Below, one piece after another: positions 1 through 64,000 of a stretch of 64,000 nucleotides of DNA. This DNA comes from Arabidopsis thaliana (taxonomy: Eukaryota > Streptophyta > Magnoliopsida > Brassicales > Brassicaceae): assembly GCF_000001735.4 (NCBI RefSeq), contig NC_003074.8:1612101-1676100 (forward strand). The letters are read 5' to 3'. Each line of letters begins with the position of its first letter. Within the stretch, counting starts at the first letter, position 1. Below the pieces are notes generated by a model. It did not search any database, was not told the DNA's origin, and saw only the letters and a list, made by a program, of their open reading frames with translations. The translations under genes and the position numbers were made by a program.

Positions 1-33
1 CAGAGGCACGGTGGCGGAGGAGGATCATCTTAA
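1..33 (+). CDS. possible C-terminal tail of an upstream gene (partial)
   Basis: Read from base 1, the window opens with eleven codons that end in TAA at 31-33. They encode a short glycine/serine-rich tail (Gln-Arg-His, five Gly, two Ser). Such a tail is compatible with the end of a protein whose body lies left of the window, and no other gene start lies nearby. The stretch is too short to identify a family, and it could equally be non-coding, so this is only a plausible partial CDS. The following 700 bases show no ORF of weight. Confidence 0.35.
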   Translation, partial: QRHGGGGGSS

Positions 34-759
34 GAACTGAGTCAGTACCCGTTCGAGATTCTCACCGGTCGGGCAATTCTCATGATGGACAAAAAACCAA
101 AAAAAGAAAAAAAAAACATTGGGAATTTGATATTTGAGAAAACCTGAAAAACTGCATGCTCAAGTTATGTGATGAATTGATAATCTAAAAACACAAAATG
201 GTATGTAATGGTTTGGAGAGAGACTGCCTCCCCCAGTCGGTGGTGTGACCCCCGTGCGGTTCGAGGTCTGGGTATGAATCGGGGGAGCGAAAGAGGTCTT
301 TGGGTATTTGTTTTTTAATGTGGCGACATTGGGTATCCAAGTTATTACCCTAATGAAACTTTCTTTCTTCTATCTGGTTATGTTAAATTTTAACTGTCGA
401 GTTTTTCTTCATATTACTATCCCAAATTTTGATGGTCTTTCTTTTGTTTTGTTTTTTCCCTACAACATAAAAATTGACGTCAAATGACCAAGACTATAGT
501 CTATACGTGACATCAAAATCGAACAGTCCAAACCAAAGTCAAATGACCAAGACCTGTCTATAGTCTATAATGTTACAACAAGGCCGCCTTTTTTCTTCTA
601 ATTCAGCGTCGTAATTGCAAAATAATAAAATAGTTTAATAGTAAAATTGAGGGATACAAAAACAAAAGGTAGAACTTTCCTCCTCCGATTTTATCTCAGC
701 CTATATAAATTACCGGCGAAAGGCTTTATTTTTCTTCCAAGTTTTGATTTTTCCAAACA
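34..759. other. intergenic region upstream of the HIG1-domain gene
   Basis: No gene is visible. The interval holds an A-rich run (about 90-118) and a 60-base segment at 228-287 bounded by a 7-bp inverted repeat (CTCCCCC / GGGGGAG). It also holds two near-identical copies of a ~27-base motif (479-505 and 538-568). The part next to the gene (about 690-759) is probably the 5' leader. Confidence 0.5.
479..568 (+). repeat. two direct repeats in the HIG1-gene promoter
   Basis: The motif GTCAAATGACCAAGAC at 479-494 recurs at 538-553. Each copy is followed by a TATAGTCTATA element, with a 5-base insertion (CTGTC) in the second copy. The copies are about 58 bases apart and lie 190-280 bases before the start codon. 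This is seen directly; any function is unknown. Confidence 0.8.
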
Positions 760-1648
760 ATGGTGGAATCAAAGACCAAATTTGAAGAAATCAGAAAATG
801 GGTCTCCGATCACAAACTTCGTACCGTCGGTAATTATCCTTGTTTCTTCTTCTTCTTCTCAACATTCCTTTTCTCTTGGGTCGTTTATTGTGATCTTAGA
901 TTTCATCGCCTTAATGTCATATAGTAGAATTGATTATTAACTTGTTACGGTTTCTGTTACCGTCTTGGATTTCCTCTTGATTCCACTGAGACATTTTTGG
1001 TCCTCAATTCTTAATGTTCTTTGACATGCAAAGATATTAGAGAATGCATTCCCATCTACTTTATTTTTGGTGTTTTGATATTTCTTTCTGCTAATTCTGA
1101 ACCTGTATTGTTTTAATTTGACCGTTGTTGAATCAGGTTGTTTATGGCTAAGTGGTATTACCGGTTCTATCGCCTATAACTGGTCCCAACCTGCCATGAA
1201 AACCAGTGTCAAGATCATCCACGCCAGGTGAATCTTCTAATCAAAAGGATTGATTGATTATAAATGGTTGAATGATTTTTTTGTAAAGTTTTTGAGTCTC
1301 ATTTGCATTTTGAAACATTTTCTGTAGCCATGAACATTTATAGTTGAGCAACATCATCATCTCCATGTCCCAAAAGCATGTACATTTCTCTGTTCTTGCC
1401 TGTAAGCTATAGTTGTTATCGACATAAATTTTATGTTCTTAGCCAAATCATTTGTTCGAGACATCCAGTCACATGGTACTGTACGAAGCACTTTTCTCAC
1501 CGAGCTTCTTCTCAGGTTGCACGCTCAGGCGCTGACTTTAGCTGCTTTGGCTGGAGCAGCCGTGGTGGAGTACTATGACCACAAAACTGAAGCTACCAAC
1601 CGCTATCCGAAGTTTCTGCCACCGGAAAATTTATCTCACAAAGACTAA
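760..1648 (+). CDS. HIG1-domain (hypoxia-responsive family) protein, 3 exons
   Basis: Exons 760-829, 1137-1227 and 1516-1648 join in frame to 97 codons plus TAA. All introns are GT..AG. The protein has an N-terminal soluble helix, a hydrophobic segment around residues 25-45 (LWLSGITGSIAYNW), a second Ala/Leu-rich hydrophobic segment around 55-73, and a short charged C-terminus. This two-helix layout and length are typical of HIG1 (hypoxia-induced gene domain) proteins. In yeast and animals these sit in the inner mitochondrial membrane and help assemble respiratory supercomplexes; mitochondrial placement here is inferred. The ATG at 760 is the first one followed by a clean splice donor. The order matches At3g05550. 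Specific function in plants is not shown by the sequence. Confidence 0.9.
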
Positions 1649-3104
<1,456 letters not shown>

Positions 3105-4164
3105 ACCTCAGAATCCAGTTTGGTTTAGAAGTATACTCTATTCCATGTTTCTGTTTTTTGGTTTCTACTCGGTATTCAATACAATTTGTCTTTTCCCTTC
3201 TGTCATTTTTGTCAGATGTTATTTAGTTTTGTTCCAGTTAACTCTTGTTGGTTATCTTACTTTAAGAGCTCATATGGATCTCGTTCTTTCAGATTGTCGT
3301 TAAAAAAGTTGGATAATGATGGAATGATTGGTTTATGAGGATTAAAGAACTCGAACGTGAATCGAAGATAATCTTTCAATTTAAAATATTTTTGCAGGAT
3401 TACTTCGATTAGAATCTGTTTTCCTTCACAATTTGGGAAACTTTGTTGAAAATAATATTCTTTCGACGCACATTAGGATTGTGAATACCTTAGCCAAATA
3501 TGATTGTGTAGTTCTTATCTCTGCCTATATAAACAAATTCTCGAGAATAACATTCCCTATGAGACCTTTTTCTCTGGCATATAAAAAACGAAGGAATGGT
3601 AATGAACGCTGAAGATACTCCTCCAATTCCATGTTTTTTCGATCTCTTTTCTTGTCAGAGTGGAGATTTGGCCCGTGTGGTGCCATCTGCCCCAAGAAAC
3701 GAAAGAGAAGTTAGTCTCGACACTTGAGGAACACCCACCCTAGCACACTTGAGAAACATGTCAAGGGGAAATAGGGGCATAAAGAATGCAAATAATGTAT
3801 CAACAGCACTAACTCTCTCCAGAGGTTGTTCTGAAGTTTCTCCAACTTCTTTTTGTTTTCATGAGGGTTTTTAAAGGATTTTCAAAGTCGATTCTATTGG
3901 CACTTAAAAGTTTTTTTGGATGCTGAAAAGCATATATGAAAAACTGCAAAATTATTAGATTCAGAACATTCTTTGGTAATTGAAGATGGGCACTAACAAA
4001 ACAAAGTAAAGACATGTTATGTTTTAGCTATCCACCAATAACAAATTGTCATCTTTATTACTGTTATAAATGGGCATATCTCCCTAAACAATGGTAACCG
4101 AAACAAACCAACAAAAAGTAAACCGAAACAAGATCTTGTTAGCTTGATTCTATCATCAGTTTCT
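3105..4164. other. convergent intergenic region between RPL22 and the small unknown gene
   Basis: The first ~200 bases are the RPL22 3' UTR, and the last ~150 belong to the 3' end of the minus-strand gene at 4165-4536. Between them I see a TATATAAA element near 3524 and a moderately GC-richer stretch at about 3600-3780 that holds no ORF of weight. No RNA family is recognised. Confidence 0.5.
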
Positions 4165-4536
4165 CTAATCTGAGACTGTTGTCTGAAGAGGCAAATAACT
4201 CTCGACTCCTCCTTTAGCCTCACTTTGCTGCTTATCCGCAACAGCCTTTGACAACCCAAACATCTGAAAAAGGCAAAATAACTTACTATTAGCAAAATCA
4301 CAAGTAGTGGCTCAGTGATCAAGATCTATTACGTGTTTAGTAAATCATGAAGAAAGACAAACCTTCTTGATGGTTTTGTTGAAACAGTTCTTGTGATCAT
4401 CCATGGAAGCATTAATGAAATCATCGATGTGATCCTTGACGTCTTCTAGGAAATTGGCATCATCCTTTGTCTTCTTTCGACATGAAGACGTGGCCGGTTT
4501 TGGCGGGTTTTCAGCTTGAGTTTTCTGCGTCTCCAT
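4165..4536 (-). CDS. small conserved plant protein of unknown function, 2 exons
   Basis: On the minus strand, exons 4536-4363 and 4263-4165 join in frame to 90 codons plus TAG. The product starts with METQKTQAENPPKP. It has a Pro/Lys-rich disordered N-terminus, then an acidic helical stretch with FLEDVKDHIDDFIN around residues 29-42, a KNCFNKTIKK segment, and a C-terminal part starting MFGLSKAVADKQQ. No signal peptide or membrane segment is visible. I do not recognise a domain and assign no function. A probable 5'-UTR intron runs from a GT at 5185-5184 to an AG near 4552, placing the first UTR exon at about 5186-5270. The order matches At3g05570. Confidence 0.85.
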
Positions 4537-5185
4537 TTAAGGCTTATCCTAAAAAGTAACATCTAAGCTCTCTAGAATAAAGATAGAATCAAACATAGAC
4601 TTCAAACCCTATTAACACAGATGGTACAGCAAGGATTCAGAAACACTCTTTAGCTACGAACCAATGAACTAGATATAGGCTTCGAAAATCAAGTGAAAGA
4701 TTGGCTCTCTAAACCTATTCAGCTCAAAGAAAAAACAACTCTAAAACACATATAGATTCTGAAACTGAAAGATCCGAACCAAGAATCCTGTAGCAATTGG
4801 CTATTCAATATAAAATTTCTCAGAGATTCTATAATGTTTTTCTCCATTGAGAACCACAACATTGGAATCAAACATAAACATTGCTAGAAACTCTCCAACT
4901 TCCTTCCTATATATCTTTAGAAATTCCACCATTACATATCAATCCAAGGAAATAGAGATTAAGTTAGATCAATAAACCCAAAGCAAAACACAGATGAATT
5001 ATGCGATCATATACAGTAATGGTAACACACGGATCGAGAGACAAAGACAAACGAAAATAACAAGAAATGCAGAAATCAAGCAAGTTCAAGAGCTGAGACA
5101 TAAACCCAGGTAGAGAAGCTGAGATTCAAACACAGGAATCCAACGAAAGATCAGAGATTTAGAAACGAGAGATTCAGAAACTAAC

Positions 5186-5290
5186 CGACGAGACTTGCGG
5201 CGGCGGCGGCGGCGACGGAAGAGGATTTGTCTGGCTTTGGGGATCCTCTGCTCGCTAAAACGTCTGCAATTGTTATATTACTAAGTTACC
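5186..5290 (-). promoter_or_regulatory. 5'-UTR exon with a CCG trinucleotide run
   Basis: The leader exon of the small gene carries a GCGGCGGCGGCGGCGG run on the plus strand (about 5197-5212), so a CCG run in the transcript, directly upstream of the 5'-UTR intron donor. Such GC runs can form structure in a leader. The effect is not known. Confidence 0.5.
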
Positions 5291-6115
5291 CTTAATGTTC
5301 CTGACAACATCGATAAAGAAAAGGTTATTTACGGAAAACATTGATTTGCCGAGATTTTGGGTTGGTATGCAGCTATATTATTTGGTTTGTGGATTTCATA
5401 AACCGAAAAATCTAGTTTTTAGATTTTTCGGTTTAATAGTAAACCGGATTGAACCATCTTCCTATGAAATTAAACCAAAAGCCTGAGAATAAAATGTGCT
5501 ACTATGAAAACTCGACGAGAGAGGGAGAATCAGTTTCAAGAAGAACCAATTCCGAAACAGAGAGAACAAGTCGTGCCATTGTGTAAAAGTAAGCTCTGTA
5601 AAAAGTATATGTATTACTGCTGGAAGAGAAAAAACACAGAGAGACATGTACTGCTAAATCAAAAGGAAATTGTTTTTACTGTGCAGATGATTCACAAAAG
5701 TAAGAGCCAAACCATGGAAGTCAATTCAAATATGGAAAAGATTAAGAAATGTGGTAATTTGATGATACAGGAAAGAAAGAAAAAAGCAAAAGAGGAGAGG
5801 CACTCTAAGTTAAACTAAGGTGTTAAAAGAATAACCAAATAAAAGAAAACAGACCAAAAGGAGATGAAAATCTAGAGAAGCAGAAAAGAGATGTTTCTGC
5901 AACTATACACAGAATATTTGGACAACACCTTTTGTTTTCTCTCTCTCTCTCTCTCTTTTGTTTTTTCTACTGATGCTTCTTCTTTGATGACTAAGTAAAG
6001 TAGCCTTTTGAGGTTCTCTTCTCCATTGCAGTTTGCCTACATCTGAAGAAATGCACAGAGCGCTAGCTTGAGCTTGTGAAACCAAATCTCTCAAGGGAAT
6101 AAGCTGTATTAAGTT
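5291..6115. other. intergenic DNA and TOPP9 3' UTR, with a perfect hairpin and a CT repeat
   Basis: The interval contains a perfect 16-bp inverted repeat (5399-5414 and 5420-5435, loop of 5), and a CT dinucleotide run at about 5938-5957 that is probably in the TOPP9 3' UTR. A 104-codon lysine-rich ORF at 5504-5818 has no start context, introns or family likeness and is not called as a gene. Confidence 0.5.
5399..5435. repeat. perfect 16-bp inverted repeat (hairpin)
   Basis: TAAACCGAAAAATCTA at 5399-5414 is followed after 5 bases by its exact reverse complement at 5420-5435. It lies between the 5' end of the small gene and the 3' end of TOPP9, both on the minus strand. It could be a tiny foldback element or a transcript-end structure. 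Confidence 0.9.
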
Positions 6116-7750
6116 TCAAGACTTCCCCATTTTCGGTACCTGATCAAAAAGAGAAAATATAGAGAGAAACATGTGTTACATTATGACGTGAAGTTTCCAA
6201 AAGAACAAAACTTGTCATGACTCATCAAGTCCAAAAGGCTTGGTCTTGTTGGATTCAGATTTTGGTATATCCGAGCTAACCAATATTATTATCAAAAGAA
6301 GGACTACTTGGTCTTTTGAAAGTTCTTGGTGGAAACAAACCTTCTTGAGAGGATTAGTGCTAGAAGCTGGAGCCGGTTTCAGAATCTCAAAGGAGCAAAC
6401 GAGAGATTGATCCACGCTCAATAATGCACCGGCATTGTCAAACTCTCCTCCATAGTTTGGAGCTGAGAATATTGTGACTAACCTCCGTTTTGCGAAAAAC
6501 TCATACCCATCTTCCACTACCTGCAAACACGTCCCTCACAAGTCAATATCTTGGAAGGTTCTCATAAAAGTCTTTTCCTTTATGCCCATATTCACAAGAT
6601 ACAACAAATGTCAAACATTTCTACAGAGTTGGACCATTTGGTTCTAGTTTTGATCACTATGGAAGTCTATTTACCTGATGGCCTCTGCAAATGAGATCGA
6701 GATCATTCTTATCCAAAAAGTCAGCGACTACATCGGCTCCAAACGTGCAGGAGATACCTCGATCGCTATCAGTCCACCCTTCATTCTTCTGATCAGGATC
6801 AGACCAAAGTAAATCACAAAGAAGACCATTGTCTGGAATCTCTGTAGGCCTTTGAATCTCCCGAATCTGCCCCAAGTTTTCCAATTCCGGTGACAATCCA
6901 CCATGCATACATAGGATCTTCTCGTCAATGAGAGCAGCTACCGGCAAACAGTTGAAGCAATCGGTGAATATCTTCCAAAGCCGTACATTAAACCTCCGTT
7001 TGCATTCGTCATAGAACCCGTAAATCCTGTTGATCTTAGCATCTTCATGGTTTCCTCTCAAGAGAAATATCTTGGATGGGTACCGGATTTTGTAAGCCAA
7101 GAGTAAACATATTGTTTCAAGACTTTGCTTGCCTCTATCAACGTAATCGCCGAGGAAGAGATAGTTCGCTGAAGGAGGATAGCCTCCGTATTCGAATAGC
7201 CTCAGAAGATCTTGGTACTGTCCATGGATATCACCTGAATTAGAGATCAAAACGGAAACCATTAGTACCTCATAAAACAAAGCATCAGCAGATTTAGAAA
7301 CAATTTGCAGAAACTTTAACATAAATCCATCAAAATCAAAACTTTTTAGATCACCCAGATGCTAAAATCTTCAAACACACGTTTCGACATTAAGAAAAAA
7401 AGAGGAACCCTAATCAACACAAATTTGCCCCCAATTACAAATCTCATCTTTTTAACCCCAATCGTGCAATACGACTCAAACCCAAATCATCAAAACCAAA
7501 AAGCCACAATATTTTTTCATCATCACCACAAAGAGAGGGAGAGAAAGAGAAAGAGACCGCAGATGCGAATGGGGGCATGAAGCTCGAGAAGATTAGGCTG
7601 AGAAAGGAAGATTTGTCTGGCGTTAACGCAAAGTTGACGGATCTCGACCTCCGAAAGCTGAACCTGTTTACCTCCTTTACCTTCCAACAATCTCCTTATA
7701 ATATCATCCAATACACCCATCTCCATCATCCCTTCCATACTCGTCATCAT
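6116..7750 (-). CDS. TOPP9: type-one serine/threonine protein phosphatase catalytic subunit, 4 exons
   Basis: Minus-strand exons 7750-7558, 7234-6675, 6520-6341 and 6139-6116 join in frame to 318 codons plus TGA. The PPP-family signatures are intact: GDIHGQ near residue 65, GDYVDRG around 92-98, and LRGNHE around 122-127. C-terminal metal/active-site segments ([31 protein letters not shown]) are also present. It dephosphorylates Ser/Thr residues as the catalytic partner of PP1 regulatory subunits in nucleus and cytosol. The tiny last exon encodes only seven residues (VPKMGKS). The start is the first of two adjacent Met codons (MMTSMEG). The reading frame is open above it, but those residues are not family-like. 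The order matches At3g05580. Confidence 0.96.
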
Positions 7751-9410
7751 TCTTCCTCTGATCCCAACCTTTTTCACCAGAATCCAAAAGGGTTTGCGCC
7801 AAATCAGGCGAGAAACAATGGGTCTCGATTAAATAAAGAAATAATCAGAAAATCACAAACTTTTAATGTTTTTGTTCCTTTAGATTTTCCCGAGAAAATG
7901 CGGGAAACACAAAGGGGGGAAGAAAGAAAAGAGAGGTCAAACAAAGGGGGAAGGCAAAACCAGAAGCAATCTCTCTCTATATATCTCTCTATTAGTCTTA
8001 AAAACTCAGAGGAGGAAAGTGGATCAATTGGAAAAGATTAGAATTAATAACAAATCCGGATTTAAGGAGATTATTAATTGGAGAAACAGATGGCGCAGAT
8101 AATAGCTCCTTCTCTTCTCTCTCTTTTGCTGCCAGAAATTTTTGGAATTTATATTTCAACTCTGTTTTAAATGGCTATTCATTACATTAAGAGAATGATG
8201 TCGGTCCAAAAAAACATAATTAAGATTAGAAATGGAACAAGTTGAGTTTTAACTATATACGATTATTATATCAATTAACAATTATATTTAGCAATTTCTA
8301 ACTTTGTTTGGTATTGTAACAATGGCTACTCTACATGATGTAAAAATGGATCCAATGAACTACAAAAGAAAAAATGATTGGATAAAGAAAGCAAAACCAG
8401 TGCAATTGATTTGGTATTGTCCAACAGAACTAAAAACATGATTAAAAGGGGAAGTTGTCAAATCTCAAAATAGAAAAACGAAGACGAAGTAATTAGTGAA
8501 ACCTTCTAAGGCAAGAATTATGGGGTAGTGGACGGACGGTGATGGAAGAAGAAGATCCAGCCTAAAAAGAATGAGACGTGGATGATTCTCATTGGAACTG
8601 GTCAAAGCTCCTTACATACACTAATTTCCTTTGTAGTTAAATAAATTATTCAAGTAATTGTTGTCGGGCGAGAAACCGCGTCTTTTGAAAAGTTCGTTTT
8701 ATGGTTATATTTGTATACGTGTGAGGGTAATACTTAGAATTCGTAAATGGGTTCCCATCATGTTCCACTACACCATCCTAATTATATAAACAGACAGTGA
8801 TTAGTAACATTAATTGATACTTTTTCTTTCTTTTTGGGCGAGTAAATTTTAACTTATTTGAAAGTTGATTCATAACACTTTCTGTGACAAGAAATCAACA
8901 ATAATAGGTTAAAATTGCGTAAACAAGTATACTTACCTATGTATTAGTAGTTTACATACATGATAACAAGTATGAAGTATACTACACCTAATATGTGGTT
9001 CATTCTTTTTTCTAAGCAAAATAAAATATTTCTTTTCTTCTAGACGGCATGCATCAATGATTAAACTATTTCTTGTATCAATATAACTAATCTTTTATAG
9101 TTACGTATATAAAAGGTTTGTAAGAAAATACATCAGAAATGCTTTTTTTTCATGTTGGTCAGAAAAAGAAAAGGAAAGGCTTTCTATGGTGACAAATAAA
9201 AATTATATAAATGGGCCAATATATTACAGAATTTAAGTCCAAACTTATTGTGGTCTTATATTCAAGGCCCATCTCGTGAAGGAAGAAAATAACTAAGCCC
9301 ATTTCGTGGAGGAAGTAAGAGAACCCTAAAATTGAGTTGGTATAAAAACCCTAGCATCAGTATTTTCATGTAGAAGGTCGGCGGTTCCATCACCACAACG
9401 CCGGACGACA
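7751..9410. promoter_or_regulatory. intergenic region between TOPP9 and RPL18, with the RPL18 promoter
   Basis: About 7751-8150 is the TOPP9 leader and promoter. Then comes ~1 kb of AT-rich DNA without a gene. From 9211 the RPL18 promoter shows TGGGCC (9212-9217), GGCCCAT near 9267, GCCCATTT near 9297, and TATAAA at 9341-9346 running directly into an AAACCCTA telo-box at 9346-9353. That is the usual site II plus telo-box set for ribosomal proteins, 58 bases before the ATG. Confidence 0.7.
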
Positions 9411-10675
<1,265 letters not shown>

Positions 10676-11384
10676 GAAAGTTGTTGCCGCCATTGGACTT
10701 GATTCTGGAGTACTGTTGCTTCTTGGTTGCTTTTGTAATCGGATTTTTGTTAGGGAACTCTGTTTTTTCTTTCCTCTTTCAGACATGCTACTAAGTTTGC
10801 TTCTACTGGATTCATCGTGTGGTTATTACACTTGCAGCTTTACTATGTTAAACTTAATTCATTATCTTTCTACTAAGGTCTTGACATCTCAAGACATCAT
10901 AGAACTTTCTTGGTGTTTAGCATTCTTTCATTATTTCTGTCATTGTTTCACTTCTTTTACGTTGCTAAAAGTAGTTAGGATGAATTGGAATAATGTGATA
11001 GACTGAATCAGCTAGCTGTAGGTGCTCTACTGCGATTGCTTTCATTGGACCTAATGGGTCTTCTGGGTTCTGTGGTCAAATGGGCCTGTGTTGTCTTTTA
11101 TCCCTCCTATTATGTTGTTGGGCCCGAGCATGCGTTCTGCCAATGTTTCACTTGGTTATTTCTGGTTCATTTAGTTTGCTTATAAAATCATTGTGAAATC
11201 TATAAAAAAAATTGGTTTTCTTTTGAAATCTTCAATCCAGCCTTCTAACTATTTTCGCCAGAATCGATTGTTCCTACACACGTTGAGCTTCATAATGCCA
11301 AGTCTTATTCAAAATCTTGTCGAAACAACACATGCAAGAACCAACTTGTTTTGAGAGCCAACATAATAGAACCAAACGAGAACT
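10676..11384. other. convergent 3' region between RPL18 and the epoxide hydrolase
   Basis: It holds the RPL18 3' UTR (from 10676), then the 3' end of the minus-strand hydrolase gene. Several TGGGCC/GGGCCC motifs lie at 11040-11130 with no gene attached. No RNA gene is recognised. A 142-codon ORF at 10578-11006 is a frame shadow of the last L18 exon and its UTR. Confidence 0.5.
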
Positions 11385-12604
11385 CTAAAAGCTTTTGTTG
11401 TTGTCCCGAAGCTTGGTGAAGAAGTCATTGATGTGAGCAGTGACCTCTTGAGGTTTCTCTTGGTTAACGAAGTGACCAGCATCTTCAATCACCACTATCT
11501 CTTGAAGAGTTGGAACATCTGCAGCAAATCCACCACCGTGAATGTACTCTTTCATCCCTGGTGTGGTGTACACCATGTCGAAGTCACCTGTCATGAACTT
11601 CACTGGAACTTGAATCTTAGCTCCGGTCCATGGTGCAGTGAGCTCCCAATTCCTGATATATTAACCAATAACAAATTAACCCAAACCCTAAAATACGCAT
11701 TCATATACTAAGAACTTACAGATCCATGGCTCTGTAGTAGTTCAATCCACCGGTAAATCCTGCCTTCTCGAATTTGGAGACATAGAAATCGAGATCTTTC
11801 TTAGAAAACCATTCAGGCAATTCAATGTTTTCGCTATTAGGGTTAGGTTTTTCCCCAAAGGGATTATCCTTAGGTAAAATCGGCGGACCGAGTGTCCTCC
11901 CTGTGAAGAGGTTCCTCAGAAATATTCTTGGATCTGCACTTGCAATCTCTCCTTCAATCTTCCCCGGTTCCTGCAAATTCACATTGTTTAAACAAAATTG
12001 AAATTATATTGGACATAACCAAACAATGTCAATTGAATGGTTTTATTTTATTGGATAAGAGATTATTGGTCGTCGATGTTACTTGATTAGTACGGTCGGT
12101 TAATAAAGAAAGATCAAGATGCAAAACCTGAAATCTACAAATGTAGTAATCATCTCCAAATACAGCCTTGAACCCTTGAACGGGCTTGACTTTAGGGTTT
12201 CTTGATCTATACGGCACACTCAAACACACAAAGCCGTTAATCTTTTCAGGTCGAAACAAACAGAGAAACCATCCGATAATGGCTCCCCAATCATGACCGA
12301 CCAGAAACACCTTCTCTTGATTTCCAGCAACACTGTCCAGAAGAGCTACGAGGTCCCCAACGACGTTAAGACACGTGTACTCGGAGAAAGACTCCGGCGA
12401 ATCAGAGTCTCCGTAGCCTCGGAGGTCTGGAGCTACAGCGCGGTAACCTAGAGATGATAACCCACTAATCTGGTGACGCCACGTGTACCAGAGATCAGGG
12501 AATCCATGGAGGAGAAGCACCACAGGTCCTTCTTTGGGACCTTTCTCGGCAATGTGCATTGTTATGCCATTGACACTCACCATTCTATGATCGATTCCTT
12601 CCAT
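11385..12604 (-). CDS. EH1: soluble epoxide hydrolase (alpha/beta hydrolase fold), 3 exons
   Basis: Minus-strand exons 12604-12128, 11970-11720 and 11652-11385 join to 331 codons plus stop. The oxyanion-hole motif HGFP is at residues 33-36. The nucleophile Asp105 sits in GHDWGA, the likely acid Asp268 in GDFD, and the base His303 in DAGHF. Cap-domain tyrosines lie at 153/154 (DDYY) and near 238 (NYYRAM). A full Asp-Asp-His triad plus two Tyr marks an active epoxide hydrolase that adds water to fatty-acid epoxides through an ester intermediate. No transit or signal peptide is seen, so it is probably cytosolic. Family knowledge links such enzymes to hydroxylated cutin monomers. Frame-open codons upstream of MEGID are leader. 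The order matches At3g05600; the EH1 symbol is from memory. Confidence 0.93.
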
Positions 12605-13775
12605 TTCTCCTTTCTTTTTTTTTGTTGGATAGATGAATGTGTTTTTACTTTTTAAGATGTGTGATGGAATCAATTTGGAAGTGATATAAATAGAGAATCC
12701 AAAGGGAAGTTACTTTTAATATTACTTCTATTTACCTATCTTTTTAGATAGCATGAATACTAGTTTTAAATGGTAAGATAAGTTGGTGGAAAATTGATTG
12801 AAACCCAGCACAAAAATAAATATCAAACACAATATGTAAAAGACAATTATAACGCTGCTTTTATTTAGTTTTCAAAACTAATAAACAGATGGATGTATAT
12901 CTATAATGTTGAGCTTGCCAATTGGTGAAGACGAGTAACCATTTGGAGGTAAAGAGAAGTAAATGTAGTCTAGTGGGTAGTTGCGATTGTGTGCATGCAT
13001 ATATTGGGAACCACCTTTCTTTTATTGCCTCAAACTTTATGATAACAAATAGGAGTATATATTTAGAATTTTAGATCTTCAGATATTTATTTAGAGTTAA
13101 AAAGAACTTGTTTCTGATCAACTTTTTCTAAGAAATATAAAACTTAATAGCAACGGATTTCGAAAGTACATATGCAAATTTAATGGCTAGATTTCGGATT
13201 CGAACTTGGGGTAAAAGAATCTCTAACTTTTCCAATGGACGTATAGAATAAGATGATTTGGCTATAGCTTAAAAGATGAGAGGGTGGAGCTAAAATGAAT
13301 GCAGAGAAGTAAATGAGGTTAGTTGTAACTACTTTCTTTTACTACCTTTCACTATTGATCTGCTTCTTCTATTTCCAACTTTCTCTTTTCATAAACTTGT
13401 CCCAATTCATATATAAATATTATATATTGAGGGTTGTGTCAATAATTTATATAAGAATATTAATTTCGTATAGGAAATTGTTAGTACTAGATGACACATG
13501 AAATTCTTTGGAACAGCTCGCGCATAGTAATGAACTAATTTCTACATATAAATGAGTTTACAAGATGCACTAGTTAATAATAATAGATTTATAAACAGCA
13601 TTTTAATATACTGATATATTAAACATGAGTTTACAAAGCTAAACATTAATGTCAACAATTTGGAATACCAATAATCCTGAAGTCCTCAAGGTTGTGCAAA
13701 TATTTTTGTTCCTTTCAGGTTTTGCTTGAATTAGAGTAAAGAAAAAACACATTTTATGCCATCTTAATCAATCTT
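12605..13775. other. intergenic region between epoxide hydrolase promoter and PME21 3' end
   Basis: AT-rich DNA with no gene. The first ~400 bases are the hydrolase promoter. The last ~150 are the 3' UTR of the pectinesterase. The 62-codon ORF at 13313-13501 is hydrophobic low-complexity and not convincing. Confidence 0.5.
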
Positions 13776-15876
13776 TTAGGTAAACATTGAAAAAAACGAA
13801 CCAGAGCTCTCCGTTGAAGCCACCATAATTGAACTTTCTGGGGAAGCCGTTGAAGCCTCCGTAAATGAACTTTCCGGGGAAGCCGTCTCCGTTGAAGAAG
13901 ACACCTTAATCGAACTTTCCGGAGAAGCTGTCCCCGTGTAAGCCATGCTAATTGAACTTTCCGGGGAAGCTGCTGGGGAAGCTGTTGGAGCAATTGAGTC
14001 AGCGCCACTTGTATCCGTGAAGGTGGAGAAACCTGGAGCAGCAGCTGAGACGCTTGGGGTGGTGGTTGCAGCGGCCGGGTTCCCAGCCAAAAGGCCTGTA
14101 GTGTACGGAACACCTTTGCCTGGAATCCAGTCGTCACCTTGGATGTACTGAGCCGGTGTGAACTTGAGGATATCTTCTTCGCTCAATGTCTTGATTCCAG
14201 CCCAAGTAACCCGGTTTGCAAGGGCGGATCCCGGTCCTGTGTTTTGGACCTCAGAGTAGAACAATGTCTTGAGGCCGAAGTCCCCGAGCCATGGTTGCCA
14301 TCCTTGAGGCTGAACAAAATCTGGGATGAAAGTGTTCATGATGATAGTCCTTGAATATTCCTTCCATGGCCTACCGAGATAGGCTTTGCTGGTTTCCTTG
14401 ACAGCCAAGTAATCTGGTTCACCGGCAATGGTGCACCCTTGGAACACAAATCCAGTGGATTCCCTTGGGTCTTTTCGACCGTGGGCTGTGATAGGGCATG
14501 CTTGGTTTGGGAGTGGCTTCCTCACCAACAACGTACAGTTTTGGAATACAGCAGCCGCATCTCCAAAGAGGAAATCAATGGTGCCTGAAATGGTACAATC
14601 ACGGAAGAACTGACGGTGGGAGTGAGTGTAGAGCGTGTCTTGGTAGCCATCGAATCTACAGTTGAAAAATATGGACTCATCTGATTGAACCCTAACTGCA
14701 ACCGCTTGATGTTTTATTGCCCCAGCGGTGTTTTCGAACCCAATGTTCTTGGCAATGAAGTAGTTTCCAACAATGGCTGCAATAAACATTACATTCATCA
14801 TTTTACATAGATGACTTCTAAGACTTTGTAATCTAACGAGTAAAAATCCCCAAAATATATATCTTACCGACAGTGGCGGTACGGTAGGTGGTGATACCAT
14901 CCTTGTAATTTTTGTTGCCGGAAATGATAGTTTTGTCGGGACCATCACCGATGAACACAAGATGCGACATGGTCTTGTTCACCTGAACATACTCCTTGTA
15001 GAGTCCAGCCTTAATGTGAACCACGAAAGTTGTGTTCCTCTTCTTGGGGACAAACTGCAACGCTTCATTGATCGTCTTGTATTGACCGCTCCCGTCCTGT
15101 GCCACCACAATATCAGGCTTCACATCGGAATATGCGGCAGCAGCTTGTAGGAGTTTACGCCCACGCTGGTCTACCCACGAAGGGAATCCTTCAGCCAAAA
15201 GTCGACGACTGTTCAGCCCCGGAATCTGCATTTGGCCAACAAAATTCGACATTTCGCTGATGATCGCTAGCCCGTTGTGGGTCAACTCGATTGCAGTCTT
15301 CAACGCTTTCTTCATTGTCTCTCCAGCATTCCCTTGTGTTCCTTGAAACCCTTCAAGACAAGTCTCCTCGTGGCTGATCGCTGCGCTAAGCCAAATCCTC
15401 AGATTGATCAAAGCCTCGTCGAGCAGGTGGAACTCAAATTTTCCAAGCTCCTCGAAAGAGTTACTTAGTTCGTCCAACGCGTAATCCATAAGCTCCTTGC
15501 ATTGATCAAGCGCCATCCTAGTCCTTGAATCCTTCTGAAGCTCCATAATCGTCTGCGACTTCTTAGCTGCGTCCGTGATCTGCTTCATCGTAACATTAAA
15601 CGCAGTCTTAACCAACTCCATCGGGTCGGTTGTGTTCTTCCCGTTCTTAATCAGAGTGTCTTCACAAGTCTTTCTGTAATCAGTTGGTGCACAAACATCC
15701 TTGACGGCCTTGACGGAAGCATTTACCTCTGCTTTACCTTTAGAGTCACCGTCATGCTTATTGAGGCTGACACCAACGGTAACCGCAACCACCATCGAGA
15801 TCAAAAGAACAGAGGAGATGGTGATAACAATGTACCTCCTCTTCCTCTTGGATTCATCGTCGTATCCGTACGACAT
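13776..15876 (-). CDS. PME21: pectin methylesterase with pro-domain and Ser/Pro-rich tail, 2 exons
   Basis: Minus-strand exons 15876-14868 and 14776-13776 join at V-G|CC to 669 codons plus stop. The order of parts is a short cytosolic N-terminus with KRKRRY, a membrane anchor at about residues 14-36, and a PMEI-like pro-domain with its conserved Cys at about 50-210. Processing sites follow (SRRLL, RGRKLL), then the pectinesterase domain from about 260 with GQYKTI, the QDTLYTHSHRQF and DCTISGTIDFLFGDAAAVFQNC active-site Asp segments, and LGRPWKEYSRT. It demethylesterifies homogalacturonan in the cell wall. About 110 residues after the catalytic domain form a repetitive Ala/Ser/Thr/Pro tail, coded by a short minisatellite. 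PME22 lies just upstream on the same strand. The order matches At3g05610. Confidence 0.95.
13826..13995. repeat. coding minisatellite in the PME21 C-terminal tail
   Basis: A 17-base core, GAACTTTCCGGGGAAGC on the plus strand, occurs four times with small changes, starting at 13831, 13867, 13912 and 13954. On the coding strand it encodes repeated SPESS(I/F) units. Spacing is uneven (36-45 bases), so copies have diverged by insertions or deletions in multiples of three. Confidence 0.8.
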
Positions 15877-17557
15877 ATTTGTTTTGTGTTTTTCGTTACA
15901 CTAATTAATATTTATGTGGTTTTCTCTTAATCAAATTGTTGTTGAACTTAAACAGCTCTGAAGAATTATTGTAAAAAAATATAAGAGCTGTTCGTTGTTC
16001 TTTTGAGAAAAAAATGAGAATGTGAGTTTTATGGACTCCTCCGTCGAAGGTTACGTAGCCTCCTTGGGAGTGTGCAATTTTCATAATTGTCTAGATGGCT
16101 TATTTATAACGGTTATGACAAATTAAGAGTTCGTTATTTTGGTTGCTCTGTTTTCTAAGGCTTGGCGGGAAATCCGGCTAGTGAGAAACTGTTGAAAAGA
16201 CAAAAAATAGGCTTGTGGTTTTATGGTCTTCTCTGTTTCCTTATGAGTTTCTAATTAGGGAAAATAATTAATCTTATTTTAGGGATTCAATAAATGTTTG
16301 TTTGTTTGTTTGTTTGTTCTTTTCTCCACCGGATTAATCAGTGTCTTAATTGTGTGTTTGTTTTTTTAACTACTAATTAACATACCATTCGGTACAGTTG
16401 TGATTTTGAAAGATAGTGATTTTCCCATTGCTTATTATCAAAACCCTTTTCTCGATATTAAAATTCTAGATACATCAATGTGCGAATTTATAATGATTTT
16501 TTGGTAGATTATGATTAAAAACAATCTCTGGTCTTAAAATAAAATAAAATAAATCATTTGTATACACTGAAAATATTGTCCGTTTTCACCGCACTGAATA
16601 GTAAATTTAATTCTTGACGAATCTTGACAAATAGTATGACCTAACTAGTCAATTTAGAAGAGATATATTTATTTTTATGCAATATGTACCATTCTTTCTA
16701 ATTTTGATCACAACCACATTCATATAGATCACAGAGGTAGAGACATAAACACACAAAAAGTTCCCATATTCGGCAACAAGCTATCTCCAACTATAAAGTT
16801 CGAGACAGTGAACCAAACAGGTTCAGTTTCATTAATCACATGATAATTCTGAACCAGGTCCGGTATTTTTGAACTCCGCATAATACAATGTCTTCAAAGC
16901 AAAATCACCCATCCATTCAAAATAAAAAAATAAAAAAATGAGAAAGAGTGGACAAAAAAAGGAAAGTGTAATGAATGACCTCTAAGTCCTAATCAGGGTT
17001 GATGTTTACAAGTTTACTTCGAGATGTTTGTATAATTGTATGTGTATTTATACATGATCTTTGGTTTTTCGTTTCAAATTGATATATATTTTTTTTGGTA
17101 ACCGGACGTAAGGTTTGAATTAATTTGTGTGAAAATGACAAATACATTGATGTACGTGGATACTCGTAATTAAATAAGTCGTTTAAGTTAGTGGCAGACC
17201 AATAGCCCATATATTATAATTCTTCATCCGTCCGATTCAAATCAGCTCAAAATTTCAAACAAGATCTACGGATAAAATGACAGGGAATTTTTGGAGATAT
17301 TTTTCGATCACTGCGAAATTAATCAATGAAATTAAATCAGATACGAATAAAATTAAATGATTTACAGAGATGCATAATCAGGCAGTCTATAATTTCCATT
17401 TATTTTTATAAAGTTATAAATTTAAACACACATACTGACATACACTATACATTCATGATTTTTGTTTTCTACTCAAACAAGAATATTATATAGATGACAA
17501 CCGATTAAATTAATAACATAATTCTAAAATAATTCTGGTAAAATAAAATTTTTTGAA
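15877..17557. other. intergenic region between PME21 and PME22, with a pectinesterase relic
   Basis: 15877-16100 is the PME21 leader and promoter. A TTTG tetranucleotide run lies at about 16293-16318. A decayed pectinesterase fragment is at 16835-16922 (separate entry). The rest is AT-rich without a gene; 17400-17557 is the PME22 3' end. Confidence 0.6.
16835..16922 (-). pseudogene. pectinesterase relic (C-terminal fragment)
   Basis: Read on the minus strand from 16922, this stretch encodes a 25-residue segment with [17 protein letters not shown] followed by NTGPGSELS, then a stop. It aligns with WLGDFGLKTLFYSE..NTGPGSAL of PME21 and WFGNFALDTLWYGE..NIGPGW of PME22, including the fixed tyrosine and the GPG turn. 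No start, no flanking pectinesterase sequence and no continuation are visible. It is therefore the remains of a third PME copy in the tandem array, lying between the two intact genes on the same strand. Confidence 0.85.
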
Positions 17558-19666
17558 TTAGTTAGCTAGACCAGCGGTGAATGTGACACCTGTTGCCGGA
17601 AGCCATCTCCTACCGTCAATGAACGATCCAACGGTGAACGATAATGCAGTCCGTTTGTCCATGATATGATAACCAGGCCATTTAACCCGACCTGATGATC
17701 GCCAACCTGGCCCAATATTATTGTATTCTCCATACCACAAAGTGTCCAAAGCAAAATTACCAAACCACTCAAGCCATCCTCTGGGTTGGACCAACTGGCT
17801 CATGTAAGTGTTCATGTAAACCGTTCTTGAGTAAAGTTTCCATGGCCGGCCAAGATAAGTAGGTTGTGTAGCCAGCACGTAACTGTTCTGGATTACGAAC
17901 CCTGTATTTTGATTTGGACTTTTTCTTCCTTGCGCGGTTATCGTTACCTTCTGGAGCGGTAGCGGGACCCGAGTGTAGATTTTACAGTTTTGTAAAACCG
18001 CGGCGCCGTTTCCGAATATGAAATCAATCGTACCATAAATTTCACAATCTCTATAGAACTGACGGAGGGAATGGGCGTAAAGAGTGTCTTGATAACCTTC
18101 CACGCTACATCGATAGAAGGCGGATTGGTCAGAATCAACCCTCAATGCGACAGCTTGACGGTTTTGCGGACCAGCCGTGTTTCTGAATGTTATGTCCTTT
18201 GCAATGAATCCTCTTCCGGAAACAGCTGATCAAACCAAAATTAATGGTCAATCATGTTAATTAGATACATAAGTAACAAAAACATATTGAAAAAGTAGTT
18301 ATTTGTAACATAAGAAAGGGATAATTTATAAGAAAAGTAAAAATCTTGAAAGTTTGTAGATTCCAGAAAGCAAAAGCATATAATATTCCATGATTTGCAG
18401 AGACAATAGTAAACAAAATTTGACCAAAACAATATTAAAAGGTAATGAAAAGATTGATCAATCAATTAAGTAATGGATTAGATATTGTAGCACAAGAAAA
18501 GAATGAATTATGAGAAGAAAAAAACTATAACTTAAAGCTTGAAAGCCTGCGGATTGCAGAAAGCATATATGCTTTTCTAATTTTCAGACACACTAATATA
18601 TATAAAAATTTGACAAAAACCAAAAAGGAAGAAAAGTACAAAAAAGGTTAATCAATCAATTAATTAACTACTGATTTAATTAACTAAAATATCAATACTA
18701 ACCAACGGTTGCAGTTCGGAATGTCGTAAGACCCTGCATGAAATTCCGGTCACCGGTAATAATCGTCTGTCCTATTCCGTCACCAACAAGCATAATGTTC
18801 GTCTTCTTCTTCTTCAAATCAATATTTTCTTTATACACACCTTTCTTAACATATATAACATATCGCTTTGTGCTATGATTAGGAGCCTCGTTGATGGCCT
18901 CATTAATTGTCCGATACTTCCCTTTTCCATCTATCGCCACAACCGTGTTTGGATGCATGACACTGGGGTCATGACGCATCATGAGGCTCTCGTCGGTCTC
19001 CGTGAGCCACTCAGGACTTGCGATGACGCTCTCGTTCCTAGATGCCTTGAAAGGCAAGGCATTGAGCTGCGTGTACATGTCTAAGACATTGCTCACAAGC
19101 TGAGTGACTTGTCTTAAGCTACCTTTGATCAATTCCTCGTACTTCCTCTCTGTTCCTTCAAACCCTTCTAGACACGTGTCTTGGTTACTCATGGCCGCGC
19201 TAAGCCAGGTTTTAAGATTGCCTCCTGCTGCAGCAGCATCGTGAGAGCCATCGTCTAGATCTATTCCTCCTCCTCCATGGAGTTTGTTCATCTCCAGCAT
19301 CGACCATGCTAGCTCTGTTACCGAGAAGCCTACAAGCTCTTTGCAATCCTCTATGGCAACTTGCTCACGCGAACGGATAGATAACATCATTACCGTTGGG
19401 ATTCTTTCCATTGCTAACTTGGCTTTGTCATGTGCTTCCTTTACCGCAGCACGTAAAACCGAATGCGGGTTTAACCCGTGACCCGATTCCTTGACGTGTG
19501 TCCAGATGTTAGAGACGCACAACTCGTGAGCATCGATAAATTGGCATGCTTTCGCGACAAGAGACCGAAAGTTATCTTCTTTGTATGGTTTTAAAATTGT
19601 GGTTTCATACGAGGAAGTGTGAACGGACATAAGCATAACTAAGAGAAGAGCGGTGGTAATCCCCAT
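17558..19666 (-). CDS. PME22: pectin methylesterase with PMEI pro-domain, 2 exons
   Basis: Minus-strand exons 19666-18703 and 18225-17558 join at V|A to 543 codons plus stop. It has an N-terminal signal sequence (MGITTALLLVMLMSVHTSS), a PMEI-like pro-domain to about residue 210 with Cys pairs, then the pectinesterase domain. Domain hallmarks are GKYRTI, VGDGIGQTIITG, YQDTLYAHSLRQF, DCEIYGTIDFIFGNGAAVLQNC and LGRPWKLYSRT, so the catalytic Asp and Arg residues are intact. It acts in the cell wall on homogalacturonan methyl esters. It shares the split-codon position of the single intron with PME21, which supports a tandem-duplicate origin, but lacks PME21's repetitive tail. The order matches At3g05620. 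Confidence 0.95.
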
Positions 19667-20307
19667 TTTCCTGATAAGTTTGGTTTTTTTGTTTAGGTTA
19701 GCAAAAGAAAAAGAAAAGATGAAAGAGTGAAAGCCATATATAGAAAAAAAAACTAGGGAAGTTTAGGTATTGATTGTTGGTGAAGAAATGTTCTTTGCCT
19801 CTTTGAGAACTGTAGGAACAAATTCAAACTTTAATTTTTTACCTTCTTTTGTTACTCTTTTCTCAAGCCAAAGTTATTCTTTCTTCATTGTTCAAATCTC
19901 TCATTCAATGCTCTCTAAACTAGATTCTGCTTCTAGTTCTAGCGACTTTTACACACCCTCCTAGCCTCCAAATAGCTTTCACCGGTACAGTTACAGTATT
20001 ATCTAATCTTACCCGGTTCAGATTGAAACCGACGCAATCTCAAGTAAACCGATAGAATGACGGGAGAACAACCGGTTGAGCTTTTGGAGTTTACATCGGT
20101 TTATTACTTTCTTGTTATTTTCTTAACCCATTGGTTCATCAAAGTGATTAAATAAACCGGGATTATCCGGATTTTACCGCTACGTTCCTTCCCTCCCATT
20201 TGTCATCTTATCTTCTGCGATTACTGGTAAAGTGAGAAATCCGTTAATCCCTAGAGAAACTGTAATCGTCGCGGTGATTCGGAGAAATTCTTCTGCTTCC
20301 GCGGAAA
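19667..20307. promoter_or_regulatory. divergent promoter region, PME22 / TPR-like gene
   Basis: A 641-base head-to-head interval. The right half is dense in AACCGG/CCGGTT words (about 19980-20180) and leads into the leader of the plus-strand gene. No ORF is supported. Confidence 0.5.
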
Positions 20308-21812
20308 ATGTCACTAACCCAGATCGTGAATCCAATCATATATCCATCTCGCACAATTCCACGGCGTTTCACGGCGATCTCGCCTTTTAAAACCCTAAGT
20401 CCCCAATTTTCCCGCCACCCACCTCACGCACTGTCTCGTAGACTCTTCCTTCCTTCTGTTTCCTCTATATGGGATGCCATAACCGGCGGCGGAGATTCGA
20501 ACCCTCGTGAGGCCATCGCAGCGGTTCGACGCGGAATGCAGCTCTTCAGACAGGTAAATTGGAAAATTCCGACAAACAGAACTTTTCTAACATAAGGGAC
20601 TCTTTTTTTAATTTTGGATCCTTGAATCTGACCATCCTATTCGAGATGCTTTTTGTTAAAGGGTGATGTTGCTGGATCGGTGGCAGAGTTCGATAGAGCA
20701 ATCATTTTGGATCCCAGGCAAAAGGCATGTACGTTTTATCTCATAACACGATCTCTCTATAAAGCTTTGAAATTTCAGTCGAATCTTTATTGTTTTTGCT
20801 TCATGGGAACACTAACATTTGCTTCATGACAGATCTTTGGCAACGCGGGCTTTCTCTTTACTATGTAGATAGGTACAAGCTCCTACTCACTGACTCTTGT
20901 TAGGATTTGAGTTTCTTCTTAGAAGACTGTGAATCCACTGTCGAAAATTTTAAAAAGTGCTTGTTTCTATTGTGGACTTTGGTCTCATATTAAGTGATGA
21001 AATATCCAACAGGTTTGAAGAAGGTGCAGAGCAGTTCCGGATAGATGTTGCTCAGAATCCTAATGACACAGAGGAGTCCATTTGGTGCTTTATCTGCGAG
21101 GCGAGGCTCCATGGTGTTGATGTTGCACGAACACAGTTTCTCGAGGTTTGTTTTTCCTTATGTTAAAGCTTACCATTCCATGATCAGTAATAAAGCCGGA
21201 TATGAGATTTTAGAAAGAATTCTTTGTAGGTTGGTAGAGATTCTCGGCCTGTGATGCGAGAAGCTTATAATCTATTCAAGAATGGTGGTGATCCTGAAAA
21301 GGTTTTGAGACATGTTTCTTGATAATTGATATCATTGATTTATTTCCATCAAACGATCTTAATACTCTGATTTTGAAATACAGTTAGTAAATGACTTCTC
21401 TAGCGGTCAAGCAAGCGAATACTTCTATGCTTCTCTGTACGCAGGGCTCTACTATGAAGCTGAGGTAAGCTCTTGATCTTGAATTTATCCAAGACAATCT
21501 CCATTGACATCTATTGGCCTATTGCTATTCAAAAACAAACAATCCTTGAGTAATCTTGTTTAAGTTACTTGTCTGATTCTTGTTGTAGGGTAAATCAGAA
21601 AACGCAAAGTTTCATTTAACCGCGGCTTGTGGATCTCCATATGGGCAGAGGTTTGAACCCCTATAGCATATTGGTAGCAGTTATAAAGTGATTCGATGGT
21701 CTAGTGTTTTTGATACTTTTCATCCCAAATTTGTTTCAGGTCTGATGATTATATGGCTTCACTTGCTAAAGTCCATTGCCTTTGTAGAAACTGGAGCTCC
21801 GGTATTCTTTGA
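20308..21812 (+). CDS. TPR-like protein with probable plastid transit peptide, 8 exons
   Basis: Exons 20308-20553, 20662-20728, 20833-20872, 21013-21145, 21230-21301, 21384-21464, 21589-21650 and 21740-21812 join to 257 codons plus TGA with all phases consistent. The first ~50 residues are rich in Ser, Arg and Pro with almost no acidic residues (PSRTIPRRFTAISPFKTLSP), typical of a chloroplast transit peptide. The remainder has helix pairs of TPR type: GDVAGSVAEFDRAIILDP, then LWQRGLSLYYVDRFEEGAEQF, and later YFYASLYAGLYYEAEGKSENAKFHL. TPRs are protein-binding scaffolds; the partner is unknown. The order matches At3g05625. I assign no specific function. Confidence 0.88.
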
Positions 21813-23220
21813 ACCGGTTCATGGTTTTGTGGAGCCAACATATTAGTTATTAAGGCCCAATTTTTGAAATATCAGCCCAATTAAAAATTGGACCTGGGTT
21901 TGCGATTTCCAACCTTTATTTATGGGCATGAATAAAGAAAGTACCATTCACAAACATTATAACAAATAGGCAACATTGTGCCATTTTGGAGTACCATTCA
22001 CAAACATTTTAACCAAATTATTGTAGAAATTTTCGTACCAAGTATCTTAATCTGGATAATAATTTCACTGAACGTTCTGTTTAATATACATTAGTTTTAT
22101 ACTGGTTGATCGTTTGATACTAATATCTATGAACTTAAATATAATTTAATTGTATTTGCGAATTGCTTTAGATGAACAACAACTTTTACGAGATCCAAAA
22201 ATTGTTATTCCGTTTTTTTGATGGAAAGGTAGTATATATGTTGTGTAGACAGATTAGTTTAGTAACTATGTTGAATAAGCTATATTTTAATTGTCCGGAC
22301 TGTACTTTATATCTGTAAAATAAATAGTTGAAAGAAAATCATATTGACTAGTATTTTTTGTTATGGTTTACTTAAGGGATGAAGAAAAGTGGAGATGGAG
22401 ACTCAAATCATTTTTTTTTCTCATCACACATGTTGTAAGAATTAAATAAGTGTGTTTGGGAATATTCTGATCTGGCAAAGCACCAAAAAATTGGGATATT
22501 CTTGTCGTCTGATGCTTGCATGGCATATACTTCGTACATCAGCAACTCCTGCATCAGCAAAATACAAAATTATCCCTCCATAGTCCATACTAACAGAACC
22601 GGAAATTACCGGCGAATGTTCGGTACATGACATTTCTAAAGTTTATTCAATTTTTTTTCTTAGTTTATTCAATCTTAACATCTATTAAATAATTTAAAAT
22701 GAAATTCATGCCAACGCGAAAATGATTTTCTTATTTATTGAAACATCGTTTTTAATCCATTTTTCTGAAAACCGATACGAAAAAGAGAAAAAAGTTATTT
22801 TTAGCAAGGAAAAGTTTAAGGGTAAAATCGTCATTTGGCTACTTAGTCTGGGACAGTTAAAAAATTAAACAATCCAGAGCTCTTGTCCAATTTGGAGACG
22901 ATGTAACCAAGTTGCATATACACGGCAGGGTAGACGGGAGTTAATACATACCCTCGATCTTAAACGTACACGTGACAATAATCGTACGTGTCATCATCTC
23001 GAAACGCAACCCGGTCATTCGTTAAACCTAACGTGACGGAACCACTCCCTTTGCCGTTGAATGTACTATTTGACAGACTGATTTAAACCTTATATTCTAA
23101 ATAAAATCTAAAATCAATAGACACCTATATAACGTCGATTTATTGATCAGTGGAATCTCGAGTATTTCGGACATGCAATCGTGAACGGCGAGTTTCGACG
23201 ACGGTTTGGGGAGTTAATCG
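21813..23220. promoter_or_regulatory. upstream region of PLD zeta 2, including a P1BS cluster
   Basis: After the TPR-gene 3' UTR come site II-like GCCCAA words (21860-21890), a direct repeat GTACCATTCACAAACATT at 21941-21958 and 21991-22008, and then AT-rich DNA. Three P1BS motifs lie at 22460-22530 and a fourth at 22914-22921. The leader is probably within the last ~150 bases. No gene is visible. Confidence 0.7.
22460..22530. promoter_or_regulatory. cluster of three P1BS (GNATATNC) phosphate-starvation sites
   Basis: GAATATTC (22460-22467), GGATATTC (22494-22501) and GCATATAC (22523-22530) each match the palindromic P1BS consensus GNATATNC, the binding site of the PHR1 family of MYB-CC regulators. 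They lie about 690-760 bases before the PLD zeta 2 start codon. A fourth copy, GCATATAC, is at 22914-22921. PLD zeta 2 is known to be induced by phosphate starvation, and a P1BS-containing enhancer has been described in its promoter. Confidence 0.8.
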
Positions 23221-26200
23221 ATGTCGACGGATAAATTACTACTTCCTAACGGCGTTAAGTCAGACGGAGTCATCAGAATGACCAGAGCTGATGCTGCGGC
23301 GGCGGCAGCTTCTTCTTCTCTCGGCGGTGGAAGTCAAATATTCGACGAGCTTCCCAAGGCTGCGATCGTCTCGGTCTCGAGACCTGACACCACCGATTTT
23401 AGTCCCTTGCTTCTTTCTTACACCTTGGAGCTTCAGTATAAACAGGTATATATATAGTTTACAATGTCTGACTTGTAGTTTTAAAAGAACTTGATTTCCT
23501 CTCTGTTACATTGTGATTAGGGTTTTGATTTTGTCTATGTATACGAAATTTATGACAAAGAGATGCCATTAAGAGATTCAATTTCTTGCTAAAGAAGTTT
23601 ATTCATGCATATATGAAATTTCTAGTGGTTGTTTCTCTAAAAGTTTATGTTCTGTTTTTATTAGTAACAAACAAAGACCTTTTTTAATTGGTATTCTCTG
23701 TTTTTGGTATATGTATAGTTCAAGTGGACATTACAAAAGAAGGCTTCTCAAGTTCTGTACTTACATTTTGCGTTGAAGAAACGTTTGATCATTGAAGAAC
23801 TTCACGACAAGCAAGAACAGGTCAGAATGTTCAGGCTTTGCAGATTTGCTACTAACACAAGCCAAACAAATAATTATTGAACTCCAGAGATGCGGTTTTC
23901 GACAGGTTAGAGAGTGGCTACACAGCTTGGGGATTTTTGATATGCAAGGATCAGTTGTGCAAGATGATGAAGAACCTGACGATGGTGCTCTTCCTCTGCA
24001 CTATACTGAAGATAGTATCAAGAACAGGTGCTTTTAAATGCCATAAAACTTTTCGGTTTTGTGGATTCAAAGTAAAAATTGTTTCGTTTAAATTTCTGAA
24101 ACAGTAGCTATTTATGTTATGCAGGAATGTTCCTTCCCGTGCAGCGCTTCCAATCATTCGTCCAACGATAGGCCGGTCAGAGACAGTTGTAGATCGTGGG
24201 AGAACCGCAATGCAAGGCTACTTGAGTCTCTTTCTAGGGAACTTGGACATTGTAAACTCCAAAGAGGTTTGAGATTTTTCACTGGCGATGACTAAGACTT
24301 TTCTAGTTGTGGTTTTTAGATTTCTTGCGTCACACTTAAAACGTATTCACAGGTCTGCAAGTTCCTAGAAGTTTCTAGACTCTCATTTGCTAGAGAGTAC
24401 GGTTCCAAGATGAAAGAAGGGTATGTCACAGTGAAGCACTTGAGGGACGTCCCAGGTTCTGATGGTGTCCGATGCTGTCTTCCTACACACTGTCTCGGTT
24501 TCTTCGGAACTAGCTGGACAAAGGTTTGGTCAAAATCAACTCGGGGTTTTTGTAAAGTTTCTGAATTTTTCTTGCTCAGATGAATGATTTTCTGCATTTT
24601 TGAATGTTTTCAGGTTTGGGCGGTTCTGAAACCAGGATTTTTGGCGTTACTAGAAGATCCATTCAGCGGAAAGCTTCTAGATATAATGGTGTTCGACACA
24701 TTGGGGTTGCAAGGTACTAAAGAGTCTTCTGAACAACCGCGTTTGGCTGAACAGGTGAAGGAACACAACCCATTGCGTTTTGGCTTTAAAGTTACTAGTG
24801 GGGACCGAACCGTGAGGCTGAGAACAACGAGCAGCAGGAAAGTTAAAGAGTGGGTTAAGGCCGTGGACGAAGCTGGTTGTTACAGTCCACATCGGTTTGG
24901 TTCGTTTGCACCACCTAGAGGCTTGACATCGGACGGAAGCCAGGCACAGTGGTTCGTAGACGGTCACACTGCGTTTGAAGCTATCGCGTTTGCAATCCAA
25001 AACGCAACATCAGAGGTTCCATTTCTTTGCCTCAACTTGTATTTGAGAATCGTACCATATAATATCTTAGTTTTAAATCTAAAATTTCGTCTACAGATAT
25101 TTATGACTGGTTGGTGGTTATGTCCGGAGCTATATCTCAAACGCCCCTTTGAAGATCATCCATCATTGCGGCTCGATGCATTGCTGGAGACAAAAGCAAA
25201 ACAGGGCGTTAAGGTATGCGTAATGAGCTTACATTTCTCTCGAAAGGATTCGATTTGTTTTCTTATGTAAGCGTACACTAAAAATTTAAAAGTTGTTGCA
25301 GATATATATTCTTCTGTATAAGGAAGTCCAAATCGCGCTGAAAATCAACAGCTTGTACAGCAAGAAACGGCTTCAAAACATTCACAAGAACGTCAAAGTT
25401 CTTCGTTATCCAGACCATCTCTCCTCCGGCATTTACCTCTGGTACAGTTTTCATCGTTTCAGGGATTTACTTAACAACTACTTAGCTATAACTAAATTTG
25501 AATTCTGTGGTTTTTTCAGGTCGCACCACGAGAAAATAGTGATTGTAGATTACCAAGTTTGTTTCATTGGAGGGTTAGATCTCTGTTTTGGGCGGTACGA
25601 TACAGCGGAGCACAAGATTGGAGATTGCCCTCCTTATATATGGCCTGGAAAAGATTACTACAATCCTAGGTAATATCCTGAACTTTTTATTATCTTTTCT
25701 AACAAAAGGAATCATCTTTCTCACAAATTGCTTCTATTGTCAGAGAATCTGAACCAAATTCGTGGGAAGAAACGATGAAAGATGAGTTAGACAGGAGAAA
25801 GTACCCGCGAATGCCGTGGCACGATGTCCACTGCGCTCTATGGGGACCGCCTTGTCGGGATGTGGCTCGACATTTTGTCCAGCGGTGGAACCACTCTAAG
25901 GTAGAGAGATTTCAGTTTTTAGTGTTTGCATTTGGAAATCATGGTTCTGATATATTTTAGTCTTTGTTATATTAGAGAAACAAGGCACCTAATGAACAGA
26001 CGATTCCATTGTTGATGCCTCACCACCACATGGTTCTTCCTCACTACTTGGGAACTAGAGAGATCGATATAATCGCAGCGGCTAAACCAGAGGAAGACCC
26101 TGACAAACCTGTCGTTCTTGCCAGACATGACTCTTTCTCTTCTGCCTCACCGCCCCAAGAAATCCCTTTGCTTCTCCCACAAGAAACCGATGCAGATTTC

Positions 26201-28005
26201 GCCGGCAGAGGAGATCTGAAGTTAGACAGCGGTGCAAGACAAGATCCTGGGGAAACTTCAGAGGAAAGCGATCTGGACGAGGCTGTGAACGACTGGTGGT
26301 GGCAGATTGGGAAGCAGAGTGATTGCCGGTGTCAAATAATCAGAAGTGTTAGCCAATGGTCTGCTGGGACGAGCCAGCCTGAAGATAGCATTCATAGAGC
26401 TTATTGTTCGCTTATCCAGAACGCTGAACATTTTATCTACATAGAGGTATAAATTAATCATTCAAACATTTTTATACAAAATCTCTACACCTCAGATTGG
26501 TTCTATATTCTAATCTCTTAATCTTGTTGTTTAACAGAACCAATTCTTCATCTCCGGGCTAGAAAAAGAGGACACGATCCTAAACCGCGTTCTAGAAGCG
26601 TTATACAGACGCATTCTGAAGGCTCATGAAGAGAACAAGTGCTTCCGCGTTGTGATCGTTATTCCGCTACTCCCTGGATTTCAGGTACTGTTTGCTTCTT
26701 CTCAATTACAAATTGACAAATTGTTAACAGAGTATAATCATGATGTGTCGACATAAAACAGGGAGGTATTGATGACTTCGGAGCAGCCACGGTTCGAGCA
26801 CTGATGCATTGGCAATACCGTACGATCTCTAGAGAAGGAACTTCGATTCTTGACAACCTTAACGCTTTGCTCGGTCCCAAGACGCAAGATTACATCTCTT
26901 TCTATGGTTTGAGATCGTACGGACGGCTGTTTGAGGACGGTCCAATTGCCACTAGCCAGATTTACGTGCATAGCAAGTTAATGATTGTTGATGACCGGAT
27001 CGCAGTGATCGGATCTTCTAATATAAACGATAGGAGCTTACTAGGTTCACGAGACTCTGAGGTACTTTCAAAAATCCAATTCATTCTTTATTGCAGCAAA
27101 ACAGAGTTATGTATTCATTTGAATCAATCATGTTTCAGATCGGTGTTGTGATTGAAGACAAAGAATTCGTGGAATCTTCGATGAACGGAATGAAGTGGAT
27201 GGCCGGGAAGTTCTCTTACAGTCTTAGATGTTCCTTGTGGTCAGAGCATCTCGGCCTTCACGCCGGAGAGGTAATTTTAAAAAATTTCTAGAAACGCCTA
27301 CTACTATACATTTTTGACTTCAGAAACCTTTATTTTCATTTGAGTATATATAGCCGAAAACTTTTTAGTATTTTTACTTGTTTTTGCTCTGTTCTCTGAT
27401 AGTCTTGGTATCCTATTTCCGTTGGATAAGATTCCTTGAGCTGAAAGCTTCTTTTAACTACCGTTACCTCCATAGAAAATTTGAAAATGTTGATTTTGTT
27501 TTTTGTGTTTAGATTCAGAAGATCGAAGATCCAATCAAAGATGCAACATACAAAGACTTATGGATGGCAACAGCTAAGAAAAACACGGACATCTACAACC
27601 AAGTCTTCTCGTGCATCCCGAATGAACATATACGCTCAAGGTTCATACGTCATCCCTTTTTAACTAAATCTCCATAACTTTAGTGATTAAAGATACGTAA
27701 CTACGTTGGCTTTTTAAACGCAACTGAGAGATGATCAAATCTGCTTCTGACTTTGTCTTTCTAAACACAGAGCTGCATTGAGACACAATATGGCTCTTTG
27801 TAAAGACAAGTTGGGTCACACTACGATCGACCTTGGCATTGCACCGGAGAGGCTAGAATCATGCGGCAGCGACTCGTGGGAGATTCTGAAGGAGACAAGA
27901 GGGAACCTTGTGTGCTTCCCATTACAGTTCATGTGTGATCAAGAAGATCTCAGACCAGGTTTCAACGAATCTGAGTTCTACACTGCTCCTCAAGTCTTCC
28001 ACTAA
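23221..28005 (+). CDS. PLDP2: phospholipase D zeta 2 (PX-PH type), about 16 exons
   Basis: The CDS begins at ATG 23221 (exon 1 23221-23445; exons follow at 23719, 23906, 24125, 24353, 24614 and on) and ends at TAA 28003-28005. The joined product is close to 1,050 residues. An N-terminal PX-type region spans about residues 45-200 and a PH-type region about 205-335 (WAVLKPGFLALLEDP). The two catalytic HKD motifs are intact: HHEKIVIVD near residue 480 and VHSKLMIVDD near 855. A PX-PH layout without a C2 domain marks the zeta class. It hydrolyses phosphatidylcholine to phosphatidic acid and choline. Under phosphate shortage it feeds phospholipid-to-galactolipid turnover at the tonoplast. The P1BS sites upstream fit this control. 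The order matches At3g05630. Confidence 0.97.
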
Positions 28006-28509
28006 CCACTATTTATTGTACGCCCAGTTCTCTTTAATCAGTTAATAGAGTACCTAAGCTCACACGTTACTTATGTATAGAGATGTTAGTTATATAGAAA
28101 GAAGAAATTCATTTGATTGCTTCCTAGGTTCGCAGAGGTATGTGTGTGTATAGTATACACTTCTTGTAAATCATAATGTTTATGTGCCTCAAGCTGTACA
28201 ATACATCTTCAATTGCGGATATGTTCTTACAACTTTGGAGTTGATATATGTTTGATTCTTGTTCCAAAAGCTTGTTTCCTCATCACATGTTTCATAATAA
28301 CTTAAGAAGTTTCCCACTTTTTAAATGATTATTAAAATTACAAGTAACCAATTGTGTTCTTTAGATTGTGATAGGACTCTGGTTTGGCAAGAAAGTAATA
28401 TTCAATGCGATTTTACGCAAGTCTATCTACATTGCAGCATTTTTTCTTTTCTTGCCCGGTCCAAAAGTACTAGTACCTACTTGCAGGTCGTGGCATGGAG
28501 AAGATGTTG
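28006..28509. other. convergent 3' region between PLD zeta 2 and the PP2C gene
   Basis: It holds the PLD zeta 2 3' UTR and the PP2C 3' UTR facing each other. A short GT-rich run lies at 28140-28160. No gene is visible. ORFs at 28325-28723 are antisense shadows of the last PP2C exon. Confidence 0.6.
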
Positions 28510-30127
28510 CTATAGAGATGGCGACGACGATGAAGAATGGAAGAAGAGGCACACGGCAGAGATATCATCCATGGCGATTCCGCGTCTCTTTCTATTCCAA
28601 GCCCTAACTGCTTGCTGTACCAGTCGCTTGGCAGCTTTTGCCCGCTCCGCCGTCGAGGAAACAATATCTATGGCCTCTTGGTTTGATATCACATCCCATA
28701 CCTATAATGTTTCAATTACATGACTACGCTGCCAATATAAACTAACAAAACAAAGTTGCTTATTCAAATGTTCTTACCCCATCAGTGGCCAAGATTATAA
28801 ACTGGTCTCTAATGGATATATGCCTCTGAGTGACTTCAGGCACTGAGACCAATCCGTAATCTTTGATACAATAGTCTCCGAATGCTCTTGACATTGCGAG
28901 CCCCGGAGATTCATCTACTGGTTGCCATACACGGTGGACCCCTGGCTCATCTTGAAGGCAAAATACTCTCCCGTTGCATCCGATTATCCGCTCTTCCTCC
29001 TCTGTTTTAATAAGAAACAAAATTTGAAAGATAAAGATTCAGAACTGCTTAGCTAAATGCACTGAGATTTACATGATTTATTTATGCTTATGGAACTAAC
29101 GAGGCAGGTTTGGCTTGAAATCTACGGTGAGCTGAACCGCGACCAAGCTTCCTTCGTCTGAAACTGTGGCCAATACCGCACGTGAATCCCCGACGTTTGC
29201 TATATAAATAACATCACCCTGTAGCAAGAAACCACTTAAGGATTAATGAACAGAGTAGCCTTTTTACAAGATTTTCTTCATATGAGGTAATGAATCTGAT
29301 GCTCCATTTACCTGTCTCACAATGGTTAGAGCGGTCGTACCGCTGTTGAAAGAATCTATCTTTCGGTGATGCTCAAGCTCCAGATCAACAGCTTCACAGG
29401 TTTTGAGGAATGAGTATTTCCAGATTGCAAACCGCTGTAGCTCTTTATCGGGTTCTGCTATTGTGGTCTGAGAAAGAGTCTCTTTCCAGTTACAGAGCAA
29501 AGATATAGGCATTGAGTTTCTGACTTGTTTAGAAACAAAGTGTCCCCAGGGACCATGTCCATCGAATATCCCACAGAATATCATGTCTTCTTGACACCCA
29601 TATCCCTGTTTCAGAAATTGTCAAAACATGATGAACAAATATTCGCAAATCAGTGTTTAAAGACCGTAATATCGGATAACTTAAAATCAACGGTAGAAGC
29701 ATATAATGCGTTAAACTTAAGATCTTTGGACTGGTGATAATAACCCTAGATACAGAGGAGCATCCAAAACAAGCTAGAGGCACACGCACACGAAGCGAAT
29801 TGTGCTAAGTAAACGCCAAAGACTGCAAAAGTTCCAAATAACCCAGCTCTAAGATAACTTTTTGTAGAAGTAATGTACCTCCCAGACGATGGCACAGTCC
29901 TGATTAACGCCTTTCTCACCGCGTCTAGAGAAAACAGAAGCCAAGTTATTAGATCCATCTGCATTAATGCAACCAGAGGATCTCAAAATAAGTTCCTTCT
30001 TCTTCGCCTCTCTCGCCATTTCATCTGTGGCTTCCTTAGCGTAGCTTTTGCTGCTGTTGATGTTCTTCGCTTTCTTGATCGAGAAGGATCTAGCTATACC
30101 GTTGAACATGGAAGAGAAATGTCCCAT
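28510..30127 (-). CDS. EGR1: clade E protein phosphatase 2C, 5 exons
   Basis: Minus-strand exons 30127-29879, 29605-29312, 29218-29101, 29001-28778 and 28701-28510 join to 358 codons plus stop. The N-terminus MGHFSSMFNG has Gly2 and Ser6, a likely N-myristoylation site that would place it at the plasma membrane. PP2C motifs follow in order: GVNQDCAIVWE, IFDGHGPWGH, IANVGDSRAVLA, DFKPNLP, SRAFGDYCIK and LATDGVWDV, so the metal-binding Asp residues are present. It removes phosphate from Ser/Thr. Clade E members of this type restrain growth and microtubule order during drought. A probable 5'-UTR intron has its acceptor near 30169. The order matches At3g05640; the EGR1 symbol is from memory. Confidence 0.93.
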
Positions 30128-33100
30128 TTTGTCCAGAAAGTGAAAATATCATATGATCTTGAACTCTGTAAATGATAAATTCATAGAGTTTCAGATAGTT
30201 GCATTATATCAAAGAGCAAGAGGGAGATAAAATAATGTCAAAGTAGGAAATTCGTTTTTTGAGATTCGTTTTCCCGGGAAAAAAACAGGGGATAAAATAT
30301 AAATTTGAGGTATTTAAAACAGTTATAAGGACAATAATGATTATAAGAGAATATTCATATCTGACTTGGAATTCCATTAACACAAGCTCTAACATTCCTC
30401 TAGAGTTATAAAATATATAATAACTTGTACGTAATATAGAGAATAATAATGGATATGATCTCAACTTGAAGTCAAATCGAGTTTTCTCTTTTAAGAAAAC
30501 ATATTTGGAGATAACTTATCATTATAGAAATCAAGTTGCAAGATTCGGAAATTGGAAATTGAAAATCAAGTTAAACAATCTGGAAATTGGAAACCCTTTG
30601 CCTAATTTTTGTGAAAACAAGATTTTCTTGTTTTTGAAATTTAAGCTTTTTAATCTACAAAAATAAAATAAGAACTGTGAAACAAATATTGTTGAATTGC
30701 ACCAAAAATGTTTTCAAAAAGTAAATCAATTTCACAACAAGAACGTACAGAGAGAGGGACTAGGAGGAAGTGACGTGATACACACACACCAGATAGATTA
30801 CGCAATGCTGCTGAGGAATGGAAGGAAAAAGAAGTGAAGACCGGATATAGATGACGTAAGCTCGGAGAAAGTGACGTAACCATCCAAGGGAGAGGAAGCT
30901 AATGGAGTAGAGAAAGATAGACTCACAAATCAGAAATCACAATCCATTTTATGATGATCACGGTGGGTAGACACAGGGAAGAACCAAACTTAGATATTTC
31001 TCTAAATTTATTTATTTATGGGGTTCTCCCTCTGTTCCCCTCTTATTTTCTTGTGGCATGATAATAAAGGCAGAGACGTAGCAAGACATAGTCTTTTGTC
31101 GTTAGTGGGTTATATATCTATTTATTATAAATCCTAAATTCCTAATGCAATTTAACTTAATTATTGGTTAGGGAAACTAGATATATGTTTGTGAAAACGA
31201 AAAAATTGATAGCAAATTTACTGCTCGTGTGATATTTAAGTTTGGTACTAGTAAACAGTGATGCAATATGACAAAATGATCCAACCTATAGGCTAAAATG
31301 TAGGGTGAAAAATATCACAAATTTGAAAAGTTAGGTATTTGTATAAATAGTACATAAATGGCTACAGTGTTAAAAGCAAAAGTCAATAATGAATCTGTGA
31401 TTATAACTATCTTTTGAGTTTTTTTTTGGTCAAGAAATGAAATTCTATCTTCGAGTTAATGACTAGTCTAGTAGATAACAATGTAGATGTTTTCGCGTAA
31501 GTGATCAGTATATCAAAATAGGCCAATTTAGACTTTATTGTTTCTTTTCATAAACTTTGGTAATTAAGTTCAATAATGCAAAAAGATTGTTTCCGTAACG
31601 GGAAAAAATCAATTAGAAAATAAATGGCGTTGGCCTTTGAGCATACAAACCGAATAAAGTTCCGAAGATCGTAGCCATACACGTTTAACATGAAGATTCT
31701 AAATTATGAAAATTTTAAATAATGTCAAAAGGTCCATGCTTGTATACCTACCTCGAAACTAAAAAAAAATAAAAATAAAGTGAAACCAAATTTTGAGATT
31801 TTAAATTACGCAGTCTATATATCTCATGAAAAACCGAAAATAACAAAAATTTAGGTAGATTCGGTATTACCATCTAACCTTAGGGTTACATACTCTAGGC
31901 TCTAGCTATTATCAAAAGATTTCCATTAAAATAGTAACCCGAATCGAAAACCGTAACGTCACAGATTTGCAATTAATAAGACGCCGTGACGAAACTGTAC
32001 TACAAGAAGCCTTTTCCCACAAGTGTATAGCGGACTAGCGGTGAGTGGACCCAGAGCGATGACCTGTTTGATGTGGTCGGCAACGATGGTGCAAAACAAA
32101 ATCTTTGCATTGTCTCACGTAATTTAGAACTAATTACCACAAATGCCATTCAGGGTTGCGAAAGACCACCATATTTAAGATGATATTTCTGGCACGTGGG
32201 ACAGAGCAACAAAGGATTCAGAGGAGAGCCTTTCGGTTTGAGGGCCAGACGCCGGTCATATCACAATTGAATGTGGAGGTTTCAGAGTAATATTTTTTTC
32301 GTTAGAAAAGTTAAAATTGGCAAAAGAGGCACGTGAGAACCACATTGATTAGTTCGGTCCTTGTAGGGTCCATGTTAGCGAGCACAATCTAAAAAAGGAT
32401 CATGCCATTCGTCTGATTGACGCGTGGTTACCAGCAATCGCATGTGGGACGGTGCACCGGATAATGACACTTTCTTTGTGACTTTGTGTGCCGTGGCCTC
32501 TCGTTCCACTCCCACCCAGTCCCAACATGACCATTTTTCTTGTTATTTTATTGCTAGTTTTTTTTTTTTAATCCATAGAGAACATCATCTGATCTTAATC
32601 ATAATAATCAATAATCATTGGAGTGGACTATGGAAATGTTAGTATGTTGAGTGGCTTTTAATTGGTTGTTAGTTGTAAGAAAATGATAAATAGTTTATTA
32701 TCCAGTTGATACTTGATACAGTATCTAGAAGACTAGAAGCATCATAATTGCAATCATTACAAGGCGATAGTCTTTTTGTCCATTTTTTGGTTGAAAATTC
32801 AATTAATTGCGCATTATCTTCCTAAGATTTGGATCAAGATCAACTCAAGCAATGATTAGTCGTGCCACCCCCAAAAATGATTACGTACATGAAGAAAAAC
32901 AAGTGAGATCTAGTGTATATTCATTAGGACGAAAGCCAGAAATATAAACGAAAATCAAATTGGAGAATTAAATAAAGGTTTAACTTTTTAACTCGGAAAA
33001 TTTTTCAAGAACGTGATTTTGAGTCACCTCCCAATAACTTGCTTTGAGGATGACGAGAAACTCCAATAGTCCAATGTTTCGAGAATATTGGGCCAAGGAG

Positions 33101-33783
33101 GCCCATTATACTATAAACATGAAAGTTGCCAACTAACCGGACGTGATGGAGAGTGCTGAGACATGTCATGGTTCTCTCTTGATTGTACCGGAGTATTCCA
33201 GACCGGTTGACCACGAGCTATGTTAAACGGATCCAAATCCGGGTCGGGTTGGCCCATCTTCTTCTTCCTCTTCGAAATACCTTCTTCTCTCCCTCGCCTG
33301 TATCACCAATTCAGAAGAAGTAAACTTTCCTGTGTTTTCTTTTGTTCAACTCTTATCCTCGAAGATGAAAGCATTCGCTGTCCGATTCTCCAAGCTTATC
33401 AGATTTTCTCCGACATATCTCCTTTAGATTACCCTCTTTTTTTTTTCTTTTTTTTTAAGTGCATTTCACACTCTGCAATTAGATTGTTCTTCAGCTCGTT
33501 TTGCGAGAAGGTTTACGAGTTTGATGATTAGAGTTTTCATTCGTTGCAATTTGTTTGACTCTACACGTTGTTGTTCTTTATTTGAGTGCCAATACATTTC
33601 GTGTCAATGTATTTGAGGTACGAAACAGACTTACTCAATTACATAAAAGTTGACTAAACAGAGTTGTTCTACTAATTGTAAACACAAAAAAAAGTTGACT
33701 AAAAACAGAGTAAATGAAGAACACCCCAAACTGAACAATAAACAATAACAGAAATCTAAACCAATCCATAGTTGCACTTTGGT
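30128..33783. other. 3.7-kb intergenic region between the PP2C promoter and RLP32
   Basis: It holds the PP2C leader and promoter (to about 31000, with three TGACGT sites at 30771-30877) and AT-rich DNA to 32000. CACGTG G-boxes lie near 32193 and 32330. Site II words GGCCCA lie near 33100 and 33250, followed by a CT-rich leader-like stretch and a 20-codon ORF at 33365-33427. I see no complete gene and no transposon ends. Confidence 0.5.
30771..30877 (-). promoter_or_regulatory. three TGACGT (bZIP/TGA-type) sites upstream of the PP2C gene
   Basis: TGACGT occurs at 30771-30776, 30852-30857 and 30872-30877, all on the plus strand and all 640-750 bases before the PP2C start codon. TGACGT is the core bound by TGA-class and related bZIP factors. 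Whether these sites are before or inside the leader depends on the transcription start, which I cannot see. Confidence 0.45.
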
Positions 33784-36390
33784 TTATTGCTTTCTCCTCA
33801 ATCTTTTTTCATGTGCAGAGGGTTGTAAGTGGCCAAAGGTATGCATGAACCAATCTGGTTTGTAGAAAACCAGTATGTATCTAATCGTCAATCCAAAGGC
33901 AATACCAGGTCCGAATCCTATTGCAGCTGCTATCCAACTGAACACCTCTCTGTCTTCTTCCTCTAACTCTGGCGGTTCATGTTGTTGCGGTGCTGGTGCA
34001 TGAATATCTAAACAAACTTCTTCAAGTGAAGAGCCATAAAGTCCAGGGTTGTCCTTGAAAGAAGAGCAGTTTTGTCGACGAAACTGAGTTCCCCCTGGTA
34101 CTAGACCTCCAAGCTGGTTGTGAGAGAAGTTCATGTAGGCAAGGTACGATAGGTTCCCTAATTCTTGTGGAATTTCTCCTGAAAGCTTGTTTTGAGAAAC
34201 GTCCAGTGACTCGAGCTCTCTAAGATTCCCCATAGATGATGGGATGTGGCCGGTGAAAGCATTGCTTGACAAGTTAAGAACATGAAGCTCTTTCAAAAGA
34301 CCGATGGATCTTGGAATCTCTCCTTCTAATTTGTTTTCAGAAAAGTCGAGAGCTGTGTAGATTTTTAGGATGCGTACCAGCTCCATCTCTAAGCCTTTAT
34401 TCATCAAAACCACTGAATCATGGTAATATCGAAAAGAGTCTCCCATGTATTTCTCTTGAGACCGATCCTCGGTTGCCATAAGTGATGACATAGCATTCCA
34501 GTTCACAAAATAGTTTGCTGGCAAAGTTCCACTGAATTGATTATGAGATAAGTTGATGATTCGCAATGTATGGAACGAGGCATGATGTATCGGTCCGTGG
34601 AATGCATTGGAGCGTAAGACAAGAACTTGCAGCTTTTTGAGAGAAGACAACCAGAACGGGAATGTGTCGTTGATTCTGTTGTTTTCCACATTCAGAACTT
34701 CAAGAGCAGAGAGACGGATGAAAGATCTAGGAAGTTTTCCGACTAGTTGGTTATGACCGACATCAAGTGACCTTAGACTTTTAAATATACTCCTTGGAAG
34801 ACCTCCACCAAGACGATTCTGACGAAGGTTTAGAAATGAAAGAGTACTCTTAAGGTTTCCCATACATGGAGGGATGGAACCATTGAGGTTGTTGTCAGAT
34901 AAATCAAGAGTGATTAGAGAGCGCAAAGCGCATATGAAAGAGGGAATCTTTCCCGTGAAATTGTTGTTGGAGCCAACCAAGTACTGCATAGATGGTTTGG
35001 TGATTAAGGATAGTCCATGTTCCGTTGATCTTTCAAAACCGGTAAAAATGTTGTTGGAAAGATCAACGAATATCAACTTTGGTAGTGTCCATAGCCAGCC
35101 AGGCACCTGACCTTTGATTTTGTTGTTGGAAATGTCTAGATTCGTCATTTTGTGTTGGCTTCTTAAGAGCTCCGGGAACTCAGTGATGCCGCATCCAGAC
35201 AAGTACAACTGACTTATCAATTGCGTAGGATGATGATCTGCAACTGAAATTTTGGTTGTGGCTGAAACATGGTTGCCTGAGAGATCCATTGAATAGATTG
35301 AGTTGAGATGCGAGGAAAAGAGTGCATTCAAGTCAATCGTAGTGGTGGTGTTCAAATGAGATAGGTTAAGAAGTTGGAGCGACTTGAGATTCGTGAAGAT
35401 ACTAAAGTCAACTGGGCCTTGGGTGTTGAGATGAGAAAGATCAAGGTCCTGAAGGTTTATAAATTTGGAAATGGATTTCGGGATTGGCCCTATGAAGTTG
35501 TTATTGCTAATGTCTAACACAGTTAGTGTAGATGGTGAAGATATGTTCCCAAACTCAAGAGTGCCGTTGAGTTGGTTATTTCTCAAATTAATAGACGTCA
35601 AAGAAGCAATAGTGAAGAGAGAAGAAGGGAGAGTTCCAGTAAAAGCGTTGCCCCATGCCTCAAAGTACTCCAAGTTAGAGAGTGAGCTCATGTTAGAAGG
35701 AAGGGTACCTGTGAACTGATTGCGGGAGAGTGATAAATCCGAAAGATGTTTCAGATTGAGTAGGGAAAGGGGGAAGATACCAGTAAGGTCATTGGAATCA
35801 ACATATAAGTTGGTCAACTGGTTCATGTTGCCAAAAAATGGCATTTCACCAACGAACTCGTTACCAGAAAGGTCGAGAAAAGTGAGTTGTGAAAGATTTC
35901 CTATTGAAGAAGGAATCCCACCACTGAAATAGTTTTTAGAAAGGTCGAGAGTGGTAAGATGAGAAAAGTTTTCAATACAAGACGGGATTTGGCCACTGAA
36001 ATAATTATAGGAAAGGTCGAGAGTGGTTAGAAAACGAAGATTTAGAACCGTAAAAAGACTGCTGTTGGAATGAAACCGGCTTTGGAGGCAGCTACGACTA
36101 AGGTCTAGCTCAAGCACTTCCCCGGACTTGTCATTGCACGTGATACCGTCCCAATAGCAACAGTCACTGTTATTCGCCCATGACTCCGTCGTCGGATGAA
36201 GGCCGTCGAAACAAGGCTTCTTAATCTTAAACTCCTTCTTGAGCTCCAGTAGTGCATCTCTTTGTTCGAGACGACATAAGTGTTTAGTAGGAACCCCAAA
36301 GACATCTTGAAAATCAAAAGTGAATAAGAAGAATATGAGAGAAGAAAAAGTGAAAGGAATGATACTCGTTGAGTTCCAAGAGTCTTTCAT
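33784..36390 (-). CDS. RLP32: leucine-rich-repeat receptor-like protein (single exon)
   Basis: An uninterrupted 868-codon minus-strand ORF. It has an N-terminal signal peptide with a hydrophobic core ([11 protein letters not shown]), then an LRR N-cap with Cys ([27 protein letters not shown]). About 20 plant-type extracellular LRRs (LxxLxLSxNxFxGxIP) follow, interrupted by an island around the [16 protein letters not shown] stretch. Then come the conserved last LRRs, an acidic juxtamembrane stretch ([10 protein letters not shown]) and one membrane helix with GxxxG-like spacing ([18 protein letters not shown]). A short cytosolic tail without kinase ends the protein. Such RLPs signal through SOBIR1 and BAK1. 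RLP32 is reported to sense bacterial translation initiation factor 1. The order matches At3g05650. Confidence 0.95.
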
Positions 36391-36647
36391 CGTTCTTCAA
36401 GCTAATGAAACAAAAAAAAGCAGAGAAAAATGGAAATTGGTAACTCTTTTTTTTTGTGTGTGTATGTGTGTGTGATGGTAATATTGGGTTTCATGCTCAT
36501 CTCTTTATACATAATAATAGACTACTCCACAAAGATAAATTCACTGGCTTGACTCAATAACTTGTCTTTCAACCAAGTCTTCTTTACGTTGGATACAGAG
36601 AGTAAAAGTCTCTGCGTTGAATTGTCAACATTACAAGTCTTGGTATG

Positions 36648-36689
<42 letters not shown>

Positions 36690-37249
36690 GTATGTCTTCT
36701 TTATGTTGTTTTTCCTAACGAAATGGAAAAAAAAATAGAAGCATAGCAAAAATTACGTGAATTTTCATTACACAACCGGTTTTGAACAATTTCTATATGT
36801 AGTGGTTAAACCATGTTGAGAATTTGGTATTACAGTAACCGACATATCAATTCCAATATGTCAACATCTAATACAAAAATACAAAAAAAAGATAGAAATT
36901 TACAGGAATCTCTCCACTAAGCATGCGCTCGCTAGTCGCTACCTTCCATGATTAATGTCCATGAATGTCTTCGTCTTCTTCTTGTAATTATTACTTTCTC
37001 CGTACAACGTTGCTTTCTTCGCCGACGTCTTTCATTAATGGGCCTAAATTATGTAAGCAAGCCCATTTTATCAGCCCAATTTCGAATTCACATAACGATC
37101 CTCCTGCTTTATTCCTCCATCTTCTTCTTCTCGAACGAACGTCTTCAATTCCGTGATTTAGGATTTCTTATTTGCAAATCAAAGTTAAGAAGGATGATCA
37201 AAATTCAATTCTGATAGTGCAACGATTGATTCTATTGAAAGGTTTCAAG
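36391..37249. promoter_or_regulatory. RLP32 promoter region, with poly(T) tract and duplicated distal block
   Basis: It contains a GT-rich run (36452-36476) next to the start codon, and a 39-base T run at 36650-36688 bounded by a 12-bp direct repeat. A block at about 36935-37200 recurs upstream of RLP33 at about 40095-40320, including TGGGCC at 37039-37044. The ORF at 36948-37214 lies in this block and is not supported. Confidence 0.7.
36640..36698. repeat. 39-base poly(T) tract bounded by a 12-bp direct repeat
   Basis: TTGGTATGTCTT at 36640-36651 is repeated exactly at 36687-36698, with only T residues between (the T run is 36650-36688). A homopolymer flanked by what looks like a target-site duplication resembles a poly(A)-tail insertion made by LINE machinery. 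Slippage after a local duplication is the alternative. Confidence 0.8.
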
Positions 37250-39901
37250 TTATAGAGAACAAAACGTTAAGGGAAAAGGTACCTCAGAACGAGTTCGTCT
37301 GCGTCTACGACTGTTGTTGATGTACAACACCTTGAAGAACCAACGCGGTTTGGAGGAAAGCACGATGTGCCCAATGGTCAATCCAAGCACGATACCAGGT
37401 GTGAACCCTATGGCAGCTGCAATCCAACTCAAGACTTGTTCTGATTCCAATGTTTCTGATTCCCCTGAAGGCGTCGGCTCATGGACAACTCTACATTCTT
37501 CGAGAGGACGACCACAAAGTCCAAGGTTTTCTTCAAAAGACGAAGCGGATTGCGTTCGAAACTGGGTGCCTCCTGGTACTTGACCGACAAGCTGGTTATG
37601 AGAAAAGTTCATGTACGCAAGGTACGAGAGGTTCCCTAGTTCTTGTGGAATTTCTCCTGAAAGCTTGTTTCGGGAAACATCCAGTGACTCGAGCTCTCTC
37701 AGGTTCCCCATAGATGATGGGATGTGGCCGGTGAAACCATTGCTTGACAAGTTGAGGATATGAAGTTCTTTCAATAGACCGATGGATCTTGGAATCTCTC
37801 CTTCAAATTTGTTTCCAGAGAAGTCGAGAGCTGTATAGATTTTTAGGATACGTACCAGCTCCATCTCTAAGCCTTTATTCATCAGAACCATTGAATCATG
37901 GTAATAGCCTGATCCCATGTACTTTTCGTTAAACCGATCTTCATTTTTTTCAAGTGAGTGCATCCCAGTCCACTCCACAAAGCAATCTGATGGCAATGTC
38001 CCATTGAAGTGATTACGGGATATGTCGATGATTCGCAACTTAGGAAACCGAGTCTTGTGTATCCGTCCGTGAAATGCGTTGGAGCGTAAGACAAGAACTT
38101 GCAGCTTTTTTAGAGAACTCAACCAGAACGGAAACGTGTCGTTGATTCTGTTGCTTTCTACATTCAAAACTTCAAGAGTAGAGAAGTGGATCAAAGATCT
38201 TGGAAGCTTTCCCTCCAGTTCGTTATGACTCACATCAAGAGACCTTAAACTTTTTATTATAGTCTTTGGAAGACTTCCACTAAGACGATTCCGACGTAGG
38301 TTAAGATCTGAAAGAGTACTCTTGAATTTTCCCACACAAGGAGGGATTGCACCACTGAAGTTGTTGTTAGATAAATCGAGAATGATTAGAGAGCGCAACG
38401 AGCATATGAAAGATGGAATCTTTCCACTGAAATTGTTATTGGAGCCAAAAAAGTGCTTCATAGATGGTTTTGGGACTACGGTTTTTTCAAGTTTCGTTGA
38501 TCTTTCGAAACCGATGAAATTGTTGTTGGAGATATGCATGTACTCCAACTGTAATAGTAACCAGCTAGGCACTTGGCCTTTGATTTTGTTGTTGGAAATG
38601 TCTAGCGTCCTCATTTGGCGTTGCGTTCTTAGGATATCTGGAAACTCGGTGATACCGCATCCTGATAAGTTCAAAGAGCCTATCAATCCCAAAGGAGGGT
38701 CAGAAACTGAACTTTTGTTTGTGACTAAAACATGGTTGCCTGAGAGATCCAATGAAATGAGCATCTTGAAACATGATAAGACTGCATTCAAGTCAATTGT
38801 AGTGGTGGTGTTGGAATGGGATAGGTAAAGGTTTCCTAGCAACTTGAGATGCGAGAAGATATTAAAGTCAACTTGGCCTTGGATGTTGAAATGGGAAAGG
38901 TCAAGTGTCCTAAGGTTGACTAATCTGGAAATAGATGTAGGGATTGGACCTCTCAAGTTGTTACCGCCAAGTTGTAACACTAGTAAATTAGACGGTGAAG
39001 ATATATTCCCAAACTCAAGAGTGCCGCTGAGTTGGTTATTGTCCAAAAAAATAAGAGTTATAGAAGGAATGGTGAAGAGAGAGGAAGGGATAGTTCCAAC
39101 GAAATTGTTTCCACTTGCCGAAAAGGACTCCAAGATGGAGAGTGAAGTGATGTTAGGAGGAAGCGTGCCTGTGAACTGATTGTGAGAGAGTGATATCTCT
39201 GACAACTTTGTAAGATTGATTACTTCAAGTGGGAGGTTACCACTAAGCTTATTATTATCAAGACGTAAAATAGACAATTGGTTCAAACTGCCAAAAGAAG
39301 AAGGGATTTCACCAACAAAATTGTTAGTAGATAGGTCGAGAAAGGTGAGATACGACAGATTTCCAAGTGAAGATGGGATTTCACCACCAAAATTGTTATC
39401 ATAGAGGTGGAGAGAGGTGAGGTGAAAAAGGTTTCCAAGGGAAGAAGGAATCCAACCACTGAAGTTATTTCCAGAAAGGTCGAGAGTGGTGAGATGAGAA
39501 AGGTTTCCAATAGAAGATGAGATTTGACCACTCAAATGATTATATGAAAGGTCTAGAGTGGTTAGAAAATGGAAATTTTGAAGCATAGAAAGATTACTGT
39601 TGGAATGAAACCAGCCATGGAGGCAGCTGCACATAAGGTCTATCTCGATTACTTCCCCGGTCTTAGCATCGCAAGTAATACCATCCCAATGACAACAGTC
39701 GCTGCCATTCTCCCATGACTTTGTCTTCAGAGGACTTGGACAACCAAAACAAGGCTTCTTAATCTTAAACTCGTTCTTGAACTCGAGAAGTGCATCTCTT
39801 TGTTCGAAATGACATAAGTGTATATTAGGAACAGCAAAAACACCTCGAAAATTAGAAAAGAACAAGAAGAGAAAATAAAAAGTAATAGGAATGAGACTCA
39901 T
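37250..39901 (-). CDS. RLP33: leucine-rich-repeat receptor-like protein, tandem paralog of RLP32
   Basis: An open frame of 883 codons on the minus strand. It has the same layout as RLP32: signal peptide (YFLFLFFSNF), Cys-rich LRR cap ([27 protein letters not shown]), about 21 LRRs, an island at KYMGSGYYHDSMVLM, an acidic stretch (SGESETLESEQ), one membrane helix ([18 protein letters not shown]) and a short basic tail (NNSRRRRRTRSE). A good donor (GAG|GTACC) lies just after the RRRRRTRSE codons, near 37281. The true C-terminus may therefore come from a short second exon, and the last ~10 ORF residues may be intron. It is presumably a cell-surface immune receptor; its ligand is unknown to me. 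The order matches At3g05660. Confidence 0.92.
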   Translation of the reverse strand: MSLIPITFYFLFLFFSNFRGVFAVPNIHLCHFEQRDALLEFKNEFKIKKPCFGCPSPLKTKSWENGSDCCHWDGITCDAKTGEVIEIDLMCSCLHGWFHSNSNLSMLQNFHFLTTLDLSYNHLSGQISSSIGNLSHLTTLDLSGNNFSGWIPSSLGNLFHLTSLHLYDNNFGGEIPSSLGNLSYLTFLDLSTNNFVGEIPSSFGSLNQLSILRLDNNKLSGNLPLEVINLTKLSEISLSHNQFTGTLPPNITSLSILESFSASGNNFVGTIPSSLFTIPSITLIFLDNNQLSGTLEFGNISSPSNLLVLQLGGNNLRGPIPTSISRLVNLRTLDLSHFNIQGQVDFNIFSHLKLLGNLYLSHSNTTTTIDLNAVLSCFKMLISLDLSGNHVLVTNKSSVSDPPLGLIGSLNLSGCGITEFPDILRTQRQMRTLDISNNKIKGQVPSWLLLQLEYMHISNNNFIGFERSTKLEKTVVPKPSMKHFFGSNNNFSGKIPSFICSLRSLIILDLSNNNFSGAIPPCVGKFKSTLSDLNLRRNRLSGSLPKTIIKSLRSLDVSHNELEGKLPRSLIHFSTLEVLNVESNRINDTFPFWLSSLKKLQVLVLRSNAFHGRIHKTRFPKLRIIDISRNHFNGTLPSDCFVEWTGMHSLEKNEDRFNEKYMGSGYYHDSMVLMNKGLEMELVRILKIYTALDFSGNKFEGEIPRSIGLLKELHILNLSSNGFTGHIPSSMGNLRELESLDVSRNKLSGEIPQELGNLSYLAYMNFSHNQLVGQVPGGTQFRTQSASSFEENLGLCGRPLEECRVVHEPTPSGESETLESEQVLSWIAAAIGFTPGIVLGLTIGHIVLSSKPRWFFKVLYINNSRRRRRTRSEVPFPLTFCSL

Positions 39902-41787
39902 TGACTTCTATGAGGTTTTGCTTCTCCTTTAAAATGAAAGAGCAAAAATGGGAATTGTGATGGTTATATGGTTTCATGCCAATCTCTTTATATACATAAT
40001 AATAGACTCTGAACTCGACAAAGATTAAAATCAACTCAGCTTGTATTTTTACCAAGTCTTCTTGACGTTGAACAGAGAGTAGTAAAAAGTCTTTGTCCAT
40101 TAAGCACTACCTCCCATAATTTATGGTCCATGAAATGTCTTCGTCTTCTTGTATGTTTGCGTTCTTTGCCGACGTCTTTCATGACTGGGCCTAACTTAAG
40201 TATTTTCACTTTTAATTAACGAAAGCCCAATTCGGAATGCACCTAACGATCATGATTGCTACTTCTTTCTTCGGTTCCCTGATTTTAAGCTTTCTTATTT
40301 GCAAAACAAAGTAAAGATTATTACATTTAAATAGCATAAAATCGGGCCTAGTTGATCTTTTACTTTGCCGTCAATTCATCAAGAAACGTTTTCCTCATGT
40401 TTTTTCTTCGGCAGAAGTTATATATGCCGATGAAATGAATCCTAATTAAATTTCGTTAAAGTAAATTGTCGGCCTTAGGCCCAAAGCTCTTCTTGTGTAC
40501 CCATTGAGCCAACCCTCATCAACAACAGATGGTCGAATAATAACATGGGCTTTGATGATTTCTAATAGAAAACAGCAATGGAAATTTTGGATAAAGCAAA
40601 AATGCAAGTCAAAACCTACAAAATTTAGTATCGTCCAAATATTATTCTAGGTAAGGAATCTCTTAATCCATGCTCCAAATCGCTGGTTTGAAAACATAAA
40701 ATAAACTTTCACTAGAAAATGCATTAAGATAACTGAAAATGTGAAAAGGTAACCCAGAAAATTTTACCTGGTTTTGTAGTATGTAATTCTTTTGGTCTTC
40801 TTTATTAGTTTTTTTAATAAATATTTATGGCCGTTACATTTTCATCTGAAACATTCAAATCAACATCTGCTAAAAATAGTAACTTCATAATCGTTTTATT
40901 TCCCACTGATTCATCATTAAATAAAAATATCCAGGGATCAGATTATAACCGTCCGATGCAAAACATTACGGTACGCTTGACCACAGAGCATAGCTGTCTC
41001 ACGTGCTCACGCAATCATACCAAATATTAAAAGTCAAAAAAGCCCAATAGCAGCTGCAACTACCACCAGAAGCGGTCGAGGGTAATATAGTCATTACACA
41101 AAAAGTTCTCACCTCCCCAACGCGTAGCCTCTTAACTAAAACCAAATCAAAATACCTTTCCCCAATTTTGGCTCATTACCAAAAAAAAAAAAAATAGTTG
41201 TAAATAGAGAGAAAAATAAGGCGGGGAAAAGGATCACGATTCACAAAATTAGTGGAAAAATCATAAGTGTTTCGTCTTCTTCATCGGAGGTTCGTTTTTT
41301 TTTTCTAATTGTTCTTCTCTCTCGTTCTTCTGTGTATGTATTATAGGAGCTGTAATTTAATTTTGTATTATTATTTTTTCGTGTTTTGACTTTTTATTTT
41401 TCTCTCTTTTCATTAAATTTATGTGTTTCCAGGGGTGATTTCTGCATTTGGATAGATTTTGATTTCTATTATAGGATCGGAATTTAAACACTAGCATTTA
41501 AGTAGTAATTTTGGGTAACTGTAGAATTTCTATGGTCGGAATCAAATCGATACCTTTTCTGATTTTCAATTACGTTTCTTGATTTCTTGTTTGTTTTTGG
41601 GTTGATTTGCAGATCTCGTGCTCTGAATTCGAGAATTGAGGTTTGAGATTTCTGGGTGATTTGGTCTAGGCTATATAAGTTTTTAGAACAAGACGGAGCT
41701 GAAGGAATCATTGTGTTTTTGGTTGATGAGTTTAGATTTAGATTAGTGCCTTAGTGGTTTGTTTCTATATCTTATTTTGAGGAGCAT
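39902..41787. promoter_or_regulatory. RLP33 promoter, intergenic DNA and leader of the RING/PHD gene
   Basis: 39902-40330 matches the RLP32 upstream region (duplicated promoter), with TGGGCC at 40186-40191. 40330-41150 is AT-rich with no gene. From about 41220 a leader-like stretch begins, and a probable 5'-UTR intron (donor near 41290, acceptor near 41612) precedes the ATG at 41788. Confidence 0.55.
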
Positions 41788-44700
41788 ATGGGAAAGAGAA
41801 ACACGTCTTGGGCTAGAAATTCTAATAGAAAGGTTAGATCTAAGGATAAGGGTTCAGATGAGTCAGATGAGGATTATGTGATTTCCGACGAGGATGAAGA
41901 AGAGTCTGAGGCTGATCTCAAGGAGGAGTATGCCTCATCTGTTGACGGTGAGCCATCCTTTGATGGTTTTAATGGGTCTGATGCGGTGGAGGATGAGGAA
42001 TTAGATGAAGTGGAAGAGGAAGATGTGATGCTGAGGAATGTTGAATGGCCAAAAGTGAAGACTGGTCCTCGTGGTAATCGAAAAATCACGGGATGTAAGT
42101 CAAGAAAGACGAACCAGGTGGTTGTGTCTGACAACGAGGATGTGGATCTCGATGATGCGGATGATGAAGATGATGAGATAAGGAATTCAAGGAATGCTGT
42201 TGGGAAAAGTGGGTCTTTGGATGGAGAGAAACACCAAAGGATAGGTTTAGGAAAGCGAAGGAGAGTTTTCTATGAGATAGAGGATGAAGATGGAGACTAT
42301 CCAGAGGAGGATGGTGATGAAGAGGAAGAGAGGGATGTGGAAAATGTGGATTCAAATTCTTTGCATGATGGTGAAGACGGGAAGATGGCATTGGAAGAGC
42401 AGGACAATGTGTCACACGAGACAGAAAAGGAAGATGATGGAGATTATGAGGATGAGGATGAGGATGATGATGGCGATGAAGATTTTACCGCAGATGAAGA
42501 TGTCTCATTAGATGAGGAAGAGGAGGAAGAAATCATTGCATGTAACAAAAATGCACTGAAGGTTTGTAAGGGAAACAAGCGAAAGCGAAGATCTGGAGAA
42601 GGGCGTAAAAGAAGGAAGAAATGCTCTGTTGCAAAAACCCGTTTAACAAGGGGAAGAAAGAGACGTGTGAGAAACACAAAGAAAGGAGTTGATGAAGATG
42701 ATGATGATTTTGTAGATGACTGCTTACCTGCAAGAAAGAAGGCGAAGACAAAGTCATCAAGGCCAAGGCCAAGGCGTCGGTGTACCGTTCCATCAGATTC
42801 AGACGTTGCATCGTCTGGAGAATCCGACTATGAGTATACAATCTCGGAGGAGGAAAGAGAGCAGATAAGAGAAGCCGGTAGTTTGTTGAAAAGTAGTGTG
42901 AACCATGCATCATCTATAAGACAAACCACGGTCAATAAGGATTTGCCACAGCTTCGTAAGTCTCCTGTGAAGAAAGGTGAAAAGAAGGTAGAGCTAGTGA
43001 AAAGAGATGTGATAAAAAACGTTTGTGGGATTTGTCTGTCTGAGGAAGACATGCGGAGATTGAAGGGAACATTGGACTGCTGTAGCCATTACTTTTGTTT
43101 CACTTGCATAATGGAGTGGTCGAAAGTAGAATCTCGCTGCCCACTCTGCAAGCAGCGGTTCAGAACAATCAGTAAGCCTGCAAGATCTACACCTGGAGTA
43201 GATTTGAGAGAAGTTGTGATACCTGTACCTGAACGTGATCAGGTTTGTTTTGACTATTCTTGGTTTACGCCTATAGTGTCTTTAGTTGATCTATCACTTA
43301 TACTGGTATCCTCATGAATGCTGGTGTTGGTTTTCTTTCCAAATGCGTCCAGTATGTCCTTCAACACTCCATATTTGAGGTCCTAATAGACATTCCTTCT
43401 TGTCACGGTTTAAAATGTCAGTACATAATAGTTGCCAGTAACATCAGTGTTCTCACTTAGACGCTTTAGATGCATGATAGATGAGACCTTATCGACTTTT
43501 GTTAACCTATGTTGTGGTTGTGATGTGTTTCATGTCACTTCTTGTGTGATAAAATTTCTTATATGGGATTTTACTGTGTGCAGGTCTATCAACCTACTGA
43601 AGAAGAGTTGAGGAGTTATCTCGATCCCTATGAAAATATAATATGCACGGAATGTCACCAAGGTGATGATGATGGGCTTATGTTGCTTTGTGATCTTTGT
43701 GATTCATCTGCCCATACGTACTGTGTTGGTCTTGGGAGGGAAGTACCTGAAGGAAACTGGTACTGTGAAGGTTGTAGACCCGTTGCACTTGGATCAGCTA
43801 GTTCCCAAACGCATATTATATCCGAGCAACAAAGGGGTAGTGGCTTTTACAGTAGACCGTCACCTCTTGTAGTTTCAGGGCAATATCAAGATGTGTCTTT
43901 AATAGTCTCCCCACGTACACCATTTTTCAATGGAGAGAACCTATTTTCTCCAAGGATTCCTAATGGTGATGCTCAAGGTTCTTCTCCATCCGGCTTAGGG
44001 GCAACCACATTATCCAGAAGAAGGACGCTTCACAGACACATACAAAATATTATCAACGGTGATAGACTTATTAATATGGGTGCTAGAACTGGTGGAACAT
44101 CGAGTGATGGTTTCGTGACTACACAAATAGGTCATGGCAGAACAATCGACCCATCTCAGCCTGTAGCGAGCCAAGAAACAGGGATATCGTTGTATGCAAT
44201 CTCTGAGGAAAGACTACCCAACAACAATTCATTGATTTCTGCCCATGACCCTGAGCTTTTGTCTCCAAAGTTAGATGAATTTGGAAGTGAAGAAGCATTC
44301 AGACGTTTGTCTAATAATACATTTCTTGGTGAGCGACCTATCGATTTAGGATTCCATCATGGACTGGCTCAGGGTGATCCCTTGGTTAGTAATCAACAAC
44401 GTCTACACAGCCACATGCCAAACACAATGTCTTCCATGGCAGGAGAACGACTGCAAGAAAGAGTTAAAGCCCATCTCAAAAACTTGTCCAGTCAAAACGA
44501 CTTAGGTACACATAATCCAATTCTCTCTTCACGCTCTTGGTTTAACCCGTTATAGTCTTGTTTCCAGTTTCCAGTTACATTATAGATTCAACTCTTGTCT
44601 GCCCTCTGATTGTAGTGTTTTGGGTACTCTTCCTCTGCTTTATTCAGGTCAAACCACTTTCGACGAGATTTCCACGTGCTCAATACACACGATACTGGCA

Positions 44701-44922
44701 GCTTGTGGGCTTGAACACGAGAGCAGTGAAGTCCATCTTGTTCCGCCACCAGTGACGTGTACTCACCATCATATGACACCTGGCAGCAGCAGCAGTAGCA
44801 GTAGTGGTAGTAGCCTGATGAAAGGGTGTTGCTATTCTTGTTTTGATTCATTTGTAGAAGATGTAGTTAAGATGATTCTAGACACAAGACAACCCCATTG
44901 GTTGAGTCTAGGGCTCCACTAA
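41788..44922 (+). CDS. acidic RING-finger plus PHD-finger nuclear protein, 3 exons
   Basis: Exons 41788-43242, 43584-44505 and 44648-44922 join to 883 codons plus TAA. Residues 15-300 are highly acidic Asp/Glu stretches alternating with basic Lys/Arg patches (KRKRRSGEGRKRRKK), as in chromatin proteins. A C3HC4 RING follows at about residues 412-458 (CGICLSEEDM, CCSHYFCFTCI, CPLC). A PHD finger lies at about 506-550 (CTECHQGDDDGLMLLCDLCD, CEGC). A disordered region and a Cys/His-rich tail with a serine run (HHHMTPGSSSSSSS) end the protein. The RING-PHD pairing resembles animal PHRF1. The likely role is a ubiquitin ligase that reads histone tails, which is inferred from the domains. The order matches At3g05670. 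Confidence 0.92.
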
Positions 44923-45581
44923 ACCCACTTGCTTCAATTGTCTAGATTTGTTAGAAAATTCAATTTCTTTTGTTAAGATCCTCAATCATTACTTTTAGCA
45001 TTGTACATGATGATACAAGTGCGATTAATTTTCATTAAAAAAGAAGTTTAACTTTTTATGTTCGACTGTTACTACTATGCAGTACTGTGTGCAACAAAGA
45101 CAAGAACAGTTGAATTATATATGAAAAAGCTTATCAAGTTGGATACGAACTGTGGCCTTTATCCGAGTAGTAATTGAGTTTGGGCCACCGGCCCACCATA
45201 AATTAGCGTAAGCCTACCCGTCACTCAGTTCAGAAAAACAAAACTAAAAGGACTTGTGCACTTTTACAAAGTGAGAACGGCGGAAAGTGTGGAACTTGGT
45301 AACAAGAAACGAAACCTTTTTGTGAAACCTACCTCGCAGGTGGTAAAACAAGCGTCTTCTGTGACGTGGCGGATTTCCCAGTCCATGAGGGTCGTAGGAT
45401 TCGTGATATTATCTGAGTAAATAATTGACTTTGGGCCACCAAGGAGACCGGCCCAGTAGAGAATCTAACTAAAGCGTTTCATTAAACCTTTCCGACAAGC
45501 TATTCAGAAAGCGAATATAAAAACGACACGCTGTGCATGTTCAAAAAGTTAGAACGACGAAAATGTGGAGTTTAGCAAAAA

Positions 45582-45592
45582 GTCCCACATCG
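45582..45592 (+). promoter_or_regulatory. USE of the U1 snRNA gene
   Basis: GTCCCACATCG matches the plant snRNA upstream sequence element consensus RTCCCACATCG exactly. It lies about 65-75 bases before the predicted 5' end. Confidence 0.93.
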
Positions 45593-45626
45593 TTAATAAG
45601 AAACAAGAGAAGCTCCGGGAACAGGG

Positions 45627-45634
45627 TATAAATA
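45627..45634 (+). promoter_or_regulatory. TATA box of the U1 snRNA gene
   Basis: TATAAATA starts 34 bases after the end of the USE and about 30 bases before the RNA. In plants a ~33-34-base USE-TATA gap specifies RNA polymerase II; Pol III snRNA genes have about 10 bases less. Confidence 0.9.
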
Positions 45635-45656
45635 AGAGAGTCATGACTTTGAGCAA

Positions 45657-45822
45657 ATCACTTACCTGGACGGGGTCAACTCGCGATCAAGAAGACGAGT
45701 GGCCTAGGCTAGTGACTCCCATTGCACATACCGGGAGGGTGCTATGCTTAAGGTCTTCCCTAGAGGAAGAGCCTACGTCATTATTTGTGGCAGCGGGGGT
45801 TTGCGTTCGCGCAGCCCCTACC
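45657..45822 (+). ncRNA. U1: U1 spliceosomal snRNA (sequence-variant copy)
   Basis: A 166-base RNA with all U1 parts in order. The 5'-splice-site recognition stretch ACTTACCTG is at 45660-45668. Stem-loop I has loop GATCAAGAAG, the U1-70K site. Stem-loop II has ATTGCAC in the loop, the U1A site. Stem III is AGGTCTTCC / GGAAGAGCCT. The Sm site is at about 45782-45790 (TATTTGTGG). The 3' stem-loop has the GCGTTCGCGC tip. Stems I and II differ from the common U1 sequence I remember, but remain paired (ACTCG/CGAGT; CTCCC/GGGAG). A USE and TATA precede it and a 3' box follows, so it looks expressible. It base-pairs with pre-mRNA 5' splice sites. No coding ORF here is real. Confidence 0.92.
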
Positions 45823-45839
45823 ATTTATTTTCAGTCTAA
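45822..45839 (+). terminator. snRNA 3' box
   Basis: CA (45822-45823), nine bases, then AGTCTAA (45833-45839) fits the plant snRNA 3'-end signal CA(N)3-10AGTNNAA directly after the U1 3' stem-loop. Confidence 0.8.
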
Positions 45840-46324
45840 AATTCTAACTCGTTAGACAGTGTGTAATGACTAAATAAAGAAATGAATAATATAAGCGCAG
45901 GTACAGAATTTTGCAATACAAGTATATTATCAATCAAGAGAGATAGATGGAAGTCAATTTTTGAGCAAATTCTTGTTTCTTGTTGGATATCACTTACAAT
46001 GGCATGGACAACAAACATATTTAGCCTATCATCAAGAGCGTTATTCATTGAAGATCTATTGGACCTGAGTTCTTTGATCTCATAGCAGAGAAACCAGAAG
46101 TGATCAACATTCTACAGATCTACTTTTAGTAGGATATATCTCTTAGTGATTTAAGAAGGACAAGATCTTTGTCAACAGTATTTACATATTTGTGGAAACT
46201 GCCAATAGATAATATGAAGGATTTGGCAGAGACCACACAAAAAGGGTTAAAAGACACCTACACACACAAACAAAACAAAAAACAGAATGGTTCTTCTCTC
46301 TGGTTTCAGAGCTCAACAAATGAG
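45840..46324. other. intergenic between U1 gene and BTB gene 3' end
   Basis: AT-rich. The right part is probably the 3' UTR of the minus-strand BTB gene. No gene or RNA motif is recognised. Confidence 0.55.
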
Positions 46325-47759
46325 TTAAGACATGCCGTTCTCCTCTTCACCCCCGACTAAACCCAATCTTCTCTTCGCGACTTTCGATCTGTAACACCAA
46401 ACCTCGAAAGCTTCTGTTAAATCCGGATACAACCCATTCTTGCTTAACCATTCAGTCAATATCTCAGCTTGGTCTGCAGATGGCAATGCCAGAATTATCG
46501 ATACAAAGGAAGATTCTAAAGCTTGCCATATCTCTCCGTCGATTTTATATCTCACAGTATCATTCTCCTCATCTTCTCTAACCGGTGAGTCAACAAGAGG
46601 CTTTGTGTTTCTTACAAAAGGAAGCCATAGTTTTACCATCTGAAGCCGTTTCGCTGTTGGTAATATCACTGTTCCATAACCAATCGCTTCTATGACTTTT
46701 GCAGTCACCTCGATGACCTTGACTCTTATCTCAACAGCCTCTACAACTGTTGTTTCCAACTGCTCAACTACCTTAACTAACTTCTCAGATATGTCAGCCC
46801 ATGTTATAACAAAATCTCTAACAACTTCCATCTTCGTTAATATCTGAAAAACCCAACACATATCTGAAAGGACCATCCTAAAAGACCCCTTTTTGTTGAT
46901 TACCTCAGACTCGACGGGTTTCAAAGTGATTTCTTCTAGGCACTGGAAGAATCTAACAAACAGGCTCTTTACACATTGTTTTACTTCAAGCTTGACTTCT
47001 TCATCAGCAATCAACAACGGTGCATCGTCATCTTCAGTTATCATATACTCAATCTGTTCTTGAGCAGAGGATTTTATGTCACCCAAGAGCAAAGGCGGGG
47101 ACGAAGTAGCAAACCTAAAAGCCGATACAAAGATTTCAAGAACAGCGGACTGATCAACTGGTTGGAGACGGGCAAGAATCGGCTCTGCTTCTGATCCAAT
47201 CCTCGGTACAATCCGCAGAATCTCTTCCTCTTCGCCTTCTTCCCATGGAACAGCTTCCAAGTAGTTGACACAAGCAGTGACAATCTGAGGGCAACTAAGT
47301 TCTTTAGCGACAGAGAGAATCCCCAACGCACTTTTCACATTATGACACAAGTTATCCTCATGGACATCATCAGAGACAACATAGAGAAGTCTTAAGAGAT
47401 TGATATGATGATCATAGTCTGATTCTTGACAGATGACCTCAACACAGTAACGTGAATCAAGAATCTTGCAAGTGGGCCATTTATCAGAGAGACGGTCAGC
47501 AAAATACTGGCTTTTCTCACTAAGGATCTTGGAATGGCAATAGATCCAATCATCACGACCTTCTTCATTTCTTAGTCTAACAACTATGTCACTGCTTGAT
47601 CGATCACCAAATGTATATGAAGCCTCGGCTTGATTATCCTGTCGAAAAACAAAACCGAGAAAAGAAAGAAATATTTCAGCAATTAAAAATCCTCCATTAA
47701 CACAAAACTATAAATCAGTAATTGTCGCTTGTTTAGTATATACTTACTCGAGGCTCCAT
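46325..47759 (-). CDS. BTB/POZ-like domain protein, 2 coding exons
   Basis: Minus-strand exons 47759-47748 (12 bases: Met-Glu-Pro-Arg) and 47638-46325 join in frame to 441 codons plus TAA. Residues ~12-90 form a BTB-type fold (SSDIVVRL, IYCHSKILSEKSQYFADRLS, LLRLLYVV). A helical region resembling the BACK/NPH3-like parts of plant BTB proteins follows, with an acidic loop (EEGEEEEIL). No signal or membrane segment is seen. Plant BTB proteins often recruit substrates to CUL3 ubiquitin ligases; that role is inferred here. The 12-base first coding exon is easily missed, since no ATG exists in the large exon before the BTB fold. The order matches At3g05675. Confidence 0.88.
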
Positions 47760-48701
47760 AGAGCAAAAGCTGAGGTTTTTTGTCTTTCAGCACCTGAATA
47801 GAGAGCAAGAAATGAGATCCATTTACATAAATTTTGTAGCCTAAACCAAGAAAACCAAACAAAAACTCAGCAAAACCAGAAGTAGAAGTGAGTGCAGAGA
47901 TGAATACGATTGAGTAGAGAAATGCAAGTTCACTAAACAACGAGTACATAAAGCAAGCAACTTTCAATTACGACGAATTGGTTAGTATACAACGAACTCA
48001 GCCCTAGAAATAGAAAGACATCATCTTTCTTATTTTGCTAAATTTATCTGAGAGAAGAGTACCCTAAATGTTGAATCTTTAAGATTCTCAGTGGTGTACT
48101 CCTTCCAAGTGGACTAAACGTTGAATCTTTAATCCTATTGCATCTACGGACAACTCTGATATCATCCAAACTCCACCCGATCTCCTTCGCTCTCTCTCTC
48201 TTCTCTACAGTATTCTCGTTGGTACAAGATCTTTTCAACGCCTAGTTGATGAACTGTGTCAGAAATTTGCTGGGCTTGAGAACAATCATTCTTCTTTTTG
48301 TGTTTTTTTCCAATTCACATTCGCCTAACAACTTGTTGGGTCACTTAGTGGGGTCGATTTCAAATGTTCCTTTTGGGGCTTTAAGGCCTCTTCAAAGTTT
48401 AATGATTTTAATCACTGTAATTCCTTAAATTAGTGTTTTGTTACTTACAGGGTTATAAATGTAAGCTTATGCTCGTGGCTTGTTGCTTTGACAAAAAAAA
48501 ACCAGGACTTGAGAACTTGAAGGTTGAGTTTCTTTTCTAGCTAATGTACATGAATATGACTAAACAACAACAGAAAGCGATACCGATTACCGCTTTTGTC
48601 TACATATTAACTGAAACAATGTACATGTTATTAGACATTACAGAAATTGAAAAGCAACTAGTAAGCCAAAGGGATGTATTTGCTGACAAGTCTCTCTCTT
48701 C
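47760..48701. other. BTB-gene leader and promoter, VIRILIZER 3' UTR
   Basis: 47760-48240 holds the BTB-gene 5' UTR with a probable UTR intron (acceptor near 47793). From about 48430 to 48701 lies the VIRILIZER 3' UTR. Both genes run on the minus strand. No other gene is seen. Confidence 0.5.
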
Positions 48702-51700
48702 TCATAGCTGCCCAAGTTTTTCCTGTCACAACCAACAAGAACAAAACCTATTTCAGTAACTCTACAATTAACACACAAAGGTTGATGATGCTTTCAAAAA
48801 GCACATAAAAACAAGTAAACAAATCGAACCTGAAGCATCTGCATTAACTTTGGATGTTGTTCCAGTAGCTGACACAGCTTGTCACGGTCACTTAATAGAG
48901 CCTGAAGAGGAGTTTTAAGAATTATGGTCAGCTGTGGCACGTAATACTACTAAACAAAACAAATCAGCGTATCATTCATTACCAAGGATGTGGATTACAA
49001 ACCTGAATGGCTTCAGGGGACTTGAAGTAATCATGTAATGACATTCCAGATTCTTGTTGCTGGGAAGTCCCAGCTCCTTGCTGACCTTGAACAGCATGAT
49101 GCTGTTGCTGTTGCTGCACCTGGGAGATCTCTTGTTGTTGAGGAGGGTGATAGTAAGGCTGGACTTGCGTCTGTTGCATCAGCTGCATCTGATGCATTGG
49201 AATCTGAAATGGGTTTTGCATTGATACTCCTTGCTCTGATGGTTGAGATATCTGTATGGGTGGTCTAACGTGCTGAGGAGGCTGCATAGGGCGTTGTAAT
49301 TGTGAAAGCTGCATCGATGGCAGCTGAGGGATGGACTGTGTATTGAGTGATTGAGGAATGGAAGGAACCAACAACATAGTTTGCGGCTTATCACCTCCTT
49401 GATGCGAAGGATTTCCATAGAATGGCACAGGGAGAGATGATGGCCTGCTAAAATTATGGGATGGCATTAAATTTGGGGGAGGGTAAGACGTCATTCCGGT
49501 AACAGATAGATTGCCAGACTGATGATCAATGGTTGGGCCACTCTGTTGTTGTTCAGTGGTACCTACGCCTGCGTGGTTGTATCCAAAAGATTGAACTGTA
49601 GATGTCCTTGGTGGTAAAGATGCATATGGGTTAGATGAGTACTGAGGAATTGCTGAAGGGAGCGGTGGCATAAGCCGGGTGGGTCCTCCTGAAGATTGTG
49701 TTCCATGACTAATAAACGGGGAGGATTGATTAGAAAGAGAATCAGAAGAATGTGGTATCACAGGTGAGACTGATGGAGGTGGCACTAAGGGTAAAGGAGG
49801 TTGGTTTGGCATCACTTTCTGTTCATAAACCCCCCGACCACTGAATCCACCATGAATATGGCCCGTATGTTGCTGACCACTCTTTGAATAGAAACCCTGA
49901 GGACCCACTCTAGGATCAATTGAATTTTGTCCTGAAGATCCTGGCATGTGATAAGCAGGTATAAACCCAGATTCAGATATGCCGGCACTCTTTAGAGGGG
50001 CCATTTTCTTTGCTTCGTCTGCTTGCTCAACAAATTTTCTGTCTGAAGAAATGCTTGGTTCCCGAATCAACGACATCTCAGGGCGTGAAACTGAAATCCT
50101 TGATGAAAATTCACTCTGAGCGTTTTCGTCAACATTAGATGCCACTGGTGTGCCCATGTGAGAGAATTGACTACTTCCATTTGCATCACTCTCAGTTTCT
50201 TCAACAATAGAGTGAGGAGAGTTTTGTTCAACCATGACAGGAGCAGGCTGCATAAGGTTCTCATCGGGCTGAAGAAAGGGCAACTTGTCATCAGGTCCTT
50301 CACATTCCTCACCATCAAAAACTATATCTATTCCTTGTAGATCATCATCAGGATCGGCTTTGAATTGTTTAGGTTTACCTGCAACTTTTTCAGTATCTCT
50401 AGCAGGAGTAGGATTTTTCACTTGCACAACAGCCTCTCCAACCACAATGGTGGAGGGATTTTGGCCTCGTTCTCTCTGTCTGGCCATAAACTCATCAACA
50501 TGAATAGATGGAGGTCTACCACTGCTAGATCCTGCTCGTGAAATGGTTATTGCATTAGAATTACCAGCTGTATCAACACTTCTTTCCCTAGCAACATAAT
50601 CATCTACATGCATAGAGGGAGGCCTGCTGGTATTCGGCTTGCGCTGCCTAAAGGCATCTCTACGTGTAGGAGCAGGAGGAAGGGATACAGAACCCATTCC
50701 CCGTTGAATTGAATTTTGGGTAGGTATGTCAACAGAAGAGTTTTCGCCTTTAGCACGCCTGCTAGAGCTCTCCAAAGTTGGTAGTTTCCTTTTCGCAGGG
50801 AGAGATGACTGGGGCAGACGCTCAGGTAATGTTTCTGGACATTCCCACCAGAACTTGTCTTCAAGTCCTCTTTGATAGAGATCATCTTCAATGTTTCTAG
50901 AAACCAAATCATCCATATCAAGATTCCCAGGAGAAACAAAAACACCTTTGCAGGAGATAATATCATCAATATTCCCGTCTTTTAGCAACGACAGCAACGA
51001 CTGAGATGCCTTCAAATCCACAAAAAGAATATGAAAGTCAGTGTTAAGAGGAAAACAACAAAAGAAGAGGATGATGCAAGAAAAAGCAGGTATGAGGTAG
51101 TCCGTACCTCATGCAAATAGGGTTTCATCTCAGCTGTTGCGGAACTATCAGACCCCGAAGTCATTGAACTCAACAGTGTCACCATCTGTTCAATCAAACC
51201 AATGTTTTCCTCTCTAAAAGTGTCTGTACCACTAAACTCACTTGGAAGGCCAAAAAGAGATTTTAGTGCTGCAACCTTCTTCGAGTCCAAACTGGAAAAA
51301 TGAAGAAAATTTAGACTACAGATGTGTTAAATATATATATATGTTAGACGAATGGTTTGAAATACTAGTTGGAAGTATTTAAACGTGAACAGCATCAGAT
51401 GCAACTAAGCACATCTTCTGCTTGATAATTTTTAGGCTTATATCACCTGAACAAAACAATATCAACTAAACTGTATGCATACACCAACTTAAACTAAGTG
51501 GCATCGCGAACATTATTTTTCTATCCACATACACAGTGAATATAAGTGGACATACAACGTCGCCTATCAGAGTAAAAATCCTATCAAACTCGTGTTAAAC
51601 TGGGAGCGCAAGAACTGTAGATTATGAAGAGTCTGGGAGTTACCTTTTACCATCAAGGCATAATCTGATGGAGCCCACGCTCAGAACGTTTACTGCCTTC

Positions 51701-54700
51701 ATTGCAAGACTAGACAAACCATCTTTTGAATTAATTGAGTTCAATAACTTGATCCAGCAAGACAGAAAAGGGGGATTTTTCTTCATATCTAGTTGATCGA
51801 GACTGAGACTATTAGTGTCACACCACCTTTCAGATACAGATTCTTCGGTACCAGAAAACAGATGAAACAAAAGTGAAACCAGACCATCTTGACCTTCACC
51901 ACATGAGCTCAGGTCTTTGAAAGCGCCAAGACAAGATAATAGCTCATTGCCAACAGGCAACACCTGTAAGAAAATAAAAAATTTCTTCGTAATCATATTT
52001 TTTGTAAGGAAATATTACAAAGATATCTATCTATCTCTTAGAAGAGCTCATCGAGATCTCAGAATCTATTGCCATAAACAATCACAATTTATAATCCGTA
52101 GTGCAGCAATTTATAAAAAGAACACAAACATAATAACATATGGAAAACAATTGATAAACATAGATTACTACAATGTCGACAAAATACCTGGCAGAACTTC
52201 AGCACAAAGGGAAATATCAATGCACAATCTTTTGCACTCAGACTGGCCAATCTGTACAAGTTAATATAAATAAATAAAAAACGATTAGATATAAATGTGA
52301 TCTAGATAAGGTAACGTTGAGCACTCCTGCAGAAAAAACACTTACAGCTCTTTTTTCTGAAAGCACAAGAGAGGCACTTGTGAATCGCATAGCAGTGAGA
52401 TCGATCTGAAAGCTGGAATACACCACTGAATCACACTAGACGCGGACACAATTCCATACTCTAGAACCCTGTTTTCACTTGGATAAGTGGCATCATAACA
52501 TCTTTCCAGAACTTCCACAAGCAGTTGAACAATACCCTCCTCTAACAGTAATCCCTGAAGTGAATACTTTTAAGGTGAAAAAAAAAAAAAAAAAAAAAAA
52601 GTGAAGGAAAACTATGTTCGTAAAGGCAAAGAGTGTGACCTTAGCATGCGGATGCTCTAATAAACTAGCCAGAAAATTAAGATATCGGTAGACCTGAAAG
52701 AGAGTAATGAGACTGGTTAGGAGCAGCAGTAACATAGACAGCGACTTAGAGAGGCGTAACAAATACCATATAAGCTTCAGTGTCTCTTGTTGATGACTGA
52801 TCCAAAATTCCATCTCTGATAGATGAAAATATGGGCCTCAGAAGGATAGAAGCATGTTCAACCCTTTGACATGCAATACGAACAATGAAAACCCGAAGCA
52901 TATCCTGAATGACCACCAATGCCTGTTTGAAAATAAGACAAAGTCCAAATCATGCTGAATAAATGATAACAAAAGCAAAAGCGGCAGAGAAACACTGGAT
53001 TTAACAAGATATAGAAGAACATACAGATACTGCATGATGTTGGATAATCTTTGCAATCTTGTCAAGATTAGGTGTCAAATGGTTTATCAGCTTTTCAAGT
53101 GGACCAGGCTCCAGATACCAGTTGATCTGTTTCTCCTTCTGTGGACCCATCAATGTCCCAACCGCCAACTTTCTTAGACCACTTAATAAGGGCATGCCAC
53201 TCTTCCAAAACCAGACTCCTTCTTCGGGGAGAATATCGCTCTTGCAATGAGAAATACATGAAGAATAAAGTATTAAGACAATAAATGGAGATCTTCCCGT
53301 TGATACCATTTACATTAACTGACTACAATACACATGAACAAAATTCCATCACAAATGTTCAGATGAGACATATCTATTCGGCTGGAAATATATGTTAAAT
53401 TTCTCACAATGATATAAAGAGTGCATGCCATCACAAACACCAAGTAAAAAATAATTAGCGGAAGTGTAAGATTTCCATACTAGAATGCAGAGGAAGCTAC
53501 AGGTCTCCTTTGGACCCAAGGCAGGAACAGAGGACGTCTGGACACCCGAAAGAAGAGTGTGGAATAGCCCAGGAATCCATCCATAAACTGGCCAGCAGAC
53601 AAGGGCGGACACAATGAGGTGGCACACTGCTCCAAAGCCAAGAGCAGAGTCTGGATAATGGGAGGACAAGTCAGCTGCACAAGCAGCTAGCTTCGGGCTG
53701 GAAAGAAAACAAGCCATCATGGCTCAAAGCTTAACTTTTCATTTAACATACATGTCATTAATACTACTAAGAACAAAACAAAAGTAACTCACCTGACTTC
53801 CCGATGTAGCCTTAGGAGTGCCTTCATCAATTTGGTGTTTCTGTACTGCTCCTTAGTTCCCTTTAGACAGCAAAGAAAATGTCAATGACCAGAGGGGATA
53901 ATGAAGACGCATAAGCCCGCAATTATAGAGTCTCAACAAAGTAAATAAAGGTAGAATTTCAGAAGCTATGGCTTTTGAGAGAAGATTTTAATCAAATTTA
54001 TATAATCATTTCATTTGTTGCTGATACATGATGAAGAAACTAATAATGTATAAAGCACCAGACCTGTAGTCTTTGTAGGACTGATATCAAGAGGACAAGG
54101 GAAGGAATTAACAGGTCCACCAAGCTTTGCTCACGATTACGTTCAGACAAAAAGTCAGAAATAGAACTGCATCCATGATCGTCATCCACCAGATAATCTG
54201 CTAAGTCCAAAACAAAAGAATTAGTTGAGTGTCACCTATAATCATCAAACGATTGAGGAAAAGTAGCTGAAAACATCGTGAACCTATAAGAAAAAGGTTA
54301 TTAAAAGGGTAAATATAAAAAACGGTTATCCAGCAACTGGGTTATTTAAACTCTTCCAAGTATCTCTTATCATCACGTCTAAAGTTAAGATTCAAATGGT
54401 AGCAGCAATAGAGGAGTTGAATCAAATCACAGAATAGACAGTAGTTTACCATAAATATTTGACGACCTCTCAAACATAAAGCTGCAGTTGACCAAGATAG
54501 CATACACAACTGTAACCGCACCCTCGTCATATAAAGCAGCAGCAACAGTCTGTACAAAGAACAACATTTCAGAACACTTAAATAAGAAGACTATAGCATC
54601 TAAAGGAAAAAAAAGTAATTTCTGGAAAAATTATGGGGAAAGATAACATACTGAATTATCTGAAATCAGCGCTAAAATTCGAAGTGCTGTTGTCAACTGT

Positions 54701-57700
54701 GAAATTGATGAATCAGAAAGGTTAACACCTTCAAAAGATTTCTCAAAGATAACTTTTCCAAGATTATCTAGGACGTTCATCTCAGAGACATTTGTTGATT
54801 CTCCAGCACCATTCTCAGCCGGTGTTAAATCGAGTGCAAGGATGCTTGATGATGATAATTGGGCGTCCCCTCCAGAAGCCAAGACAGCAGCATAACGTAA
54901 AAGGCCACCTACGCCATGTTTGTGATAAACCACACCCGCATCAATCCATTTAAGTAATCGTGAAGGAGCATCTTTTCGATTAGAACCACCCGGTGACAAA
55001 GTATGCAAGGCCTTATGAAGGACTGGGGCATGTTCAATCCAAGCATGCAAGCATGATGCAGTTGAGTCAGAGACTATGACCTCAAAAATCTCAGCAGCTG
55101 AGTGACATATTGCTAGATTAAGCGGTGAAATTCCTGACAATGAGAATGTTAAGCAAGTAAGAGGTTTTGAAAGAAGATAACCAAGAGACTATGCCAAGGT
55201 AGTAAATTTAGGGATAAAGCAGCAACGATACCACTATTTTCAACTGCCGGCTCCATATCCTTAGCTGAATGCAAAGCTTCAATCAAGACTGCTAAAGCCT
55301 AAAAGAGAACAATAAAGCATATTAGTCAAAACCACGAGTATGCCTGCTCCAATACAATTTACACAACTCCAAACAAGTGAATTAACAATAATGAATTAGA
55401 ACTAACATAGTTTGCACAAGAAACAAAGAGATTAACAATTTCGTTATAGTCAAAATTTACATGACCAGCTCAGGGGGCCACGGATGCAACACTTTCGTCC
55501 ACTAATCTCCCAGAAAGTGTCCATTATAACCAAAGGTTTAAATTTCGTGAAGGTAGCTAAAAGCACCACCAAACACATTATTTTTTAAACAATCAAATGT
55601 TTGTCATTTCTTCACCATGAGATGTTTCACCATTTATCAGCTTCAGAAGTAAAGCAGGGGGGGAAAATGAGAATTATGAATTCTTTTCAGATAAGTTTAT
55701 CATAGACTGTGAAAGACCACGATGAACAAAAAGAGCAGAAGTATATTCTTTTCCCTGGGTGCAGATTCATACCTCTGGAAAAACACCTAACGTCAATAAA
55801 GCTTCACGCCCACAATCAGACCTGCACTTGCAGGATGCCTTCCAGTTAATTTCGAAAGAAGACAAAGACAAACAAAAGCAGATTTTGGCAAACCGAGATA
55901 TGACAGCAAAACATTTCTCACCTAGAAACATCACGCAACTCCCATAAAATCCATAGAAATTCTTCTGTTTGCTGTATCGACTTGAGCAAACGATCTACTG
56001 CACTCACCTGAATGAAGTATGTAAGAAACAGTAGGATATAAGTATAAATCTACGCATGTAAAGGATGAGCCCTTTATGGTAAAGTGAACCCACCACCCTC
56101 AAATGCATCTCAAGATTTATTCCAATTTCCAGTAAGCTGCAAGTAAAACCCTTGGATATTAAAATTGAAGCATAGTGGAGGGGGACACACTCCTCCTTGT
56201 TCAGATCGACGGATCCCTTCAGAGATTGTATTATTGTAGCAGTCAGTTCAGGATGATGTAGCAAAAAGCTCAATCCTGGAAAACAGAAGATACAGGCTCT
56301 ATTACAACTCTAATGCACATAATCATCAAGTCTGTTCTAGTGGGGAAGTTAAATAAGAATACCTGTGCGTGAAAACATAAATGAAAGAATTATGTTCCCA
56401 ATAAACATTGCGATATCAGTAAAGACATCCATAATATCTCCAACTTTAGAATGCAATTCAGGCATTGAGAGAAGCGCTGCTGACAAAGGAAGAAAACCCC
56501 GCTCCTGTGCATTGTCAGACGCTTTAGGTAAGGTTTATTAATTACCGCTAAAAAAAATTGATTTCAGTGACAGAATAAGAAGTGAAAAAGATACTTCCAT
56601 TCTGACACACAGCATATTTAGCAACTAAAATAGTGCATAAATGTCTAAGTCAAAAGACTAATTTAATCAAATGATTTACCTTCAGAAGTGCCAATATGTG
56701 CGAATCAATTCCAGAGCTATAAAAGGGACATGTCCATGAAGAAGTTAGTTTACTTGTGGCTTTGTATGACAACCACCCTTCAGAATGATCAGAAACCAAA
56801 CTTCTTTCTGCGTAGGCTGATGGTGAGGGATCTTCAACTGATCCAAGTGACTTCATCAGGTTCTGAATTGATAGTCAGCAGTAACACCAGTTAGAATGTT
56901 AAATTGTTGGTTTACTGATTGTATAAGCGAGCAAATCACATGAAATTAAAAGCAGAAACAAACCTGGAGCTTTTGAAGTTGTGACTTAGCATCAGATAGC
57001 ATATTCAGATTATGAGTTGCAGCCCCATGAGAATTAGAGAGACCTTCCAGTGCTGACAACACTGCAAACTGATAGACAGAATATTAATAACAATATTAAC
57101 ATAAAGGGCCTATCAACATAATGCCAAACAACACAAGATTCTTGATATGGAGAGTACCTCATATCTTGATATAACCTCGTAAATTCTCAAACGACGAAGA
57201 ATATAAATTGCAAGAGAGGCAATCTCATGGCATGGTTTCTGCATAAGTAATTTCAACAGAAGACAGTAGCCCTCACTCTTACCAGATGGGATACTTCCAT
57301 CCTCACGAGGCCACCAACCTAAAAATCCTTCACACCCAACTGAATGGCGTGTAGCCTGCTCAACAACTCCAAGCAACAGCAAAGTAATGGTGGTAGAATT
57401 CTGACCATCATGACCAAACAAATATACAAGTTGATCCATCCCACCCGAATTGACAAATTGGAGGCAGCCTTCTCGGCCAGAGCATAATAAGAAGGCCAAA
57501 CTTAAACCTAAAAGAGTGGCTTTCCCCTGAAATGAGAAAATTAACAACAATTAATCTATTAATATTAGAAATTTCTATCACCAGCGTGTGAGAGCTAAAA
57601 AGAAAATGTAATACCTTTGAAAGTTTTGGAAGGACAGTACATAAGGAATCTCTTTCAAACTGAATATATGGGCTCAACATAACAACCAATTGTTGGGAAG

Positions 57701-59915
57701 TAGCCAAATAAGTCTCTGATTCAAGAAAGCTGAACAATCCAAGTGCCACATCTGATTCTTGAATTTCATTGAGATCAAGAATATCTTCCTTAACCCTGTC
57801 AACTATATCATGGAATAACCCAGAATCTAGGGAACTGGTCACAGCCGAACAATTCTTATTCTTTAAAAAGAAATCTACATTGTCTGTGACATACGAGGAG
57901 ACCCCAGACACTACCGTATCCACAAATTTATTTACTACATCATTAGTAGCTAGCTTATCAAAGATTTTTAGCAGCAGCTGCAACAATCGCTTTACTTCCA
58001 CCGGCAAATCTACAGCAGCCAGGGGGAGAGATACTATGTCTAGAGAGGATAGACATTCCTCTATTGTTCTGTTAACTGAGTGCAATACCAATGGCAAGTC
58101 CTCAAGATTACCCTCAGTGGAACTCACAATATCAGTTACAGAACGACCTTCAAGAATGATATTGTACTGCCCCAAATCTTTGACGATGTTCCCATAGACG
58201 ATCAAGCTCAAACTTCGATAGCTACCTCTGACCACCAGATGGTTTGTTACAACAGCCTGCAATTTTGATGAGAAGAGTCAAGTAAAGCAAGGAACTGAAA
58301 CCTGCAAATGTAAATGATTGAGCACTTTTCTGGTGGCATAGAGGGAGGCTGAACGTTTGCCTTTTGACACACAAGATTGCCTAATTAAAAGGTTTTCAAT
58401 TCTCTAAACTCCTTTCATTCTCAACCCAAATTAAACCCCTTACCACCTACAACAGGTTATTTAATCCTTCTATTATGTCATAACCCCTATTATCCGAAGA
58501 CAGATATGACCCAGCAATTTACATATAAACTAATATACACATCTCTAGGGGAGTATGTACAGCTGTAAGCCATATTTCCAGCTAACAGCTCCTTGTTCCC
58601 AAAGGAATCTGAATTATGGTAGCCAATTACTCTGGTCTAAGGACAGGAAATGTACATAAGAACCATTCCCAAATGTTGTTACCAGCATCAGTTGCAGAAT
58701 ACCAAACTAATCAATACCAAGAACCAAAAAGAAAAGAAACAAAAATCAGTCTGAAGATAAATCAAGTTTAGTAGTTACCTCCACTTCCAAAGGGTAGGGC
58801 GCTGAAGGAGTGTAAAGAAAAGGATTACAAAGTCGCTTAAACTTTGATTCTCCTTCACATCGAACGAACACTTCCAACGCAAATGAAGGAGGTGAAGTTG
58901 CCCTAACGAAAATATTGTCAACGTTGAGATAACGAACCATAGACATCACCCACGCTCAAGAAATGTTGTCAGACATTAAGTCACTCACAAAGAATATAAA
59001 GCTGGCATTTTAGCTGAAAATCTAACTACAAGTGGTTCAGCTAACAATATTGCTTCACTATTTTTGTTTCTAGAAGACGAATTGACTCAAAATCTAGATT
59101 TCTCTGAAAGTGACTAAAGTTTATTAATGATAAAGAAGCTGAACTTTAGAGTCTGGACTCTGGACATTTCATCGAAACCACTGGATCGAAATATCATGTC
59201 TGCAAAGTTCAGTTTTTTGTTACAGTTTCAAGTTTGGGTTATTCAGATTTTCTACACAAATTTAGGTTTCTTATCATTCACCTTCCAGTGACAAGAAAAT
59301 AGCCAATCGTGAACTTTTACATCCAAAAAAAAGGCTTAACATTAAGAGTCAATAGAGATCACAGCTACAGAGTATGGGACCATGCATTTCAACAAGACTT
59401 CTAATGGTGGATATTACTACTTCAAGATCCTCAATGGTTAAAATATAGAAAGAAATATAAGAACACACAGTCAAAAAAAGAACATACCCGACAAGAGAAA
59501 CAGCTTGAGAAGATGAGGAAGCATTCTGCTCCAAAAATTCGCAAGCTGTGATGATTACTGGCTCAGCAAATATCACCTATAAGAATTAAAGGAAACATAA
59601 AATAAATCCGCAGAAGCGTGAAACCAAACAAGTAACTTCTGCCATTGAATGACAAAACCACCACATATAATACTTGTTGTTCCGACAATCCCGTAAAAGT
59701 AGTCAGTAATTCACCCAAGCATTTCCTAACCAGGTTTAAGAGACTCTAGTAAAACAGAACCCTAATCCAACATAGGCACTCCCTAGCCAAAAGAACAGGG
59801 CAGTATTTGAAGTGTATCATTAACTAAAAATTAAGGTTACCTCGTCAACATATTCGTCCAATTGAGGATGAACAAAGGTCTGAGCGAACAGAACACAAGG
59901 CTCAGATCGTACCAT
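48702..59915 (-). CDS. VIR: VIRILIZER, m6A RNA methyltransferase complex subunit, many exons
   Basis: A minus-strand gene of more than 20 exons, from ATG 59915 (exon 1, 25 codons, ends 59841) to TGA 48702-48704. The largest exon covers about 51005-48999. Joined exons give roughly 2,140 residues. The N-terminal VIR_N-type domain (about residues 1-200) begins MVRSEPCVLFAQTFVHPQLDEY in two parts. Long alpha-helical ARM/HEAT-like repeats follow. The C-terminal ~650 residues are disordered, with KRK basic patches, Pro-rich and Gln-rich runs, and end in a short helix (LCQLLEQHPKLMQMLQEKLGQL in two exons). It scaffolds the MTA/MTB/FIP37/HAKAI m6A writer in the nucleus. The order matches At3g05680. 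Confidence 0.95.
50479..50629 (-). repeat. internal duplication of a 13-residue motif in VIRILIZER
   Basis: The C-terminal disordered part contains RPPS(M/I)HVD(D/E)(Y/F)(V/M)AR twice. The codons lie at about 50629-50590 and 50519-50480 on the minus strand, about 37 residues apart. This is seen directly; the function of the motif is unknown to me. Confidence 0.85.
52578..52600. repeat. poly(A) run in a VIRILIZER intron
   Basis: A 23-base A run on the plus strand (poly(T) in the transcript) with short GTGAA words on both sides. It is a likely length-variable homopolymer. Confidence 0.85.
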
Positions 59916-61150
59916 GCCTCCAGGATTGATTGGTGGTCTTCTTGAATTGCTAGGTCTCTTAGGTCTTCATAAAATTGATTCAGACTGGTTGCTAAAATCT
60001 GAGATTTATCAAATCAGAAATAGAGCAATCAGAGACAAATACACAACTTTCGCATATAGAGCTCACAACTAGCTACTAATTGACATCACTCAGCAAAGCC
60101 CGTTTCTGAGGGTAAGCGAACTACGCAACTGCACAGAGCCTCTCGACAACTAGATCACGACTTAAATCTATATGTACAGTAATTCTACAATAAAACGGGA
60201 ACAGTTAGGTTTAATTCTCTCTACTTTGGGTGGGATCAACACAGACCTTAGAAAAGGGAGAAACTCGCGTTTAGAAACGAAACCACAAGAGGAATGCGAA
60301 AGCAATATTTTTTTGAGAGTACGAATCCAAGTAGCTGACCTGGGAATTCGAGAGAGCACGACGCAGGGTGAAGAAGAAGGAGAAGAAAAAACAAACGCCG
60401 TTGTTTTTTTGGTTTATCCGGCGGTTGGCTCTTTTAGTCTAACCGGCGTTTAGCTTTTTAGGGTTGGCCCGGTTTTGATTAACAAAAACGGTTCTTATCG
60501 ATTTAAACCAATATCACAAATATTTGTGCGACCATAAGTGTTTATCTTTAAATTAAATAAAAATTGCTCTCTAAATTTATTTATTTTGATCTTAATTTAA
60601 CATAAAAATAACAATATATATAACGCAAGAAAAATTCAAAAATTATTTATTTTTAGCTGAGCAAATGTATTAGCAAAATGAAAGTGAGAGTAAACACAAT
60701 GTTGCAAGTGTTCAAACACCACGCAGTGAAATTGCTACATCATTGCCAGAGTGGCCAATTAAATTGTTCCATTCGCCCTTGACTTCGTACAGAGCGTGAT
60801 CGAAGAAAGAAAGGTTGCTACATTGATCACTTGAATATGTTAAAGTTATTGTTTTCTATCTACCATGATTTTACATTTTGTTAGATCCTTGTAATTGATA
60901 TTAGTATATGGATGGATATGTTTGATTTTTACTCATGTGTCATACATAATATGAAAACATAATAAAAGAAAGAAATCCCAAAAGCGAGGATACTGCATCA
61001 AAGGAGACACATGCCATGCTTCCAAAGTTATAAAACACAAACATTTAATTTGAAGTCTCTTAGACCAGTTATTTAGCTAACATAGAGATAAGTACCTAAA
61101 ACATAAATATTGGCACAACACAATAGAAGTGATTTAGTACGACTAAGTCG
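59916..61150. other. VIRILIZER leader/promoter and AT-rich intergenic DNA
   Basis: 59916-60360 is the VIRILIZER 5' UTR and probable UTR intron, and the CCGGCG/AACCGG-rich part at 60415-60480 is its promoter. The first copy of a ~200-bp repeat is at 60551-60736. The rest is AT-rich without a gene. Confidence 0.55.
60551..60736. repeat. direct repeat copy 1 flanking the cystatin-like locus
   Basis: It shares AATTAAATAAAAATTGCTCT, CTAAATTTATTTATTTTGAT and CAAAAATTATTTATTTTTAG with the copy at 62440-62661, in the same order and orientation. It also shares a weaker right end ending GTGAAATTGCT. Identity by eye is high in the left half and lower in the right half. Confidence 0.8.
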
Positions 61151-61167
61151 AATACAAACAACTTCAT

Positions 61168-62425
61168 ATTAGATGACCTGGTGCGAACTCCAGCCTCTGC
61201 ATCAGCCAGCGAATTCCATCTTCTCGATCAGCTGCTAGTCTAATTTCCAGTCCCAGACGAAAGAGAACAGTGATAAAAACAAGTCAGCAACTTAAGACTC
61301 TAATAAAAATGGCCTTCTAGAATCACTTTAGAAGAGGAAAATATCTCCTTGTCTACCTACAGAGATATCTTATTCTGAAGTCATGCACAGACAGTTTACA
61401 GTTTCAAATAGATCTAAACAGTCAGAAGATACTTCTCACCCTTAATCCCTATACTCACTAGCATGGAAACAAATAGTAATAAGACAATGCACTTCAGCTA
61501 TCCTCCAAGTTAGATAATTGTAGTGACAGAAATGATGAGCCAAGACAATTCGCTGAGATGGTTATTAATCTGCCTATCTTTCTAAATCTAAAACTTAATA
61601 TATCCAAATACGCACAACAATTCAGGCTATATAAAGTATCAACAGCAAAAGAAAGTCTGGGTCAAAAACCATACCTTTACTAGTTTTGGCTTGGAGGCTT
61701 TGTTGTGAGAGCCCGTCTACAGAGGATGGGATAGTTCTGGTTTCGAACAACCGTACACCAAACCTTAGCTTGATACTCAACAGGAGGTCCATCAGGTTTC
61801 TCCCTAGCCATGAATGTGATGAACGACTTTGACCTTGATCCTGCTGAAAATATACCTCGCACCACTTCCACAAACTCCACATCGAAACCCTTGAAACAAT
61901 CAGAAAACGAACCAGATTTATTAGATAAATACACTTGTAAAGAGTTGAGTGATAATTAGCCAAAAATAATATACCGACATTTTCGATTCTTTTCTCTTCG
62001 TTGTACTTTTTGAGACAGAGACAAGCCATCTCTGCAAAGTACTCGGTAGGTTTGCCCGAAACTGGCAGGCAAATCCAAATTAGGGACTACTTTGTAATCC
62101 GAGTAGTTGTACCATGGCCAAAGCTCTCGCTCCACATAAAACCCCTAAATTCAGGCACACGCACTAGTCAAGATTTACTCTTTATCCAGCTAACAAATTA
62201 AGTTCAAATTCAATACGGTTACCTTATTCTCGATGAGCTGGCGCTTAAAGCGGCGCCATTGATTTTCATCTTCGTCATTAGAGAATTCATTTTTATATTC
62301 AGAGGAATTGTACTCGAGACCTTCGAAGCTGTCCACATCCCATTCAGGGACTTTAAACCACGTCGGATGTTTTAGCTCCTCGTTAGGGTCAACGTACTCC
62401 TCGCCGAGAGAGAAACTTAATTTGC
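61168..62425 (-). pseudogene. cystatin/monellin-like locus, probably broken
   Basis: Three coding blocks read on the minus strand. Block A (about 62425-62223) has YVDPNEELKHPTWFKVPEWD. Block B (62144-61975) has KVVPNLDLPASFGQTYR and then, in a different frame, EYFAEMACLCLKKYNEEK. Block C (61889-61680) has VEFVEVVRGIF, ITFMAREKPDG and EYQAKVWCTVVRNQNYPIL, then stop. These resemble a plant cystatin-like fold family. Three faults are seen. Block A has no ATG and runs straight into the 62440 repeat. Block B needs a frame change near 62041. The B/C splice phases do not match. A further coding-like block at 61255-61168 has no clear link. The order matches At3g05685, which may have a working model I cannot reconstruct. 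Confidence 0.55.
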
Positions 62426-62439
62426 TCTCAAAATTAAAT

Positions 62440-62661
62440 AAAATTAAATAAAAATTGCTCTCTAAATTTATTTATTTTGATCCTTTCAGTTTAATTTAAT
62501 ATAAAATATATATAAATACAAGAAAAATTCAAAAATTATTTATTTTTAGCTGAACAAATCGTTATTCACTTTAAAATACGAGTAGCAAAGAATAGCAAAA
62601 TAAAAGTGAAAAAATTACACAATATTTCTAATGTTCAAATATCACACCGTAAAATTGCTCT
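62440..62661. repeat. direct repeat copy 2, abutting the cystatin-like 5' end
   Basis: The second copy of the repeat at 60551-60736. AAATTAAATAAAAATTGCTC begins it, and ACCGTAAAATTGCTCT closes it near 62661. Its left edge touches the first coding block of the cystatin-like locus within about 15 bases. Confidence 0.8.
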
Positions 62662-64000
62662 ATATAAAATTAACGATCATCATCAGTCTAGGTCGGTGTT
62701 CCATAGATTGGAGATATGGGTGTTGATTCCTTAGTTCTCATGATGAGTTTGAACTTCGAGTTTGTTTCTAGCAGCTGTACAAATTTGGTACTCATCAGTT
62801 TTAGCCATAATGATAGTACAATCAATATATATATCTAACATGCTTATTTATGTATTTTCTGTCTCTCTCACCATATATTCTAGTTACAGGAGTATATCAA
62901 GTCATGGTACAGGTCTAGATTCTCTTAACTTGATTACTAAACATTAGTTACGGGAATCACAATATTGATTACTAATTAATTAAGGTCATATGGATTGTTT
63001 TAATTTGATTTATTAGTTTTTATGTTCTATATTTCAGGAATTTTACAATGAATGATGACGATGAACCACGAAGACCGATAGGTGGAAGACACCAAAAACC
63101 CAAGCTACCAAATCTGGCCAATGAATCAAAACGGGCTAAGAATCGGGCTGCTAGTCAAGGTCAACAACCAGTTCAACAAGAACTAGTCGAACAAGGACCA
63201 ATGAGTTTAGTACTGGTATTTATACGAAATTCACCAATCAACTATTTACAAAACAATAAGTCTAGCACTCGGTTTTAGATTTTTGTTTTCATTTGATAAT
63301 TCAACCCAGCTGGAATTTCATAATATTTTCAGACAATACTACCAACACAAAACCAAAATTGACCAAAGTCCAACCAAGATGAATTATCAGAATCGATTGA
63401 TATCCCCTATATAAATTGATAATCATTCTATAAAATAAACTTTATCCTCAAGTGTTATTAACAAAATTGTCATGCTGATGTGTCGTTATCATAGTGACTT
63501 TTTACCCATTTAAATAATTGCCCAAATTTTACTAGACTATATACAGATTTTGTCATTAGTATTATACAAACATATAACACAAAAATTAAAAACGCAATCA
63601 TAACCATAATACTACATCTATAATATAAAAACAAATTCAAAAACATATAATCCTGTATATAGAGTGTCAATATCTTCTTCATCTACAATAATACAAAACT
63701 TCACAAATATATATTACAGAAAAATTGTTTTCACCCTACGAAAAATATATAAAACAGTATTACTAATACTCTAAGCGAATTATTTTATAATATTATATTA
63801 TTTATCCAAGCTATAAATATCAAAAAAAAATCATGATCATTTTACAGTAAAAACATAGTAATAGAATATGAATATTTTCTTTCATATTTGCTAATATATT
63901 ATTAATCATATCATGGATATCACATATAGCTATCTAAAACTTAAAGATATTATAGATTTTGGCCACTACAATAGATTATATACCTAATCCAATGTTAAAT
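62662..64000. other. AT-rich intergenic region at the right end
   Basis: No convincing gene. A 76-codon plus-strand ORF at 63048-63278 has a polar N-terminus (MNDDDEPRRPIGGRH) and follows a possible splice acceptor, but no partner exon or family is recognised. The last 500 bases are very AT-rich with long A and T stretches. Confidence 0.5.

Follow-up and report, generated by a model that had tools for sequence, protein, structure and literature searches.

The U1 snRNA genes of Arabidopsis thaliana were catalogued in 2004 by Wang and Brendel (PMC545797), who count 14 U1 copies, consider 10 of these likely to be active, and describe seven U1-U4 clusters in which atU1-7 is not given as a member. 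Table 1 of that catalogue places atU1-7 (At3g05672) on the plus strand of chromosome 3 at 1657766-1657928 and atU1-6 (At3g05695) at 1681815; the atU1-7 entry has no pseudogene mark and carries a cDNA accession, GenBank gi22293580, within the range of 14 snRNAs obtained by cDNA cloning. Plant Pol II snRNA genes are transcribed from a USE and a TATA box, and the 3′ processing of their RNAs depends on a 3′ box (PMC5079582). In Arabidopsis, U1-A, U1-70K, and Sm proteins are pulled down with a U1 antisense probe, a result given for U1 as a whole and not copy by copy (PMC11489095).

The window analysed here is a stretch of 64,000 nucleotides of chromosome 3 (1612101-1676100). The Rfam U1 covariance model (RF00003) matched its plus strand over the full length of the model (positions 1-166) with 126.2 bits and an E value of 1.6e-31. 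Given the cut-off of 69.5 this is a high score, where the first-pass annotation, which had read the locus as a divergent U1 snRNA gene, had named a low covariance score as the result that would speak against it. As this was the only RNA family match at gathering score in the 64 kb, the idea of an snRNA cluster at the locus was dropped; two further weak RNA matches in 30000-64000 (E values of 0.55 and 0.62) were both far under their own cut-offs. On the minus strand at 33784-39907, the window also carries two long tandem open frames of 870 and 885 aa, which share 78-85% DNA identity over repeated pieces and by eye seem to resemble leucine-rich-repeat receptor-like proteins.

The U1 gene agrees with the catalogued atU1-7 in chromosome, strand, and length (163 bases, which according to the catalogue begin at position 4 of atU1a), and the start-to-start spacing to atU1-6 is 24,049 bases both on the present contig (1657758 and 1681807) and in the catalogue, whose Release 5 coordinates are 8 bases higher than ours. 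Therefore, the gene was taken as atU1-7 / At3g05672, and it is already known, having been catalogued in 2004 as one of about 10 likely working U1 copies. The other U1 loci were likewise named by matching strand and coordinates to Table 1 of PMC545797, with a shift of about 17.2 kb needed for three genes on chromosome 5. The features of the locus are collected in Table 1.

Table 1. Features of the atU1-7 locus, in positions of the 64,000-nucleotide window
Feature	Position	Strand	Sequence	Basis or remark
Stretch common with atU1-6	45543..45835	+		97.6% identity over 293 bases; 7 mismatches, all outside the RNA
USE	45582..45592	+	GTCCCACATCG	pattern search
TATA box	45627..45634	+	TATAAATA	34 bases past the USE
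U1 snRNA atU1-7 / At3g05672	45658..45820	+		ends of the RF00003 model, so RNA ends are model-predicted; name per Table 1 of PMC545797
5′ splice site recognition	45660..45668	+	ACTTACCTG	sequence match; invariant across the 10 aligned copies
Stem I, 5′ arm	45679..45683	+	ACTCG	same in 9 of 10 copies
Loop I	45685..45694	+	GATCAAGAAG	sequence and Rfam model
Stem I, 3′ arm	45696..45700	+	CGAGT	same in 10 of 10 copies
Stem II, 5′ arm	45716..45720	+	CTCCC	private C at 45718
Loop II motif	45721..45727	+	ATTGCAC	sequence match
Stem II, 3′ arm	45733..45737	+	GGGAG	private G at 45735, paired with 45718
Sm site	45783..45790	+	ATTTGTGG	sequence and Rfam model
3′ terminal stem-loop and preceding base	45794..45819	+		predicted fold; private unpaired C at 45794
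3′ box	45822..45839	+	CATTTATTTTCAGTCTAA	exact fit to CAN3-10AGTNNAA

All the U1 landmarks reported in the first pass could be assigned exact positions. The recognition sequence ACUUACCUG expected for RF00003 is present at 45660-45668, and four stem-loops, the U1-70K and U1A loop motifs, and the Sm site were found from the model, the predicted fold, and the sequence. In U1 snRNA, loop I binds U1-70K and the ATTGCAC motif of loop II binds U1A. The predicted fold contains both stem I and stem II, though the pairing of stem I is slightly shifted at its outer A. The RNA does not stand out by its folding energy (z -1.46; 22 of 200 shuffled sequences folded equally well or better), which makes minimum free energy a weak proof of structure; the evidence for the fold is therefore the covariance-model match together with the alignment of the copies.

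For comparison, the whole genome (119,662,809 bases in 7 contigs) was searched with the U1 model, which gave 15 matches, 12 of them above the cut-off. Ten of the 15 loci (9 distinct sequences) combine a TATA-like sequence with a USE-like element that deviates from the pattern at no more than one position, and form the comparison set, including for the pair counts below; the TATA-like TATAAC of atU1a was missed by the pattern and spotted by eye. Left out were four loci (L011-L014), all designated p in PMC545797, and L015 (C4:12225774-12225936, plus strand), a weak U1-like stretch that starts at the end of atU1-2, scores 35.2 bits, below the cut-off, and is not listed separately in the table of 14 U1 genes in PMC545797.

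The promoter and 3′ elements of atU1-7 are intact, as the first reading had it. The USE, searched with the pattern RTCCCACATCG (PMC545797 prints RTCCACATCG), lies at -76 and the TATA box at -31, and this layout, including the 34-base gap, is that of plant Pol II snRNA genes and agrees with the sister genes. The 3′ box consensus was taken from PMC545797 and PMC5079582; in its strict form the box occurs at four of the 15 U1 loci and in two of the ten comparison copies, atU1-7 and atU1-2. When 2-5 bases are admitted between AGT and AA, it is found in nine of the ten, the exception being atU1a.

The view of this gene as a notably divergent U1 did not hold up. By Rfam score it ties for fifth place among the 15 matches, and it shares on average 91.8% identity with the other nine copies (about 90.8% when its identical twin is left out), compared with 90.6% averaged across all 45 pairs of the ten copies. 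Loop I of atU1-7 fits the Rfam consensus, from which five of the ten copies deviate. Both stems had been described as changed on both sides relative to the common U1 and yet paired. The pairing stands, but that reference fails in this genome, and stem I is no variant in the species, since nine of the ten copies have ACTCG/CGAGT on both arms, atU1a (ACTTG/CGAGT) being the exception. Stem II in the form CTCCC/GGGAG, taken whole, is limited to atU1-6 and atU1-7 among the ten copies. CTTCC/GGAAG is found in atU1-3 and atU1-5, ATTCC/GGAAG in atU1-2, and CCTCC/GGAGG in atU1a, while stem II starts with CCGC in atU1-4, atU1-8, and atU1-9 and with CCGG in atU1-10, where the alignment is less sure.

The nearest copy other than the twin is atU1-5 (At1g08115), which shows 96.9% identity with 5 differences and, together with its upstream region, aligns with the atU1-7 locus over 432 bases at 84%. 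It has T before ACTTACCTG, and two of the five differences face each other in stem II, where a U-A pair has become C-G; stem II of atU1-7 thus does contain a compensatory change, but is only a single base pair away from that of atU1-5. In a tree of the RNA alone (14 genes, support 17 to 97), atU1-5 did not group with atU1-6 and atU1-7 alone; when the promoter was added (11 genes, support 80 to 99), the three came together at 95. No conclusion is based on either tree.

Three bases in the ten-copy alignment are private to atU1-6 and atU1-7 (columns 61, 78, and 137; positions in Table 1), although the privacy of the C at 45718 depends on the alignment, three sister copies being gapped there. In addition, both genes have C instead of T at 45659, just before ACTTACCTG, a base that only atU1-10 shares among the other eight copies. 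Lying within stem II, ahead of the 3′ stem-loop, and beside ACTTACCTG, these bases could mark a minor isoform with tissue-specific expression, slightly different U1A binding, or a preference for 5′ splice sites that carry G at +7, and single U1 gene copies of Drosophila do show stage- and tissue-specific expression (PMC10645366). We regard such an isoform as very unlikely, as there is no change in ACTTACCTG or in the loop motifs for U1-70K and U1A, the stem II change preserves pairing, and the promoter layout is standard. It is just as doubtful that atU1-6 and atU1-7 are mildly specialised in some tissues, the C beside ACTTACCTG pairing with an intron +7 G and the altered U1A stem tuning U1A binding or 3′-end functions.

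Two other loci lack the ATTGCAC motif. The locus atU1-12p (At4g23565; C4:12298790-12298947, minus strand) is marked as a pseudogene in PMC545797, yet scores 106.9 bits. It has a TATA box at -32, an exact 3′ box, and a USE that is degenerate at 2 positions; by eye, its stem I is altered on both arms with pairing possible (ACGG/CCGT), and the ATTGCAC motif has been lost. To go by these sequence features, it may be a better candidate for a divergent U1 than atU1-7, although its predicted lowest-energy fold differs from the U1 fold. The copy atU1-10 (At1g11884; C1:4007239-4007399, minus strand), which bears no pseudogene mark in PMC545797, has a USE with one mismatch, a TATA box, and a U4 gene downstream, and its predicted lowest-energy fold is without the usual stem II. 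As it carries CCTGCAC in place of ATTGCAC, its RNA might be unable to bind U1A.

The first-pass annotation had taken paired change as the mark of an RNA kept by selection. Covariation was assessed over the predicted fold of atU1-7 (47 pairs, with pairs of the 5′ leader dropped) across the ten copies, and 98.3% of the 418 cells were paired. Changes on both sides were found in five of the 47 pairs and in 11 cells, against shuffle means of 2.0 and 3.1. On these measures and on the covariation score, the level of the real data was reached by none of 500 shuffles and by no slid version; on one of the five measures, the count of further pair types, the copies did not stand out, and 139 of 500 shuffles scored equally high. 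These shuffle and slide controls overstate the signal somewhat, because one of the aligned sequences supplied the structure and all the copies are related. Three of the five both-sided pairs fall in stem II, a count that partly relies on the less sure alignment of atU1-4, atU1-8, atU1-9, and atU1-10. We conclude that the fold is maintained in the U1 family; the claim of selection thus stands for the family, but this is not specific to atU1-7. U1 gene candidates of tomato, a different species, were reportedly described by Abel, Kiss, and Solymosy in 1989, and to judge by the title of that work, stem variation among plant U1 genes is old knowledge.

The RNA of atU1-6, 24 kb away, is identical to that of atU1-7 over all 163 bases. 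The two loci differ in the base after the USE, in four bases further upstream, and in the 3′ flank, where the 3′ box of atU1-6 has four bases between AGT and AA as against two in atU1-7. If differences were spread evenly, the chance that all 7 would fall outside the RNA is 0.003 (hypergeometric). A clean RNA between divergent flanks would follow from purifying selection as well as from gene conversion limited to the RNA part. The high identity over 293 bases also means that the identity of the RNAs may partly reflect recency or conversion, and atU1-7 could then be a silent or decaying copy that resembles its twin through recent duplication or gene conversion instead of selection. This is highly improbable, given the position of the 7 differences (a pattern that RNA-confined gene conversion would also give), the intact promoter and 3′ box, the high covariance score, and the catalogue entry in PMC545797. 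Because the twin RNAs are identical, data on the mature RNA cannot separate atU1-6 from atU1-7, whereas the flanks of their precursors could, and the gi22293580 cDNA probably cannot tell the two apart.

Taken together, these observations leave us highly confident that atU1-7 is an ordinary, normal A. thaliana U1 snRNA gene whose stem changes are structure-keeping drift in a multi-copy family. It is very probably active, the evidence for transcription being the cDNA accession cited in PMC545797, and it most likely contributes ordinary U1 snRNA to the common pool. As such a gene, atU1-7 would be transcribed by Pol II from its USE and TATA promoter, with the 3′ box helping to set the 3′ end of the RNA. 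From what is known of U1 biology, the RNA would be expected to assemble with U1-70K, U1A, U1C, and Sm proteins into an ordinary U1 snRNP, and this particle to pair with 5′ splice sites. The changes in the stems would have arisen among the family copies as drift that preserves structure.

Paired stem II changes recur among the U1 copies of one genome; thus, differing from an assumed reference on both sides of a stem does not point to an unusual isoform. If U1 copies had roles of their own, as reported for Drosophila (PMC10645366), the three bases private to atU1-6 and atU1-7 would provide a handle for measuring them.
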